NCBI GenBank assembly: GCA_944389215.1
Contig: CALXLN010000108.1
Coordinates: 1-64,000 of the forward strand
Length of the DNA stretch: 64,000 nt
Origin: an uncultured Opitutales bacterium
GTDB lineage: Bacteria > Verrucomicrobiota > Verrucomicrobiia > Opitutales > Intestinicryptomonadaceae
Reading direction: 5' to 3'
Positions 1 to 64,000 of this stretch are shown here, one piece after another. Within the stretch, counting starts at the first letter, position 1, and the number at the start of each line of letters is the position of its first letter. A model generated the notes under the pieces. That model ran no database searches. It was not told where the DNA came from and saw only the letters and a program-made list of their open reading frames with translations. The position numbers and the translations under genes were made by a program.

Positions 1-1657
1 AAAGGTACCGTATGTCGTAGTTCTTTGGCGCAAACAAATCGCTGCCGTATTTTTCGGCATTGCGGCGGTTGTTCAAAAATTCAATTTGAAGGCGCTCGGC
101 TGGAACGTATTTTGAAAGCGACCACAAGTTGCGGAGCGTCCAGTATGGATAATAGTTTTGCCAATCGGTATATCTGTTTTCCAGGAAAATATTGCCGTAT
201 TTGGTAAAGAAAAAGTATCCTCCACGGCGGCCTGCGGTGGCGTCGACATTGAATACTGCTTCGTCGTTCGTATGGGCGAGGACGGCGTCGAATATCGCGC
301 GGATTTTTTCCTGCGACACGTGGTTCGGGATATGCAGGCCGTCTATTTTAAAAGTGCGGATTCCGTAGGCGTCGTAGAGTTTATTCATCGCTTCCACGTC
401 TTTTTCCCAATCGGCATAATTGCCCTGCGCGCTTGGATTGAACCAGAGGCAGAGTTCAACGCCGCGCTCTTTGGCTTCTTTGGCGACTACTCCCAGCCCG
501 TTGGGATATTTCTCCTTGGATGGTGTCCAATAATTCGGATTGTCCCATATATTCTTAAAAGAGCCTCCATAAGCTGAATTTGCGCTCTTGCCTTCCTGCC
601 ATCCGTCGTCTATTTGAAAATGCGTAATTCCCATCTTTTGGGCGCGGCGGATTTCGTTTATGCAAAAGGCTTCGGTAACTTTTGTGTCTTGGGCGCGGTC
701 TCCCCAAGTGTTCATCATTACCATTTCGTCTCGTTTGGGGTTAAGCGTGCGCAGATTCTTTTGGTATTTTCTTAGAGCTGAAAGGCGCCCGAGCTCTCCG
801 CCGCTCCAGACCCCGAAAGCGTAGCCGTATGCGCGCGTCCATTTGTCTTGCGAGATGTCTGCCGAGTCGATTCCCGCGCCGATAAGGGAAAACCTTCCGA
901 AGTCCGTTATGAAGTCGGCGCCCGGATACGCCAGCTGCACGCTGGAGCATGGAGCCTCTTTCAGCCAAAAGAACCCGAAGCCGCTTTCCGCATTCCGCGC
1001 GAAAAGCAGGTTTGCGCGCATTGAATTTTCCCTGTACGATATTGTGTTTCTTTCAATTACCAGATTGTTGTTGTGGTCGGTGGCGTCTAAAAATTCAACT
1101 GTCCTGACGCGCCAGTGCTTCCCGTTGAAATCGAACGTATCCAAAACGGCTATTTTTGAGCGTTCTTGGGCGACATTTATGCTTTCTATATTGCGCTTGT
1201 CGGCGAAACTTTGAGTTTTTCCGGTAAACGGCGCGGGCGCTTTGCCTTTGAAATAAACATCGCAGGATATTGCGGGGGAGTCGTCAAAAATCTTGAAGAT
1301 TCTCTTTATTTCAAGGTCTCCGCGCTTGTATCCGATTTCGCATTCCAGCCAGGAATTTTGAATCTTTGTGGCGGGAATTTCGCGCGTTTTAAAATATCCG
1401 TCTTTGACATTCTTGTCTTCCGAAGGAATGCGTATGTCTTCGCGCTTTGAACGCACATTGATTGTTTTGCCAGATGTTTTGTCGGTTAGGCTCAGCGTAA
1501 CGAGGCACCCTCCGTTAAAGCTAAATGCGCGTTCGATATAGTCGTTGCCGATTCTTACAGTGTCTCCCTCTTTTACGGCGTATGCTCCGCCTGCAAAGGC
1601 GGAATACACAAGGACAAACAGGGATGCGGCGGAAGATAGGAATGTTTTTATGTTCAT
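1..1657 (-). CDS. GH36-like alpha-galactosidase, secreted (3' part outside window)
   Basis: The reading frame is open from an ATG at 1657 to the window edge, so about 552 N-terminal codons are visible and the end is missing. It begins with a typical signal peptide (hydrophobic core, AFA-type cleavage near residue 20), so the enzyme is exported. A beta-rich N-terminal part is followed by a TIM-barrel part with FQIDDGWQ at about residues 347-354 and FKIDG with Asp439. These resemble the substrate-binding and nucleophile motifs of clan GH-D (GH36/GH27) alpha-galactosidases. A motif NRYTDW follows further on. The start codon directly abuts the upstream stop (TAAATG), so it is co-transcribed with the aldolase gene. 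Family placement is firm at clan level; the substrate (alpha-galactoside or other) is inferred. Confidence 0.72.
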   Translation of the reverse strand, partial: MNIKTFLSSAASLFVLVYSAFAGGAYAVKEGDTVRIGNDYIERAFSFNGGCLVTLSLTDKTSGKTINVRSKREDIRIPSEDKNVKDGYFKTREIPATKIQNSWLECEIGYKRGDLEIKRIFKIFDDSPAISCDVYFKGKAPAPFTGKTQSFADKRNIESINVAQERSKIAVLDTFDFNGKHWRVRTVEFLDATDHNNNLVIERNTISYRENSMRANLLFARNAESGFGFFWLKEAPCSSVQLAYPGADFITDFGRFSLIGAGIDSADISQDKWTRAYGYAFGVWSGGELGRLSALRKYQKNLRTLNPKRDEMVMMNTWGDRAQDTKVTEAFCINEIRRAQKMGITHFQIDDGWQEGKSANSAYGGSFKNIWDNPNYWTPSKEKYPNGLGVVAKEAKERGVELCLWFNPSAQGNYADWEKDVEAMNKLYDAYGIRTFKIDGLHIPNHVSQEKIRAIFDAVLAHTNDEAVFNVDATAGRRGGYFFFTKYGNIFLENRYTDWQNYYPYWTLRNLWSLSKYVPAERLQIEFLNNRRNAEKYGSDLFAPKNYDIRYL

Positions 1658-2629
1658 TTATGATTCCTTTTTAAAATTCTTGTCGTAAAAGTCGACTATG
1701 GATTTTTTTTCGCCAAGCGACAGCGATTTTTCAAACTCCATCGCTTCGCGCGGATGGATGTTTAACAATCCGCTTATCATATACGGATAATCAAACCCCC
1801 AGCGGAAATGTTTTCTCATCGGCTCTATAAAGTTCTCGACTGCTTTTAAAATAGGGCGCAATTTATATTTTTGTCCAACATATTTTACCAGCATTTCGGT
1901 GGGGCAGTTCCCGGCGCCTTTGCCTAGCCCGGCGAGCGTGCAGTCGGCAATATCCGCTCCGCGGGAGATTGCTGCTATTGTATTTGCGAACGCGCATTGC
2001 AGGTTGTTGTGGCAGTGTATCCCAAACAATTTTCCCGCCGAGTGCGCGGCTTGGCAGTATTTGTCGGACAAGGTTTCAACCTGTTCGGGCATTAGGGCTC
2101 CAAAGCTGTCCATTAAATAAATTATGTTGGCTTGCGAGCGCGCAAACTTGTCAAGCGCGCAATCTATCGCCCGTTCGCCCAGTGTGGAGGCCGCCATCAT
2201 GCAAAGGGCAGTTTGGTAGCCCTTGTCCGCGCACGAATTTACTATATCCAAAGCATCTTCGGTTTGATGTTCATAGAATGCGCACCTTATAATATCTGCC
2301 TGACTTTTTTCTTTTTCGGGAAAATCCCGCCAGTCGCATTTCCCCGCGTCGGCCAATTCAGATATGGAGATTTTTTTTCCGCAAGATCCTATGATTTCCA
2401 TGACGTCGCTTTCGTCGCAGAACCGCCATTTCCCAAATTTTTGCCGCGAAAAAATTTTGTCGCTGTCCTTAAATCCGATTTCCATTATGTCTATATTGGC
2501 TTCGGAGCACGCCAAATAGGCCGCGCGCACAGTTTCGTCGTCGAAATTGCTGTCGTTGACAAGCCCTCCGTCGCGGATTGTGCAGTCCAATATTTTGAAG
2601 TTCGGAGCGGTCTGATGGATTTTATACAC
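1658..2629 (-). CDS. HMGL-like / 4-hydroxy-2-oxovalerate aldolase-type protein
   Basis: This 323-residue protein has the DRE-TIM metallolyase layout. ILDCTIRDGG at residues 13-22 holds the Arg-Asp catalytic and metal pair, and HCHNN near residue 200 holds the His-x-His metal ligands. A GLGKGAGN loop follows. Family members cleave or condense 2-oxo acids with a divalent metal. At about 320 residues it is the stand-alone aldolase domain, without the regulatory or biotin domains of isopropylmalate synthase or pyruvate carboxylase. It starts at a GTG (2629), since no in-frame ATG lies before the first motif and no clear ribosome site is visible. It is the first gene of an operon with the GH36-like gene. 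The substrate is unknown; similar stand-alone aldolases occur in surface-polysaccharide loci. Confidence 0.75.
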   Translation of the reverse strand: MYKIHQTAPNFKILDCTIRDGGLVNDSNFDDETVRAAYLACSEANIDIMEIGFKDSDKIFSRQKFGKWRFCDESDVMEIIGSCGKKISISELADAGKCDWRDFPEKEKSQADIIRCAFYEHQTEDALDIVNSCADKGYQTALCMMAASTLGERAIDCALDKFARSQANIIYLMDSFGALMPEQVETLSDKYCQAAHSAGKLFGIHCHNNLQCAFANTIAAISRGADIADCTLAGLGKGAGNCPTEMLVKYVGQKYKLRPILKAVENFIEPMRKHFRWGFDYPYMISGLLNIHPREAMEFEKSLSLGEKKSIVDFYDKNFKKES

Positions 2630-2767
2630 GTTTGTGCGGATTAAAATTTTTTGTTTATTCAGGCGTTTTAAGAAAACGTCCGCAAAACTTGAAATGTTTC
2701 GCGGAGAATTTCAAGCATATTGCCATTTGCGAACTAAAATATTGAAATTTTAAAATATGTATTTCAA

Positions 2768-3628
2768 ATGGCAGGCATGTTGGAAAAAACAGGTCTCGTT
2801 CTGGAAGGAGGAGGTATGCGCGGCGTTTTTACGGCGGGAGTCCTCGATTGCCTGTTGGACGAAAAAATTTATTTTCCTTATGTGGTAGGAGTTTCCGCTG
2901 GAGCGTCGAACGGCTTGTCTTATGCGTCGCGCCAGAGGGGAAGGGCGCATTTTTGCAATATCGAAATTCAGAAGACACGCCCGTACATAGGCTTTAGATA
3001 CATGTTGTCGCAAGGATGCGCTATGGATTACGACTTTATGTTCGGAGAACTGCCGAAGTCGATATATCCATACGATTTCGGCGCGTATATGGCTTCGGGA
3101 AGATTTGTTCTTGTGGCAACAAATTGCCTCACCGGCAAGGCAGAATACTTTGAAAAGCCGGGCACGATGGACGAATTGCTGCGCGTATGCAGGGCTTCAT
3201 GCAGCATGCCTTACGTTACGACCATAGTGGATGTCGGCGGCGTCCCATATTTGGACGGCGGTGTTGTCGACGCAATTCCGCTGGCTCGCGCGCAGGCTGA
3301 CGGCTTCCAAAAAAACGTCGTAGTTCTTACCCGCAACAAAGGTTACCGCAAGCACGAAGCTTTTCCGTCTCTGATGAGTTTTATTTATCGGCGCTATCCG
3401 AATTTCAGGGCGGCTCTCAAATCTAAAAACGATTTATATAATAAAGCAATCGGGTTTGTGGAGGATTTAGAGGGCAAGGGAGAGATTTTTGTCATCCGCC
3501 CGCAGAAAGATTTGCGTGTGAATAGGCTGGAGCGAAATTGCGGCAGGCTGGAGGCTTTGTACCGCGAAGGCTATAACTCGGTTCTTTCGGTTGTATCAGA
3601 GTTGAAAGACTTTATTGGTAAACGCTAA
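2768..3628 (+). CDS. Patatin-like phospholipase family protein
   Basis: A 286-residue cytoplasmic-type protein with all hallmarks of bacterial patatin-like acyl hydrolases (RssA/YjjU group). The glycine-rich oxyanion motif EGGGMRG lies near residue 14, the nucleophile elbow GVSAG (Gly-x-Ser-x-Gly) near residue 42, and the catalytic Asp of the Ser-Asp dyad in DGGVVDAIPL near residue 160. Family members hydrolyse acyl esters of phospholipids or related lipids. No signal peptide is visible. An alternative ATG three codons downstream (2777) is equally possible. It stands alone, divergent from the aldolase operon and followed by a repeat-bearing intergenic region. Confidence 0.88.
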   Translation: MAGMLEKTGLVLEGGGMRGVFTAGVLDCLLDEKIYFPYVVGVSAGASNGLSYASRQRGRAHFCNIEIQKTRPYIGFRYMLSQGCAMDYDFMFGELPKSIYPYDFGAYMASGRFVLVATNCLTGKAEYFEKPGTMDELLRVCRASCSMPYVTTIVDVGGVPYLDGGVVDAIPLARAQADGFQKNVVVLTRNKGYRKHEAFPSLMSFIYRRYPNFRAALKSKNDLYNKAIGFVEDLEGKGEIFVIRPQKDLRVNRLERNCGRLEALYREGYNSVLSVVSELKDFIGKR

Positions 3629-3700
3629 AATAGGCAGGTTTTTCGCAGCCTCGTTAATTGCGCATGCGGGCGGGAAAAAGGCGGCGGTTTTTATCTTATA

Positions 3701-3874
3701 TATATATAGTTGCAGTTCGCGCGCGCTGGTAAGTTGCATTGCAGAATGCAATGTGCAGGTATCATTTAATAGGAAGTTTTCCGGTAATATATATAGTTGC
3801 AGTTCGCATGCGCTGGTAAGTTGCATTGCAGAATACAATGTGAAGATATCTTTTAATAGAGAGTTTTTCGGTAA
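3701..3874. repeat. Two-copy 87-bp imperfect tandem repeat
   Basis: Copy 1 is 3701-3787 and copy 2 is 3788-3874; both begin in a TATATATAG run and end in a CGGTAA. They differ at only a few positions. Each holds a small inverted repeat built on CATTGC...GCAATG (weaker in copy 2). Because 87 is a multiple of three, an open frame crosses both copies on each strand, but no coding signature supports translation. Confidence 0.85.
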
Positions 3875-3962
3875 TTTTTCCGCGTCTGGCGCTGGATACG
3901 TCTAAGCGTCCCTGTTTTTTAGGGTTAATTTTAAGGGCGGAAAAATTTTTTTTCAAAAACGA

Positions 3963-3993
3963 TTGACTTTTGAATCGAAATTTTAAATATAAA
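3963..3993 (+). promoter_or_regulatory. Possible sigma70 promoter for dhaK operon
   Basis: TTGACT at 3963-3968 and TATAAA at 3988-3993 are separated by 19 bases. The spacing is longer than ideal, but this is the best-looking pair in the A/T-rich leader ahead of dhaK. Confidence 0.35.
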
Positions 3994-4099
3994 CTCAACT
4001 TTGAAATGCGATATGGCTTGCACGCATTGTGTTTTGCCGTAAAATCGTCTTAAAAAAAGGGAGTTTTTATATAAACCGACATTTGAGGAAGTGCATGCT

Positions 4100-5107
4100 A
4101 TGAAAATGAAAAAATTTATAAATAATCCGGATAATTTGACGACCGAGCTTTTGGAAGGCATGGTTGCGGCGTATCCCAATAAGATAAAGCTGGACGACGG
4201 TAAAATTGTTGTGAGAGCGCGTCCAAAGCCTGAAGATAAGGTTGCTGTAATAACATTGGGAGGTTCTGGGCACGAGCCGGCTTTGAGCGGTTTTGTGGGC
4301 TATGGAATGTTGGACGCAAGCGTGGTGGGCGACATCTTTGCGGCTCCAAATGCGGTTTCACTTTTGAACGGCTTGCGCAAGTTCAAGCGCGACGCCGGAA
4401 TACTCCTTGTGGTTTTAAACCACGCCGGAGACGTGATGAGCGCGAATATGGCTATGAAAATGGCGGAGCGCGAAGGAATAAAAGTCAGGAGCGTTCTTGT
4501 TGCCGAGGATATAAGCGCAGGCATAGATGCGCCCGCCGCAGACAGGCGCGGGCTTGCGGGGTGCATACCCTTGATAAAAGTCGCGGGCGCGGCAGCCGAA
4601 GAGGGCAAGAGTTTGGACGAGGTCGCGGAAATAGCGGAAAGATTTAACTCCCGCATAGCGACTTTGGCTGTGGCTATGGCTGGATGCACGCATCCCCAAA
4701 ACGGCCTTCCGATAACGGAACTTGGCGAGGATGAAATGGAAATCGGCATGGGGCAGCACGGCGAGGGAGGCGGCGGAAGATGCAGAGTCCTATCAGCCGA
4801 CGAGACCGCAAAAATAATGTTCGGCGACGTTTCAAAGGCTTTGAAACTTGAGTCGGGTGAAAGAATTTTCGTGATGGTTAACGGCGTTGGGGCGACTACT
4901 CCGATGGAGTTGGCAATCGTTTTTAGGGCGGTAAAAAAGCTCGCCGAAGAAATCGGAGTTTCGGTTGTCGGGGGCCTTGTCGACGAGATTCTCACCGTTC
5001 AGGAAATGGCGGGCTTCCAGCTTGTCGTATGCGTGGCTGACGATATTTCGAGAGGTTATTTATATTCCAAGAGCGACGCTCCTTATTGGACTTGTTTGGG
5101 CGAGTAA
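4100..5107 (+). CDS. dhaK: Dihydroxyacetone kinase subunit DhaK
   Basis: A 335-residue DhaK domain: the substrate-binding half of a dihydroxyacetone-type kinase, which binds the ketose through a hemiaminal bond to a histidine. The N-terminal KKFINNP, the LGGSGHEPA loop and the substrate histidine in GQHGEG (His220) are all present, and the length fits the family. The GTG at 4091 is rejected as start because it sits directly on the gaggaa Shine-Dalgarno; ATG 4100 has proper spacing. It is followed 26 bases later by dhaL and then lsrF, so the three form one operon. No PTS-type DhaM phosphate donor is encoded nearby, so either an ATP-using variant or a distant donor must be assumed. The true substrate may be another short ketose. 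Confidence 0.92.
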   Translation: MKMKKFINNPDNLTTELLEGMVAAYPNKIKLDDGKIVVRARPKPEDKVAVITLGGSGHEPALSGFVGYGMLDASVVGDIFAAPNAVSLLNGLRKFKRDAGILLVVLNHAGDVMSANMAMKMAEREGIKVRSVLVAEDISAGIDAPAADRRGLAGCIPLIKVAGAAAEEGKSLDEVAEIAERFNSRIATLAVAMAGCTHPQNGLPITELGEDEMEIGMGQHGEGGGGRCRVLSADETAKIMFGDVSKALKLESGERIFVMVNGVGATTPMELAIVFRAVKKLAEEIGVSVVGGLVDEILTVQEMAGFQLVVCVADDISRGYLYSKSDAPYWTCLGE

Positions 5108-5133
5108 AATTTGGGCTAGCTGGTCAAATTCGT

Positions 5134-5751
5134 ATGAATCTCAATATTGATAAACTGAAAAAAATGTTTGCCGCCGCAACTGCGGCAATTTCGGCGCGCG
5201 AAACCGAGCTTTCGGCGTTGGACGCGGTCTGCGGCGACGGCGACCATGGCGCAGCCGTAAGGGGTGCAATGTGCGCTGCAAACGAAGCCGTATCTATTGC
5301 CTCCAACTTAAAGGATGCGTTTTTCGACGCGGGGTTTGCGGCAATGTCGCATTCCAACGGTTCTACAAGCACGCTTTTTGGCTCTCTTTTTATGGGGATT
5401 TCAGACGGTATTCCTGCAGGCGCGCAAGAGCTTGGGGGGAATGAGCTTGCTGCCGCTTTTCAAAGCGGGTTGGATTCGGTTCGTTCCAATACAAAAGCTG
5501 ATGTAGGCGACAAAACCCTGATGGACGCGCTCATTCCGGCGGTTAAGGCAATGGGCGGCTGCGATAGCGCTGGCGAGGCTCTTTCGGCTGCGGCCTCCGC
5601 GGCTGAGAGAGGCGCTGAAAGCACGGCAAATTTGATGGCTAAATTCGGGCGTGCAAAGAATCTTGGCGAGAAATCCATAGGCGGTTTGGACGCCGGGGCG
5701 GTTTCGGTTTCTATTATTTTTCGCGAATTTGAAAAGGCTTTTAAAGAATAA
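5134..5751 (+). CDS. dhaL: Dihydroxyacetone kinase subunit DhaL
   Basis: The ADP/ATP-binding partner of DhaK, 205 residues and all-helical in the family. The nucleotide-Mg motif DAVCGDGDHG lies near residue 32, followed by SNGSTSTLFGSL (the phosphate-binding SGGSSG-like loop) and GDKTLMDALIPA, each a family signature. The start at 5134 (MNLNIDK) is chosen because the longer frame runs back into the end of dhaK without a start signal. With DhaK it would phosphorylate dihydroxyacetone or a related ketose to the phosphate ester. The downstream aldolase-like thiolase (lsrF) suggests the phosphorylated product is then cleaved. Confidence 0.9.
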   Translation: MNLNIDKLKKMFAAATAAISARETELSALDAVCGDGDHGAAVRGAMCAANEAVSIASNLKDAFFDAGFAAMSHSNGSTSTLFGSLFMGISDGIPAGAQELGGNELAAAFQSGLDSVRSNTKADVGDKTLMDALIPAVKAMGGCDSAGEALSAAASAAERGAESTANLMAKFGRAKNLGEKSIGGLDAGAVSVSIIFREFEKAFKE

Positions 5752-5778
5752 AATACAATTGAAACAGGAGAATATAAA

Positions 5779-6657
5779 ATGGCAGATATGGATGGCTTTA
5801 AGGAAGCCGAGAATTTTGGAATAGGCAAGCAGGATAAATCTGAAGGGTTTTTCCTAAAAGGAGCTGCGCATGCAGATTGGGGCGTAAAGTCTAGGCTTTC
5901 GAGGATATTTAATCCAAAGAGCGGCAACACCGTTATGTTGGCGTTCGACCACGGGTACATTATGGGCCCCACGAGCGGTTTGGAAAGAATGGATATTTCG
6001 ATAGTTCCTTTGATACCGTATGCAGACTGCATAATGTGCACGCGCGGAACTCTGCGTTCTGTAGTGCCTCCGGAGATGGCGAAACCTTTGGCTTTGCGTT
6101 TCAGCGCGGGTTCTACGATTCTCACGGAACTTAACAACGAGTGTCTTGTGGGAATCGACGACGCCATCAAACTCGACGCCTCTGCAATTGCTCCGATGGT
6201 TGCAATCGGCAGCACATTCGAGGCAAAAACAATAGAGAATCTCGCGCGCTGTGCGGACTTTACCGCAAGATACGGCATACCGACCCTCGGCGTTACCGCC
6301 GTCGGCAAGGAGCTTGTGCGCGATGCTCGTTACCTGGGATTGGCTACGCGCGTTTGCGCAGAGAATGGGGCGACGTTTGTAAAGACCTACTATTGCGAAG
6401 AGGGCTTTGAGAAGGTCGTTGCCGGTTGCCCGGTTCCGATTGTAATCGCTGGTGGAAAAAAGCTGCCGGAATTGGACGCTTTGGAACTCGCATACAAGGC
6501 GATTTCGAGCGGCGCTCGCGGGGTTGACATGGGCAGGAATATTTTCCAATCGGAAAATCCCGCCGCCATGATACAGGCGGTTCGCGCGGTTGTACACAAC
6601 GGCGCAAAGCCCTCAGAGGCTTTTGAAATTTATAAAGACTTATCTGCGGCGCGTTAA
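5779..6657 (+). CDS. lsrF: LsrF-type 3-hydroxy-5-phosphonooxypentane-2,4-dione thiolase
   Basis: This 292-residue TIM-barrel protein closely matches the E. coli LsrF pattern along its length: an N-terminal MADMDGFKE segment, MLAFDHGY, LRSVVPP, the Schiff-base lysine in FVKTYY (Lys202), CPVPIVIAGGKKLPE and GVDMGRNIFQSE. LsrF belongs to the DeoC/class I aldolase superfamily. It transfers an acetyl group from the phosphorylated autoinducer-2 derivative P-HPD to CoA, giving acetyl-CoA and dihydroxyacetone phosphate. A clear AGGAG site precedes ATG 5779. The usual partners lsrK, lsrG and the lsr transporter are absent here; dhaK-dhaL stand in their place. The family call is strong; the actual substrate in this operon is open. 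Confidence 0.88.
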   Translation: MADMDGFKEAENFGIGKQDKSEGFFLKGAAHADWGVKSRLSRIFNPKSGNTVMLAFDHGYIMGPTSGLERMDISIVPLIPYADCIMCTRGTLRSVVPPEMAKPLALRFSAGSTILTELNNECLVGIDDAIKLDASAIAPMVAIGSTFEAKTIENLARCADFTARYGIPTLGVTAVGKELVRDARYLGLATRVCAENGATFVKTYYCEEGFEKVVAGCPVPIVIAGGKKLPELDALELAYKAISSGARGVDMGRNIFQSENPAAMIQAVRAVVHNGAKPSEAFEIYKDLSAAR

Positions 6658-6732
6658 CGCGCAAAGCGGGAGGAATTTTTTCCGGCGTGGAATGCGCCGT
6701 TTTTATGGTGAAACAAAATAGATAGTGTTATT

Positions 6733-9700
6733 ATGAAAAAATTATTTCTAATATTGGTGTCCGCGCTGGCGGGAGCTTCTTTGCTGCCGGGGCAACCGTG
6801 CGCGTCGGAGGCCGACGCAAAATCTGCCGCGGACAAACTCTACGTAAAAGGTGGAACTTTCACCGAAACGTTTGAAAAAACGCGCCCGCAATACGCAAAA
6901 TGGGCAGAGGAACAAAAGAAGCTTTTGTCTTCCGATGTTGTATTCTCGCCATGGAGGGCTAGCGTCAATTTGAAAGCTTTTCCCGGAAAGATTGCGGATG
7001 CGTTAAATCCGATAAAAACTCCTGTGGATGAAAACGCCGTTTACGGCGGCGGGAAAGTTTGGCAAATCGCCGACATTCAAGACGGAGAGTCTTTCAACCT
7101 GCAAAAGTACAATCCGCGTTTCACGGGAAGTTATTTGATTTATCTGGAGCGCGGCATAGAGGCAAAAAAAGATACGCGCATAGCCGTGTCTTTTGCCCAC
7201 ATGCAGATTGCCGAGGTTTTTCTAAACGGAAAGTCAATTTATAAAGGGGGCAAACATTGGAACGGATATGTTCCTCCAAGCATTCTGAATCTCGATTTAA
7301 AAAAAGGGAAAAATACCCTCGTGTTTAAGTTTGAAGGCGCGGGAGACAAGGATTTGAAATTGTTCTATTTCACCCCCTATGCCGATCCGGCAATATTCAT
7401 GGCAAAAAAAGCCGAAGCCGATTTCAATGACTTTACGCAGGGGTTGAAAACTGTTCATGGAATGTCGAACTCCACTATATTGTTGTCTCTGTTTGCTGCC
7501 TCCGAAAATAGAGGCTCTCTTTCTTCGGCTCCAGACGCAAAGTTTAGGCCCACGGATTTTTACGCCTATCCGTTGGATTTTCTAATCGAGCGTTCAATGT
7601 TTTCTGCCGGAGAACTTGAAAAACGTTTTAACTCAATAAAGCGCGACGCTACAGAGCGCGCGTTTATCGAGCGCATAAAGATTTTCGAAGACGGCGTAAA
7701 TGCGCTGAAAGTCGAATCGCTTTTAGGATACGATGTTGCAAATGTGCGCCGCGCTATGGAGGATATCGCGCGCGACTACCCCGACTACGACAAGGATAAG
7801 TCGCTCTTTAACAAACTTGCGGATTTTGAAAAGCGCATTCCCTCAATAAAGCAGGGAATTCTCGCCGGAGACGCCAAGGCGCTGAAAGACGCGGAAGAGT
7901 TTAGGAAATTTGCCGACTCAGCGCTTTTGGCAAACCCAATTTTAAAGAATTATAAAAACTGGATTCTCGTAAAGAGGCATGGCGGCACTCGCAGTTTGGG
8001 ATTGCCTCAGAACTGGCAGGGAAATTCCGCATTGCTTGCTAAATCTTGGAGAAGCAACGGCAAGAGGGATGAAAACGCCATAAAGAGTTTTAATGATGAA
8101 TTGTGGAGCATGGACATTTCCAAGCCGGGCGAAGCAAAGTTGTTTTTCAAGCCCGAAAAAGACAATGCAATGATGGACTTGGACGTGTCGTACGACGGTA
8201 AAAAAGTGCTCTATTCAACAATAGACGACAAGGGGCTTTGGCAGATAGACGAACTCGACTTGGATTCCAAAAAGGTCCGCCACATAACTCCGCGCATACA
8301 CGACCAAATAGACAATTACGACGGCGTGTATCTCCCCGACGGCAGAATTCTTTATTGCAGCACGGCGTGTTTCGTTGGCGTGCCCTGTGTTGCGGGAATC
8401 GACTATGTGCCCAACTTGTACGTTCTGGATCCCGATGCCGGTTCTCCCGAAGATATAGACAATACCATAAGACAGTTGACATTTGAACAGGACGCCGACT
8501 GGATGCCGGTAGTTTTGGACAACGGGCGCATACTTTACACGCGCTGGGAGTACACCGACAATTCCCACTATTTTGCAAGAATTCTAATGCATATGAATCC
8601 CGACGGCACTGCCCAGTCTTCGTTCTACGGCTCGACAAGCTATTGGCCAAACTCTCTGTTCTATTGCCGCCAGATTCCGAACGATCCCAATAAGTTTGTC
8701 GGAATCGTCAGCGGCCACCATGGCGTTGCCAGAGCCGGCGAATTGCATATGTTCGACGTTTCAAAGGGCACAAAGGAGGAAAGCGGAAGAGTCCACAAGT
8801 TCCCCTCTTACGGCAGAAAATACGAGGCGAGAACTGTAGATATGCTCGTTGACGGAAAATGGCCTAGAGTGCTGCATCCTTATCCGCTGTCCGAAAAATT
8901 CGTCGTTGCTTCGGTTCAGCAGGCTCCTGGAACTCCTTACGGAATATATCTCATAGACAAGTTCGACAATATGACATTGTTGAAAAAACACGATTCCGGA
9001 GGCCATATGTTAGAGCCGATTCCCGCCCAGGCTCGCAAAAAGCCTACTGAAATTATGGATAAGACTGATCCGGATATCGATTACGGGTATGTATTCCTCA
9101 ACGACATATACCAGGGCGAAGGCCTGAAAGGCGTTCCGCGCGGCACAGTAAAAGAGTTGCGCATATTTGAATACCATTATTGCTACCGCGACACCGGCGG
9201 GCACGATTTAATCGGCAACGAGGGGTCTTGGGATGTAAAGCGCATTCACGGGACGGTTCCTGTAGCCGAGGACGGTTCGGCTATGTTTAAAGTTCCAGCA
9301 AACCGCCCGATAGCCATTCAGCCGCTCGACAAAAACGGCAAGGCCTTGGCGCTGATGCGCAGTTGGTTCACGGTTATGCCCGGCGAAGTTCAAAGTTGCG
9401 TGGGCTGCCACGAGGGGCAGGGCATGTCGCCAACTTCGGCTCCCGCTATTGCTGCTAGAAAAAAGCCCGCAGATATAAAAGAGTTTATATCGGGAGTAAG
9501 GGGATATTCATTTGTGCGCGACGTTCAGCCTGTCTTGGACAAATACTGCGTGGGCTGCCACGACGGCTCGCAAAATGAGCGTCCCAATTTTGCGCGCAAC
9601 ATAAAAGGTTGGCGCGGATTCCCGAAATCGTATTTGTCGCTGCATCCGTATGTGCGCCGTTCCGGGCCGGAAAGCAATCAGAATATGCTTTCGCCTCTTG

Positions 9701-11001
9701 AATTTTACGCCGATACAAGCGAGCTTGTTCAAATGCTCAAGAAAGGGCACAACGGCGTGAAATTGGACGAGCAGTCGATGAAGATACTTACTACTTGGAT
9801 AGACTTGAATGTTCCTTGCTACGGGACATGGTCGGAGGTTTACAACAACAAGATACCGGGCAACGGAATAGAACTTCGCAAGAAATATCTGGCAAAATAC
9901 GCAAATCGCCACGACAATCCTGAGGAGATAACCTACGACGGCGGAGTCCAAAAATTCCAGCAGCCCGCTCCCGCGCCAAAGCATCCCAAGGCTGATTTGA
10001 AAGCGGATGGATTCCCGTTTGATGCGAAAAAAGCCAAGGAGATGAAGGCTGCCGCCAATCTGCCCGAAAACTTGGCAATAGATTTGCCCAATGGCATCTC
10101 AATGCGCCTTGTTCTCATACCTGCGGGAAGCTATGTAATGGGAAGCAACGATGGGTTCTTCGACGAAGGTCCCGCGAGCGTGCAGAAAGTGGAAAAGCCT
10201 TTCTATATGGGGCAGTTTGAGGTTACCAATATGCAATATTCAGCCTTTGACAAGAACCACTCGTCAGGGTATTTGGACCGCCATTATAAAGACCACGTAA
10301 ACAGGGGATATCCCGCGAACGAGCCGGATCAAAGCGTAATCAGAGTGAGCTGGAACGAGGCCGTCGAATTCTGCAAATGGCTGTCTGAAAAATGCGGAGT
10401 TGAAGTTTCTCTGCCAACTGAAAAACAGTGGGAATGGGCGGCAAGAGGAGGCTCGGATAAGGACTTCTGGTTCGGCAAGCTTGGCGATAATTACGGGGCG
10501 TTTGAGAATTTCTGCGACGCCCAAGCCGTAAAGTTTGCCGTCAACGGAATCGACCCGCAGCCGCGCGTGAATCCGGAGCCTGAGCTTGCATTCGTGCCTT
10601 ACGATGCGCACGTTGACGACGGCAGCCTATTAATGGCGCCGGTTGGCTCATACAAGCAGAATCCGTTTGGGCTTTACGACATGCAAGGCAACGTTTGCGA
10701 ATGGACTGCCGACAATTATTCTGAAACACTCGGCGGCAATCCGGTAGAAGGCAAGAAGGTTGTCCGCGGCGGCTCCTGGCGCGACCGCGCCAAATGGGCG
10801 CGCGTTTCGATGCGCAAAGACTATGCTCCGTGGCAAAAAGTTTACAATGTGGGAATACGCGTTGTTGTAAACGACGCCGCGGCCGCCGCTAAGAAATTGC
10901 GTTCCGTTGCCCCGATGCAGGATTCTAAAATAACCCGTTTGACAGTTCCCTTAAAAGATAATGTTGCAATTTCCGACGGGGATAAATTGAAAGGAAAGTG
11001 A
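6733..11001 (+). CDS. Secreted multidomain diheme cytochrome c / propeller / FGE-sulfatase-domain protein
   Basis: A 1422-residue exported protein. The order of parts is: signal peptide (about 1-25); a beta-sandwich resembling a galactose-binding-like fold (about 110-215, with VFLNGKSIYKGG); a helical stretch; a beta-propeller of the TolB / hydrazine-synthase-alpha type (about 480-750, with repeated SYDGKKVLYS and DNGRILYTRWE strands); two heme-c sites CVGCH at Cys889 and Cys939; and a C-terminal formylglycine-generating-enzyme-like domain (about 1115-1395, with GNVCEWT and VRGGSW). Proteins of this build are common in PVC bacteria, where the hemes suggest periplasmic electron transfer. The FGE-like domain may be non-catalytic. 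The substrate is unknown. It is followed six bases later by a cupin-like lipoprotein, an operon partner, and starts 75 bases after lsrF. Confidence 0.8.
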   Translation: MKKLFLILVSALAGASLLPGQPCASEADAKSAADKLYVKGGTFTETFEKTRPQYAKWAEEQKKLLSSDVVFSPWRASVNLKAFPGKIADALNPIKTPVDENAVYGGGKVWQIADIQDGESFNLQKYNPRFTGSYLIYLERGIEAKKDTRIAVSFAHMQIAEVFLNGKSIYKGGKHWNGYVPPSILNLDLKKGKNTLVFKFEGAGDKDLKLFYFTPYADPAIFMAKKAEADFNDFTQGLKTVHGMSNSTILLSLFAASENRGSLSSAPDAKFRPTDFYAYPLDFLIERSMFSAGELEKRFNSIKRDATERAFIERIKIFEDGVNALKVESLLGYDVANVRRAMEDIARDYPDYDKDKSLFNKLADFEKRIPSIKQGILAGDAKALKDAEEFRKFADSALLANPILKNYKNWILVKRHGGTRSLGLPQNWQGNSALLAKSWRSNGKRDENAIKSFNDELWSMDISKPGEAKLFFKPEKDNAMMDLDVSYDGKKVLYSTIDDKGLWQIDELDLDSKKVRHITPRIHDQIDNYDGVYLPDGRILYCSTACFVGVPCVAGIDYVPNLYVLDPDAGSPEDIDNTIRQLTFEQDADWMPVVLDNGRILYTRWEYTDNSHYFARILMHMNPDGTAQSSFYGSTSYWPNSLFYCRQIPNDPNKFVGIVSGHHGVARAGELHMFDVSKGTKEESGRVHKFPSYGRKYEARTVDMLVDGKWPRVLHPYPLSEKFVVASVQQAPGTPYGIYLIDKFDNMTLLKKHDSGGHMLEPIPAQARKKPTEIMDKTDPDIDYGYVFLNDIYQGEGLKGVPRGTVKELRIFEYHYCYRDTGGHDLIGNEGSWDVKRIHGTVPVAEDGSAMFKVPANRPIAIQPLDKNGKALALMRSWFTVMPGEVQSCVGCHEGQGMSPTSAPAIAARKKPADIKEFISGVRGYSFVRDVQPVLDKYCVGCHDGSQNERPNFARNIKGWRGFPKSYLSLHPYVRRSGPESNQNMLSPLEFYADTSELVQMLKKGHNGVKLDEQSMKILTTWIDLNVPCYGTWSEVYNNKIPGNGIELRKKYLAKYANRHDNPEEITYDGGVQKFQQPAPAPKHPKADLKADGFPFDAKKAKEMKAAANLPENLAIDLPNGISMRLVLIPAGSYVMGSNDGFFDEGPASVQKVEKPFYMGQFEVTNMQYSAFDKNHSSGYLDRHYKDHVNRGYPANEPDQSVIRVSWNEAVEFCKWLSEKCGVEVSLPTEKQWEWAARGGSDKDFWFGKLGDNYGAFENFCDAQAVKFAVNGIDPQPRVNPEPELAFVPYDAHVDDGSLLMAPVGSYKQNPFGLYDMQGNVCEWTADNYSETLGGNPVEGKKVVRGGSWRDRAKWARVSMRKDYAPWQKVYNVGIRVVVNDAAAAAKKLRSVAPMQDSKITRLTVPLKDNVAISDGDKLKGK

Positions 11002-11007
11002 TAAACA

Positions 11008-11724
11008 ATGAAAAAGTTAAAAAAACTGGCTATTATCTTAATTGCTTTGGCTGCAGTAGCGGCGTTCAGCGGTTGCGCTTCAAGCGGGGCGGGCGGAGCG
11101 TCTTGCCCGGCGCAAGATTCGGCGAATGCGGATTTAAAAACACAAAAGAAAATGACAAAAGATATGTTCTATAAAAACGGAAAATTCGACCAAGAGGCCG
11201 CAAAACAGGCCTATTTTGAAACGATGGAAAAACTCGGCTATCCGATTAGCGATAATCTGCGCGAAAATATGTGGGTTACCGATTTCGAGTTGGGTGATTT
11301 CCCAAATGTCGGTATGGCCGGCATATTCTGGGCGCACGAGAACAAGCACGGGGTTTTCGGGCATGAAATAATCCTTCTTCCCAATCAAATGCTGATAGAG
11401 CACGCGCACGTTGCGCAGGACGGCTTGCCTGCAAAGAACGAATGCTGGCAGGCGCGCGCGGGCGTAACATATTGCTTCGGCGAAACTGGGGAAATGGACG
11501 ACACCCAGTTGCCGGAAGTAAAAGTTCCGGAAAGCCAGAAGAAATTTGTAACAGTACACAAAGTTACAAAGGCGGATTCCAAAAAAGGAAACGTTGTGTG
11601 GCTTAGCCGCATAGGGTCTTTCCACTACCAGATTGCGGGCCCCGAAGGCGCTGTGGTAACGGAGTATGGCGCATACCATAATACTCCGGGCAATAGATAC
11701 ACAAATCCCAAAGTCGGATTCTAA
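11008..11724 (+). CDS. Cupin-like lipoprotein
   Basis: A 238-residue lipoprotein: basic N-terminus, hydrophobic core and a lipobox FSGC with Cys23, then a Ser/Ala/Gly linker. The mature part carries a metal-cupin-like pattern: HAH (about residues 131-133), a Glu in KNECW a few residues later, and His residues near SFHYQ and GAYHN towards the end. D-lyxose-isomerase-like and other sugar-binding cupins look similar, but I cannot assign one. It sits six bases behind the large diheme/FGE protein gene and is closed by strong terminators, so the two act as a pair, probably in the periplasm. Function unknown. Confidence 0.7.
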   Translation: MKKLKKLAIILIALAAVAAFSGCASSGAGGASCPAQDSANADLKTQKKMTKDMFYKNGKFDQEAAKQAYFETMEKLGYPISDNLRENMWVTDFELGDFPNVGMAGIFWAHENKHGVFGHEIILLPNQMLIEHAHVAQDGLPAKNECWQARAGVTYCFGETGEMDDTQLPEVKVPESQKKFVTVHKVTKADSKKGNVVWLSRIGSFHYQIAGPEGAVVTEYGAYHNTPGNRYTNPKVGF

Positions 11725-11736
11725 ACTGCTTTACGA

Positions 11737-11767
11737 GGCGGAGTTGATATTAAAACTCCGCCGTTTT
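11737..11767 (+). terminator. Intrinsic terminator after cupin lipoprotein gene
   Basis: A nine-base-pair stem (GGCGGAGTT at 11737-11745 with AACTCCGCC at 11754-11762) has an eight-base loop and is followed by GTTTTCC. Confidence 0.75.
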
Positions 11768-11783
11768 CCTGCAAATATAAGCA

Positions 11784-11822
11784 AAAAAAGCGCGGCTATT
11801 TTTCCATAGTCGCGCTTTTTTG
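11784..11822. terminator. Bidirectional intrinsic terminator
   Basis: AAAAAAGCGCG...CGCGCTTTTTT forms a long stem bordered by A- and T-runs. It can end transcription from the cupin lipoprotein gene on the + strand and from the propeller lipoprotein gene on the - strand. Confidence 0.8.
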
Positions 11823-11874
11823 CGATAGTTTTACAGCGGAAATTTTTATTCCCTTATTTGCAAGATTCCTGCTT

Positions 11875-11986
11875 TTTGCGGAGAATTGTTTTTATGAGAT
11901 TTTAATTTTCGCTAAAACCCAGTTTATCTGGCGGAGATGCTAGATTTGCGGAAATTGTTTTATAAGCTTTTAATTTTCGCTGAAAC
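11875..11986. repeat. Direct repeat duplicating the 3' end of the propeller lipoprotein gene
   Basis: A segment of about 40 bases occurs at 11875-11917 and again, with a few changes and small gaps, at 11945-11986. The second copy contains the last three sense codons and stop of the - strand gene; the first is a non-coding echo of that tail. Confidence 0.75.
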
Positions 11987-12968
11987 TGTCGGGCAGAAGC
12001 CATCTTGCCTTGTAAAACCGCGCTCCGTCTAATGTTCCAATGGGCGGCATTTCTGAGCCTGCCGTTCTGATTGAAGGCGACCACCAGCTTTCGTCTGCGC
12101 GCATTACAATTATCGTACCTTCATTTATTGATATGCTCTTGATTTTTTCTATATCGGCGACAAAGTGGATTTTCCTTTCGGCAGGGTCGAAAATGTTTAA
12201 CCCTTTCCCCGTCATAAAAAGAAGGTCGCAGTTTTGGACAGCGCATAAGTCGTGTCCGTTGTGTGCTGCGCCTGAAAGCGGAATTGAATCGACTTTCTCA
12301 AGGCTCGGTTTGGGCGTTTGAACATATTTAAACGCCGCAATTTCCTCAAGCCCCATTGCCCAGAGAATTTCTCTTTTTTTATCCCACACAACCGCGTGGG
12401 CGAATTTCAAATAATAGTTTGTTTTCTTCGCGTTTTCGGGCGACGGACAGCCGTTTTTTATGTCAAACAGGCATATGTGGTCGCCGTCGGATGATGCTGT
12501 TACTATGTTTCCGTCGGGCAGAAGGCAGGCGGAGTGCATGTTTCCGGAGTCGTGGGAGTAAAAAACGGCTTTGTTTTTTTCTATATCAATCAAAGCGACG
12601 CCGCCTCCTGAGGCTGTCGCCAAAATTGCAGTCGCATTTTTTACGGGCTTTACATCGCTTAAACATTTAAACCATTTGTAGTGTTCGGGCGCTATAGAAG
12701 TATCGCTGCTCGGCGACCACCTCCAGACAATTGCGCCTTTTTTATTCCAGTCGGATACAGACGCGTCGCATATCAGAATGCTGGAACTTTTTTGTTCGGC
12801 GCATACTATTTTCGAGTTTGGAGGAATCCGGGCGGATGATTTGCCCTCAAACTTCTTTGCAATAGCCGAAGCAAAGTCTTGAGCTTGTTCGCTGGTTGAT
12901 GAACATCCGCTTGCTATTGCAGCCACGGCAATTGCGGCAACTAAAAATTTCAACATTTTCCCTGTCAT
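11970..12968 (-). CDS. Beta-propeller-like lipoprotein (DUF6528-like)
   Basis: A 332-residue lipoprotein with a lipobox ending in SGC (Cys22). The mature part shows repeated blades of the kind ILICDASVSDWNKKG, LLPDGNIVTASSDG and FDIKNG, reading like a seven-bladed propeller that follows one value through several conversions. I believe it resembles DUF6528, but that is from memory. ATG 12956 is an alternative start, with a GGGA just upstream; neither start has ideal spacing. The gene lies downstream of, and on the same strand as, the Gfo/Idh/MocA gene but is separated from it by a terminator. Its 3' end is duplicated in the following spacer. Function unknown. Confidence 0.7.
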   Translation of the reverse strand: MTGKMLKFLVAAIAVAAIASGCSSTSEQAQDFASAIAKKFEGKSSARIPPNSKIVCAEQKSSSILICDASVSDWNKKGAIVWRWSPSSDTSIAPEHYKWFKCLSDVKPVKNATAILATASGGGVALIDIEKNKAVFYSHDSGNMHSACLLPDGNIVTASSDGDHICLFDIKNGCPSPENAKKTNYYLKFAHAVVWDKKREILWAMGLEEIAAFKYVQTPKPSLEKVDSIPLSGAAHNGHDLCAVQNCDLLFMTGKGLNIFDPAERKIHFVADIEKIKSISINEGTIIVMRADESWWSPSIRTAGSEMPPIGTLDGARFYKARWLLPDSFSEN

Positions 12969-12979
12969 TTCCTTAAACT

Positions 12980-13026
12980 AAAAAATATCTCTGGCGATGT
13001 CAATCCGGCACAATCCGCCAGAGATA
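12980..13026 (-). terminator. Intrinsic terminator after Gfo/Idh/MocA gene
   Basis: Ten paired bases (ATCTCTGGCG with CGCCAGAGAT, left arm 12987-12996, right arm 13016-13025) are followed on the - strand by ATTTTTTAG. Confidence 0.8.
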
Positions 13027-13052
13027 ATTTTCCCGGCGCCCAAACAATGGCT

Positions 13053-14501
13053 TTAATACCAGCCGGCGCGCATTGGGGGATTTATAAAGTCGTTGGCCCG
13101 CTTTGAGCCCTTGCAAACCATATTTTCCATATCCCAATAAATATCTTCGCCTGACTGTAGCGCCAGATTCCCAAGTTGCACAACTTCCGTAAGCGGCTGC
13201 ATGTCGGCAAAATTTGACGTCGTATTTTTTATGTCTCCGCGCACGCCCTCAATGAAGTTTAGAAAATGGTTTCCGTATTTTATGCGCGGTTCGGTTTGGC
13301 GAATTGCATCCTTAACGTCTTCCCAGCGCGATTTCGGCAATAATACAGGTTTGCCCATCAAGTGCATTGTGGGCGAATATATTACGCCCTCGCTGCCTAT
13401 AAAAAATATTCCGTCCATAGACAGGTCTTTGTATCCCCTGTCTAATTTTGTGAATTCTTCCGGAAGCGGCGGAAGGAACGATTTATCATATCCTGGCTCC
13501 CAGTTTCCGTCTTTGTCGGGCTTTAAGAATCCGCTGTACCAAGTAAGCTTGACTTTTTCCCCTTGGTTGTCGTTGTCGAAATAGTAGGTTACCTCGTCTT
13601 GAAGCGGAACGGAAATGTGGGTTCCGCCACGTTGGCGCGACGTTACTTTCGACGGGTAGCCCAAATCGAGCGCATGCATGGGAACATCTATTATATGGCA
13701 GCCTATGTCGCCCAGAGAGCCGCTTCCGTACTTGAAGAATCTGCGCCAGTTTAACGGAACTACCCTTTTTGTGTAGGTTGTGGGAATAGCGGTGTTTTGC
13801 CATTTGTCCCAGTCTAGGGTTTCGGGAACAGGATCGGCGGGCGGCCATTGCTTGAAGCCTCCGGGGCGTTCGTTGCATCCGGAAAGCGGCCTGCATGTCC
13901 ACATTACCACTTCTTTGACCTTGCCGATTGCGCCGGCGGCAATCCATTCTTTGGTTATGCGGATTCCGTCTCCCGAATGCACCATGTTGCCCATTTGCGT
14001 TGTTAGAGACTTTTGTTTGGCGAGTTTTGTAAGTTCTCTAATCTGGTAAACCGTATGGCACATGGGCTTCTCAAGATATATCGGAAATCCGTGCTTAAGG
14101 GCGCTCATTGCTATCGAAAAATGCGAGTGGTCGGGAGTGCTTATTACGAGGGCGTCGACCTTGCCTTTTATCTTGCCGAGCATTTCGCGGTAATCGACGA
14201 ATGTTTCGGCGCCGGGCGCATATTTTCTTGCGTTGCCGAAGCCGTAGGCGCCTGTATCGACGTCGCAGATGGCGGTTATTTTTTGCCCTATTTGCAGGGC
14301 GCGGCGCATATTTTGTCCGCCCATCAATCCGCAGCCTATAAAGCCGAGCCTTACGGGATCTTTTTCGTAGGGTTCAAGTTCACGCGGTTTTTCGTTTTTT
14401 TCGCCGGAGGCAGGCTTGCCTTTTGCCCATGCTATAGGCGAAACGGCCAGCGCAAAACCCGCGCAACTTATGTCTCTAAAAAATTTCCTTCTGGTTCCCA
14501 T
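13053..14501 (-). CDS. Gfo/Idh/MocA family oxidoreductase, Tat-exported
   Basis: A 482-residue NAD(P)-dependent sugar dehydrogenase-like protein. The N-terminus carries a Tat twin-arginine signal (RRKFFRD followed by a hydrophobic stretch to about residue 26), so it is exported folded with its cofactor. The Rossmann motif GFIGCGLMGGQN lies near residue 53 and the conserved EKPM near residue 145, whose Lys is the family's catalytic base. C-terminal alpha/beta sheet motifs include GSGSLGDIGCHIID. The start is fixed by GGAGG six bases upstream. Verrucomicrobiota and Planctomycetes carry many such Tat-targeted paralogues, mostly in polysaccharide breakdown. The substrate cannot be told from the sequence. 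Confidence 0.88.
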   Translation of the reverse strand: MGTRRKFFRDISCAGFALAVSPIAWAKGKPASGEKNEKPRELEPYEKDPVRLGFIGCGLMGGQNMRRALQIGQKITAICDVDTGAYGFGNARKYAPGAETFVDYREMLGKIKGKVDALVISTPDHSHFSIAMSALKHGFPIYLEKPMCHTVYQIRELTKLAKQKSLTTQMGNMVHSGDGIRITKEWIAAGAIGKVKEVVMWTCRPLSGCNERPGGFKQWPPADPVPETLDWDKWQNTAIPTTYTKRVVPLNWRRFFKYGSGSLGDIGCHIIDVPMHALDLGYPSKVTSRQRGGTHISVPLQDEVTYYFDNDNQGEKVKLTWYSGFLKPDKDGNWEPGYDKSFLPPLPEEFTKLDRGYKDLSMDGIFFIGSEGVIYSPTMHLMGKPVLLPKSRWEDVKDAIRQTEPRIKYGNHFLNFIEGVRGDIKNTTSNFADMQPLTEVVQLGNLALQSGEDIYWDMENMVCKGSKRANDFINPPMRAGWY

Positions 14502-14724
14502 TTTTTCCTCCGTTTTTTTATGTTATGCGTTCCGAATGACGACCTTTATTAAAATTTCCTCCGCGCGATTTTCAACTTTCTATTTTCATATTTTGTTGGA
14601 CAGTTTACAAGGTTTAACAGCGGAAGGCTCTTTGCGGTAATTAAGGCGGAAACCGTTTTTTTTACAGGGTAAGTTTTTGTTTGAAAGGCGCGGCAGGTTT
14701 GTTAAAGTCCGATAATATTTTATT

Positions 14725-15837
14725 ATGAGACTTCTCGACAGGTATGTGTTTTTTGAATGGCTTAAAATCTTCGTCATAGCCATTGGCGTAACGCTTGGGA
14801 TTTTAGTGCTGCACGACATGTACGGGCACCTTGGAGACTTGTTAAATTGGGGGGCGTCCACAAGGGAAATTTTGTTGTACTACGCATTGTTTATACCAAC
14901 TCTCATTCCCGTAATTTTGCCGATAAGCCTGTTGCTGTCGCTAATATATGTTTTGGGCGCAATGCACAGAAACAACGAAATAACCGCCATGCGCGCGGCG
15001 GGAATGAACGTGTTTAGGATAACTCGCTCGCTTTGGTTTGCAGGGGCGGTATTGTCGGGAATCTTGCTATGGCTGAACGCAGATCTTATTCCGTACTGCA
15101 AGGAAAATTCCAGGACGGTTTTCGATAACGTCAGAATGGAAAAACAAGTGCGCGATGCCAAGGATTTGTCCGAAGTTGGAGTTGTAAACCAATTGTGTTT
15201 TAACAATCGCAGCTCCGGCCGCTTATGGTATATGAACGCTTTTAGCCAGGCTACCAATAAAGGGCGCGGAGTTAGAGTTTCGATTTTGGACGGACGGGGC
15301 AGGGAAATTTCACGCATCATGGCGCGCGAAGGTGTCTACGACGAAACCGAACTTTGCTGGTTCTTTACCGACGGGCAAGAAATCGAGTATGCTCCCGACA
15401 CGCACCGCCCGACAAAAGCCGTAGGTTTCGATAAAAAGTATTATAAGGATTTCAACGAAGAGCCGAATATTATGATTCTTTCCATGCGCCGCCCAAAAGA
15501 TTTGTCCCTATTCGAGGCTAAAACTTTAATAGACTCGATTGGCGCAAAATCCCGCGAGGCTTTGCCGTATTTGGTGCGTTGGTACTCCATTTGGGGTAGC
15601 CCGTTTGCCTGCTTGATTGTGGTGGCGATAGCTATTCCGTTTTCGGTCGCCGGGGTGCGTACAAATCCTATGGTCGGGGTTTCAAAAACATTTGGGCTTT
15701 TCTTCCTTTTTTACGTAATCGACAGCGTAATGACGGCCTTGGGCGGCAGGGGTATTGTTTCCCCTGAAGTCGCGGCGATAGCTCCAAATTTGGCTATGTT
15801 CATCTTTGCTATGTCGCTTTACAGAAAGGCAATCTAA
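14725..15837 (+). CDS. lptG: LPS export ABC transporter permease LptG/LptF (YjgP/YjgQ family)
   Basis: A 370-residue inner-membrane protein starting MRLLDRYVFFEWLK, the classic N-terminus of LptF/LptG. There are three predicted membrane segments before a periplasmic beta-jellyroll domain (about residues 125-270) and three after it. LptF and LptG form the heterodimeric channel that passes lipopolysaccharide from the inner membrane to the LptA bridge, driven by LptB. The motif RNNEITAMRAAG in the first cytoplasmic loop is the coupling helix that meets LptB. LptF and LptG cannot be told apart with certainty by eye; no partner gene is adjacent. purD follows 46 bases later. Confidence 0.85.
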   Translation: MRLLDRYVFFEWLKIFVIAIGVTLGILVLHDMYGHLGDLLNWGASTREILLYYALFIPTLIPVILPISLLLSLIYVLGAMHRNNEITAMRAAGMNVFRITRSLWFAGAVLSGILLWLNADLIPYCKENSRTVFDNVRMEKQVRDAKDLSEVGVVNQLCFNNRSSGRLWYMNAFSQATNKGRGVRVSILDGRGREISRIMAREGVYDETELCWFFTDGQEIEYAPDTHRPTKAVGFDKKYYKDFNEEPNIMILSMRRPKDLSLFEAKTLIDSIGAKSREALPYLVRWYSIWGSPFACLIVVAIAIPFSVAGVRTNPMVGVSKTFGLFFLFYVIDSVMTALGGRGIVSPEVAAIAPNLAMFIFAMSLYRKAI

Positions 15838-15883
15838 CAGAATTCCACTACAAATCGCATCGGAAAATTAACATTCTACATTT

Positions 15884-17176
15884 ATGGAAAATAAAAAATT
15901 GAACGTACTAATAGTCGGCAGCGGAGGCCGCGAACATGCGCTCGTAAAAGCCGTAAAAAAATCGCCTATTTTAGGGAAACTCGTGTGTGCGCCAGGAAAT
16001 GGGGGAATCTCCAAAGATTGTCAAGTCGCCGACGTTAAAGCCGAAGATATTGACGGGATTGTAAAGCTCGCAAAAGACGGAATGTTCGACCTTGTAATAT
16101 GCGGCCCTGAAGTGCCACTATCTATGGGGTTGGCGGACCGTCTGCGCTCAGAGGGAGTGGCTGTGTATGGCCCGTCAAAAAACGGGGCGGTTTTGGAAGC
16201 AAGCAAGGCCTACTCAAAAGATTTTATGAAGAAGTACTCAATTCCGACAGCCCAGGGTACTAATTTCATAGATGTGGATTCGGCGGAAAAATACATTCGT
16301 TCCGCGCCGTTTGACGTGGTGATAAAAGCGAGCGGATTGGCTGCGGGCAAAGGCGTTATTATACCGCAAACCCGCGACGAAGCCGTTGATGCTGCGCGAG
16401 AAATGCTAGAAGGCGAAGCTTTCGGAGACAGCGGCAAAGAAATTGTCATTGAGGAAAAAATGGAAGGCGAGGAAGCCAGCATTATGCTTATGGTTTGCGG
16501 AGACAAATACATAATGCTCCCCGCGAGCCAGGACCACAAGCGCGTGGGCGAAGGCGACACAGGCTTGAATACAGGCGGGATGGGCGCCTACGCTCCTGCG
16601 GCGGTCGCCACTCCGGAAGTTTTGGCGGCAGTCCGCAAAAATATTGTCGAGCCCGTGCTTGCAGGGCTTAAAAACGAGGGAATTGACTATCGCGGAACGC
16701 TTTACGTGGGGATAATGATTACCGCTCAAGGCCCCAAAGTTGTTGAGTTTAATGTAAGGTTCGGAGATCCGGAATGTCAGGTTTTAATGCCGCTTATAGA
16801 GAGCGACGTTTTGGAATTGATGAATGATATTGCAAATGGCAGCCTCGACGAATCCAAAGTAAAGATTTCCGATAAATTTGCCGCAGTGGTTGTGATGTGC
16901 GCCGATGGCTATCCAAATTCCTACCGCAAAGGCGATAAAATCAAGCTTCCGGAAGATTCTGAAATCCCGCAAGGCGGTTGGATTATTCATGCGGGCACAA
17001 AACTTGACGGAGACGAATTGGTAACTTCTGGAGGGAGGGTTTTAGGCCTTACCGGAACCGGTTCTACTTTGCGCGAGGCTTTGGATACTGCGTATGCTCT
17101 TTGCGGAGCCGTTTCGTTTAAAGGCGGATTCTACCGCAAGGATATAGCCCACAGGGAGCTGGAGCGTCAGAAGTAA
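15884..17176 (+). CDS. purD: Phosphoribosylamine-glycine ligase
   Basis: A 430-residue GAR synthetase, normal length. It catalyses the second step of purine synthesis: phosphoribosylamine, glycine and ATP give glycinamide ribonucleotide. The N-terminal domain opens with VGSGGREHALVKA, the ATP-grasp part holds KASGLAAGKGV, the catalytic DHKRVGEGDTGLNTGGMGAYAP and EFNVRFGDPECQ, and the C-terminal domain ends near RKDIAHREL. It stands alone and is closed by a strong terminator at 17200, with no other pur gene nearby. Confidence 0.96.
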   Translation: MENKKLNVLIVGSGGREHALVKAVKKSPILGKLVCAPGNGGISKDCQVADVKAEDIDGIVKLAKDGMFDLVICGPEVPLSMGLADRLRSEGVAVYGPSKNGAVLEASKAYSKDFMKKYSIPTAQGTNFIDVDSAEKYIRSAPFDVVIKASGLAAGKGVIIPQTRDEAVDAAREMLEGEAFGDSGKEIVIEEKMEGEEASIMLMVCGDKYIMLPASQDHKRVGEGDTGLNTGGMGAYAPAAVATPEVLAAVRKNIVEPVLAGLKNEGIDYRGTLYVGIMITAQGPKVVEFNVRFGDPECQVLMPLIESDVLELMNDIANGSLDESKVKISDKFAAVVVMCADGYPNSYRKGDKIKLPEDSEIPQGGWIIHAGTKLDGDELVTSGGRVLGLTGTGSTLREALDTAYALCGAVSFKGGFYRKDIAHRELERQK

Positions 17177-17199
17177 AACAATTTGGTTTAAAACAAAAG

Positions 17200-17223
17200 C
17201 GGCGCTGCGGGCGCCGTTTTTTT
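17200..17223 (+). terminator. Intrinsic terminator after purD
   Basis: CGGCGC at 17200-17205 pairs with GCGCCG at 17211-17216 around a five-base loop, followed by a run of seven T. Confidence 0.85.
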
Positions 17224-17452
17224 ATGCCTTAAGCGAAATGCGCGCTCCGCATTTTAAAGAGGAATTTTTATAGCCCTTGAAATTCGGGAATGTCCAAGGG
17301 CGGACGCGGAACGCAAACTTTCCAATGGCAAAAGTATTTGCCGTTGGAAGCGCAGCCGACTTTCATATGTATCGTCGCCGGCAAAATAAAATGTTTTCTT
17401 TTTCTTGTTCTTGATTTGTAAAATAGTTTCCCCATACTGACGCTTCGCAATT

Positions 17453-18226
17453 ATGTTTCAGATAATAGAAAGTTCAAGTGCCGGAAATTGCGCCTTTCTT
17501 CAATACGATGGCTTAAACATTCTTGTCGACGCAGGAGTGGGGGTGCGCCGCGTTGGCGCGTATCTTGCCTCATTGGGGCTTGAAATCGGGGACATAGACG
17601 CCGTTTTTATAACCCATGAACACTCCGACCATTGCAAAGCTCTAAAAAATTTGGTGAAATACAGAGGAATAAAAATCTTTGCAAACCGTCTTACTGCAGA
17701 ATCAATCCGTTACAGCATACCGGAAACAAAGGTTCTTAATTGGCAAATATTTGAAACGGGGCGCCCTTTTGACTTCTACGGAATTTCCGTTACGGCTTTT
17801 TCCATACCCCACGACACAAGCGACGCGGTAGGTTATTGCTTCGGCTGCGGAAAAAGAAATTTGGTGTGGATGACGGATTTGGGCAAGGTTACGCTGTCGG
17901 TAATGGATGTGGCGGCGCGGGCGAATGTACTCGTTTTGGAAAGCAATTATTGCCCGGTTTTATTGGATAATTCTTCGCGCCCTTACAATTTGAAAATGCG
18001 CATAAAAAGTTCGCATGGGCATCTTTCTAACGCCGATGCGATAGAGCTTATGGCGGCTCTCGACGCTTCTAAAGTTGAAAAAATTTTTTTAGCCCATATA
18101 TCGCGCGAATGCAATAATACGGAACACATCCGCGAGCTTCTAAAATCTTCCGGCAAGCTTTCAGCAATTCTAAACCGTATAGAAATAGTTCCACCGTTTT
18201 CTTGCAACAGTTCGGTTTTCGAATAG
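17453..18226 (+). CDS. MBL-fold metallohydrolase, WalJ/YycJ-like
   Basis: A 257-residue metallo-beta-lactamase fold protein. The dinuclear metal motif THEHSDHCKAL lies near residue 53. Further ligands are the Asp in VWMTDLGK near residue 143, and a His in SHGHLSNADA or LAHISRECN towards the C-terminus. The N-terminal SSSAGNCAFL and the ESNY segment mark the YycJ/WalJ subfamily, whose Gram-positive member is tied to cell-wall and cell-division control through an unclear substrate, possibly a nucleic acid. The start ATG 17453 has no clear ribosome site. It is monocistronic by spacing. Confidence 0.85.
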   Translation: MFQIIESSSAGNCAFLQYDGLNILVDAGVGVRRVGAYLASLGLEIGDIDAVFITHEHSDHCKALKNLVKYRGIKIFANRLTAESIRYSIPETKVLNWQIFETGRPFDFYGISVTAFSIPHDTSDAVGYCFGCGKRNLVWMTDLGKVTLSVMDVAARANVLVLESNYCPVLLDNSSRPYNLKMRIKSSHGHLSNADAIELMAALDASKVEKIFLAHISRECNNTEHIRELLKSSGKLSAILNRIEIVPPFSCNSSVFE

Positions 18227-18406
18227 GAAAATAAGTTCGGGCAAATCCGAAAGTAAAAGAGCATTTTCTTGCAGGTTTTCCGGCGGTTCAGAGAGCGGGA
18301 AAGTTCGCTTTGGAAGCTTGCGGTACCGCGTTTATAATTAGCAAAATCTACGCAGGTTGCCGCAATACTCGTTCGTCTGCAATGGAGGCCATGCTAGTCC
18401 GGCTGG

Positions 18407-19333
18407 TTATCGCTGCGCCGAATTTTTTTCGACAAATGTTTTCCAGACTTCTTCGTAATACTCTTTATCCGGGCGCTCTTCCTTGGTTATTTTAGCGGCA
18501 ATTTCATCGTAATTTATCGGGGGCGATTCAAGCCCTTGTGCTGGTATTTCGATTTTTGCTAGCCACGCAGCCGCGTTGACCATGAGCTTTCTAAAATCTT
18601 TTTGCGCAAAAGCCCAAATAGAGTGTCCGCCTGCGTATCCGAATCCGCGAGTTCCGTTCGGGTTTTCGGCAACCCACAGCAGAGTTTCGGATTTGCCTTT
18701 ATTGTCGCGCACATATTGGTTTCCGGTATGCGCCCCGAATCTGTACATTCGCACTTTGTCGGGAGGGGCGGCTTTTGCTATGGGAGTTATCTTTTGCCCG
18801 GCAATATCTGAAAACCTGATGTTAAAATAATATTCGTCGTTTATTGAAAACGGTTTTACTCCGTTTGTTATCGGATGTCTTTCAAGAGTGAAATTCGCAA
18901 GCCACGTGGGATTGACAGACCAATGTGGCTCGTAGTGTCCTCCGACAGTTGAATCTAAGTATTTATAGTCTTTTGCGTCGGAAAAATGCAGCGCGTAATG
19001 GATTACGCCTATGTTGATTTTTTTGCGACTTAATTCCTCCAACAAGGCGGGATTGGATTTGAGCGGATGGTTGCCTTCCCCTTCGCCGATAATTATTACG
19101 GCGTCCGGATTGCCGTCTATTTGTAACTGAGATTTTGTCGTGTCTAAAACGTCGATTTTTATTTCTCCACAGGCCTTCGTTAAAAGGTCTTTGTAAAGAT
19201 TGCACATAAGCAAATTTTCATGGTCTCCCCATCTGTGTATACTGTTGCCCGCCAAAAATACAATATGCGGTTGCCGGGCGTTTAAGGGCAGGGCAAGAAT
19301 GAAAAATACAAAACAAGCTAATAAATTTTTCAT
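18407..19333 (-). CDS. ThuA-domain secreted protein
   Basis: About 308 residues. The start is set at ATG 19333 because the longer frame would begin inside the terminator of the upstream porin gene; from this ATG a normal signal peptide follows (ending near ALPLNARQ). The mature protein has the class I glutamine-amidotransferase-like ThuA fold. PHIVFLAGNSIHRWGDH is the first strand; GEGEGNHPL, GVIHYALHF, GGHYEPHW and RGFGYAGGHS are family-style segments. ThuA-like proteins are linked to trehalose and other sugar use, and secreted versions are frequent in Verrucomicrobiota and Planctomycetes, often beside Gfo/Idh/MocA proteins. Catalytic activity is unproven. Confidence 0.82.
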   Translation of the reverse strand: MKNLLACFVFFILALPLNARQPHIVFLAGNSIHRWGDHENLLMCNLYKDLLTKACGEIKIDVLDTTKSQLQIDGNPDAVIIIGEGEGNHPLKSNPALLEELSRKKINIGVIHYALHFSDAKDYKYLDSTVGGHYEPHWSVNPTWLANFTLERHPITNGVKPFSINDEYYFNIRFSDIAGQKITPIAKAAPPDKVRMYRFGAHTGNQYVRDNKGKSETLLWVAENPNGTRGFGYAGGHSIWAFAQKDFRKLMVNAAAWLAKIEIPAQGLESPPINYDEIAAKITKEERPDKEYYEEVWKTFVEKNSAQR

Positions 19334-19360
19334 TTTTGTTTTAGACGGTTCGCATCCGAT

Positions 19361-19396
19361 AAAAAAAGCTCGCACCAATTTTTGATGCGAGCTTTT
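19361..19396 (-). terminator. Intrinsic terminator after outer-membrane barrel gene
   Basis: An eleven-base-pair stem (arms at 19364-19374 and 19386-19396) is followed on the - strand by a T-run. It separates the barrel gene from the ThuA-like gene and helps fix the start of the latter. Confidence 0.85.
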
Positions 19397-19412
19397 CACG
19401 AACAATAAATAA

Positions 19413-20603
19413 TTAATACTTTACAGCAAATGTTATATCAATCAAGTGCTGGTTGTATGTCGCAAACGCAACATTTGAAGAGTTGCAGAAGTAGCGGTAG
19501 TTAGCACTGACGGTGATGAATTTGTTGGGGAGGTAGGAGACGCCTACACGTGCCAAGTATGTATCGTCTTCACGATCCGTGCCCATGTTCATCTGGTATT
19601 GGGTGTTCCAGTATATGAAACTTGCCGTTGTCAAAATCTGTTCAAAGGGCTTGTAGTTTATACCGAACTCACCGGAAGTATTGATGGAAGACTGGCGGGT
19701 TGCAGCATTGCCGAAGTCTCTTGAACCTTTTGCAAACAAACCGACTTTTTCAGTGAGCGCATAGCCGAGTGTTGCGCTAAACGCAAAAGTTGTGTCGTCG
19801 TCGTTTCTCACATAGTAAGAACCGCCCGGGTCGCGATAGGTAACACCTGCATAAGCGGTAGCCGTGAGTTTCGGAAGGAGTTCGCCGCGAACTGTTACGC
19901 CGCCAAAGTGGTCGTTGCGGTTTGTACCGTAGTCATCGCTATACGACGGCAGACCGCCTGTAAATTCGCTGTAGCGGTATTGATATGTAAGACCTGCGGA
20001 AATTTTTTCGGTTATCTTGTAGTATACGCTGACCGGAATAGCATAAACGTCTACGTCGGAATATGATTCAGACCAATGTCCGAGATATTCTGTGTACTGC
20101 CAAGTGCCGCCGATTTCTGCGTCAATCTTATCGGTGAAGTCGTAAGCTATTCTCAAGTTGGCATTGTAGTTGTTAAAGCGTACGAGTTCTCCCACGTTGT
20201 TGGCGTCAATTGTATCGCTCTTGTTCTGGAACAACTGTTCGTATGAGAAGTTTGCCGAAACCGTAAGATTCTGTTCCGAATACGAAGCATTGGCGAATAC
20301 GCTCGATAGATTTGAATTAAACTTCTTCTGCTCAACATAGCGCGTCATGTCCTCGAAGAACTTGACGTTTGCCTTAAACTTGCTGTTGCGCCCGTAGTCG
20401 GCTTCAGCTCCCAAGCGGAATACGGCCGAATAGTCGTCAACTTTCTTGTCTTTTAGGGCGGAGTAAGTGATGTTGCTGTTCCACTTTCCCGTTACAGCGC
20501 CCCTAAAAAAGAGGTCGAGCTGATCGCCGATGGTTACCAACGGTGCCGCATTAGCGGATAATGCCGCCGCAGCCACTACTGAGGATATAATTAGTTTTTT
20601 CAT
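19413..20603 (-). CDS. Outer-membrane beta-barrel protein
   Basis: A 396-residue protein with a clean Sec signal peptide (MKKLIISSVVAAAALSANA). The mature part is made of alternating amphipathic strands throughout, rich in Tyr, Asn and aromatic girdle residues, and ends in a terminal strand IDITFAVKY with an aromatic last residue, as outer-membrane barrels need for BAM recognition. About 16 strands are plausible. No TonB box or plug is present, so it is a porin-like or structural barrel. A TTGACA element on the - strand near 20688-20693 may belong to its promoter. Its own terminator suggests high expression. The substrate is unknown. Confidence 0.8.
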   Translation of the reverse strand: MKKLIISSVVAAAALSANAAPLVTIGDQLDLFFRGAVTGKWNSNITYSALKDKKVDDYSAVFRLGAEADYGRNSKFKANVKFFEDMTRYVEQKKFNSNLSSVFANASYSEQNLTVSANFSYEQLFQNKSDTIDANNVGELVRFNNYNANLRIAYDFTDKIDAEIGGTWQYTEYLGHWSESYSDVDVYAIPVSVYYKITEKISAGLTYQYRYSEFTGGLPSYSDDYGTNRNDHFGGVTVRGELLPKLTATAYAGVTYRDPGGSYYVRNDDDTTFAFSATLGYALTEKVGLFAKGSRDFGNAATRQSSINTSGEFGINYKPFEQILTTASFIYWNTQYQMNMGTDREDDTYLARVGVSYLPNKFITVSANYRYFCNSSNVAFATYNQHLIDITFAVKY

Positions 20604-21025
20604 TGTTCGTTTTGTTTTAAATTAAAATGTCTGTATAGTCAAAATCTCTATTGATTGATGAACATTATTTCAGAATTATTCTCTCTTTGTCAAGACATAT
20701 AGTTATAAATTTTCTTTTTCTTGAATTTTTTATATGTGCCTTAATCTTTGGAGATGGAATTAGCAATTATTGTTTTTTTGCGCAGTTTGCATTGAAAATA
20801 CTACCGCATTACTTTTGTAATATTAAAATGGTTTATGCAAAAATGTCTATACTTTTTTACATATTTGTATCGTCTGCCGTTCAGCTGGTTTTGCTGAATT
20901 AAAATCTTCTTGCATAGATCATAAAATTTATACATTTTTTTAAAGTTAATCGCGGTCCTAAATGCGGCTTTATATTTTACGGATGCGTGTAAACAATTTA
21001 TCCCATTAAAACAAAAGTAATTTTT
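20604..21025. other. A/T-rich divergent intergenic region
   Basis: These 422 bases separate the - strand barrel gene from the + strand TPR gene. Short open frames exist but are low-complexity and A/T-driven. Apart from a possible - strand promoter (TTGACA reading from 20693) I see no gene, RNA or repeat. Confidence 0.6.
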
Positions 21026-22732
21026 ATGGCAGAAAAAAACAAAGCTGTCGGCGGAAAAAAGCCGAATTATACTTATGCTCTCGCCGGATTGGCAAAGAGA
21101 GTTCAAAAACCTAACGGGGTCTGGTCTTTTCAAATATTATGGGGAAGGGTGGTTGTTGCATTTGTGTTGTTTTTGGTGCTTATGTGGTTGGCTATTTCCG
21201 CGGCTATTTACTGCATATTTAAATACGCCAGAGATTATGAAGAAATGACTTTTTCTCAAGCGCTGGTGGCTCCGTTCGACATGTCTGCGCACCGCGAGCG
21301 GATTGGCGAATATAACGCGAGAAAAGCAAAGGAGTATCTAAAGGAACGCAAATATAGGGAGGCTTACATGAGCCTTGCAAACGCTGTAGGCCGCTCTCCG
21401 AAAAACATTGAGGCAAGGCAGATGCTTGCGGAATTCAATTTGTCGTTTGGGCGTCCCGACATAGCGTTGGAAATTATGGAGGTCGGGCTTATATACGCCA
21501 CAGAGAACACTAAGTATATTCGCCTGTATATGCGTTTGCTTATAGACCAAACCGAAGATAAGCGTTTGGTTTTGGTGGCAGAGCGTTTGCTCTCAAAGGG
21601 AAATATTAAAAATCCCGAGGTTATAGCGTATTTGGCTATGTCGCTGTCTTCGGTTTACGCATTGCACGGAAATTATGATAAATCCAAGGAATATTTGGTG
21701 AAGTACAAGCTGGATAAGACTCTTCCGGGCATTTTGCGCCTTTCCAAGAACGAATGGGAGCAAGGCAAGCGCGAGGAGGCCATTCAGGTTATCGCGGAAA
21801 ATTTTGACTACGCGCACAATAAAGAGCCGTTGTATTCGCTGCTTGTCAATTATTATACCATAATGAACGATTTGGACAAGGCCCGCCAGTATTCGATGCT
21901 GCGTTCCATAGAAAATCCGTTTTCTCTCGAGCAGCGCATGGAGTATTTGAACCTTCTCAAAAAATCCGGCGATGTCGAAAATCTCAAGAATGATTTGAAC
22001 AAATTGTACGAACAATACAAAAGAGACAACAAGGGAATGCTGTATTTGGCAAACTATGCGGCCGATAACGGAGACGTGGAACTGATGCGCAAAATCTACG
22101 ACACCGCCCTCACCGAGAATTTTCAGATAGCTCCGTATTGCCTGTTGTTTTTGGAAACGATGCTGACTAACGGAGAATATAAGGCTGCCAGCGACTTCGC
22201 CGAGGAAATCATGAAGGAAAAACCCGTTTGGATAAAGCGTTACGACGATGTCCTCAGCTGCCTGCGGGCAATAGCCTATTACGGAATTGGAAACAGCAAC
22301 ATGGCTGATATCTTGCTGCGCGACGTAGTAAAACGCGGTACGTGTTCCCCCAAGGTTCTAATAGCCACCGCGCGCAGATTGGACAATTTGGGCGGAACTT
22401 TGATGGCGCACAGGCTATTGGAAAACACCGTCGACAGATTTCCGCGCCACCAGCTTGCTTTGGCGAGGCTAGTGCAGATGGAGATAAAGATAGGCAATTC
22501 CACCAATTTGGAAAAACATGTGCTGAAGTTGTTGCAAATGCGCAGGCCTTCCCGCGAGTTGATAGAGGATGCTCGCAGGAAATTGGGCAGCGACAAGTTT
22601 ATCTTCACGAGGGACCGCGCGAGAGTACTTTCAGAAATCGACGGTCTTATCAAGAACAATGCGGCTCTTGACTTCAGCGCGGAATCTGAATCCGACCGCA
22701 TTACGGGGTCGGACGAGCCCTTGGATTTTTAG
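21026..22732 (+). CDS. Membrane-anchored TPR protein
   Basis: A 568-residue protein. After a basic N-terminal tail (about 1-40) comes one membrane segment (about residues 41-66, VVVAFVLFLVLMWLAIS). The rest is a long helical solenoid of tetratricopeptide-type repeats, with pairs such as AYMSLANAVGRSPKNIEARQ and helices ALEIMEVGL. It is therefore an inner-membrane protein with a large TPR domain, probably a scaffold. No enzymatic motif is visible. The gene stands alone and ends at a hairpin at 22780. The partner is unknown. Confidence 0.78.
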   Translation: MAEKNKAVGGKKPNYTYALAGLAKRVQKPNGVWSFQILWGRVVVAFVLFLVLMWLAISAAIYCIFKYARDYEEMTFSQALVAPFDMSAHRERIGEYNARKAKEYLKERKYREAYMSLANAVGRSPKNIEARQMLAEFNLSFGRPDIALEIMEVGLIYATENTKYIRLYMRLLIDQTEDKRLVLVAERLLSKGNIKNPEVIAYLAMSLSSVYALHGNYDKSKEYLVKYKLDKTLPGILRLSKNEWEQGKREEAIQVIAENFDYAHNKEPLYSLLVNYYTIMNDLDKARQYSMLRSIENPFSLEQRMEYLNLLKKSGDVENLKNDLNKLYEQYKRDNKGMLYLANYAADNGDVELMRKIYDTALTENFQIAPYCLLFLETMLTNGEYKAASDFAEEIMKEKPVWIKRYDDVLSCLRAIAYYGIGNSNMADILLRDVVKRGTCSPKVLIATARRLDNLGGTLMAHRLLENTVDRFPRHQLALARLVQMEIKIGNSTNLEKHVLKLLQMRRPSRELIEDARRKLGSDKFIFTRDRARVLSEIDGLIKNNAALDFSAESESDRITGSDEPLDF

Positions 22733-23120
22733 GCGTTTTAGGCAAATTTGGCGCTTTTAGCGCGTCTAAGAAATTTCAAGTGCGCTTTATATATAATAGA
22801 GCGCACGTTTTTATGCACTTTTGCTCTTTGCTGGTGGGAAAGGCGCGTATTTGCGGAGCATTTAATATTTTGCGCCCTTGAAAAATTTTTTCGAGGCGGG
22901 GTGGAGAATAGGAATGTTTCGGATTTTTCGGGAAATTATCCTTGAGCTTCGGGGAGATTTGGTTCAAGGAAAAATTTATAAAAATTTTATTTAAAGGAAA
23001 ATTTTTGTTGATTTTATGGAATAGGTGAATAAAGTACCCACCTTTTAAATCGAAAGACGTATTGTCGGGCGACGGCGCTCGGCGTGCTCGGAATTTGATA
23101 TTTTATATATATACAATAAA
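22733..23120. other. Intergenic region before rplY
   Basis: The first part holds the terminator of the TPR gene. The rest is an A/T-rich leader with a small hairpin (AGGTG...CACCT near 23024-23045, followed by TTT) and TATATATATAC just ahead of the rplY start. No gene is supported. Confidence 0.55.
22780..22812 (+). terminator. Intrinsic terminator after TPR gene
   Basis: GTGCGCT at 22780-22786 pairs with AGCGCAC at 22800-22806 across an A/T-rich loop and is followed by GTTTTTA. Confidence 0.65.
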
Positions 23121-23780
23121 ATGAAACAGATAAATCTCAAGACAACCAGTAGAACACAAGTTGGCGGCAATTCGGCGAAGCGCTACCGCAAGAGCGGTCA
23201 AGTTCCCGCTGTAATTTACGGCGAAAGCGGCGAAAAGCATTTGCTGATAAACAATAAAGATTTGGCTGTCGCCCTCAAAAGCGTCGCGGGCAAGGCTGTT
23301 CTCATAGAAATGACGTTTGACGACGGTACGGAATCGCGCTATGCGATGCTCAAGGATGTGGAGCGCCATCCCATTTCCGAGGCTCCCCTTCATGTGGACT
23401 TTGTGGAAGTTGTCCGCGGCAAGCCCATGCATGCTGTTTTGCCGTTGCACTTTACAGGCGAAGCGTACGGAGTAAAGAATGAAAACGGCGTCATAGAAAT
23501 CCACGAACATGAAGTTCGCGTAAAGTGCCGTCCGCGCGACTTGCCGGAAATGATAGTAATAGACGTTTCCAATCTCAAAGTCGGCGAAGGCATACACCTC
23601 AAGGACGTTAAGGCTCCCGAGGGCGTTGAGTTCACTTCCGATTTGGAAGATTTGTTGGTTACTTGCAATGTAATTAAGGTTGAAGAAGAACCTGCTCCGG
23701 TTGCGGCTGAAGGCGCCGACGCCGCCAAGGCGGCAGCTCCCGAGGCCGACGCAAAGTCTGCTCCTGCGGCGAAGAAGTAA
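23121..23780 (+). CDS. rplY: 50S ribosomal protein bL25 (CTC form)
   Basis: A 219-residue long-form bL25/Ctc protein that binds 5S rRNA. The N-terminal L25 domain (RKSGQVPAVIYGES, then the HVDF segment near residue 93) is followed by the TL5/CTC C-terminal beta domain (GVKNENGVIEI, EVRVKCRPRDLP, HLKDVKAPEGV). An Ala/Glu-rich tail closes it, common in this form. It is followed 54 bases later by pth, the usual bacterial pairing of these two genes. Confidence 0.95.
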   Translation: MKQINLKTTSRTQVGGNSAKRYRKSGQVPAVIYGESGEKHLLINNKDLAVALKSVAGKAVLIEMTFDDGTESRYAMLKDVERHPISEAPLHVDFVEVVRGKPMHAVLPLHFTGEAYGVKNENGVIEIHEHEVRVKCRPRDLPEMIVIDVSNLKVGEGIHLKDVKAPEGVEFTSDLEDLLVTCNVIKVEEEPAPVAAEGADAAKAAAPEADAKSAPAAKK

Positions 23781-23834
23781 TGAAATTTTTGACGCGCCGG
23801 TTTCTGATGAAGCCGGTGCGCAGTGTTCTTTAAA

Positions 23835-24596
23835 ATGTCTATAAAACTTGTAATAGGCTTGGGGAATACCGGAGCGCAATATGAACGCACTCGCCATAAC
23901 GCGGGGGCGATTCTCTTGCGCAAACTGGCTGAGGCTATTTCCGAGAAGTCGGGCAATCCGGTCGTTTTTGCCGCGAATAAATATTGCGCTGCAAGTATTG
24001 CAAAATGCACTTTGGCTTCGCGGGAGTTAATTCTCGCCCGCGCGGACGGTTTTATGAATAACAGCGGTGCGAATCTCAAAAATATTCTGAGATTCTTGAA
24101 GCTGGACATATCCGAAACCGCCGTGATATACGACGATATAACTCTGGATGTCGGCCGAATAAAGCTTTCGCAAGGAGGTTCCGCCGGCGGGCACAACGGG
24201 GTTGCGGATATAATCGACCGCTGCGGAAACGATTTCGTGCGCATTCGCGTGGGCATAGGCGGAAAACTTGACAAGCGCATGGATTTGGCGGACCACGTTT
24301 TGGGAAGGCTCGATTCCGCGGATTTTGAAAAGGTGGAGGACGCTAAAATCTTCGATTGCGTGCTTTTGTTGGTTGAAAAGGGTTTGCAATCGGCGCAGAA
24401 CGTTGTCAATAGGGCTTCGGCAGAGAAACGGAAAAGAGTTTCCGACGGCATGCGGAGGGAGGTGCCTGTTGAAAGCAGTCCTGCGGAAATAGCGGGTTGC
24501 GGAGCGTCCGGCGGCAGTGTTTCAGCCCCGAAAGAAAAAGCGGACGACAGCCTGGACAAGTTGGCGCGCGATATTGACGAATCGAAAGATTCTTGA
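23835..24596 (+). CDS. pth: Peptidyl-tRNA hydrolase with C-terminal extension
   Basis: Pth recycles tRNA by cleaving peptidyl-tRNA released from stalled ribosomes. The motifs VIGLGNTGAQYERTRHNAG (catalytic His in RHN), NNSG, YDDITLDVGRIKL and GGSAGGHNGV are all present within the first 190 residues. ATG 23835 is chosen over the GTG at 23823 because it puts the first beta strand at the usual place. The protein runs to 253 residues, about 60 more than usual; the extra tail is charged and low in complexity, without a recognisable fold. It lies between rplY and rpsF, the normal context. Confidence 0.93.
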   Translation: MSIKLVIGLGNTGAQYERTRHNAGAILLRKLAEAISEKSGNPVVFAANKYCAASIAKCTLASRELILARADGFMNNSGANLKNILRFLKLDISETAVIYDDITLDVGRIKLSQGGSAGGHNGVADIIDRCGNDFVRIRVGIGGKLDKRMDLADHVLGRLDSADFEKVEDAKIFDCVLLLVEKGLQSAQNVVNRASAEKRKRVSDGMRREVPVESSPAEIAGCGASGGSVSAPKEKADDSLDKLARDIDESKDS

Positions 24597-24642
24597 GATA
24601 AAGCGTAAAAAAAGACTATAAAATTTAACAAAACCATAAAAT

Positions 24643-24933
24643 ATGAATAACAAGAAGTATAAATCGACATTTATCCTCGATACAAGAGGCTATACAGAAC
24701 CAGTTGAAACGCTTATTGAAAGGCTTAAGTCGGTAATAGAATCCGTCGGGTGCAAAGTCAGCGGCGTCGAAAACTTGGGGCAAAAGACTTTTGCGCGCAC
24801 GGTCGACCGTTCGTTCCCCGCGGGACTCTACGTCCAGTTCGAGTACGAAGGCCCTGCGTCGTCAAATTCGCAGATTAAAGAAAAGCTTCGTCTGGACAAG
24901 ACGGTAAACCGCATTTTGGTTATCGCAGAATAA
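24643..24933 (+). CDS. rpsF: 30S ribosomal protein bS6
   Basis: A 96-residue protein matching bS6: the first strand STFILDTRG, the helix ETLIERLKSVIESVG, the second strand VSGVENLGQKTFARTVD and a final strand RILVIAE. bS6 binds with bS18 to the central domain of 16S rRNA. It opens the rpsF-ssb-rplI group; the ribosomal partner gene rpsR (bS18), commonly encoded between ssb and rplI, is not here. Confidence 0.9.
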   Translation: MNNKKYKSTFILDTRGYTEPVETLIERLKSVIESVGCKVSGVENLGQKTFARTVDRSFPAGLYVQFEYEGPASSNSQIKEKLRLDKTVNRILVIAE

Positions 24934-24952
24934 ATTAAAACGGAGCGCAAAG

Positions 24953-25405
24953 ATGGCTTCATTCAACAAAGTTATTTTAATGGGCAACCTCACCCGCGAT
25001 CCGGAGTTGAGGCAGACTCAAAGCGGCACAAGCGTATGTCGCTTTTCCATAGCGGTAAACCGTTCATACAATGCCCAAGACGGCTCCGCAAGGGACGAAA
25101 CTTGTTTTGTTGAAATTGATTGTTTTGGCAAGTCGGCGGAGAATATCGCGAAGTTCTTCAGCAAGGGCAAGCCGATACTGGTTGAAGGTCGTTTGCGCCA
25201 GGATTCTTGGGAGGACAAGCAGACCGGGCAAAAGCGCACAAAGCTGATGGTTGTTCTGGAGCGTTTTGAATTTGTGGGTTCGGCGCGGGACAGCGGCGGC
25301 TCTTACGACGCGGAATATTCGGCGCCCCAGCCCAGAGGCGGATCGGCGCGCCAAGCTCCGCAGAGGCAGCAGGACGAACTTGAGGACGACGACGTTCCTT
25401 TTTAA
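24953..25405 (+). CDS. ssb: Single-stranded DNA-binding protein
   Basis: A 150-residue SSB. The OB fold runs from residue 1 to about 108 (FNKVILMGNLTRDPELR, RFSIAVNRSY, FVEIDCFGKSAENI, GKPILVEGRL). A Gly/Gln/Arg-rich linker follows, then the acidic tip DDDVPF that recruits replication and repair partners. A GGAG site precedes ATG 24953. It sits 19 bases behind rpsF, the standard arrangement. Confidence 0.95.
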   Translation: MASFNKVILMGNLTRDPELRQTQSGTSVCRFSIAVNRSYNAQDGSARDETCFVEIDCFGKSAENIAKFFSKGKPILVEGRLRQDSWEDKQTGQKRTKLMVVLERFEFVGSARDSGGSYDAEYSAPQPRGGSARQAPQRQQDELEDDDVPF

Positions 25406-25452
25406 TATTCATTTTGGCGGCAATTTTATATAAAAAATAAGAAGTAAAAATT

Positions 25453-25938
25453 ATGGCAACAAGCAAAGTATTATTGGTAAAACCTGTTGAAGATTTGGGC
25501 GGCGAAGGCGATCAGGTCGTCGTCAAGGCAGGCTACGCGCGCAATTTTCTGTTCCCGCAGAAACTCGCAATGCCCGTGAACAAGGCGAATAAAAAGCAAA
25601 TTGAAGCTCTTTTGAAAGCCCGCGCGGTCCGCGAGGCCAAGGAACTTGAAAACGCCCAGGCCCTTAAGGCAGCCCTTGAAGGTATGTCTATTGCTTTCGC
25701 GGTCAAGACAGGGGAAGGCGGAAAAATGTTCGGTTCGGTAACGGCGCAGAATCTCATTGCCCGCATTGCCGAAAACGGCATTGAAATGCCTAAGAAATCG
25801 GTTTCGCTTGCGCATCCCGTCAAGGAGCTCGGCAAGCATGTGGCGCATATCAAGCTTCACAACGACGTTAAATTTGATTTCGAGTTTGAAGTCGTTTCCG
25901 AAAATCCGATTGAAGATTCTTCAAAAAAAGACGCATAA
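25453..25938 (+). CDS. rplI: 50S ribosomal protein bL9
   Basis: A 161-residue bL9. The N-terminal rRNA-binding domain is diagnostic (VLLVKPVEDLGGEGDQVVVK, then GYARNFLFPQKLA). A long connecting helix (about 45-75) follows, then the C-terminal domain with GKMFGSVTAQNL and HVAHIKLHNDV. It ends with a strong terminator, so it closes the rpsF-ssb-rplI unit. Confidence 0.95.
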   Translation: MATSKVLLVKPVEDLGGEGDQVVVKAGYARNFLFPQKLAMPVNKANKKQIEALLKARAVREAKELENAQALKAALEGMSIAFAVKTGEGGKMFGSVTAQNLIARIAENGIEMPKKSVSLAHPVKELGKHVAHIKLHNDVKFDFEFEVVSENPIEDSSKKDA

Positions 25939-25968
25939 GTCTTCTGTACATATATACTCAATAGAAAG

Positions 25969-25994
25969 CTCTCCGGTTTCCCGGAGAGTTTTTT
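25969..25994 (+). terminator. Intrinsic terminator after rplI
   Basis: CTCTCCGG and CCGGAGAG form an eight-base-pair stem with a four-base TTTC loop, followed by TTTTTT. Confidence 0.9.
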
Positions 25995-26067
25995 CATGTG
26001 TATAATATTTGCGGGCATAAAATCACTCCGGCGCGCGCGTATTTTATTCGAGGGGTATCGAGCGCGT

Positions 26068-26140
26068 GAAATGCTGGCGAAAGTGGTATAAAATGCCGGC
26101 GAAAGGGATGTAAAATGCAGGCAAAAGTGAATAAAGAATC
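26068..26140. repeat. Three imperfect tandem units of about 23 bases
   Basis: Units built on AAATGCNGGCGAAAGNG are repeated three times in a row. The third unit is the most diverged (GCAGGCAAAAGTG). Confidence 0.7.
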
Positions 26141-26548
26141 GGAATATTATTAAAGGGAATTCATCCGCCGTATTTCATGGGGATGGGCAGATTTTTTGGG
26201 CGAATTGCCTGTGTCGTATTTTATTTGAAAGAGCTGCAAATATTAAGATGTATTTCCGGCTCGTTAAGTCTTGTTATGCAAATTTTGCAATAATTGTTGG
26301 CTCTCGCGTGTGCGCAAAAAGTTGTTGTGCAAATTTTGTCCCTGGGAAAATATGAGTTTATATGAAATAATTGAGACAGCAGTATGGGACATAGAATTTT
26401 TCCAGTGGGTCAAAATGGCACATAATTACTTTGAAGATGGAATTATAGAACTGCAAAAAACAAGGGTAAAATTTATAATTAATTGATGGTTATTCTGTTG
26501 TGATGTTGGATTAAAATTTTGGCACAAAGTATGCTTTAAAAATGGCAT

Positions 26549-28513
26549 ATGAGTAAAATATTAGGCATTGATTTAGGAACAACAAACTCCTGCATGGCTG
26601 TGATGGAAGGCGGCGAAAGCACCGTCATCCCAAATAGGGAAGGCGCCAGAACAACACCGTCTATCGTGGCTTTTACAAAATCGGGCGAAAGGCTCGTGGG
26701 GCAGGCTGCAAAGCGCCAGGCTGTTACCAATCCGACGAATACCATTTATTCAGCTAAAAGGCTTATTGGTCGTAAATTTTCCGAAGTGCAGAATCTGGCA
26801 AAGACTCTGCCTTATAAAGTAGTCGAAGGTCCCAACGGAATGGCGATGATTGAATGCCAGGTCGGCGACAAGACTGAGCGTTTTTCCCCGGAACAAATTT
26901 CCGCGATGGTTCTTCAGCAATTGAAAGCCGACGCCGAAAGCTACTTGGGCGAAAAAATAACCGAGGCCGTGATTACCGTCCCGGCGTATTTTAACGACGC
27001 CCAGCGCCAGGCTACAAAAGACGCCGGAACCATAGCCGGCCTCGACGTAAAGAGAATTATAAACGAACCCACTGCAGCTTCGCTGGCTTACGGGTTGGAC
27101 AAGAAAAACGACGAAACAATCGCCGTTTACGACTTGGGCGGCGGCACCTACGATATCTCCATTCTCGAAATAGGGGACGGCGTTTTTGAGGTTAAGGCCA
27201 CAAACGGCGACACCGAACTAGGCGGCGATAATTGGGACTCCGCGGTCATAAATTGGCTGATAGAAACTTTCAAGGCGGAATCCGGCATTGACTTGCGCGG
27301 AGACGCAATGGCGATGCAGCGTTTGAAAGAGGAGGCCGAAAAGGCAAAAATCGCCCTTTCTTCCGCCCAGGAGACGGACATCAACCTGCCGTTTATTACG
27401 GCGGACGCGAGCGGCCCGAAACATTTGAACGTAAAACTGACGCGCTCTAAGCTTGAACAATTGACTGACAGCCTCGTCGAAAGAACCATAAAGCCCTTCG
27501 ACGACTGCTTGCGCGATGCGGGGCTTTCAAAATCCGACATAAACGAGCTCGTTCTCGTCGGCGGAATGACCCGTATGCCCAAGGTTGTCGAGATTGCCGA
27601 CAGGCTTGCCGGCAAGGAGGCGCACAAGGGCGTCAATCCCGACGAAGTCGTTGCGCGCGGAGCGGCTATTCAGGGCGGAGTGCTGCAGGGAGACGTGAGG
27701 GATGTTCTTCTGTTGGACGTAACGCCGCTTACGCTTTCCATAGAGACTGCCGGCGGAGTGTCTACTCCGATGATAGAGCGCAATACGACAATCCCGAAGA
27801 AGGCTTCGCAGATATTTTCGACGTATTCGGACAATCAAACCGCTGTTGACATCCGCGTATTGCAGGGCGAACGCCCAATGGCGCGCGACAATAAGCTGAT
27901 AGGCAACTTCCGTTTGGACGGTATAGCGCCCGCTCCGCGCGGTCTGCCGCAGATTGAAGTTACGTTTGACATAGACGCCAACGGCATTTTGAACGTGAGC
28001 GCCAAGGACAAGTCTACGGGCAAAGAGCAGAAAATAACAATTACCAACTCCAGCGGACTTAGCAAGGAGGAGGTTGAAAATCTCCGCAAGGAGGCCGAAC
28101 TGCACGCCGCTGAAGACGCCCTCATAAAGGAGACCGCCGAAGCCCGCAACGAACTCGACAACATAATTTACAGTACCGAAAAACAGCTGAAAGAAAGCGG
28201 AGACAAACTTCCCGCCGACGCAAAGGGCGATCTTGAAGCCGAAATTTCGGCGGCCAAAGAAGTTCTCGCAAAGCAGGACGCTGCCAAGGACGCCTTGAAG
28301 GGAGCTTCCGAGAAACTGATGAACGTTCTGCAGAAGCATGCGCAGCATTTGCAGGCCGCCGCAGCCGCCGCCAACGGCGGAGCTGCCGCGGGAAGCGGGG
28401 CAGCGGCGCAGCAGCAGGCATCCGGAACTTCGGCTTCCGCGGCGGGCGCGGGCGATTCGGTGGACGCCGACTTTGAAGTGGTCGACGACGACGATTCCAA
28501 AAACAAATCTTAA
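26549..28513 (+). CDS. dnaK: Chaperone protein DnaK (Hsp70)
   Basis: A 654-residue Hsp70 of normal length. The ATPase domain shows [58 protein letters not shown] and VGGMTRMP. The substrate-binding domain shows [14 protein letters not shown] and the linker DVLLLD. The helical lid runs into an Ala/Gly/Gln-rich segment and the acidic tail [11 protein letters not shown]. It binds unfolded peptides in an ATP cycle with DnaJ and GrpE, neither of which is encoded here. It lies just ahead of groES-groEL, so the heat-shock chaperones are clustered. A promoter-like element close to its start is discussed separately. Confidence 0.98.
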
Positions 28514-28524
28514 AATATCGGCAT

Positions 28525-28583
28525 GGCGTTTGCCGCCCGGACTGCAAAATTTCTGCAAATTCGCGGCGGCAAAGGCTTTTTTC
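28525..28583 (+). terminator. Probable intrinsic terminator after dnaK
   Basis: TTTGCCGCC (28529-28537) pairs with GGCGGCAAA (28565-28573) over a long loop and is followed by GGCTTTTTTC. Confidence 0.6.
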
Positions 28584-28658
28584 TTTTAAAATTGCCGAGT
28601 TTTTGGCAATATTGTAAATTCAAACTTTTTTAAAACAAACAATAACACGTATATAATT

Positions 28659-28958
28659 ATGGCAAAAGTAAAGATCCAACCTCTGGGAGACAGAGTTCTC
28701 GTAAAACAAGTAGAAGAAAAAGAACAGGTAAAGGGAGGCATTATCATTCCCGACTCCGCGAAAGAAAAGTCGCAGGAAGCGCAGGTCGTAGCGATTGGCA
28801 GCGGCCGTTTGGACAACAATGGAAAGCGCCTTCCCTTTGAAGTCAAGGTCGGCGACAGCGTTCTGATTTCCAAGTACGGCGGCACCGAAATAACTTTCGG
28901 GGATGAAAAATACACTCTCCTGCGCGAAGACGACATCGTCGCAATTTTAAATAAATAA
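28659..28958 (+). CDS. groES: Co-chaperonin GroES
   Basis: A 99-residue GroES ring subunit. Motifs are [11 protein letters not shown], the mobile loop [18 protein letters not shown] that contacts Gro[13 protein letters not shown] and the closing [13 protein letters not shown]. groEL follows 18 bases later, the standard pair. The start lies behind an A/T-rich leader without Shine-Dalgarno, unlike groEL, which has AGAAGGA. Confidence 0.97.
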
Positions 28959-30611
<1,653 letters not shown>

Positions 30612-30740
30612 TCCGCGCGGAGTCCGAACTCGAAACGCATGCTTGAAAAATTTGGGCGTTCCTTGCGGAAAGTTTAGGTTTTTAAGCGCAGCGTTTCAGG
30701 CGGTTGGACCGCGGCGCCTACGGGCGCAGATACTTTCAAA

Positions 30741-30768
30741 ACGGCGCGCAAAAAACGCGCCGTTTTTT
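30741..30768 (+). terminator. Intrinsic terminator after groEL
   Basis: CGGCGCG (30741-30747) pairs with CGCGCCG (30755-30761) and is followed by a run of T. Confidence 0.85.
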
Positions 30769-30899
30769 TGCGTCCGCGGCGGCGCAATGCGCGTAGGGTA
30801 TTTTACGGTAGGGGCGCAGTCGTGGCAAATTGATATTTCAGCCGACATTTCAAGGATAAAAAGCTTTCCATGTGCGGAAAAATTTTTTTTAATGTTGGC

Positions 30900-32315
30900 A
30901 TGAAAAATTTGTTTATGGCGATATTTTGCGCGTTGCTGCCTTTTGCGTCTTTTGCGGCAAACGCGGTGGTTTACAAATATTCTCCGGATGCTCCGAAATC
31001 TGGGCGTTACGTTTTGACGTTGGATTCGCAGGACTGCCATGTCTATCCGACTCCGTTGGCGGATATAGCGCCGTTTGATATTGCCGGCAAAACCGTTGCC
31101 GTCGTAAAAGTAAAAGAGCCTATAAAATCTTTTGAGATTCGCCCGCTTTCAAAGAAAATTGCGGCTAAGCGGGTCGACGACACCACTCTACAATTTGAAA
31201 TTTCGGAGCCGTGCAATCTGAGCGTGGAAATAAACGGCATAGAACATCCGCTTTTCATATTCGCCAATCCCCCCGTAAAAAATCCCCCGAAAAAGGGCGA
31301 TAAAAACGTAATATTTTTTGAAGCCGGGAAGCTTCACGATTTGGGTTTGCGCAAGCAGCTGCCGTCAAATACCACTGTTTATATTGAAGGCGGTGCGGTC
31401 GTTTATGGCTCTTTTAGAACAGGGGATAGGGAAACTGGGGCGCCGATGGAAAATGTGCGCATTTGCGGAAATGGAATAATTTCGTGCGAGAAAATTCCGC
31501 CGGCGATAGAAAAGCGCGGTCCTTCGTCGCAAGGAATAGAATTTCACAACACATCCAATATAAAACTCGAAGGTTTTTGCATAGTGCAAAGCCCTAATTG
31601 GACGATTCCGATGTTTGCCTGCAAGGACATTCACATAAACAATATAAAAACCGTGAGCGAAATCGGATGGGACGACGGAATAGATGTCGTTTCTTGCAAA
31701 AATGTTCTGATAGAAAACTGTTTTCTGCGCAATAAGGACGATTGCATTGCCATTAAGGCCGGAGTCGGTTACGCTCCAAAATATTTCGACCACTCGAAAC
31801 CCAACAACGTAGAAAACGTTACCGTGCGCAAATGCGTAATATGGAACAGCATTTGGGGAAACGGATTGGAGATAGGTTTTGAAACGCGCGGAGACGAGAT
31901 AAAAAATATCGCCTTTGAAGATATAGACATAATTCACACCCAGCGCAATCCCAAGTGGAAAGAGGGCAAGGAAGGCACTTTTACAATCCACAACGGCGAC
32001 CGCGCGAAAATCCACAACGTGCTTTACAAAAACATACGCGTGGAGGACCCGGAAAACTATCTCATAGACATACGCATAATGTTTTCCAGATATTCAAAGG
32101 ACAAGAACCGCGGAAAGGTTTACGATATCCGTTTTGAAGACATATATGTTACGACAAAAGAGCCTCTAAAGAATATTTTTGAAGGCTTTAGCGAAGATTG
32201 TTCGGTATCTAACGTTGTATTGAAAAACGTTTTCATAAACGGGAAGCCGTTTGCGGAGTCGAAAGACATTTCGGTGGAAATTGGAAAATACGCCGAAATT
32301 CCGATTGTAGAGTAG
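30900..32315 (+). CDS. Secreted GH28-like (polygalacturonase family) right-handed beta-helix protein
   Basis: From ATG 30900 the protein has a signal peptide (MKNLFMAIFCALLPFASFA) and is about 471 residues long; the earlier ATG at 30870 would spoil the signal. The body is a parallel beta-helix with repeated short strands such as IKLEGFCIVQSPNW, VSCKNVLIENCFLRN and NVENVTVRKC. The family's active-site motifs appear in altered form: DDGIDVV, NKDDCIAIK and WGNGLEIG correspond to the NTDG, DD and GHG motifs of GH28. Family members hydrolyse galacturonan or related pectic chains. The altered motifs leave its substrate open. It stands alone and ends at a bidirectional terminator. Confidence 0.8.
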   Translation: MKNLFMAIFCALLPFASFAANAVVYKYSPDAPKSGRYVLTLDSQDCHVYPTPLADIAPFDIAGKTVAVVKVKEPIKSFEIRPLSKKIAAKRVDDTTLQFEISEPCNLSVEINGIEHPLFIFANPPVKNPPKKGDKNVIFFEAGKLHDLGLRKQLPSNTTVYIEGGAVVYGSFRTGDRETGAPMENVRICGNGIISCEKIPPAIEKRGPSSQGIEFHNTSNIKLEGFCIVQSPNWTIPMFACKDIHINNIKTVSEIGWDDGIDVVSCKNVLIENCFLRNKDDCIAIKAGVGYAPKYFDHSKPNNVENVTVRKCVIWNSIWGNGLEIGFETRGDEIKNIAFEDIDIIHTQRNPKWKEGKEGTFTIHNGDRAKIHNVLYKNIRVEDPENYLIDIRIMFSRYSKDKNRGKVYDIRFEDIYVTTKEPLKNIFEGFSEDCSVSNVVLKNVFINGKPFAESKDISVEIGKYAEIPIVE

Positions 32316-32360
32316 CTTCAATATGCAATCAAGCGGCGGCCGCAAATGGGCCGCAACAAT

Positions 32361-32401
32361 AAAAAAGGCGCCTGGAAGACAATCTTCCGGCGCCCTTTTT
32401 T
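32361..32401. terminator. Bidirectional intrinsic terminator
   Basis: GGCGCC and GGAAGA arms pair with TCTTCC and GGCGCC, with A-runs before and T-runs after, so it serves the GH28-like gene (+) and the Cys-repeat gene (-). Confidence 0.9.
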
Positions 32402-32412
32402 ATTTGGGAATT

Positions 32413-32877
32413 TTAATCTTCTTTTATTGAAACATCGGCTTCAAAACTTGCTATATCCACGTTTAATTTATTTGCAAGCGTGTTTGCCATGTTTTCTTCA
32501 AATCCTTTTTTCAAGAGCTCAGTATAGAAGTAGTCTTGCATGAGGGCCGCCATTACGGACTCGTCGGACAACTGCCCGAAAATTTCGGTAACGAGCTTTT
32601 CAAAGCAAAATCCTTCGCCGCCGCACTTGCAGTCGGCTTTCCCGCAGGAGCACTTTTTTCCGTCTTTCTTCCCGCCGTTTTTGCATGTGCACTTTTTGCC
32701 GCCTTTTTCACACGAGCACTTTTTCCCGTCTTTCCCGCAAGAACACTTCTTCTCAGGAGCTTTTTTAGCGGCTTTAGCCGGGGACGCTTTTTTTGCGGGG
32801 ACTTTTGCCGCTTTTGAAACGGCCTTTTTTACCGCTTTTTTTGCGGCTGGTTTTGTTGCTTTGGTCTCTTTTTTCAT
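32413..32877 (-). CDS. Small protein: histone-H1-like Lys/Ala tail, CxC metal-binding-type repeats, helical C-terminus
   Basis: A 154-residue protein in three parts. Residues 1-44 are almost only Lys, Ala and Pro, like the tails of bacterial H1-like and AlgP-type DNA-binding proteins. Residues 45-91 hold eleven cysteines at 45, 47, 54, 56, 63, 65, 76, 78, 83, 85 and 91, mostly as Cys-x-Cys pairs in units of the form KKCSCxKxG, a spacing like metallothioneins. Residues 92-154 look alpha-helical and acidic at the end. No signal peptide is seen, so it should be cytoplasmic and could bind both nucleic acid and soft metals. I do not recognise a named family. The gene is single, with its own terminator. 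Confidence 0.75.
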   Translation of the reverse strand: MKKETKATKPAAKKAVKKAVSKAAKVPAKKASPAKAAKKAPEKKCSCGKDGKKCSCEKGGKKCTCKNGGKKDGKKCSCGKADCKCGGEGFCFEKLVTEIFGQLSDESVMAALMQDYFYTELLKKGFEENMANTLANKLNVDIASFEADVSIKED

Positions 32878-33033
32878 ATTGATTTTAGTTTTGTTTGTTT
32901 GTTTTTAATTTAACTTTTTTGCAGGTTCTTGCAAGTGTTTTAATGTATTTGTTCAAATTCTTTTATCTTTGGGAAACGATAAATATAAGTTGCGCTTTTG
33001 CGCAATTTAGTATTTAAAGTCTATCCGATTTTT

Positions 33034-34161
33034 ATGAAGATACCTCTCTTAGATTTGAAAAAACAATATGCGGGCGTCCGCGACGAAACAAAGAGAATGC
33101 TCGACGACATACTTGAATCGCAGTATTTCATAGGCGGTCCGTATGTGTCAAAATTCGAGGAAGCCGTTGCGGAATATTCCGAAACGAAGCATGCGGTGGG
33201 CGTATCAAGCGGCACCGACGCGCTTTTGGCCTCGCTGATGGCTTTGGGAATATACCGCTCTCCGCTTGACGCGGGGGATCCTGACGAAGTAATCGTTCCG
33301 GCGTATACGTTTTTTGCCACGGCAGGATGCGTTTGGCGCGCGGGCGCAAGGCCCGTGTTTGCCGACATAGACGCCGACACGTACAATATTGACCCCAAGT
33401 CTTTTGAATCTAAAATATCCGCCCGCACAAAGGCCGTTATGCCCGTCCATCTTTACGGACAGTGCGCGAGAATGGATGAAATTTGTGAAATAGCGCGCGC
33501 AAACAAACTGAAGGTTATTGAGGACGGCGCGCAGGCAATAGGCGCAAAGCGCGACGGCGTAAGGGTCGGAAATTTCGGAGACTGCGCATGTCTGAGTTTC
33601 TTTCCGTCGAAGAATTTGGGGGGACTTGGCGACGGCGGCATGGTTGTAACCAATGACGACAACTTGGCGCGGTCAGTGCGCGAAATGCGCAACCACGGTA
33701 TGGAGCCTAAGTATTTCCACAAGAGAGTCGGCGGAAACTTCAGGCTTGACGCCATTCAGGCGGCTGGTCTCTTGGCGAAACTTCCGTTCCTTGACAAATG
33801 GGGCGAAATGCGCAGGGCCAATGCAAAAGTTTACGACGCCGGCTTCTCAGGATGCGGGTCAGTGAAAACTCCCGTGATAGACCCGAAAAATTATTCGATT
33901 TACAACCAGTACATAATTTCGGTTCCGAACCGCGACGAAGTTCTGGCGCATTTGAGAAGCAAAGAAATCGGCTGCGAGATTTACTATCCGCTGCCGTTGC
34001 ATTTGCAGGAGTGTTTTGCGGCGTTGGGCTATAAAAAGGGAGATTTCCCCAACGCCGAATATGCTGCCGAACATACGCTTGCGCTGCCAATTTACCCGGA
34101 ACTGGAACGCGGCCAGTTGGACTTCATAATAGAATCGGTTCTTGAATCGGTTTCAAAATAA
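33034..34161 (+). CDS. DegT/DnrJ/EryC1/StrS family aminotransferase
   Basis: A 375-residue PLP-dependent sugar aminotransferase. Start ATG 33034 (MKIPLLDLKKQY) gives the standard N-terminus; the longer frame has no start signal. GVSSGTDALLASLMA binds the PLP phosphate, VIEDGAQAIGA carries the cofactor-contacting Asp, and SFFPSKNLGGLGDGG holds the Schiff-base lysine. The C-terminal LPLHLQECFAALGYKKGDFPNAE is typical of the WecE/ArnB-like group that transaminates keto-sugar nucleotides for surface polysaccharide. Downstream kdsB and kdsD (Kdo synthesis) support a role in LPS or related sugars, for example an amino-sugar. The exact sugar is unknown. Confidence 0.9.
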   Translation: MKIPLLDLKKQYAGVRDETKRMLDDILESQYFIGGPYVSKFEEAVAEYSETKHAVGVSSGTDALLASLMALGIYRSPLDAGDPDEVIVPAYTFFATAGCVWRAGARPVFADIDADTYNIDPKSFESKISARTKAVMPVHLYGQCARMDEICEIARANKLKVIEDGAQAIGAKRDGVRVGNFGDCACLSFFPSKNLGGLGDGGMVVTNDDNLARSVREMRNHGMEPKYFHKRVGGNFRLDAIQAAGLLAKLPFLDKWGEMRRANAKVYDAGFSGCGSVKTPVIDPKNYSIYNQYIISVPNRDEVLAHLRSKEIGCEIYYPLPLHLQECFAALGYKKGDFPNAEYAAEHTLALPIYPELERGQLDFIIESVLESVSK

Positions 34162-34176
34162 TGTAGTATTTAACGC

Positions 34177-35235
34177 ATGAAGATTTTGTTAAGCATATTC
34201 GAGGTTGCGAGCGTCGCGGTTCCTCTGTTTATAGCGCTTTTATTTTTGGCGCGTTCGGGCGAGTCTTACAGGGAGAAATACGATGTTTCAAAATTCAGGT
34301 TTTGGGGCCTTTCCAGCGGGCAGTATGTTTTCCTCTTTAGGCTCATAGGAATATTCTTCCTATTGCTGGCGTGTTTTGCGGTTTATAAAAACTACATAGA
34401 GGAGCCTTCGGCCGAATACAACGAAACAAAAGAATTTTGGGACGAAATCAACAAGCGTTCGGGCGATGTATTTTCCATGGCAATGTTGCTTGGTGCCGCA
34501 ATAGCGATTCCGGCAAGGATGGCGTCGACGCGTTTTCCCGGGAAACCGCTCGCTTTGCTGGGCGGAAAGGCTGTTATAGAGCGCGTTTACGACGCGTGCA
34601 AACAGAGCGAGTTCGCCGAAAAAGCGGTAATATTGACCGACAGCATAGAGATAGCGGAATTTGCAGACCGCATTTCCGCTCCGGTAATAATGACTTCGGA
34701 AAAATGCCGCTCCGGTACCGAGCGCATTATTGAGGCGTCGGAAGAAATCGGAGCGGAATTTGTTGTAAATGTCCAGGGAGACGAGCCGTTTATATCTCCC
34801 AAGCTAATTGATGCTGTAATAGAGGCGCATAGGGCTTACAATAGCGATTTGGTTACGGCGGTTGGGAAAATCGGCGACGCAAGCACGCTAATAAATCCGA
34901 ATGTTGTAAAGGTATTGCGCGACGGCGAAGGCCGCGCCCTTTACTTCAGCCGCAGCCCGCTGCCGTATATGAGGGGTGAGGGAAACCCCGCAAAATGGCT
35001 TGAGCATTACGATTATTGGAGGCACATAGGCATTTACGGATATTCGGCAAAGGCTTTGGCCAGATACGATTCCCTGCCCGTGTCCGCCATGGAGAAGTGC
35101 GAAATGCTTGAGCAGTTGCGCTTTGTGTCGGCGGGATACAAATTTGACATAGTGGAGACCGACTACCAATCGATAGGAATCGATACTCCTGAGGATTTGG
35201 AGGCCGCTGAAGAATATTTAAAATCTTTAGGTTAA
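34177..35235 (+). CDS. kdsB: 3-deoxy-manno-octulosonate cytidylyltransferase with N-terminal membrane extension
   Basis: The C-terminal 245 residues are a complete KdsB: IPARMASTRFPGKPLA near residue 112, KCRSGTERI, VNVQGDEPFI, RSPLPY and the closing IGIDTPEDLEAAEEYL. KdsB activates Kdo with CTP to CMP-Kdo for lipid A core assembly. The first 107 residues are not part of KdsB: two hydrophobic segments (about 2-25 and 51-70) and a charged linker precede the enzyme. If translated from 34177 the enzyme would be membrane-tethered. An internal ATG at 34477 (MAMLLGAAIAIPAR) would give a normal-sized enzyme, so the front may instead be a separate small membrane protein that has lost its stop. kdsD follows one base after the stop. 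Confidence 0.85.
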   Translation: MKILLSIFEVASVAVPLFIALLFLARSGESYREKYDVSKFRFWGLSSGQYVFLFRLIGIFFLLLACFAVYKNYIEEPSAEYNETKEFWDEINKRSGDVFSMAMLLGAAIAIPARMASTRFPGKPLALLGGKAVIERVYDACKQSEFAEKAVILTDSIEIAEFADRISAPVIMTSEKCRSGTERIIEASEEIGAEFVVNVQGDEPFISPKLIDAVIEAHRAYNSDLVTAVGKIGDASTLINPNVVKVLRDGEGRALYFSRSPLPYMRGEGNPAKWLEHYDYWRHIGIYGYSAKALARYDSLPVSAMEKCEMLEQLRFVSAGYKFDIVETDYQSIGIDTPEDLEAAEEYLKSLG

Positions 35236-35236
35236 A

Positions 35237-36208
35237 ATGGAAGACTCTGAACTTATTGAGCTTGGAAAGGCCGTATTGAACTGCGAGGCCGACACGATAA
35301 AAAACGCCACTTCGCGGGTGGGCGAAAGTTTCGCCAAAGCTATCCGGGAAATTCTGTCCCACAAGGGAAAATTGATGGTAAGCGGCGTCGGGAAGTCGGG
35401 GCTTGTGGGGCAGAAAATAGCCGCCACTCTTTCCAGCACGGGTACTCCTGCAGTATTCATGCACGCTTGCGACGCAGTCCATGGGGACTTGGGCGTGTAC
35501 GAGCCGGGAGACCCGACTTTGCTTATTTCAAACAGCGGCTCCACGGTGGAGTGCTTGCGTCTGATTCCCATACTTAAAAAATTTAATTCCACGATAATCG
35601 CCCTAATCGGCAATCTCGATTCTCCGATGGGGCGCGATTGCGATATAATTTTAGACGCTTCTTCGTGCGGGGAGGCCGATCCGTTGGGAATAGTTCCCAC
35701 TAACTCCACGACGCTCGCCATGGCAATGGGCGATGCCATGGCTTGCGCTCTAATGAAGGCGCGCGGATTTTCAAAAGAGGATTTTGCCAAATTCCATCCT
35801 GCCGGTCAGCTTGGCAGAAACCTTTTGCTGAATGTAAAAGACGTTATGAATCCGCTTTCGCACTGCGCGGTTGTCAAGCCGGAAAACACCGTGCGCGAAG
35901 TCGTAATAGCCATGACGCGCTTCCCCTTGGGCGCCGCCTGCGTTGTGGATGAAAGCGGCGTTTTAACCGGATTTGTAACCGACGGGGATGTTCGCAGAAT
36001 GCTTCAGGCTGTCGTTGATTTGGACGCTCTTACTTGCGGGGAAATGATGACAAAAAAACCGATTTGCGTCGAGCCCGAAGCTTCTTTAGGGCGGGCTGTT
36101 AAACTTATGGAAGACAGAAAGTCAAAGATTTCCGTATTGCCTGTCGTAGACGAAAACGGAAAATGTTTGGGGCTTTTGCGTTTGCACGACATCTACCAGC
36201 CCCAATAA
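35237..36208 (+). CDS. kdsD: D-arabinose-5-phosphate isomerase
   Basis: A 323-residue KdsD/GutQ-type enzyme. The SIS domain (about 1-190) has VSGVGKSGLVGQKIAATL and the phosphate-sugar loop SNSGSTVECL; two CBS domains follow (about 205-320). It converts ribulose-5-phosphate to arabinose-5-phosphate, the first step to Kdo. Placement directly after kdsB, with no gap to speak of, argues for KdsD in LPS synthesis over GutQ in sugar use. Confidence 0.93.
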   Translation: MEDSELIELGKAVLNCEADTIKNATSRVGESFAKAIREILSHKGKLMVSGVGKSGLVGQKIAATLSSTGTPAVFMHACDAVHGDLGVYEPGDPTLLISNSGSTVECLRLIPILKKFNSTIIALIGNLDSPMGRDCDIILDASSCGEADPLGIVPTNSTTLAMAMGDAMACALMKARGFSKEDFAKFHPAGQLGRNLLLNVKDVMNPLSHCAVVKPENTVREVVIAMTRFPLGAACVVDESGVLTGFVTDGDVRRMLQAVVDLDALTCGEMMTKKPICVEPEASLGRAVKLMEDRKSKISVLPVVDENGKCLGLLRLHDIYQPQ

Positions 36209-36243
36209 ACGAACACAAGTCAACCTGCGCATTAATTGAAAAT

Positions 36244-36813
36244 ATGAAAATATCTTCAACACTGAAATTTTTATGCAAATGGATTGCGCATCCCATGTCG
36301 ACGGGGGCGGTATGCCCCAGTTCGAGATTTTTGGCGCGCAAGATGGTCTGCGGGGTCGGAGGCAGGCGCGAAGGCGGCGTTGTCGTGGAGTTGGGCGCCG
36401 GAACGGGCGCTGTAACAAAATATTTAATAGAGGCGGGTTTTGATAAGAACTCATCCCTATACTGTGTGGAATTTGATCAGGGGTTGTCGGATACTCTGAG
36501 GCGGGATTTCCCGACGGCGAGAGTCGCAACCGACAGCGCCGAAAATATCCGCAAAATAGTCGGGGACGATTTGCCGAAAGTTTATGCAATAGTTTCGAGC
36601 CTCCCGCTTCTAAGCCTTCCCGGGGATATGGTAGCGCGCATCTTGAGCGAGGTGGAGTCCGCTCTGCCAGTAGGCGGCAGGTTTGTGCAATACACCTATA
36701 ATTTAAGAAGGAATCCGGATTCGATAGGCTTCAATAAAATGCGGCACATAGGAGTGTCGAAAGTGTATTTGAACATACCGCCCGCGCGCGTGGATGTGTT
36801 CGAGAAAATTTAG
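36244..36813 (+). CDS. Class I SAM-dependent methyltransferase (phospholipid N-methyltransferase-like)
   Basis: A 189-residue methyltransferase from ATG 36244. VVELGAGTGAVTKYL is the SAM-binding motif I, YCVEFD motif II, and IVSSLPLLSLP the substrate-side motif resembling the PmtA/rRNA-dimethylase-like group. The end NIPPARVDVFEKI is a usual C-terminus for this family. Proteins of this kind methylate phosphatidylethanolamine or related small targets. The gene ends in a stop formed right at the edge of a direct repeat: its last 158 bases are duplicated downstream (36831-36988). It sits 35 bases behind kdsD and likely belongs to that operon. The substrate is inferred only. Confidence 0.8.
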   Translation: MKISSTLKFLCKWIAHPMSTGAVCPSSRFLARKMVCGVGGRREGGVVVELGAGTGAVTKYLIEAGFDKNSSLYCVEFDQGLSDTLRRDFPTARVATDSAENIRKIVGDDLPKVYAIVSSLPLLSLPGDMVARILSEVESALPVGGRFVQYTYNLRRNPDSIGFNKMRHIGVSKVYLNIPPARVDVFEKI

Positions 36814-36988
36814 ATAAACTAATCTGGGCTGAGTCCGCTCTGCCAGTAGGCGGCAGGTTTGTGCAATACACCTATAATTTAAGAAGGAATCCGGATTCGA
36901 TAGGCTTCAATAAAATGCGGCACATAGGAGTGTCGAAAGTGTATTTAAACATACCGCCCGCGCGCGTGGATGTGTTCGAGAAAATTTA
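36655..36988. repeat. Direct duplication of the methyltransferase 3' end (158 bp)
   Basis: 36655-36812 recurs at 36831-36988 with a single visible base change (TTTGAAC against TTTAAAC) and an 18-base spacer. The near identity points to a recent event. Confidence 0.95.
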
Positions 36989-36996
36989 TGCGCTGT
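36831..36996 (+). pseudogene. Tail fragment of the methyltransferase gene
   Basis: This second copy repeats codons for the last 52 residues of the methyltransferase, without a start of its own that makes sense. After the copy the frame reads on (YALFICLLG...) into the 3' end of the convergent gene. It may mark where the original gene ended before the duplication inserted a TAG at the junction. It is not expected to be functional. Confidence 0.7.
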
Positions 36997-38715
36997 TTAT
37001 TTGTTTGCTTGGGATTCGGCGTCGGTATCCAGCGATTTCAGGCATGCGCGGGCTATTTCCGATATTCGGGGCAATCCGCATTTAAGCGCGCAATCCAGCA
37101 AGCTTGAGAGGGCGGGCAGGAAATAATTTTCGTATTCCCGCAAGCCCTTTTTTAACGAGAGAAATCCGTACGCGCCCAAAGCCTGCATAAGGCGTTCAAC
37201 GGCTGCGATATTCAGCATATTTGCGGCGTCGGATGCGGATATTTCGCTTCCGGATATATATTCTTGCAAAAGTTCTTCTCGAAATTCGGCGGGCAGTTTT
37301 ATGTATGGGTCGAAAAGAAGGGAGGCAAGATCGTAATACGGATTGCCCAATCTCATTCCTTGGAAATCTATAAATCCTATTTCGCCTTCGCCGCTTACAA
37401 TTATGTTTTGGGATTGCAAATCGCGGTGCAGCAGCGCCGGCGCATGCGCGGACAGAGTTTGCCTTATCATTTCAAATTCGCTTTCAGGAAGGTCGGGAGC
37501 AAGCCCGAAACGATTCTTTACGCACTCTTCAAAAAAGTAATTCTGCTCCCATTTGTAGAGGCTTTCGTTAAACTCCTGCGAAAGTTCAAAAGGGGAATTT
37601 TGAAAAATTTCGGTAATTTTGGTGTGCAGGCGCCTTATGTGGGCAACGACTTTTTTATAAGCGTCTTTTTTGCGCGCTTGGGGAATTTCGGACAGATTTT
37701 TTTCTCCGGCGTCTCTCATTACGATTGACCTGTCTTCTGCGGAGTCGAATATTATTTCGGGCACGGGAAATTCGTTTTTGCGGAGGAATTTCGCAATCGG
37801 CGCATACAGGAAATTTTCACGCTTGTCCGGAGAATAAAAGCATGCGACGAGATTCCCGTGTTTGGGGTCTTTGAATTTAAAAAATTCCCGCATGGATCCG
37901 CCCTTGTCTATTTCGGAAACTGTTTCCGGAAAAAATCCGTATGAACGCAGCTGCGCCAATCTGAAGTTTCTGTCGGGTGGAGACATTCTGTTTACTTCTA
38001 CATATTCTTCCGACGTTCCGATATCCGTCCAAGTCCCGCCGTTTTCAGTATAGAAACTTACGGAGTTTCCATCCATGCGCATTGATTCCAAAAATGTTTC
38101 GACTATGGAAAAAACGTTATTTGGGTTGCTTTCCAGAAGTCCAAACAGGGGAGGATTTGCGGCGTAGAATCCGCAGAACTGCATAACGGCGTCAAAGGGC
38201 TTTTTTAGCTTGAACCTCATGTCTGCCACCTTGTCGCCGCTTACGCACACGTTGTTGAGGTTTCCGCCGCCGCGCAGGCAGAGTGTTGCGGCGCACCGCG
38301 GGTCGGACTCGAAATTCTTGTAGGCGGCGGCGATAAACGGTTTTGGATTGGCGTCAAAAAAAATGTCTCCGTTGTGAACGAGAATGGGCTTTGAGCGATC
38401 GATTTGTCCGAGTATGTTTTTCAGCGCTCCGCCTGTGTCCAGAATTTCCGGGGATTCGCGCACAAGGATTATTTCTGCCCCCTTGTATAAGCGTTTTCCG
38501 TCTGCGCGGGCGGGAAAAGCGGATTCAAATTTATCCGCCAAATGGCAAGTGTTTATAAAAAATTTTTCTATCCCAACGGCCGTGAGTTTGTCGAGTATGT
38601 TGCAAACCATCGGTTTTCCGCGCACGCGCAAGAGAGGTTTGGGCGCAATATCCGTAAGCGGTCTCAGGCGCGTGCCGTAACCGGCGCATAAAATCAGAGC
38701 GGTGTCGATTTCCAT
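36997..38715 (-). CDS. Fused sugar-1-phosphate nucleotidyltransferase / sugar kinase (MurU-AmgK type)
   Basis: A 572-residue bifunctional protein starting at ATG 38715. Residues 1-245 are a nucleotidyltransferase: ILCAGYGTRLRPLTDIAPKP (about 8-27), HNGDIFFDANP (115-125) and TENGGTWTDIGTSEEY, very close to MurU, which makes UDP-MurNAc. Residues 255-572 are an APH-fold kinase with LLHRDLQSQN (catalytic Asp432) and IDFQGMRLGNPYYDLASL, close to AmgK, the anomeric MurNAc/GlcNAc kinase. In Pseudomonas these two proteins come from separate neighbouring genes and serve peptidoglycan recycling. Here both activities appear on one chain, in pathway-reverse order. Other NDP-sugar salvage pathways are possible. 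The end abuts the duplicated methyltransferase tail. Confidence 0.8.
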   Translation of the reverse strand: MEIDTALILCAGYGTRLRPLTDIAPKPLLRVRGKPMVCNILDKLTAVGIEKFFINTCHLADKFESAFPARADGKRLYKGAEIILVRESPEILDTGGALKNILGQIDRSKPILVHNGDIFFDANPKPFIAAAYKNFESDPRCAATLCLRGGGNLNNVCVSGDKVADMRFKLKKPFDAVMQFCGFYAANPPLFGLLESNPNNVFSIVETFLESMRMDGNSVSFYTENGGTWTDIGTSEEYVEVNRMSPPDRNFRLAQLRSYGFFPETVSEIDKGGSMREFFKFKDPKHGNLVACFYSPDKRENFLYAPIAKFLRKNEFPVPEIIFDSAEDRSIVMRDAGEKNLSEIPQARKKDAYKKVVAHIRRLHTKITEIFQNSPFELSQEFNESLYKWEQNYFFEECVKNRFGLAPDLPESEFEMIRQTLSAHAPALLHRDLQSQNIIVSGEGEIGFIDFQGMRLGNPYYDLASLLFDPYIKLPAEFREELLQEYISGSEISASDAANMLNIAAVERLMQALGAYGFLSLKKGLREYENYFLPALSSLLDCALKCGLPRISEIARACLKSLDTDAESQANK

Positions 38716-38809
38716 ATCTCGTGCAATCTTGCTCCAAAATCCGCCTTTTACAAGCCAAAGTGCGGGCGTCTGAAAAAAAACAAACTTTCCAAAAAACAAA
38801 CTTCAAAGA

Positions 38810-38838
38810 TTGACATACGCCGGCGGGGAACTTAAATA
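38810..38838 (+). promoter_or_regulatory. Sigma70 promoter of the PpiD/SurA-like gene
   Basis: TTGACA at 38810-38815 and TAAATA at 38833-38838 are exactly 17 bases apart, with the start codon 22 bases beyond. Confidence 0.75.
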
Positions 38839-38860
38839 GGTATCTTTAAAAAATTTCAGT

Positions 38861-40510
38861 ATGATTACTTGGATCCAATTAGTATTGCAAAAACACCACA
38901 AATCCGTTTTCAGCGTTTTGTTGGTCGTTATCATAATAGCTTTCGTTTTTACGATAGGTCAGGTTCCGTTCCTTGGCGATAGAAATCGCGCGTGGGACGA
39001 ACACAAGGACTTCTACGGTTTCGACTTGTCCAATCAAGCCGTAATCTCACAGTTGCAGACCTGCGCCTTTTACGAGGCCATTTTGGCGGGAATGCAGATT
39101 CAAACCCAAGAGCAGCTTACGCAGATGATTCTTAGGCAGGCCTATTTGCTTTCGTTGGCTAAAGACCTCAATATCCGCCAAGTGTCGGAAGCTGAATTGC
39201 GCGACTATTTGCAAAAAGCTCCGATTTTTTTGAATCCCGACGGAACGTTTAGCGCACAGCTTTGGAATAAATTTAAAGAGGAGCGCATCGGAACAGGGCG
39301 CATCAGCGACGAGTCTCTGACTTTTATAATAGCCCAGAATGCCCTGGTCTCCAAAATGTCGAAACTTTTGGGCGGTCCGGGATATGTTTTCAAAAGCGAG
39401 GTTGAGCGCGAATACAACCAGAGTTACGGAACGTGGGATTTCAACTTGGCAATACTCGATTATGCCGACTTTAAGCCGGAAATCAAAGCCGATTCCGCGG
39501 CTTTGGAGGCGTATTTCAAAGCGAATATAGAAAACTATCGCGTCGGAGAGGGCGTAGTTTTGGAAACGGCGTTTTTCCCCGCTTCAAAATACGCGTCAAG
39601 CGTGAAGGCGCCGAGCCAGGAGGAAATAGCTGCTTTCTACGGCGCCAATATGCGCAAATACGCCACTCAAAAAGACGGCAAGCCGTTTGTTCCGCAGCTG
39701 TCGGATGTAAGCGAAAAAGTAAAGGCCGATATTCTCGCCGACGCCGCTTTAAGGCAGGCTGCCACTGCGGCCGAGGAATTGGCTATAGCAATTTACGATT
39801 CCGGCGCAAAGATGAATTCTCCCGAACTTAAAAAAATCTTTAGCGATGCAAAAGTGGAGCTGAAAAAGTCGGACGTAATCCGTACAACCGACAAGTCTGC
39901 GCCCAAGGGAATGCCCGAAAGCGTTGCTTCCGTCGGATTGCAGTTGGATGAAAATTCCTTCTATACAGACCCAATTCCAGTTTCGGACGGCGTTTGGTTT
40001 GTCATGCTTGTCCAGAAAGCCGATTCCTATCTGCCGAAATTTTCCGATGTGAAGGCGCAGGTTGAAAAAGACTATCTGGAATCGCAGAAACAAAAACTTT
40101 TTGCAGAGCGCGGCGCAACTTTGGACGCTGCTTTGGCAAAAGCCGTTGCGGAAGGAAAGTCTTTTGCCGAAGTGGCGAAGGCTGCCGGCGCAAAAGTTGA
40201 AACGGTCAAGGATTTTTCGCTTATGAAGTTCGGTTCTACGGCTCCCGCAGTGATGAATGCGTACAGCGTGATTCGTTCGGAACTTCCCAAGATGAAGGTT
40301 GGCGGCGTTTCGAAAATGCAGACGCTTGCAAAGAACGGCTATATAGTAAATTTGGTAAAATTCACTAAACCTGCCGAACAGGCGGCTGCGGGCGATTTTA
40401 AAAGGCTGTCCCAAAATATAGAAACGGCGTTTAGTTCGTTTAGCGCCAACACTGTGGTGGCAGACATGATAGAAAAAGAATCAAGCGCGGCTGACCGCAT
40501 CGAAGAATAA
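38861..40510 (+). CDS. PpiD/SurA-like membrane-anchored periplasmic chaperone
   Basis: A 549-residue protein. One N-terminal membrane anchor (about residues 15-35, FSVLLVVIIIAFVFTIG) is followed by a SurA-N-like helical domain (NQAVISQLQTCAFYEAIL, QLTQMILRQAYLLSLAKDL), and a large periplasmic part ending in a helical tail. This is the PpiD layout: a chaperone that handles newly exported proteins at the Sec exit. A clear parvulin PPIase active site is not obvious, so it may act as a chaperone only. It has a near-ideal promoter and its own terminator, and is divergent from the MurU-AmgK-type gene. Confidence 0.8.
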   Translation: MITWIQLVLQKHHKSVFSVLLVVIIIAFVFTIGQVPFLGDRNRAWDEHKDFYGFDLSNQAVISQLQTCAFYEAILAGMQIQTQEQLTQMILRQAYLLSLAKDLNIRQVSEAELRDYLQKAPIFLNPDGTFSAQLWNKFKEERIGTGRISDESLTFIIAQNALVSKMSKLLGGPGYVFKSEVEREYNQSYGTWDFNLAILDYADFKPEIKADSAALEAYFKANIENYRVGEGVVLETAFFPASKYASSVKAPSQEEIAAFYGANMRKYATQKDGKPFVPQLSDVSEKVKADILADAALRQAATAAEELAIAIYDSGAKMNSPELKKIFSDAKVELKKSDVIRTTDKSAPKGMPESVASVGLQLDENSFYTDPIPVSDGVWFVMLVQKADSYLPKFSDVKAQVEKDYLESQKQKLFAERGATLDAALAKAVAEGKSFAEVAKAAGAKVETVKDFSLMKFGSTAPAVMNAYSVIRSELPKMKVGGVSKMQTLAKNGYIVNLVKFTKPAEQAAAGDFKRLSQNIETAFSSFSANTVVADMIEKESSAADRIEE

Positions 40511-40532
40511 GTTGCGGCAAAATTTCATTTTG

Positions 40533-40569
40533 CGCGGGGTTCGTTTTCTTGCGGCTCCGCGTTTTTTTT
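40533..40569 (+). terminator. Intrinsic terminator after PpiD/SurA-like gene
   Basis: CGCGGGG (40533-40539) pairs with CTCCGCG (40555-40561), one G-U pair included, followed by eight T. Confidence 0.7.
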
Positions 40570-40640
40570 GCTCTTTAAATTTTTTGAAATTTTACGATAA
40601 TATACGCTAACGTTTTTTTTACATTCTCATTATTCAAAAA

Positions 40641-40670
40641 TTGAAAAAAAAACTTGCAATTGTCTATAAT
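40641..40670 (+). promoter_or_regulatory. Sigma70 promoter of the Lys/Ala-tailed small protein gene
   Basis: TTGAAA at 40641-40646 and a perfect TATAAT at 40665-40670 are 18 bases apart, 76 bases before the chosen start codon. Confidence 0.65.
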
Positions 40671-40746
40671 TGAGTTTGATTATATGCTCATAAAGGCGGT
40701 AAATACCCTTTTGAGGTTATCGCCTCAGCAATTGAAAGGAAAAAAA

Positions 40747-41163
40747 ATGGCTGCAAAAACATCAAAGAAGCTCGCGGGCGTTGCTCCCAAGACTGCGACA
40801 AAGAAGGGCGCTAAAGCTTGTGCGTCTTCCAAGAAACCGGCGACCGCCGCGAAAGAAGCGGTTGAGCCCAAGAAGGCCTGTTGCAAGAAGGGCAAATGCT
40901 CCGATACAAAACTCACTCGCGTTATTGTGAAGTTTGATGCGGGCTGGGGAAACCAGCTCTACATTCGCGGAATAGGCGCGGGGCTTAATTGGCAAAAAGG
41001 AATTGTTATGCAGTGCGTCGGAGACGATGAATGGCTTTGGGAACAGATTGTTTCCAAAGGCGACGTTTCCTTTAAAATCCTCCTTAACGACGAGGTTTGG
41101 AGCCAGGGCGAAGATTATGTCGTGGCGTGTGGCGATACAATAATTTGCCATCCGACGTTCTAA
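40747..41163 (+). CDS. Small protein: Lys/Ala-rich tail, CCKKGKC patch and CBM-like beta domain
   Basis: A 138-residue protein from ATG 40747, which has AAAGGA just upstream. The earlier in-frame ATG (40654) lies before the -10 element of the likely promoter and is rejected. Residues 1-44 are Lys/Ala/Thr/Ser-rich like a histone-H1 tail, then a short KKACCKKGKC patch. Residues 54-138 form a compact beta domain (RVIVKFDAGWGNQLYIRG, DEWLWEQ, FKILLNDEVWSQGEDY) that reads like a starch-binding-type CBM20/CBM48 immunoglobulin fold. No signal peptide is present, so the domain probably binds something cytoplasmic, perhaps glycogen or another partner. Function unknown; the fold call is by eye. Confidence 0.7.
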   Translation: MAAKTSKKLAGVAPKTATKKGAKACASSKKPATAAKEAVEPKKACCKKGKCSDTKLTRVIVKFDAGWGNQLYIRGIGAGLNWQKGIVMQCVGDDEWLWEQIVSKGDVSFKILLNDEVWSQGEDYVVACGDTIICHPTF

Positions 41164-41182
41164 TTGCATATATTATTTTCTC

Positions 41183-41213
41183 GCGCGTCTCAACCGGGGC
41201 GCGCTTTTTTTTT
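41183..41213 (+). terminator. Intrinsic terminator after the Lys/Ala-tailed CBM-like gene
   Basis: A nine-pair stem (41183-41191 with 41196-41204, two G-U pairs) has a four-base loop and is followed by nine T. Confidence 0.85.
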
Positions 41214-41312
41214 GAGCGCGCGGATTTTATTGTGTGTTTGAATTGGATTGCGGCGGATATTTGGAGATTAAACTGTTGAAATTTTTGGCGCTTTAAAATA
41301 GACAGGTTGGAG

Positions 41313-42578
41313 ATGAAAACTTTATATTACGATTGTTTCGCGGGAATAAGCGGAGACATGAATCTTGCAGCTCTCGTCGATTTGGGCGCGGATGCGGACA
41401 GGCTTGAGCGCGGCTTAAGAAAGCTGAATTTGGACGGTTGGAAACTTTCATTTGAGAAGGCTTCTAAAAACGGCATATGGGGAACAAAGGCGAATGTAGA
41501 GGTCGCAAGCGGGCATTGCGGGCATGCGTCTTGCGGAGTTGGCGGCGGCGGGCACTCGCACGGAGAGCACGGAAATTCAGGGCATTTGCACGGCGCGCAC
41601 GAGCATCGTTCATACGCGGATATAAAGCGGATTATTTTGGAGTCGAGGCTCTCAGATAAGGTAAAATCGTCGGCGATTGGGATATTTGACATAATAGCGC
41701 GCGCCGAAGCTCAGGTTCACGGAAAAAATGTGGACGAAGTGCATTTTCACGAAGTCGGGGCGGTGGATTCGATAATAGACGTGGTCGGAGCCGCAATTTG
41801 TGCTGAAATGCTGGATGTAGACAAAGTGGTTTCCTCATGTGTGGAATTGGGCGGGGGCACGGTCAGGTGCGCCCATGGGGTTCTGCCGGTTCCGGCGCCC
41901 GCGACAGCGATAATTTCAAAGGCGTTTCCGTCTAAAATCGGCGGAGTTTGCCACGAGGCTACAACTCCAACCGGGGCGGCAATTATTGCGTCTTTGGCGG
42001 ATGATTTTAACGTTCCGGTTTCGGGGAGATGCTTGGGTACGGGAATAGGAATAGGACATAGAGAGTGTTCGGAACTGCCGAATATCTTGCGCGTCATGCT
42101 TTACGACACTTCCGACGCCGCAAATCCGCCTTCGGGAATTGACAGCGTCCAAATGTTTGAAATATGCGCAAACTTGGACGACATGACTCCGGAACATATT
42201 TCCGCGCTATGTGCTCGGCTGTTTGAAGCCGGAGCTTTGGATGTTTGGCAGGAGTCGGTTGCAATGAAGAAAAACCGTTTGGCGGCAAAAGTATGCGCAC
42301 TGTGCAAAACGGATAAACTTGCGGACGTGCGCGCAGCATTTTTTGCGCACTCGACAACTTTGGGTGTGCGCCAATATCAGCTTTCCCGCGCGAGCATTTC
42401 GAGGGAGTCCTTTAAGAAAACCACGGAGTTCGGGGAAGTTTCCATAAAAAAATCCTCTTTTAACGGAGTAGAGCGCGTTAAGGTGGAATTTGACGACTGC
42501 GTGAAAATTTCGGAGCGCACGGGGGAATCGGTCGGCTTAATTGCAAAAAAAATAGAAAATTCGCTGGATAATGGATAA
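41313..42578 (+). CDS. larC: Nickel-pincer cofactor biosynthesis protein LarC
   Basis: A 421-residue LarC, the CTP-dependent cyclometallase that inserts nickel into the pincer nucleotide. MKTLYYDCFAGISGDMNLAALVDLGA is the LarC N-terminus (start ATG 41313). A His-rich stretch (GGGHSHGEHG through HEHRSY, about 75-105) should bind nickel. VHFHEVGAVDSIIDVVG and the later HEATTPTGAAIIASL and ECANLDDMTPE-like segments cover both LarC1 and LarC2. In Lactobacillus plantarum the two parts are joined by a programmed frameshift; here they are one continuous frame. larE overlaps its end by eight bases. Confidence 0.93.
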   Translation: MKTLYYDCFAGISGDMNLAALVDLGADADRLERGLRKLNLDGWKLSFEKASKNGIWGTKANVEVASGHCGHASCGVGGGGHSHGEHGNSGHLHGAHEHRSYADIKRIILESRLSDKVKSSAIGIFDIIARAEAQVHGKNVDEVHFHEVGAVDSIIDVVGAAICAEMLDVDKVVSSCVELGGGTVRCAHGVLPVPAPATAIISKAFPSKIGGVCHEATTPTGAAIIASLADDFNVPVSGRCLGTGIGIGHRECSELPNILRVMLYDTSDAANPPSGIDSVQMFEICANLDDMTPEHISALCARLFEAGALDVWQESVAMKKNRLAAKVCALCKTDKLADVRAAFFAHSTTLGVRQYQLSRASISRESFKKTTEFGEVSIKKSSFNGVERVKVEFDDCVKISERTGESVGLIAKKIENSLDNG

Positions 42579-43350
42579 ATTGTCCGAACAGATTTTGCCG
42601 CTGAAGAGAGTTGCTGTTGCTTTGTCGGGGGGATTGGACAGTTCCGTTTTATTGTCGGCTTGCGTCGAAATTTTGGGCGCAGAAAACTGTCTGGCGGCAA
42701 GCGCGGACACTCCTTACATGATGGCTTCCGAACAAGAGGAGGCTGCGGAGCTTTGCAGAAAACTCGGAGTTGGGAGAGTCTCCGTCAGGCTTCCGGTCGC
42801 AGAAGAAATAGCCGGCAATCCTCCCGACAGATGCTATTTGTGCAAGCGCGCCGTTTTCTCGCGCCTAATGGAGGAATCGCTTTCGCGCGGCTTTAAAAAT
42901 TTTTTGGACGGCACAAACGCCGACGATTTGTCGGATTACCGCCCTGGAATGAAGGCGCTTTCCGAGCTTGGCGTGTTAAGCCCGTTTCTCGCGGCGGGAT
43001 GGGGAAAAGAAGAAATTCGCGCCTATGCTTTGAAGCGCGGTATGGAAATCGCCTGCAAGCCGGCGTACGCGTGTTTGATGACCCGCTTTGAAACTGGGGC
43101 GCGGGTTGACGGAAGCCTGCTTAAAATGGTTGACGAAAGCGAAGATTTTCTGAGGTCTTTGGGATTTCAATGCGTGCGCGTGCGCGTCCACGGCAAATGC
43201 GCGCGCATTGAGATATCTTCTGATTCATTGCAAAAATTTTGCGAGTCGGAAAATATGGGTGTTGTAAATGCTCGCCTAAAAAAAATCGGTTTTAAGTATG
43301 TGGCTTTAGATTTGGAAGGGTACAGGCGCGGAGCAATGAACGCGCGGTAA
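42571..43350 (+). CDS. larE: ATP-dependent sulfur transferase LarE
   Basis: A 259-residue LarE. The PP-loop SGGLDSS (about 19-25) activates the carboxylate by adenylation; DRCYLCKR and KPAYACLMTRF follow, the latter holding a cysteine at the place of the sacrificial sulfur donor of the L. plantarum enzyme. LarE converts the dicarboxylate of the pyridinium nucleotide to a dithio acid. It overlaps the end of larC and is followed nine bases later by larB, so the three are one operon. Confidence 0.93.
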   Translation: MDKLSEQILPLKRVAVALSGGLDSSVLLSACVEILGAENCLAASADTPYMMASEQEEAAELCRKLGVGRVSVRLPVAEEIAGNPPDRCYLCKRAVFSRLMEESLSRGFKNFLDGTNADDLSDYRPGMKALSELGVLSPFLAAGWGKEEIRAYALKRGMEIACKPAYACLMTRFETGARVDGSLLKMVDESEDFLRSLGFQCVRVRVHGKCARIEISSDSLQKFCESENMGVVNARLKKIGFKYVALDLEGYRRGAMNAR

Positions 43351-43359
43351 AATTTGCGT

Positions 43360-44115
43360 ATGAAAAGCATATCGGAAATACTAGAAGCCTTTAAAACGGG
43401 CGATATATCTTTAAAAGACGCTCAGGCGGCAATAGAGTCTTCGGGAGTTGTCGATATTTCCCACACCCGCTTGGATGTAGGGCGCCGTTCCCGCACGGGA
43501 GTGGGAGAGGTGGTTTACGGCGCAGGGAAGACAAAGGGGCAAATATTGGACATAATAAGAAAAATTGTCGATATGGGCGAAAACACTCTCGTTACGCGCG
43601 TATCAAAAGAAATTTCCGACGCAATCTCCGCCGAATTTCCGCAAGCCCGCGCCAACGAGATAGCCCGTACGGTTTCGATAGTTTCCGACGCAGGCAAACC
43701 GGCGCACTCCGGCGGTTTGGTCGCGATAGTTACGGCGGGCACTTCCGATATGTACGTTGCCGAAGAGGCGAGGGAAACTCTGAATTTTTTAGGGGACAAC
43801 GTAAAAACTTTTTATGACTGCGGCGTCGCCGGGCTTCATAGAATACTTTCGGTAGCCGACGAAATCCGCAAGGCAAATGCGGTGATTGCAATAGCGGGTA
43901 TGGAGGGGGCTCTAGCGAGCGTTGCGGCGGGCTTGTTGAAAGTTCCGGTGATTGCCGTGCCCACAAGCGTCGGGTACGGCGCAAGTTTCGGCGGGCTTGC
44001 GGCTTTGCTTTCCATGATAAACTCCTGCGCCAACGGAGTCAGTGTAGTTAATATTGACAACGGTTTTGGTGCCGCTTATAACGCCCATCTGATTAACTCA
44101 ATAAAAGATAGGTAA
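43360..44115 (+). CDS. larB: Pyridinium-3,5-biscarboxylic acid mononucleotide synthase LarB
   Basis: A 251-residue LarB, start ATG 43360. It carboxylates and hydrolyses nicotinic acid adenine dinucleotide to begin nickel-pincer cofactor synthesis. The N-terminal helical part and DISHTRLDVGRRSRTGVGEVVYG precede a PurE-like core with IVTAGTSDMYVAEEA, DCGVAGLHR, GMEGALASV and VPTSVGYGASFGG. All are family signatures. It lies between larE and a nickel-type transporter. Confidence 0.94.
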   Translation: MKSISEILEAFKTGDISLKDAQAAIESSGVVDISHTRLDVGRRSRTGVGEVVYGAGKTKGQILDIIRKIVDMGENTLVTRVSKEISDAISAEFPQARANEIARTVSIVSDAGKPAHSGGLVAIVTAGTSDMYVAEEARETLNFLGDNVKTFYDCGVAGLHRILSVADEIRKANAVIAIAGMEGALASVAAGLLKVPVIAVPTSVGYGASFGGLAALLSMINSCANGVSVVNIDNGFGAAYNAHLINSIKDR

Positions 44116-44119
44116 ATAT

Positions 44120-44821
44120 ATGGATAATGTTCAGTCTGTTTACGCTCTTGTTGCAACGGCCGTTTTTTTGGGATTTTTTCACACTTTAATAGGCCCGGAC
44201 CACTATTTGCCTTTTGTGGCTTTGGGCAAGGCTCGCAAGTGGAGCGGGGCTCGCACTTTGTTTATCACTTTTCTATGCGGGCTAGGACATGTGCTTTCTT
44301 CAGTAATACTGGGCTTTTTAGGCATAATGCTGGGGGCAAGCGTGGGCCTGTTGGAGTCGATTGAGGGTTCGCGCGCCGACATCGTAAAATGGATGCTGCT
44401 GGTGTTCGGCGTGTGTTACATGTTGTATGGCGTGAAACTTGCCTTGGCGGGCAGAATTCACATGCACGAAAACGGCGTGGTTCACTCCCATGGACATTTG
44501 GCGCCCGGGCATACACACGAAACGGCTTTGGGGAAAAGCGCGGGCTTTTGGGTGTTGTTTATTATATTCGTATTTGGCCCTTGCGAAGTATTAATACCGC
44601 TGGTTATGTATCCGGCGTCGGAATTTAATTGGGGCGCGGTAATTGCTGTGTCTCTTGCGTTTTCATTGGCGACTTTGGGAACCATGCTTTCAATCGTAGC
44701 GTGCCTTTTATACGGAATGCGCCATATGGGAAATTGGACGGCAAAATTTGAACGTTGGAATCACACTATTACAGGCGCGGTAATCGCCGGGTGCGCGATT
44801 CTCATGTTTGTCGGGTTGTGA
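44120..44821 (+). CDS. NicO/UreH-type nickel transporter
   Basis: A 233-residue membrane protein with about six transmembrane segments. The first holds GFFHTLIGPDHYLPF, a His-x5-Asp-His-type motif of nickel/cobalt permeases, and the second GLGHVLSSVILG. A His-rich loop (HMHENGVVHSHGHLAPGHTHE, about 115-135) lies in the middle, and PCEVLIPLVMYP follows. Related UreH and NicO proteins import or export nickel or cobalt. Being four bases behind larB, it very likely supplies nickel to LarC. The operon closes with a strong terminator. Confidence 0.82.
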   Translation: MDNVQSVYALVATAVFLGFFHTLIGPDHYLPFVALGKARKWSGARTLFITFLCGLGHVLSSVILGFLGIMLGASVGLLESIEGSRADIVKWMLLVFGVCYMLYGVKLALAGRIHMHENGVVHSHGHLAPGHTHETALGKSAGFWVLFIIFVFGPCEVLIPLVMYPASEFNWGAVIAVSLAFSLATLGTMLSIVACLLYGMRHMGNWTAKFERWNHTITGAVIAGCAILMFVGL

Positions 44822-44845
44822 TGTTTTTCGGCAGCTGGCAAAGAA

Positions 44846-44880
44846 AAACGCGCGACGGATTATCGCGCGTTTTTTTTTTC
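44846..44880. terminator. Bidirectional intrinsic terminator
   Basis: A ten-pair stem (44846-44855 with 44863-44872) is flanked by A- and T-runs. It serves the lar operon (+) and the polyferredoxin gene (-). Confidence 0.85.
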
Positions 44881-44884
44881 GTAT

Positions 44885-46714
44885 TTAGAACGGGAAAGGG
44901 TTGTCGCTCGGAGCCGGCGCATTTTGGGTAGGCGTTGTTTTCTTTTTTTCCTTGGGCTTGTAAATGCGCATGGATTCGTTGAATACGACCGCCTTTTTGT
45001 GCACTTTCAATCCTTGTACCACGATTGCCTTGTGCGGTGTAACCGGACAAATATATTCGCAGGCCCCGCAGCCTATACATACGTCTTCGTGGACATAGGG
45101 TATGTATAGGCTGTTTTCAAGCTTGCCGAACGGAATCATCTCAATCGCCTGGACCGGGCAGTGTTCGGCGCAGGCGGCGCAGTCTGTTCCGTCGGTTTTT
45201 ACAACGCATAGACTCTTTTTAAATTTTGCCGTTCCTATTTTTACTAGAAGTTTTTCCTTTGATGTCAGAAATTTTATTGCTCCCGTAGGGCAAGCCTTTG
45301 TGCACGCATGGCATGTATGCAGGCAAAAACCTTGCGAAAAGTCCATAAACGGCTGCATAAAACCGCTCAACCCCCATTCGGAGAGCGATGGTTTTAAAAT
45401 TTGCGATTTGCACGCGGCGGTGCATATTTGGCAACCAGTGCATAAATTCAAAAAACTTTCGATGCTTCCCGAGCCAGGCGGGGAAGCCAGCCGTTTGTCT
45501 GGGCGTTCGCCTTCAATGAAATACGGAGAGGCGTCCTCGTCGATTTTACAGTTGCCGCCGATTCCCAGGCCTGCATTGCGCATTTTGCCTTTCCCCATAC
45601 CCAGTCCCTTGCCGATACCGGCGTCTTTTTTCGCGGCGGAGCAAAGAATTCCGCCCAATGCCAGAATCGCTGCCGGAAGAGTTCTGCGCGATATTCCCAA
45701 ATTTTCTCTATGGAGGGGGAATGGCGATTTTTTTAAATCAGCGGAGGCTCCGGCGGAAGCGCTTTCAGATTTTTTCCCCGAAAAAAGTTTTTTTATTCCC
45801 GGGTTTAGGCGCAGATATATAGCCCCTTTTGGGCATTGCGCGGCGCAGTTTAGGCACATTACGCATTTTGAGAAATCGATGTTTTTATTTTTTGCGTCGA
45901 CGCATTCGGCTTTGCAGTTGCGCTCGCATATTCCGCAAGAGACGCATTTGGAATTGTCGAAGGCTATTTTAAAAATGGAAAACCTTGAGAATACCCCCAA
46001 AAAAGCGCCGACCGGGCATATTGTATTGCAGTAAAGTCTTCCGCGCAAGAGCGTGGCTAAGGAAATTGCGGCCAAAATAAGCAATGCAAATCCAAATGCG
46101 TAAAGGGCGACGGCCGGATTGCCGTCGACCGGCTTTATGGAATACACTCCGATATTCGACAGCGCCAAGCCAATTGTGTTGACGCTTTCCGCAAGCAGCG
46201 GGGTAACAATGCATCCCATTATTTTTCCGTAGAGAGGATACGGGTCTATGAATCCTAGAAGGTGTTTGTATCCGAAAGCTATCGCAAGGATTGCTATTCC
46301 CAGGAAAAAGTACCTGATGAAATTGCGCGCGCGCACGTATTTGTATTTCCCGAAATTTTTAGCGCAGAATTTTCCCAGGCTTGTTTTCTTTAGAAAGGAT
46401 ATTTTAGACGGCGAAAGTCCTATTCGCCTAATGATATCCATCAATATTCCAAACGGGCAGAAAAACGAGCAATATATTCTGCCGAATATCAGCGCGCAAA
46501 TGGTAAATGTTATAAACGCCGACCCAGCAGCAAGGCTTCCCATAGCCAGCATCTTTGAAAGGGAAGGAGCGTAAAGCGTGGCGGTCGGATTGTACATGTA
46601 ATAGGGTTTGGGCAGCGAGTGGTATATGTCCAAAAATTGCGCGCTTATTGCAAAAAATATAGCAAGCGCGATTAGCACCCTAAATTTTTTTAATATTCTA
46701 AAAATCTTATTCAT
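44885..46714 (-). CDS. NapH-NapG-like fused membrane polyferredoxin
   Basis: A 609-residue protein from ATG 46714; the longer frame would start inside the terminator of the gene before. Residues 1-250 hold four to five membrane segments with CSFFCPFG and CNTICPVGAF, as in NapH/MauN-type quinol-linked proteins. Two [4Fe-4S] motifs follow (CVSCGICERNC at 257, CVMCLNCAAQCP at 284). At 342 there is an internal SRRTLPAAILALGG, like a Tat signal turned membrane anchor. Then four more ferredoxin-type motifs (about 425, 468, 512 and 547) match the NapG order. It should pass electrons from quinol across the membrane. No nitrate reductase is nearby; DUF362 is the operon partner. Confidence 0.8.
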   Translation of the reverse strand: MNKIFRILKKFRVLIALAIFFAISAQFLDIYHSLPKPYYMYNPTATLYAPSLSKMLAMGSLAAGSAFITFTICALIFGRIYCSFFCPFGILMDIIRRIGLSPSKISFLKKTSLGKFCAKNFGKYKYVRARNFIRYFFLGIAILAIAFGYKHLLGFIDPYPLYGKIMGCIVTPLLAESVNTIGLALSNIGVYSIKPVDGNPAVALYAFGFALLILAAISLATLLRGRLYCNTICPVGAFLGVFSRFSIFKIAFDNSKCVSCGICERNCKAECVDAKNKNIDFSKCVMCLNCAAQCPKGAIYLRLNPGIKKLFSGKKSESASAGASADLKKSPFPLHRENLGISRRTLPAAILALGGILCSAAKKDAGIGKGLGMGKGKMRNAGLGIGGNCKIDEDASPYFIEGERPDKRLASPPGSGSIESFLNLCTGCQICTAACKSQILKPSLSEWGLSGFMQPFMDFSQGFCLHTCHACTKACPTGAIKFLTSKEKLLVKIGTAKFKKSLCVVKTDGTDCAACAEHCPVQAIEMIPFGKLENSLYIPYVHEDVCIGCGACEYICPVTPHKAIVVQGLKVHKKAVVFNESMRIYKPKEKKKTTPTQNAPAPSDNPFPF

Positions 46715-46733
46715 AAAGTTTATTTCCCATAAT

Positions 46734-46772
46734 AAAAAAAGCGCGCGCAACACTGAATGTGCGGCGCGCGGC
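46734..46772 (-). terminator. Intrinsic terminator after DUF362 gene
   Basis: On the - strand CGCGCGC...GCGCGCG arms enclose a shorter CAC/GTG stem and are followed by TTTTTTTATT. It lies between the DUF362 gene and the polyferredoxin gene, so read-through would be partial. Confidence 0.7.
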
Positions 46773-46792
46773 AAATATCCCAAATGAGCCGG

Positions 46793-47740
46793 TTACGCCA
46801 TTGATATTCTCTTTACGTTCAGCTTGCTTAAGTCGGTTGTGCCAACGCCGAGTTTTTCGGCGGCTTCGATGTACTTAATGTCTTCGAGCTTGTACGGAAC
46901 TCCCATTCCGGTGGCTTTGGCGACGCTTGCAAAAATCTGTGTCGCAGCGACGTCGGCAGCCACAATATCGGTGGAAATCAGCTGGTACTTTGCTATCGGC
47001 GAAAATTCCGGAGATTTTCCGCGCGGGCCGTGCTCGAGCATAACGCGGTACGCGTCTACAATAGTCAAGGTTGTCTTTTGGTAGGAGGCGTAGTCTGCTA
47101 TGCACTGCGGCATATTGTTTCTATGCCACCATTGCCTGTCCCATATGCAGCCCATATAGTTTTTTAGAGCGCAGGTTATTTTTGCGCCTCCGTGGTGTTT
47201 TAATACGGGAATATTTATAAATACGTCGGGATTTATCGCAAGTTTGTGGACTTTGCAGTCTTTGAGCGACACTCCTTTGGGTACGGTTTGAGGCTCGTAC
47301 ATATTTTCGGTGTTTCCGGGAACCATCTTTCCGCCGTTTGATTCCACCGCGGCGGCTATGCCGCTTACTTTGTAGCGGTTGTCCCAATCGTTCCCGCAAG
47401 TGTGGTCGAAGCAAAACACTTCCTTGGCGCCGGCGTCGAAGCAATATTTGACTATCTTCGCCACCAGGCCGGGATCGGTATTGGCTCCGTATTCCGGGGG
47501 TCTGTCCCAGCCGATATTCGGTTTTATGACGACCGTTTGCCCTTTCTTTACGAATCTGGACATGCCGCCCATTTCGGCTATGCCTTTTTCAAACATATCT
47601 GCCGCCGTTCCGCCGTGGATGGCGACCATATCGGGCAGTCCGGCTTTTTCTTTGGCGTCGGCAAAGAGCGTTTTCCCTGCGGGTATTGCGGATGCGGCCG
47701 CGCCGAGGGCTACCTTGTAAACAAATTCTCGTCTTTTCAT
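46793..47740 (-). CDS. DUF362-domain protein, Tat-exported
   Basis: A 315-residue protein with a Tat-like N-terminus (KRREFVYKVALGAAASAIPAG). The mature part is a DUF362 domain: VVIKPNIGWDRPPEYGANTDPGLV, EVFCFDHTCG, INIPVLKHHGGAKITCALKNYMG and STDIVAADVAATQI. Many DUF362 proteins carry a ferredoxin part of their own; this one does not, and instead precedes a six-cluster polyferredoxin gene. Its biochemical role is not known. The pair is frequent in Verrucomicrobiota and Bacteroidetes, as I recall. Confidence 0.85.
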   Translation of the reverse strand: MKRREFVYKVALGAAASAIPAGKTLFADAKEKAGLPDMVAIHGGTAADMFEKGIAEMGGMSRFVKKGQTVVIKPNIGWDRPPEYGANTDPGLVAKIVKYCFDAGAKEVFCFDHTCGNDWDNRYKVSGIAAAVESNGGKMVPGNTENMYEPQTVPKGVSLKDCKVHKLAINPDVFINIPVLKHHGGAKITCALKNYMGCIWDRQWWHRNNMPQCIADYASYQKTTLTIVDAYRVMLEHGPRGKSPEFSPIAKYQLISTDIVAADVAATQIFASVAKATGMGVPYKLEDIKYIEAAEKLGVGTTDLSKLNVKRISMA

Positions 47741-47887
47741 GTTGGCGATTATGATGGATATTTGATGAAGGTAAAGTATTTTTACGAATGCGTGCGTATT
47801 TTTTTAACGGAGCAAAGTGAAAAAAGTTTCGCAAAGATTATTGCATTTTTTTGCGCCGCGGACATCTTAATTGTTTTTTTCGATTCC

Positions 47888-48646
47888 ATGGATGCAGTAA
47901 GAGAGTTTTTATCGTCGCCATTTCAAATGGCCGCGTTGTTTGCGTGCGCGTTTTTAATAGGCATGTCAAAAACGGGCATTCAGGGGGTTGTGATGCTTTC
48001 AATTCCCGTTATGGCGCTGGCCTTCGGCGCTAAAGAATCGACCGGCGTTATATTGCCGATGCTTTGTTTTGCCGATATCATAGCGGTCGTCTATTATAGA
48101 AGGCAGGCGCAGTGGAAATATATTCTCAAGCTTGTGCCCGCGGCGGTATTGGGGTTTTTCGTCGCGATTTTCGCGGACAGTTTTGTCCCGCATGAAAGTT
48201 TTAAGATGCTGATGGGCGCGTGCATATTATCGGGATTATTTATAATGGCGCTGTCGCGGAAGTTCGGAAATAGTTTGGAGGGGATTTTCCAGTCGCGCCT
48301 GTACGCTCAATTTTTTGGGCTTCTGGGCGGTTTCACAACGATGATCGGGAATGCGGCGGGGCCGGTTATGTCGATATACCTATTGTCGGTCAAGCTTCCG
48401 AAACTTGCGTTTGTGGGAACCAGCGCATGGTTCTTTATGATAGTTAACTATCTTAAAGTCCCTTTGCAAATTTTTGCTTGGGACAATATTTCTTGGAGCA
48501 CCATAGCGGTGGATTCTCTGGCTGTCCCGTTTATTTTTGCGGGGGCGGCTATCGGAGTTTGGGCGGTCAAGAAAATGCCCGAAGGCGGATACCGAGCTTT
48601 TGTCGAGATTGTAACTGCGCTTTCGGCGCTGATACTTTTCTTCTAG
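47888..48646 (+). CDS. TauE/SafE family membrane transporter
   Basis: A 252-residue integral membrane protein with about eight transmembrane helices in two related halves, each starting with an inverted-repeat-like glycine-rich segment (ALFACAFLIGMSKTGIQG and FFGLLGGFTTMIGNAAGPVMS). This is the TauE/SafE pattern, whose members export sulfite, sulfoacetate or related organic anions. Start ATG 47888 is chosen since the open frame further upstream overlaps the divergent DUF362 gene. No ribosome site is clear. The substrate is unknown, and no sulfonate gene is near. Confidence 0.85.
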   Translation: MDAVREFLSSPFQMAALFACAFLIGMSKTGIQGVVMLSIPVMALAFGAKESTGVILPMLCFADIIAVVYYRRQAQWKYILKLVPAAVLGFFVAIFADSFVPHESFKMLMGACILSGLFIMALSRKFGNSLEGIFQSRLYAQFFGLLGGFTTMIGNAAGPVMSIYLLSVKLPKLAFVGTSAWFFMIVNYLKVPLQIFAWDNISWSTIAVDSLAVPFIFAGAAIGVWAVKKMPEGGYRAFVEIVTALSALILFF

Positions 48647-48670
48647 CCTGAAAGCCAAGGATAAAATTGT

Positions 48671-48700
48671 TTGACAGGGCGGGGTATTTTTTTGAAATAA
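48671..48700 (+). promoter_or_regulatory. Possible promoter of the B12 receptor transcript
   Basis: TTGACA at 48671-48676 and AAATAA at 48695-48700, 18 bases apart, lie about 40 bases before the conserved riboswitch core. Confidence 0.35.
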
Positions 48701-48724
48701 AACTGTTCTTTTATTTATAGACAC

Positions 48725-48945
48725 AACAGCGCAACACCGTGGAACGCCGTTAGAATCGGCGACAGTCGCGCTGCGGTAACAGGGAACGTCCGGGATATTT
48801 GTAAAAGGGGCTAAATGCGCCCGCCAATGGACCGGTTTGTCGCGGATGCAATGCGCATTGCATCCGCAGGCGGACGGTTTGTGAAGGCGTACCGGGCGGC
48901 GCGGGAAGAATCCCGCATATTATCTGGAGTCCGAATATTCGGTGT
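48725..48945 (+). promoter_or_regulatory. Cobalamin riboswitch ahead of the TonB-dependent receptor gene
   Basis: The core at 48741-48780 reads GGAACGCCGTTAGAATCGG then GACAGTCGCGCTGCGGTAAC, matching the GGGAA..GGTGAAAATCC..ACTGCCCGCAACTGTAA pattern of adenosylcobalamin riboswitches. GCCAATGG at 48823-48830 stands at the GCCACTGG position, GGGAAGA follows at 48903, and ATCTGGAGTCC at 48922-48932 resembles the B12 box. A 26-base perfect palindrome (48842-48867) fills a variable arm. No T-tailed terminator is seen before the gene, so control may act on translation. The second copy near 54.7 kb shares the same core. Confidence 0.75.
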
Positions 48946-49088
48946 TGCCTTTCGTGGGGCGCAAGATTCGCTCCGGCGGCGAGTCGGAAAATTCCGGCGG
49001 TTTGGCCGCCTGCGGATTTTCGGGCTTCCGGTAAAAAATTTCCGCATTTTAGCGTGTGCGGAAACTTCATCGCGCAAGTGGAGCTTCA

Positions 49089-51218
49089 ATGACTTTAAAA
49101 TTTTTCATAGCCGCAATATGTTTTGCGTTTATCTGCCCTCTTTTTGTGCGGGCGGAAAATGGGGGTTTTGCGGGCGGAGCCGAAGCCGAAATTGCGGATG
49201 TCGAAGTTTGGGATGGGGCTCCGGGCGGAGTTTTGGTGGATTCGGAAGCTTCGGAAGGGCGCCGCGAATTGGAGGAAATAGTCGCCACCGGATACGATTT
49301 TAAAGCTGGGTCTTTGGAAGTTCCCGTGAACATATCGAAAATCGGGCGCGGAGACATAGAGAAGTCTTCGGCTGTGAACCTTGTCGAACTTCTCCAAAAA
49401 AAAGGCGGAGTTATCGTGCGTTCCACCGACGGAAATTCCCATTCCGGCGAGATATCAATGCGCGGATTCGGCGAGAACTCGCAGCTGCGCGTGCTGGTTA
49501 TCGTTGACGGGCACAGGTTGAACCGTTCGGATATGGGCGCTTTAAATTTAATGCAAATTCCCGCGGACAACATAGAGTCCATAGAAATTCTCCGCGGCTC
49601 CCATACCGCCGAATACGGCAACAACGCAGTTGCCGGCGTAATAAAAATAAAAACTTTGAAGGGGGCTATAGACGACTCGATAGGCGCGCGTTTGGTTTTC
49701 GGCTCGTACGGATTGTTTCAGGCAGCCGGCAGATTTACCGGCAATAGCGGCGACTGGTTCTATTCGGGCGAGGCCACGCGCTATCAGACGGACGGCTATC
49801 GGCAAAATTCAAGCGCGTGGTCCGATTCTTTCAATTTGTCCGCCGGCAATTTCATAAGCGATTCCACAACTGTGGACGTTGGTTTAAACTATAACATAGA
49901 CTACAACCAAATGCCGGGCGCGCTCGCTACATTTTCCCAGGCGGAGGAAAATCCGCGGCAGTCTCTGCAGGACGGACAATGGGCGCGCGTAAATTCCGCT
50001 TTGGCGACAGCCCGTTTAACTTCGGAGCTTTCGCGCACGCAAATAGACGCGCCCGTCGGCGTAAACATTCGCAGGGCCGAGTGGACGTGGGACACTAAGT
50101 GGTTCGACAACGACCAGTGGAATGTATCGTTCAATCCGCGCGCGGATTACGAATTTACCGAAGAAATCAGCGCATATTTTGGCGCGGACTTGTCTCTCGA
50201 CGGCATAACTTACGCCGGCTACCTAAACAAAAACCGCACCGATACCGTGGAAAATTCCGACATAGACATGCAGACATTCGGCGCATACGCAGGCGGAAAA
50301 TGGGAGGCGTTGGAAGATTTCACATTGTCCGGCGCCCTCCGCGGAGAAGCCGCGCGCATAGGCGGACAAGACGTTCGCTACGACGCCCAGACTGTGCCCA
50401 AGTACATATATAGAAGGGGGCAGTGGATTTTAAATCCTCTCTATTCAAATCCTCCCAAGGTGCTGTCGTCTTTTGACGGACAAAAGTGGTACGGCGGATT
50501 TGCCGCGGATTTTGGCGCAAACTATAAATTGGACGACAGCCAAAGTTTGTTTGCGCGCTTCGACCAGCTTTACCGCTATCCCGCAACCGACGAAGTCGCC
50601 GCGTACCAAGGCACTACAATGGCCAAGCCGTTTAACGTGGATTTAAAGCCGGAATGCGGCCAGAATTACGAATTGGGATACAAGTATTGCGCAGGCGGAT
50701 GGGATTTTGTAGGCAACGGATTTGTGCAGATGCTGACGGACGAAATTTCATACGACGCCAACCAGGCTCTCAACGTCAACTTGGATCCGACTATTAGATA
50801 CGGCTTTGACGCGAGGTTTTCCTACGACGCCGAGATGTGGGGGGCGTCTTTTAACGCCACAATCATGCGCGCGGAATTCCGCAGCGGAAAATATTCCGGC
50901 AATGCCGTGCCGCTTGTGCCGCAGTATGCAGGCTCCGCTACGCTTTACGCAAAACCGCTCGAGTGGATAACATTGAGCGCTACTTTTAATTACGTCGGGC
51001 CGCAGCCCCAAGGCAACGACTATCTCAACGCCTACCGCAAGATACCCGGATATTGCACGGTCGATTTTCAGGCGCTCTTTGAAGTTTGCAGATACGGAAG
51101 CGTTTTTTTTGCGGTCGAAAACGCGTTTGACAAAAATTATGTTTCCGCCGCGTGGGTCGGGTCTATATATCCGGCGATTGGCAGGGTTTTAAAAGTGGGA
51201 GTCAATTTAAAGTTTTAG
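49089..51218 (+). CDS. btuB: TonB-dependent receptor, BtuB-like (vitamin B12)
   Basis: A 709-residue outer-membrane receptor from ATG 49089, preceded by GTGGAG. A signal peptide is followed by the plug domain (about 60-190) with VNLVELLQKKGGVIV, SMRGFGENSQLRVLVIVDG, NIESIEILRGSHTAEYGNNAVAGVI, all BtuB/FepA-like. The 22-strand barrel ends in KVGVNLKF with a terminal Phe. Plug motifs and the cobalamin riboswitch ahead together argue that the substrate is a corrinoid. TonB, ExbBD and the BtuCDF ABC transporter are not in the window. The next gene starts six bases later and shares the transcript. Confidence 0.85.
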   Translation: MTLKFFIAAICFAFICPLFVRAENGGFAGGAEAEIADVEVWDGAPGGVLVDSEASEGRRELEEIVATGYDFKAGSLEVPVNISKIGRGDIEKSSAVNLVELLQKKGGVIVRSTDGNSHSGEISMRGFGENSQLRVLVIVDGHRLNRSDMGALNLMQIPADNIESIEILRGSHTAEYGNNAVAGVIKIKTLKGAIDDSIGARLVFGSYGLFQAAGRFTGNSGDWFYSGEATRYQTDGYRQNSSAWSDSFNLSAGNFISDSTTVDVGLNYNIDYNQMPGALATFSQAEENPRQSLQDGQWARVNSALATARLTSELSRTQIDAPVGVNIRRAEWTWDTKWFDNDQWNVSFNPRADYEFTEEISAYFGADLSLDGITYAGYLNKNRTDTVENSDIDMQTFGAYAGGKWEALEDFTLSGALRGEAARIGGQDVRYDAQTVPKYIYRRGQWILNPLYSNPPKVLSSFDGQKWYGGFAADFGANYKLDDSQSLFARFDQLYRYPATDEVAAYQGTTMAKPFNVDLKPECGQNYELGYKYCAGGWDFVGNGFVQMLTDEISYDANQALNVNLDPTIRYGFDARFSYDAEMWGASFNATIMRAEFRSGKYSGNAVPLVPQYAGSATLYAKPLEWITLSATFNYVGPQPQGNDYLNAYRKIPGYCTVDFQALFEVCRYGSVFFAVENAFDKNYVSAAWVGSIYPAIGRVLKVGVNLKF

Positions 51219-51224
51219 TAGATT

Positions 51225-53426
51225 ATGAAAAAGTGTTTGTTATTATTTTTTAACTTTTGTTTGCCGTTTGCGCTGCCGGCGTATTATTTGCCGTTTGCGG
51301 AGCCCTACATGGTTGAGGGCTCATCGGAATGGGTGTATCCGCAGTCGGGCGATGTCGACAAAAACGCGTTCCCCGTGTATTTTTGCGCGGCGGCAAGCCA
51401 GACTCCGACTACGGCGATTGCGCACGACGACCCTAGGTTTGTCGATTGGGCTAGCGGCTGGAAGGACGTCTCGTACGGCGCAAATTGCGCAGAAGAATGG
51501 CGCACTCCCCATCTTGCGTGCGGCAAGGCGGGAACTTCTGTGTTCGACATAGTCTGCCTTGGCGACGGAGGCTCTATAACCATGACGTTCGACAACGCCA
51601 TTCGCGACGGAGAGGGTTTTGACTTTGCGGTTTTTGAAAATTCATTCGACGAAAAATTTTTGGAGCTTGCATACGTGGAGGTTTCTAGCGACGGCGTAAA
51701 CTTTGTGCGTTTCCCCAGTCTTTCTTTCATGATACCGGGCTTTGAAGATTTTGAATACGGGGATCCGCCGCCTATAGGTTCGTCGGGTTCCGAAAACGCC
51801 GACGCCCGGTTGGTGTACAATTTGGCCTCAAAATACTCAATCGGCAACGGGCATCCTTTCGATTTGGCTGAGCTAAAGTATGCGTACGACTTCGCAATGA
51901 GCGCCGAGTGCACTTTTTCCGACGAATATAAAAACCATATCATTCAAAATTACCCAAAGCTCAACGTTCAAAACGTAAAATACGTCCGCATTGTCGACAT
52001 AATAGGCGACGGCAGAAACCGCGACAGCGAGGGATACCCCATTTGCGACCCTTGCAATTGCGTCGGCAGCGCAGGTTTCGACTTGGACGCCATAGGCGTT
52101 ATAAATTCTGCTAAGAATTCGTCGCTGAAAACGCAGACAATAACATTCGAGCCTTTGGAGCCTATGCAGTATAACAAGGTTGTTCCGGTAACTCTCGTGG
52201 CTGTTTCGGACTCAAACCTTCCGGTGCGTTTTGAAATAGTTTCGGGTAACGCAGCTATCGACGGCAATGTTCTTACCCCCGCTGCCGAAGTGGGCGAGAT
52301 AATCGTGCGCGCCGTGCAGGACGGCAACGATATCTATGCCAAAGCTTACGCCTTTCAAATTTTAAAAATAACCGAGAAGCAGACCCAGACAATAACGTTT
52401 TCCGCCATACCCAACCGCACTCCGGGCGATTCCGCCACAATAGCCCTTGCGGCGTCGTCTTCGTCGGGTTTGCCCGTTGGGTTTTATCTAGTTGCAGGCG
52501 ACGGAGATTTCAGCGGGCAAAGCCTTGTGTTAAACGATACTTCCGCCCCGCAGATAATAACGGTGCGCGCCTACCAGGACGGCGACTCCGATTACGCCCA
52601 GGCGACGCCCGTCGACAGAAGTTTTGCCATATATTCTCCCCAGACTTTCGCCCAATGGTCGGCGGCAAATGGCTCGGTTTCCGAAACGGACGACCTCAAT
52701 GGCGATGGCTATTGCGCGGCTTTCGACTACGCATTCGGCGCGGACACTGCGTCTGTAAACCCGCGCAATTTGCCGAATGTAAGCGTTGAAAACGGCGTTA
52801 TAACAGCGTCTTGGAGGGTGCGCGTGGATTCTTCCGAAGTCCAGTCGCTGCAGATAAAAACGCGGGTGGGCGGTTCTTCTTTATGGGTGCGCAGGACGGC
52901 TTCGGCGGGAGATTTATACATTGAAAACGGCAGCGTTTACTGCAATTATTCTTTCTCGATGGCGCAGCCTAAAAACAGCGTAGACGTGCGTTTTGATGTT
53001 GCGTTGGCAAGCGGAGCGTCGGCAGTTTCCGCTCCGTATACATTTGCATACGCCTACGCGTATTCGGATTGGCTGGCAGATAACTTGATAGGCGAACGCG
53101 AGAGCGCCGCCGACTATTGCGTTTCGCCAGACGGAATGACGAACCTGCAAAAATATGCGTCCAATCTTCCCGCGCGCGAAATGTGTTCCGAGTCTCAAGT
53201 TGCGTCTTTCGGGAGATCCGAAGCCGGGGTTGTTATGACGTACAGGTTCTATAAATACTCCGATGTAAAAAAGACCTTCCAATGGAGTGCGGATATGTCT
53301 GATTGGCACGATGCTTCAGATTCCGACATAACCGTGGAAGAGTCCCAAACCGATTTAATTTACAAGTTTACTAAACAGATTCCCGAGGGCGGAAAATGTT
53401 TTATGCGCGTGAAAATAGAAAAGTAG
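51225..53426 (+). CDS. Large secreted surface protein of the B12 operon
   Basis: A 733-residue exported protein (signal peptide to about residue 19). Residues 25-300 form a jelly-roll-like domain with DGGSITMTFDNAIRDGEGFDF, FAVFENSFDEKFLELAYVEV and DGVNFVRFP; similar 'cell surface' domains occur beside cobalamin receptors in Bacteroidetes, as I recall. Two Ig-like repeats follow (about 305-392 and 394-487), both opening QTITF. Then comes a DLNGDGYCAAFDYAFGAD calcium-type/YALG-like module known from Verrucomicrobia surface proteins, and a beta-rich C-terminus. No PEP-CTERM or barrel end is visible. Co-transcription with the receptor suggests it presents or scavenges corrinoids. This role is inferred. 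Confidence 0.7.
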   Translation: MKKCLLLFFNFCLPFALPAYYLPFAEPYMVEGSSEWVYPQSGDVDKNAFPVYFCAAASQTPTTAIAHDDPRFVDWASGWKDVSYGANCAEEWRTPHLACGKAGTSVFDIVCLGDGGSITMTFDNAIRDGEGFDFAVFENSFDEKFLELAYVEVSSDGVNFVRFPSLSFMIPGFEDFEYGDPPPIGSSGSENADARLVYNLASKYSIGNGHPFDLAELKYAYDFAMSAECTFSDEYKNHIIQNYPKLNVQNVKYVRIVDIIGDGRNRDSEGYPICDPCNCVGSAGFDLDAIGVINSAKNSSLKTQTITFEPLEPMQYNKVVPVTLVAVSDSNLPVRFEIVSGNAAIDGNVLTPAAEVGEIIVRAVQDGNDIYAKAYAFQILKITEKQTQTITFSAIPNRTPGDSATIALAASSSSGLPVGFYLVAGDGDFSGQSLVLNDTSAPQIITVRAYQDGDSDYAQATPVDRSFAIYSPQTFAQWSAANGSVSETDDLNGDGYCAAFDYAFGADTASVNPRNLPNVSVENGVITASWRVRVDSSEVQSLQIKTRVGGSSLWVRRTASAGDLYIENGSVYCNYSFSMAQPKNSVDVRFDVALASGASAVSAPYTFAYAYAYSDWLADNLIGERESAADYCVSPDGMTNLQKYASNLPAREMCSESQVASFGRSEAGVVMTYRFYKYSDVKKTFQWSADMSDWHDASDSDITVEESQTDLIYKFTKQIPEGGKCFMRVKIEK

Positions 53427-53438
53427 CGCGCCGCGAAT

Positions 53439-53454
53439 GGCTTGGCGCCAAGCC
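53439..53454. repeat. Perfect 16-base palindrome after the surface-protein gene
   Basis: GGCTTGGCGCCAAGCC is fully self-complementary. It lacks a T-run, so it is not a standard intrinsic terminator, but it could form a stem at the transcript's 3' end. Confidence 0.6.
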
Positions 53455-53573
53455 GCTTGAAATAACGGAACGCAGCTGTTGAAAGGCGAGCTTTGGGCGC
53501 TTTGCGCCGCGTTGGAATTTATGCTTGCGCCGCGTTTTTCCGGGAAATAAAGCGTTTTTGTACGCAAAGAAAA

Positions 53574-53601
53574 GAAGCCGCCGGATTGTCCCGGCGGCTT
53601 C
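53574..53601 (-). terminator. Intrinsic terminator after the DUF4465/PEP-CTERM gene
   Basis: An eleven-pair stem (GAAGCCGCCGG at 53574 with CCGGCGGCTTC at 53591) is followed on the - strand by TTTTCTTT. Confidence 0.75.
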
Positions 53602-53631
53602 TGGCCTGTTAGGATATATACGAATAAATTC

Positions 53632-54462
53632 TTATCTTTTGCGGCGCAGAATTGCAAACGCCACTGCAAACGCCCCGAGAACTGCAGCGCAAGTGGAGGG
53701 TTCCGGAACAGCGGTGCTAAACCCGCCGACCGCTACATACGATGGCGTGTTCATTCCCCATTCGCCGGTGTCCGAAGACGTTATCTCAAAATTTAAAAAT
53801 TTTACATCTCCGGTGAACGTTTCAAAGCTGACGTATTGCCAATCCGTAACGACGTCTGTTTTGCCGTCGCGGTAGTCTGCCAGATAAAACTCGACAGTGC
53901 CTATCTCGGACATGTTTGCGTCGTATCCGTATATGGAGATTTTCATCCAGTCTCCGTCGGTAAACGGGCGCGCGTAGTTGCCCTCGTACTGTGGGGATGT
54001 CAGCACATCCAACGTGAGGCTCGTATTGGAAAGGTACATTCCGTCCACGGAACTTTCAAGCGCGCTTAGGTCTATGACGGGCGCTTCCGCAAACATCGAA
54101 TAGTTGTGGTCGACGTAGACGACGGAATAGATTTCGTTCGGGTCTGTCGTTCCGTCTTTGGATAGTCCTCCGAGAGGGGCCGCGACATATTGCCCGTCGC
54201 CGCTATATAAAGTGCCGTTTGCGTAGCTTGTGATATTTGAATATGTGGCACCGGCATATGAGCTGTATTCCGGGGTGTATTCATTATAGTACACGATACC
54301 GTTCGATTCAAAATATCCGCTTTGGTCGCTGCCGTTCCAATATGATTCCGGAGAAAGCGACAAATCGGAGAAATTGATGATATCGGCCGATGCGTCCGTT
54401 GCTAAAGCCGCCGCGAGCGTCGCAGCGCAGGCGAGCGTTTTTATAGTGAGTGATTTATTCAT
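53632..54462 (-). CDS. DUF4465-type PEP-CTERM protein (BtuH-like B12-binding candidate)
   Basis: A 276-residue secreted protein from ATG 54462 (MNKSLTIKTLACAATLAAAL signal). The mature part follows the DUF4465 pattern: FSDLSLSPESYWNGSDQSGYF, YNEYTPEYSSYAGATYSNIT, MKISIYGYD, VEFYLADYRDGK, DWQYVSFE and FEITSSDTGEWGMNTPSYVAVGGF. It ends with VPEPS, a hydrophobic segment and RRKR, a PEP-CTERM sorting signal cut and anchored by an exosortase system (none is in the window). A cobalamin riboswitch and an intrinsic terminator lie in its leader. In Bacteroidetes DUF4465 proteins near B12 receptors (BtuH) bind cobamides, as I recall. This would be a PEP-CTERM-anchored version. Confidence 0.82.
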   Translation of the reverse strand: MNKSLTIKTLACAATLAAALATDASADIINFSDLSLSPESYWNGSDQSGYFESNGIVYYNEYTPEYSSYAGATYSNITSYANGTLYSGDGQYVAAPLGGLSKDGTTDPNEIYSVVYVDHNYSMFAEAPVIDLSALESSVDGMYLSNTSLTLDVLTSPQYEGNYARPFTDGDWMKISIYGYDANMSEIGTVEFYLADYRDGKTDVVTDWQYVSFETFTGDVKFLNFEITSSDTGEWGMNTPSYVAVGGFSTAVPEPSTCAAVLGAFAVAFAILRRKR

Positions 54463-54481
54463 GGTTGTTTTGTTTGCGTTA

Positions 54482-54517
54482 AAAAATTTCGGCGTTTCCT
54501 TTGAATTGAAAACGCCG
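54482..54517 (-). terminator. Leader terminator between riboswitch and DUF4465 gene
   Basis: On the - strand CGGCGTTTTC pairs with GGAAACGCCG (arms 54508-54517 and 54490-54498) and is followed by AAATTTTTT, only 20 bases before the start codon. Its place fits the expression platform of a transcription-terminating riboswitch. Confidence 0.75.
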
Positions 54518-54631
54518 CGTGAATATCGCAAACAACAACGTCCGGCGCGTAGAAAAACGAAAATACCGCACCGGAAGCGCTCATTGCGCAAACTCTCAGC
54601 GCTTCCAATTCGCGGGAAGCCGAACGAGAAT

Positions 54632-54800
54632 ACCCATGTCAACACACGTCTTCTGGCTAAAACTGCGGATAAAAAATCCAAGTTCTCCGGCCTTCCCGCA
54701 ACATGCGTTGCAGTGGCGTTCCGGCAAACGAACAGTTATCACAGCGGCGCGACCGCGTCCGAATCCAACGGACTTCCGTTTGTGAGAGGGTTTTCTTTTA
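54632..54800 (-). promoter_or_regulatory. Cobalamin riboswitch ahead of the DUF4465 gene
   Basis: Reading the - strand: GGAAGTCCGTTGGATTCGG at 54777 then GCGGTCGCGCCGCTGTGATAAC, GCCACTG at 54717-54711, GGGAAGG at 54697-54691, and AGCCAGAAGAC at 54658-54648 as B12 box. Order and spacing are those of the adenosylcobalamin class. The sequence is the best match of the two copies in this window. Confidence 0.85.
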
Positions 54801-54850
54801 AAGAACAAATCCGATTCAAAACGCTTTGGGATATTCGTCAACTAAAATTT

Positions 54851-55491
54851 TTTTCAAAGTTTTTTCGCGGCTTGCGGCGTTTTTTTATGGCTTTCCAAAT
54901 TCTCACAAGCAGGCTTTGCGTTTTTATCTTCAGTTTGAGCGCGGAGGCACTGCGTGTGCCGCTGCTTTTTATTTTTTGCAAATGTGTTTTTAATTTCGCA
55001 GCGCGCCCGCTGTGTTTTGGCTTGTATCGTAGGGCTTGCGCAGGGGGGAGGGAGGTTTGCCTGCTTTATAGACCGCGCGCGGCTTATTTTGCGGATATGT
55101 TTCCTTGCGGTTTCTTCGGATTCAGAATTTTGAGCGTTAAAAAAATGGGGCGGAATAGTCGGATAAATTTTCCGCTTTCGGCGTTTGTGCGCCTGGTTGG
55201 GAACCCCGCGGTTTTTCCGCAGCCGCTTGCAGTGCTTTTAGGATTAATAATCGCGGGATCCGCGCGCGCGGCGGTATTATGTGTATTATATCTAACGGGC
55301 TTGCCGCGTTTGGATTTGCGCGGTTTAAATTTGGTTCGGCGAATTTTTCATGGTGTTTTTAGCCCATGCAAGCGTTTGGGTAAAACCTGTTCGGCGCTTG
55401 AAAAACAAAGTGAATTTTAGGTTTTCAGGCAATTTGCAATCATATAAAAATATATCTTGCAATCCCGCCAATATGTATAATCTCTGTTCGC
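54851..55491. other. Region without recognised gene
   Basis: About 640 bases lie between the riboswitch leader and the DegT-like gene. A + strand frame from ATG 54887 stays open for 177 codons but is rich in Phe, Arg and Cys, matches nothing I know and lacks a ribosome site. No tRNA, RNase P, SRP or tmRNA signature was found. Confidence 0.5.
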
Positions 55492-56559
55492 ATGGATAAT
55501 GCGCCGCAACCGCAAATAACGCCTTTTATGCCCCTTCCTCCCCGAAAATTTGTTCGGCGTGAAAAGCTAGATGCAAACATTGCGGATTTTATAAGCGGGT
55601 GCGAACTCTTGTCCTCCGGCAGGGGAGCTCTCTTGAGGGCTTTGGACATCGTGAAGTTCGGCGGAGTTTTGCATGTGCCTGAATTTTTTTGTCCGGCCTT
55701 AAAGAAAATTTTATCGGCAAAATTCAGGGTGAAAACATTCTTGGACATTCCGTCCGAGCCGCGCGCGCGTTTCGACACTATTGAAGCGCGGGACGGCGAC
55801 GCGGTTCTTGCTGTAAACTTTTTTGGATTGAGAAATTCCGCCGACTGGTATTCCTGGGCCGGTTCCCGCCCCAAAATAATTCTAATAGAAGACCATTCCC
55901 ATGCGCCGTTTTCCGATTGGGCTATGAATACGCGCGCGGATTTTTCCTTTGCGTCTTTGCGAAAATGTTTCCCTTTGCCCGACGGCGCTTATTTGCGCTC
56001 CAAAAAGTTTTCGCCGTCAAAGATATATTCTGGCGGCGGCGAACAGCCGGATTTTTCGCGCGACGCCCTTGCGGCTGCTGCGCTTGCCGAATATTCGCCC
56101 TTGTCTGCGCTTGCGTTCTACTATTGCGCCGAAGCCCGCTTAAACAATATTAATAAGGCGGGGCGCATTTCAAAATATTCTTTGGAAATGTTGGGGCGGT
56201 TTGATTTTGCCGCAATGGAGAAGTCCAGGGAAAACGCTTACAAGGCGTTTGCCGCAAATATGTCTTCGGATGTTTGCGCGGAGCTTTTTTGGAAGGTAAA
56301 CGGAGCGGAAAACATGCGCGGGCGGGAAATTTTTTCGCCGACTTTGAAATTCAACGACATGTTTTCGCGGGATCGCGTGTACAGCGCATTGCGCGATATG
56401 GGCGTATTTGCCGTTATATATTGGGGAGGGCAGGGCGATAGAGTTTCAAAGGCCGTGCGCGGCGAAGTGTCCTCAATATTCACCATCCCTTTGGATTTCA
56501 GGCATTCAGAGGCGCAGGCAAAAGCCCTTGCCGGGTTCATATCGAATTTCGATTTCTAA
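55492..56559 (+). CDS. DegT/DnrJ-like PLP-dependent protein
   Basis: A 355-residue protein of aspartate-aminotransferase fold. SGRGALLRALDI binds the PLP phosphate, LHVPEFFCPALKKIL is the substrate-side helix, IEDHSHAPFSDWA holds the cofactor Asp, and SFASLRKCFPLPDGAY the Schiff-base lysine. The sequence is well away from the standard WecE/ArnB type in the same window at 33034. Divergent DegT members of this kind often accompany surface-sugar synthesis. The end overlaps the convergent gluQ gene by 23 bases. The substrate is unknown. Confidence 0.78.
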   Translation: MDNAPQPQITPFMPLPPRKFVRREKLDANIADFISGCELLSSGRGALLRALDIVKFGGVLHVPEFFCPALKKILSAKFRVKTFLDIPSEPRARFDTIEARDGDAVLAVNFFGLRNSADWYSWAGSRPKIILIEDHSHAPFSDWAMNTRADFSFASLRKCFPLPDGAYLRSKKFSPSKIYSGGGEQPDFSRDALAAAALAEYSPLSALAFYYCAEARLNNINKAGRISKYSLEMLGRFDFAAMEKSRENAYKAFAANMSSDVCAELFWKVNGAENMRGREIFSPTLKFNDMFSRDRVYSALRDMGVFAVIYWGGQGDRVSKAVRGEVSSIFTIPLDFRHSEAQAKALAGFISNFDF

Positions 56560-57370
56560 TCAGATACGGATTTCCCGGCGCCGCGCGCATGTTTGATTTT
56601 GATAGCTTCTTGCCGTTTTTATCAAGAACCAGTCCGCAATGGTAAAACTGCGGCGGCGCAAATCCCAGAGCTTCGTAAATCAAAAGTTGCCGTGCGGTCG
56701 AAAGGAGCAAGTCTTCGCCTCTTACGACTTCGGTTATTTCCATTGCGGCGTCGTCTGCCACTACCGCAAATTCGTAGGAAGGCGCGCCTATTTTCCGCCA
56801 TACTACAAAGTCGCCGAAATCCTCGCCGGCGGTAAACGACTGCGCCCCGCGCGCGTTGTCGAAAAATTCTATTTTTCTGCCGTCAGGGACCTTGAATCTC
56901 CAAGTTTTTTCGAGGTCTCCGGGCGAAAATTCTTTTATGCAGGCGCAGCGCAGCTCGGCGGGGAAAAGTTTTTCCGGCTCTGCAAAATCGAATTTTTTCT
57001 TTGGCTTTGCGGACAATGCTGCAATTTCTTTGCGGGACGCATTGCACGGGTATATTTTCCCGGATTCTAAAAGTTTTTTGAACGCGCCGGCGTAAAAATC
57101 CATGCGCAGACTTTGAGTGTATGGGGCGTATTTCCCGCCGATGTCGTCGCCCTCGTCCCATTGGATTCCTATGGATTTCAAGTCTTCGATGGCGGCGTCG
57201 GCGTATTTTTTTTTGCATCGCTCAAAATCGATATCTTCTATGCGCAAAACCAATATTCCGCCCATTTCGCGCGCGCGTTCCATTGCCGTTTTAAAAGTTT
57301 GGGCGTGTCCGATATGCAGGTATCCGGAAGTGGTGGGGGCTATTCTGCCTCTGTATGTGCGGGAAGACAT
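56537..57370 (-). CDS. gluQ: Glutamyl-queuosine tRNA(Asp) synthetase
   Basis: A 277-residue GluQ-RS: a glutamyl-tRNA synthetase catalytic core without the anticodon domain. It attaches glutamate to queuosine at position 34 of tRNA(Asp). IAPTTSGYLHIGHAQTF carries the HIGH motif, VLRIEDIDFER follows, and KKLSKS near residue 258 is the KMSKS-type motif. A Cys/Tyr-rich zinc region (YPCNASRKE, RCAC) lies between. It starts three bases after uvrC ends, making a mutS-uvrC-gluQ operon. Confidence 0.92.
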   Translation of the reverse strand: MSSRTYRGRIAPTTSGYLHIGHAQTFKTAMERAREMGGILVLRIEDIDFERCKKKYADAAIEDLKSIGIQWDEGDDIGGKYAPYTQSLRMDFYAGAFKKLLESGKIYPCNASRKEIAALSAKPKKKFDFAEPEKLFPAELRCACIKEFSPGDLEKTWRFKVPDGRKIEFFDNARGAQSFTAGEDFGDFVVWRKIGAPSYEFAVVADDAAMEITEVVRGEDLLLSTARQLLIYEALGFAPPQFYHCGLVLDKNGKKLSKSNMRAAPGNPYLIRNRNSI

Positions 57371-57373
57371 ATT

Positions 57374-58870
57374 TTAAGCTTCGTCATCGGGCGGAAAGTT
57401 TGCGTCTAGAAATCCGCGCAGTGCGGCGGCGGTTTCAAAGCCTATTCCTTCAACTTGGCGCAGCTGCTCAACGCTTGCCGATTTTATTTTTGCTATGGAA
57501 CCAAAGTGTTTTATAAGAGAATTTTTCCGCTTTTCTCCAAGCCCTGGAAAGTCGTCCAAAATGCTTTCGCGGATTTTTTTAATATGGAGGGCTTCGCTGA
57601 AAGAGTTCGCGAACCTGTGCGCTTCGTCGCGGACCCGCTGAAGAAGCTTGAGGCCTTCGTGGCGGCGCGGGAGCAGCTTTTCCGTAAAGTCGTCCAGCAC
57701 GATTGTTTCTTCGCGCTTGGCGAGTCCCGCGATGAAAGGCTGCTTTATTCCGGCTTCGTCGAAAGCCTTCATTGCCGAAAAAACCTGCCCTTTGCCGCCG
57801 TCGATTAAGACAATGTCGGGCATTGGTATTCCCTCTTTGTCCAAGCGCGAATAGCGCCTGCCTACAACCTCTTTCATTGCGCGGAAGTCGTCGTTGCCGA
57901 TGAAGGATTTAATTTTAAAACGCCTGTATTTTTGTTTTGCGGGTTCGCCGTCCTCAAATCTGACCATGGACGCCACGCAGAAGCTTCCGGATATGTGGGA
58001 AATGTCGAAGCATTCTATTGTGCGCGGCAATTTTTCCAGTTTTAAAGTCTTTTGAAGGGAGTCCATTGCCTGGATTGCGATTGCCGGAGACGAGCGCGAT
58101 ATGTCCGCGCTTATGCTTCCGCGGGCGTTCGCCTTTTGGGTCTCGCGTATGGCGGATATTAAATCGCGGAATTTTGCGGCCTTTTCGTATTCCATATTTT
58201 CGGAGGCGGTTCGCATTTTTTCTGCGGCTTCCTCTATGGCGTCTTCGTTTTTTCCGCGCAAGTAGTCGAGAGCTGCTTCTACGCGCTTGCGGTATTCGTC
58301 GGCGGTTACGATGTTTTCAAATTCGGAAATTTCGCTTCTGGCGTCGTCGTATAGCATCCATTTCTCGGAGTCGATTTTTTTCGGGTGCGCGTCCGAGAGA
58401 AGAATTCCGAATTTCTTTTTGACTTCTGAAAGCGCGCTTCTTATTGCTGAGGTTCCCAGGTACGGGCCGAAATATAGAGAATTGTCGTCTTTGCGGTGCC
58501 TGGCGAAAGTAAACCGCGGAAGCGGCGCGAAAGTTTCTACGCGCAGCAGCAGAAAATTCTTATTGTCTTTTTCTAGCGTGTTGTAGCGCGGCTTCCATTG
58601 CTTTATGAGCTTGCTTTCCAAGATAATCGCCTCTGCGTCCGAGCGGGTGTTGACAAACTCGAAGTCGGCTATGCATTCGGTTAAAGACGCTATTTTCGGA
58701 TTGCTTGCGCGGGTCTTGTACGACGCCATGAAATACTGGCTTACGCGCCTTTTAAGATTGGAGGCTTTGCCTATATATATGACGCTTCCCAGGGCGTCTT
58801 TCATAATATAGACACCGCTTGTGCGCGGAAGCGCGCGCACTTTTTGTTTTAGCGCCGATATTCTGTCCAT
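57374..58870 (-). CDS. uvrC: Excinuclease ABC subunit C
   Basis: UvrC makes both incisions in nucleotide excision repair with UvrAB. The GIY-YIG domain (about 15-95: SGVYIMKDALGSVIYIGKA), a UVR coiled region (about 205-240: MEYEKAAKFRDLI), the RNase-H-like nuclease part (ECFDISHISG, DIVLIDGGKGQ) and a double helix-hairpin-helix end (FPGLGEKRKNSLIKHF, QVEGIGFETAA) are all there. At 498 residues it is about 100 shorter than the usual form but no domain is missing. Its ATG overlaps the mutS stop by one base (TAATG). Confidence 0.95.
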   Translation of the reverse strand: MDRISALKQKVRALPRTSGVYIMKDALGSVIYIGKASNLKRRVSQYFMASYKTRASNPKIASLTECIADFEFVNTRSDAEAIILESKLIKQWKPRYNTLEKDNKNFLLLRVETFAPLPRFTFARHRKDDNSLYFGPYLGTSAIRSALSEVKKKFGILLSDAHPKKIDSEKWMLYDDARSEISEFENIVTADEYRKRVEAALDYLRGKNEDAIEEAAEKMRTASENMEYEKAAKFRDLISAIRETQKANARGSISADISRSSPAIAIQAMDSLQKTLKLEKLPRTIECFDISHISGSFCVASMVRFEDGEPAKQKYRRFKIKSFIGNDDFRAMKEVVGRRYSRLDKEGIPMPDIVLIDGGKGQVFSAMKAFDEAGIKQPFIAGLAKREETIVLDDFTEKLLPRRHEGLKLLQRVRDEAHRFANSFSEALHIKKIRESILDDFPGLGEKRKNSLIKHFGSIAKIKSASVEQLRQVEGIGFETAAALRGFLDANFPPDDEA

Positions 58871-61452
58871 TAGAAGAATGAAAGCTGTTTAAAGTTGCTT
58901 TCGCCGTCGTAGAGCTCTTTGGTTTTTTCGGCCTTTGCGCGTTTTGTTTTTTTCGCCGGCTTGTCTCCGAGATTTACGACTATGCTGTTGCCTTCGCTTT
59001 CCAATTCAGAAAGCACTGTCTTTGCGCGGTCTATGACCTTCTGCGGCAATCCGGCGAGCCTGGCCACCTGTATTCCGTATGAGCGGTCGGCAGCTCCTTT
59101 TTCTATTTTGCGTACGAATATGATTTCGTCGTTCCATTCCTTGACGCACACGCGGTAGTTTACGAGGCGCGGAAGGGTCTCCTCAAGTTTTGTGATTTCA
59201 TGGTAATGGGTTGCAAATAAGGTTTTAGGCCCTCTTTTTCCGCCGCCGTGTATGAATTCCACCACAGCCCATGCAATGCTGAGACCGTCATAGGTGCTTG
59301 TGCCGCGCCCTATTTCGTCGAGTATTATAAGGGATTTGTCTGTGGCATTGTTTAGGATGTTGGCGGTCTCGTTCATCTCGACCATGAAGGTGGAGTTTCC
59401 TCTGGAGAGTTCGTCGCTGGCGCCGACGCGGCTGAATATGCGGTCGACCACTCCAATGTCGCATTTCTTTGCCGGTACAAAACATCCCGTTTGCGCCATC
59501 AAAACTATCAGCGCTATCTGGCGGATGTACGTGGATTTTCCCGCCATGTTTGGTCCGGTTATAAGAGCTATCTGCTCCGAAGACGACGATATATATGTAT
59601 CGTTTGGGACGAACGATTCCGTGCGCGCCAGGCCTATTCTATCGCGGCGCAGCATTTGCTCTACGACCGGATGCCTGCCGTCTTCTATTGCAATGGTGTC
59701 GGAATCTGAGATTGACGGCTTGCAATAGTCCCATTCGCGCGACAGCTCCGCCCAGCCGCGAAATACGTCTATTTGAGCCAATATTTCCGCGGCGTCGTCG
59801 AGTTTGTCTGCGTATTTAAGCACGCGCGAAACGATTTCGTTAAAAAGCTGCTCCTCGCGCGCGAGCGATAAATCGCGGGCGCTTAAAATTTCGCGCTCCT
59901 TTGCGCGTAGTTCTTCCGTGGTATAGCGCTCGGCGTTTGTCATGGTTTGCTTCCTTATGTATTCGGGCGGAACCATGTTTATGTAAGACTTGGTAACTTC
60001 TATGAAATATCCGAAAGCCCCGTTGTATTTTATGCGCAGATTCTTTATGCCTGTGCGCTGCTGCTCCTTGGTCTCAAGCTCCGAAAGCCACGCCAAGCTG
60101 TCGCCGGAAAGCCCGCGGAGCCTGTCGAGTTCGGCGTCGAACCCGTCGGCTATGATTCCTCCGTCCTGTATTTTAGACGGAAGTTCGTCCGACAGGGCGG
60201 AGGATAGAAAGTCTTGCAAATCGGAGAAGTCGGCGATTCTAGAGCCCATTTCAGCGCATAGGCTGCCGACTTCGGAGAGTTGTTTTTTTATGGGCTCGAT
60301 TTGTTCAAGCGTTGCTTGTATCGCAGAAAGCTCGCGGGGATTGCGGAGCTTGTTTTGAAGGCGCGCAAGAATTCTGGGAATGTCTCTCACATGCGACAGG
60401 TATTCTCGCATGGTTTCGCATTCGTTCGGAGAGGAGAACAGCTCCCAAACGATATTTTGGCGCCGGGAAATTTCATCGATTTCAACTGTGGGGGCGCTGA
60501 GATAGGATTCCAGCAGGCGCGCGCCAGCTGCGGTTTCGGTTCTGTCCATTACAGAAAGCAGGCTGCCTTCGCGGTCGCCCGACGAACTTTTGAAAATTTC
60601 GAGATTGCGCTGGGTAGACGGATCTATCAGCACGCATTTTTTCCCGGAAAATTTTCTCAGCGCGCGGATATTGCGCGGCCTGCCGCGCAGATTTTCAGTG
60701 GCGTAAAATATCAGCGCGCCCGCGGGGCCGGTCAGCCGCGAGCCTTGCGGAATGCCGAAACCGTCCAAACTAAGAACTCCGAGTGTCTCCTTTATTTGAG
60801 CGGCGCCCCAAACCGGCTCAAAGCGGTAGTCGTGAAGCAGGGTTACGGGGCGGACGTCTGCTAAAGTGCGGAAGATTGCGTTCCACGAGGCCAGAGAATT
60901 GTCCTGCGGCCATGATTGGGACGAATTTTCCGGAAGCAGGATTTCTTTCGGGTCGCAGGCGGAAAACAGGGGGAAAAAATCGTGGGGATTGTCGAATTCG
61001 GCGCAATAAAATTCCGCCGTGCTCAGATCCAGCCATGCGGCGAAAAGCCTGCGGTCTTTGTCGATGTCTATCGCCATTGTAAAGTTTCCGCGGCGGCTGT
61101 CTAACTGGTTGTCTTCCAGGGTCGTTCCGGGGGTTAAAATGCGGCTTATTGAGCGTTTTACAAGCTTGCCGGGCTTCGGGATTTCATCCTGTTCGCATAT
61201 AGCAACTTTCTTGCCGGCGGCGAGAAGTTTGGGAAGGTATTGGTCCACCGCGTGGTAGGGGACTCCCGCCATAGGATAGTCCTGGCGCTTTGTGAGGGTT
61301 ATTCCCAGAATTCTTGCGCCTTCCACGGCGTCGTTGTAAAACATTTCGTAAAAATCGCCCAGTCTGAACATTAGAAGGGTGTCGGAAGGCAGCGAGTTGC
61401 GCGCTTCCCAGTACTGTTCCATCATGGGAGTCGATTTTTCTTTTGATGCCAT
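58870..61452 (-). CDS. mutS: DNA mismatch repair protein MutS
   Basis: An 860-residue MutS of normal length. The mismatch-reading N-terminus holds MFRLGDFYEMFYNDA (the Phe-x-Glu region) and ITLTKRQDYPMAGVPYHA. The lever and clamp domains follow. The ATPase has GPNMAGKSTYIRQ (Walker A, about 633), a SRGNSTFMVEM segment, LDEIGRGTSTYDG (Walker B), and FATHYHE. A C-terminal Lys-rich stretch ends near LSFF. It recognises mismatches and recruits MutL, which is not here. It leads the mutS-uvrC-gluQ operon, divergent from fmdB. Confidence 0.97.
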   Translation of the reverse strand: MASKEKSTPMMEQYWEARNSLPSDTLLMFRLGDFYEMFYNDAVEGARILGITLTKRQDYPMAGVPYHAVDQYLPKLLAAGKKVAICEQDEIPKPGKLVKRSISRILTPGTTLEDNQLDSRRGNFTMAIDIDKDRRLFAAWLDLSTAEFYCAEFDNPHDFFPLFSACDPKEILLPENSSQSWPQDNSLASWNAIFRTLADVRPVTLLHDYRFEPVWGAAQIKETLGVLSLDGFGIPQGSRLTGPAGALIFYATENLRGRPRNIRALRKFSGKKCVLIDPSTQRNLEIFKSSSGDREGSLLSVMDRTETAAGARLLESYLSAPTVEIDEISRRQNIVWELFSSPNECETMREYLSHVRDIPRILARLQNKLRNPRELSAIQATLEQIEPIKKQLSEVGSLCAEMGSRIADFSDLQDFLSSALSDELPSKIQDGGIIADGFDAELDRLRGLSGDSLAWLSELETKEQQRTGIKNLRIKYNGAFGYFIEVTKSYINMVPPEYIRKQTMTNAERYTTEELRAKEREILSARDLSLAREEQLFNEIVSRVLKYADKLDDAAEILAQIDVFRGWAELSREWDYCKPSISDSDTIAIEDGRHPVVEQMLRRDRIGLARTESFVPNDTYISSSSEQIALITGPNMAGKSTYIRQIALIVLMAQTGCFVPAKKCDIGVVDRIFSRVGASDELSRGNSTFMVEMNETANILNNATDKSLIILDEIGRGTSTYDGLSIAWAVVEFIHGGGKRGPKTLFATHYHEITKLEETLPRLVNYRVCVKEWNDEIIFVRKIEKGAADRSYGIQVARLAGLPQKVIDRAKTVLSELESEGNSIVVNLGDKPAKKTKRAKAEKTKELYDGESNFKQLSFF

Positions 61453-61552
61453 TGAACGTTCTTTGTTTTTAAGGGTCTTAAAATGTTGTATTATTAAAAA
61501 AAAACTCCATGCTTTTTCAATAATTTAATGGAATTTTAAGAGCTTAATATTT

Positions 61553-61789
61553 ATGCCTATTTACGAGTACAAATGCAGCAAGTGCGGAGAGGTATTTGAG
61601 GCTCTCGTCCGTTCAAACGAAAAGCCAAGCTGTCCGTCTTGCAAATCAAAACGCCTCAAGAAGCTTATTTCGGGATTCGGCGTGGGTTCAGCAAAGCCTT
61701 CCGGCTGCGGACACGCGCATTGCCGCACGCGCCAGATTCATTCCGGAGGCTGCCATTGCGGCGGAGGGTGTTGTTGCCACCACGGCTAG
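61553..61789 (+). CDS. FmdB-type zinc ribbon protein with His/Cys-rich tail
   Basis: A 78-residue protein. MPIYEYKCSKCGEVFEALV and CPSCKSKRLKKLISGFG form the FmdB/CxxC zinc ribbon, a small regulatory-type domain of unclear role. The last 27 residues are packed with His and Cys (CGHAH, GGCHCGGGCCCHHG), an unusual addition that suggests extra metal binding. The next gene begins five bases beyond its stop. Confidence 0.85.
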   Translation: MPIYEYKCSKCGEVFEALVRSNEKPSCPSCKSKRLKKLISGFGVGSAKPSGCGHAHCRTRQIHSGGCHCGGGCCCHHG

Positions 61790-61794
61790 CTAAA

Positions 61795-62745
61795 ATGTGT
61801 TGCGGAAAAATAAAAGAGAGTTTTTCTGTTGTTGCAATTTGTTTTGCGGCGGTGTTTCTTTGCGCGTGCCAGTCTTCGGAAAACGCCGGTGAAGATATTC
61901 CTGATGTTTCCCATGCGAAAGTCTTGAAACCCTATTCCGACAACCAGACGCTTTCGCAAAAGAAAGTTCTGGAAATTCTTTCCGAGCAGGAAAAGTTTTT
62001 CGACAGGGCGAGTTTAAAAAGCGTTCCCTCTGCTTCCGATACCATATCCAATAAGCGCCGCATAGATTCTTTGTGGAAGCAGTATCTTTTGGAGAATCCG
62101 AAGGACGTGGAAGCCCGCATTTTGTGCGCCAAGTTTCAGCGGGCATGCGGAGACAATGAAACTGCGTACGTCTATTTTAAAGAGGCGGATGAAATGAACC
62201 CAAACATTGCCGTAGTCAAGCAACAGTTGTCTGTTTACGAGGCGGAGTCGGGCGCGGCAATCGAGGCCTACGGGCACATAGAGGACGCCCTTGCATTGGA
62301 GCCGGACGTGCCCGTTTACAATATTCAGGCGGCTCAGACAATCCTGTTTTTCCGCGATGAAATATCAAAAGAGAAAAATATTCCGCGGGAAGAATTGGAT
62401 AAAAAAATGATATTTTACTACCGCCGCGCAGCCGAGCTTGCGCCCGGGGATTCCACACTTCAGTGGAAATACGCCCGCGCTTTTTACGACGTGAAAAACG
62501 CCGACTGGAACGCCGCGTTAAAACAGTGGGATTTTGTCCTGGAAAATTGCGCGGCTTTCGATGTCGAAAAACAGACCGCATTGGCAAACAAGGCGCGCGT
62601 GCTTATAGAGTTGAATCGGGATTCGGAAGCAGAGGGCATCTTGAAAAAAATCGACAATCCCAACTTGTCGGATTCAAAGAACGCCCTGCTTGCCGAAATT
62701 GTCCGCGCCAAGCGCCAGAAGGAATCCGAGGCCAAACAACAATAA
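61795..62745 (+). CDS. TPR lipoprotein
   Basis: A 316-residue lipoprotein from ATG 61795; the longer frame overlaps fmdB. The signal ends in the lipobox LCAC (Cys25). The rest is helical with TPR-like pairs, such as VEARILCAKFQRACGDNETAYVYFKEADEMNP and EAYGHIEDALALEPDVP. It should sit on the periplasmic face of a membrane as a protein-protein scaffold. No assembly partner is identified. It lies between fmdB and the M50 protease gene on the same strand. Confidence 0.78.
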   Translation: MCCGKIKESFSVVAICFAAVFLCACQSSENAGEDIPDVSHAKVLKPYSDNQTLSQKKVLEILSEQEKFFDRASLKSVPSASDTISNKRRIDSLWKQYLLENPKDVEARILCAKFQRACGDNETAYVYFKEADEMNPNIAVVKQQLSVYEAESGAAIEAYGHIEDALALEPDVPVYNIQAAQTILFFRDEISKEKNIPREELDKKMIFYYRRAAELAPGDSTLQWKYARAFYDVKNADWNAALKQWDFVLENCAAFDVEKQTALANKARVLIELNRDSEAEGILKKIDNPNLSDSKNALLAEIVRAKRQKESEAKQQ

Positions 62746-62772
62746 CTTTTAGAATCTGACAAACGCATATAA

Positions 62773-63444
62773 ATGGAAACAGACCTGCTATCTCAAATCC
62801 GTTACGGGGGAATAATGTACATCCTGCTGGTAATAGCAATCACCATGCACGAATACGGGCATGCGCTTGCCGCCGATAAGCTTGGAGATCCTTTGCCGCG
62901 CCTTCACGGCAGGGTTTCAATAAACCCAATAGTGCATATGGACATGTTGGGAACGGTGATTCTGCCGCTTGTAACGATAGCGATGTCCGTCGGAATGAGT
63001 TTCCCTATGGTGTTTGGATGGGGCAAGCCCGTAATCACGCAAGTTCCCTCCGGAAAAAACGGAATGAAAATAGACCTTCTTTCCACTGCGGGCGGAGTTG
63101 CGATGAATTTGGTGGTCGCGCTGATTTCGGCGGTTATATTGGGCGTTCTTGCGATTTTCGGGCTCAAAGATTTTGTCGAAATCGCAATGTATTCCATAAT
63201 GATTAACTGCGTGCTCTTTGTGATAAATATGATACCCGTCCCGCCCCTCGACGGCAGCAGGTTCCTAAAGTATGCGGTAAATATGAGCGACGAACTTTAT
63301 ATGCGGATTTCCCAATGGGGGATTGTCATTTTAATAGTGCTTATAAACATTCCGTTGACAATGAATATAATACGCGCAATAGTTTCCGCCTTAACGAATG
63401 GATTTTTGTTGGTTTCAAATCTAATATTCCAACTTTCGCAATAG
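62773..63444 (+). CDS. Site-2-protease-type (M50) membrane metalloprotease
   Basis: A 223-residue membrane protein with about five transmembrane segments. The zinc motif HEYGH (residues 26-30) lies in the first and NMIPVPPLDGSR in a later one, giving the third ligand Asp. This is the short S2P/rhomboid-neighbour form (YwhC/Slr-like), with no PDZ domain. Such enzymes cut proteins inside the membrane; the substrate is unknown. It follows the TPR lipoprotein by 27 bases and precedes a small FmdB-like gene by two. Confidence 0.9.
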   Translation: METDLLSQIRYGGIMYILLVIAITMHEYGHALAADKLGDPLPRLHGRVSINPIVHMDMLGTVILPLVTIAMSVGMSFPMVFGWGKPVITQVPSGKNGMKIDLLSTAGGVAMNLVVALISAVILGVLAIFGLKDFVEIAMYSIMINCVLFVINMIPVPPLDGSRFLKYAVNMSDELYMRISQWGIVILIVLINIPLTMNIIRAIVSALTNGFLLVSNLIFQLSQ

Positions 63445-63446
63445 CT

Positions 63447-63710
63447 ATGCCGATTTATACATACGTTACCATAGAGCCCGACGGTTCGGAAGGCGAAGTT
63501 TTCGAGGTTGAACAATCTATAAAATCACCCATTCTCACTAAACACCCTGAAAACGGCAAACCCGTAAAGCGCGTTTACGAATCTCCCAATATCAACGACC
63601 AATACACTCCCGGAAAGGAAAAGTCCCTTTCCGATATTACGCGCATAAAAAAAGCGGGATTTGAAGTGCTTAAGAAAGACAAGATTTCAGGCGGCTACTA
63701 TAAACTCTGA
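63447..63710 (+). CDS. Small FmdB-like protein lacking the zinc cysteines
   Basis: An 87-residue protein from ATG 63447. It starts MPIYTYVTIEPDGSEGEVFEVEQ and has PILTKHPENGKPVKRV, similar to FmdB-type proteins, but it has no cysteine at all, so the zinc site is lost. It lies two bases behind the M50 protease gene and probably shares its transcript. Its last 17 bases recur 69 bases downstream. Function unknown. Confidence 0.75.
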   Translation: MPIYTYVTIEPDGSEGEVFEVEQSIKSPILTKHPENGKPVKRVYESPNINDQYTPGKEKSLSDITRIKKAGFEVLKKDKISGGYYKL

Positions 63711-63800
63711 TTTTTTTCATCCGGCTGGATATTCCCGGTGGGAATTGTGCCTTTGACCAAAGGCTACTATAAACTCTGGTTATTCTTCTATTCGGCTGTG
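63693..63800. repeat. Direct repeat of the FmdB-like gene 3' end
   Basis: GGCTACTATAAACTCTG occurs at 63693-63709, across the gene's last codons, and at 63762-63778. The T-rich bases and CGGCTG that follow are also similar, so about 35-40 bases were duplicated. Confidence 0.75.
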
Positions 63801-63801
63801 G

Positions 63802-64000
63802 TTAACGTGGAAACATCATTCCCCTGTTTCGCACCATAAAGTCCATAGTTACGGAGGCTACGGTTTTGCCGTTAATGGAAATAGTCCTGATTTCCGGCGT
63901 TTGCACGTTGTCTACGGATGTATATTTACTGTATGATACGGATATTTCAAGTTTGGGCGAGGATAATATGCAGGCCCTTATCAGCCCCGTCTTTGAGTCT
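63802..64000 (-). CDS. C-terminal part of an unidentified protein (5' part outside window)
   Basis: On the - strand 65 codons are open from the window edge to a TAA at 63804-63802. The translated tail (LEISVSYSKYTSVDNVQTP, ISINGKTVASVTMDF, ending RNRGMMFPR) alternates polar and hydrophobic residues like beta strands and has ordinary codon use, so it looks like real coding sequence. I cannot name a family from this piece. Confidence 0.5.
   Translation of the reverse strand, partial: DSKTGLIRACILSSPKLEISVSYSKYTSVDNVQTPEIRTISINGKTVASVTMDFMVRNRGMMFPR

Follow-up and report, generated by a model that had tools for sequence, protein, structure and literature searches.

Proteins with Lys/Ala-rich tails are common in bacteria, and few of them are understood. 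Lys-rich tails are known on RNA-binding proteins as well; the chlamydial nucleoprotein Hc2 is not known to have a C-terminal domain of the kind described below or a cysteine strip, and protamines are Arg-rich and have no known folded domain. CxC-rich peptides readily bind soft metals, as the chemistry of metallothioneins illustrates. The closest described system is AlgP of Pseudomonas, a histone H1-like protein with KPAA repeats in which a disordered Lys/Ala/Pro tail is joined to a predicted helical domain. KPAA peptides bind DNA in vitro, AlgP is located on polyphosphate granules, and a role in DNA binding and granule placement is ascribed to the Lys/Ala tails of both AlgP and PhaF (PMC9239181). 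Bacterial metallothioneins (SmtA, PflQ2 MT, MymT) are small and stand alone; their closely spaced cysteines are distributed in a conserved way, and they have no predicted fold in the metal-free state; PflQ2 MT holds a Zn3Cys9His cluster (PMC7387436).

The window, by which we mean the whole stretch of 64,000 nucleotides that was analysed, encodes a three-part protein that is real, conserved and lineage-restricted and, judged from sequence comparison, apparently undescribed. Its modules are of known kinds, but their combination is new. Like AlgP, it has a predicted disordered Lys/Ala tail and a helical domain, and the tails of both proteins have few or no conserved residues. Unlike in AlgP, the tail is N-terminal, the helical domain comprises about 60 rather than 124 residues, and a Cys linker separates them; sequence searches gave no match to AlgP. 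Hc2 shares the Lys/Ala-rich tail, and protamines share the combination of polycation and cysteines. The cysteine strip resembles the metallothioneins in Cys content, Cys spacing and lack of a predicted metal-free fold, but it is a linker rather than a stand-alone protein, its Cys number varies, and it has no Pfam match.

Anatomy and setting of the gene

The features of the locus are as follows.

32413–32877, minus strand: whole gene, 154 aa, encoding Lys/Ala tail, Cys linker and helical C-terminal domain
32746–32877, minus strand: Lys/Ala-rich tail, residues 1–44, net charge +15, disordered as judged from composition and a pLDDT under 50
32605–32745, minus strand: Cys linker, residues 45–91, with 11 Cys and five CxC, including the core CSCGKADCKC
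32416–32604, minus strand: conserved acidic C-terminal domain, residues 92–154 (63 residues), net charge about -8
32361–32401, no strand: bidirectional intrinsic terminator common to the gene and the convergent GH28 gene
30870–32315: GH28 gene, convergent neighbour
33034–34161, plus strand: DegT/DnrJ/EryC1 aminotransferase gene, divergent neighbour

Sequence conservation identifies the open reading frame as a genuine gene. Homologues occur in 11 of the 14 genomes of the genus, and conservation of the amino-acid pattern of this frame among those 11 genomes (38–58% identity of the aligned homologues to the window protein) rules out a frame artefact. The frame and the 44-residue Lys/Ala tail followed by eleven cysteines in CxC units across residues 45–91, as proposed by the sequence-only reading, were borne out, and the strand, which that reading left unstated, is minus; composition and the helices predicted by AlphaFold2 likewise uphold the proposed division into tail, cysteine strip and helical domain. 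No second convincing copy was found in the window genome.

The tail consists of 39% Lys and 30% Ala, and both the tail and most of the cysteine strip were modelled by AlphaFold2 at low confidence (pLDDT about 40–60), so that the window protein has the predicted disordered Lys/Ala(/Pro) tail characteristic of AlgP and PhaF. The C-terminal domain, by contrast, is predicted at high confidence to form three helices (residues 92–104, 106–123 and 128–137), followed by a short conserved end, with a mean pLDDT of 88 when the domain is modelled alone. Six positions of this domain (E, F, L, L, G, A) are invariant among the aligned homologues from the genus. Fold searches with the full model and with the C-terminal domain alone gave no match at E ≤0.001 among PDB or viral models, and the top matches were scattered, unrelated proteins (best Z 4.3, rmsd 8.8 over 66 residues); the predicted fold is not one that we can name, and it may be a known one. 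Searching PDB sequences returned chance-level matches alone. A match at 0.001 to Francisella glucose-6-phosphate isomerase was also assigned to chance, as it spans a helix-turn-helix stretch of only about 40 residues and its best domain taken singly has an i-Evalue of 0.027.

The gene is followed by a strong hairpin (-28.9 kcal/mol, z -4.7) whose U-runs can be read on both strands. Hairpins with U-runs also lie 3' of most of the six homologues examined, so the gene appears to be transcribed by itself, towards the convergent GH28 gene. In 10 of 11 homologous loci it is divergent from the DegT/DnrJ aminotransferase gene, which is usually followed by KdsB- and SIS/CBS (KdsD-like) genes; in the exception (G012), the homologue sits between the methyltransferase gene of that sugar cluster and mutL. 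Among the neighbours examined there is no metal-homeostasis gene or adjacent metal regulator, which leaves the earlier suggestion of a metal-sensing protein unsupported. Two HU/IHF-type proteins and a polyphosphate kinase are encoded elsewhere in the window genome, which makes polyphosphate a possible ligand beside DNA.

Two further observations concern the sugar cluster. The gene at 34177–35235 encodes a KdsB-like cytidylyltransferase (PF02348 at 109–322) with about 100 extra N-terminal residues resembling two membrane helices, and in several related genomes (L048, L049, L050, L053, L054, L056) the gene next door opens with the same kind of extension. A 158-base direct repeat (36655–36812 and 36831–36988; 99% identical, 176 bases start-to-start) copies the end of the methyltransferase gene (36163–36813), and either arose by recent tandem duplication or is an artefact of assembly.

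A family confined to one lineage

Neither Pfam nor NCBIfam yielded a convincing family match to the window protein, or any match to an AlgP or phasin domain, and nothing relevant was found in the literature on Cys-rich lysine-tailed bacterial proteins. Pfam HC2 (PF07382, chlamydial H1-like nucleoprotein) matched one of seven family members scanned at 8.8e-6, possibly through composition, and left the window protein unmatched. Metallothionein profiles gave no match at E up to 10 to the whole protein or to four isolated linkers, although HMMER filters may miss short low-complexity stretches. The SEC-C zinc motif, considered on account of the sequence C-x-C-G-K, was rejected because its spacing differs and Pfam gave no match.

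All 11 homologues from the genus have both the tail and the C-terminal domain; the relatives with a homologue that bear names are Opitutales MAGs and Puniceicoccaceae bacterium Marseille-Q1082. Among the remaining genomes, G002 has no homologue match anywhere, its DegT gene being immediately preceded upstream by a valS-like gene, and the stretch fetched from G013 stops just upstream of the DegT gene. G010 is uninformative on the presence of a homologue, since it returned no candidate for any query, GroEL and DnaK included. G013 and other families of the order gave low-complexity matches at E >0.01, several of them interrupted by stops, which were attributed to chance.

Profiles of the C-terminal domain, run against 273 genomes from the order and 338 from the phylum, found nothing beyond the taxonomic family, and a whole-protein search of 384 genomes of the class found nothing beyond the genus at E 1e-4, these three genome sets overlapping; phage records gave no match. 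The protein family therefore appears restricted to one taxonomic family, in keeping with the initial impression that it belonged to no familiar family. In the sister genus, two genomes (G014 and G016) each encode two different small Lys/Ala-tailed, Cys-free proteins (L042–L045) whose C-terminal segment shows weak similarity (E 1e-4 to 1e-3 against a genus-only profile), and we tentatively regard these proteins as relatives; their better scores with a second profile are circular, because these proteins were in its alignment. Their C-termini are short and helical-looking, and they may represent paralogous families of tail proteins.

Variation in the cysteine strip

The eleven cysteines of the window protein (positions 45, 47, 54, 56, 63, 65, 76, 78, 83, 85 and 91) fall within 47 residues that contain no His, and ten of them form the five CxC pairs. 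The frame has the highest CxC count per 50 residues among the 505 stop-to-stop frames of at least 60 aa across the window. Ten of the 11 homologues have a Cys linker, so the finding that would have refuted the sequence-only reading, Cys repeats missing from most relatives, was not made. The ten linkers together contain 23 CxC pairs against 12.1 ± 2.8 after per-linker shuffling, and none of 5000 shuffles reached 23, which does not amount to a strict probability because the linkers share ancestry. The core C-x(0,1)-C-x4-C-x-C, a pattern picked after inspection of these same related linkers, recurs in six of the ten, where shuffling gives 0.45 and none of 5000 shuffles reaches six, with instances such as CSCGKADCKC (residues 76–85 of the window protein), CCGKKDCKC and CKCGNPNCKC.

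The number of linker cysteines ranges from 3 to 11, with just 3 or 4 in G005 and G012. The window gene carries a 27-base tandem repeat (32664–32752), which marks its version of the strip as an expansion; the 11-Cys state is the extreme of the family, arising partly from that repeat. At the other end, the homologue of G011 (L013) has no linker Cys and bears instead a 159-residue Lys/Pro/Gln-rich tail, making it a natural Cys-less variant. A DnaK-GroEL-DegT tree places G011 as sister to G006, which has 7 Cys, with 100% support, while deeper branches of the genus are unresolved. Loss of the strip is the simplest reading of this placement, and an apparent loss in the G011 lineage indicates that the strip is usual yet dispensable. 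By sequence comparison, it is a fast-evolving accessory, and the tail and helical domain are the constant parts. The label "metallothionein-like" given to the strip at the outset is too strong for a family with no constant Cys pattern.

Possible functions of the protein

We favor, with a probability of roughly 0.45, a small lineage-specific tether that binds polyanions through its tail, oligomerises or binds a partner through its C-terminal domain, and carries a thiolate metal site in its hinge. The tail would bind DNA or polyphosphate without sequence specificity, working like the tails of AlgP and PhaF; the acidic three-helix domain would be the functional core that is conserved, most likely serving to oligomerise the protein or to bind a partner; and a CxC-type site, most likely for Zn(II) or Cu(I), would stiffen or cross-link the hinge, with the expanded strip of the window protein giving extra metal capacity. 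This proposal is consistent with a tail composition resembling AlgP, PhaF and H1 tails, the HC2 match of one member, the presence in all genus homologues of the tail and of a confidently predicted domain with invariant positions, the recurring core motif, and the polyphosphate kinase and HU/IHF-type proteins of the genome. Against it, there is no homologue of known function, a Cys count of 3 to 11 does not resemble that of a metal site with fixed stoichiometry, weak matches in low-complexity sequence, such as that to HC2, can stem from composition alone, the aminotransferase and KDO-type sugar neighbours suggest neither metals nor nucleoid, and RNA-binding proteins also bear Lys-rich tails. 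Since CxC-rich peptides take soft metals readily, the window protein is likely to bind metal in vitro; a physiological role of the strip in metal binding is less certain because the Cys count varies.

The cysteines could themselves be the functional element, forming a metallothionein-type metal buffer that the tail merely places on DNA to shield the chromosome from metal or oxidative damage. Eleven cysteines with no His, five CxC with metallothionein-like Lys, Ser and Gly neighbours, and retention of Cys in all homologues but one agree with such a role, which we nonetheless consider unlikely given the few cysteines of G005 and G012, their absence from G011 and the weak sister-genus relatives, and the lack of a metallothionein family match or an identified adjacent metal regulator. 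We regard as similarly doubtful an AlgP/PhaF-like granule tether, in which the C-terminal domain would sit on a polyphosphate or storage granule or an enzyme, the tail on the nucleoid, and the strip would be a spacer whose cysteines matter little. The ingredients match those of AlgP (PMC9239181), polyphosphate kinase is encoded, and in G011 a 159-residue Lys/Pro-rich tail stands in place of the strip; however, AlgP and phasin families are unmatched, the helical domain has half the length of that of AlgP, and the Cys linker is otherwise kept throughout. Less probable again, the protein would represent a novel class of nucleoid proteins whose metal-thiolate hinge, expanded and lost between related species, couples the Zn or Cu status of the cell to chromatin compaction or tethering. 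Protamine-like compaction, in which Zn bridges or disulfides between neighbouring molecules would lock DNA compact under oxidising or starvation conditions, would account for the pairing of polycation with cysteines and tolerate their variable number, but is improbable given the Cys-less linker of G011 and the lack of a known condensed developmental form here.

This conserved small family joins a Lys/Ala tail to a hinge that varies from none to eleven cysteines among species of one genus, and that variation supplies natural variants for probing what a metal or redox site contributes to a tail that binds nucleoid or granules. A function for the window protein would be the first for a family limited to a little-studied group of Opitutales.
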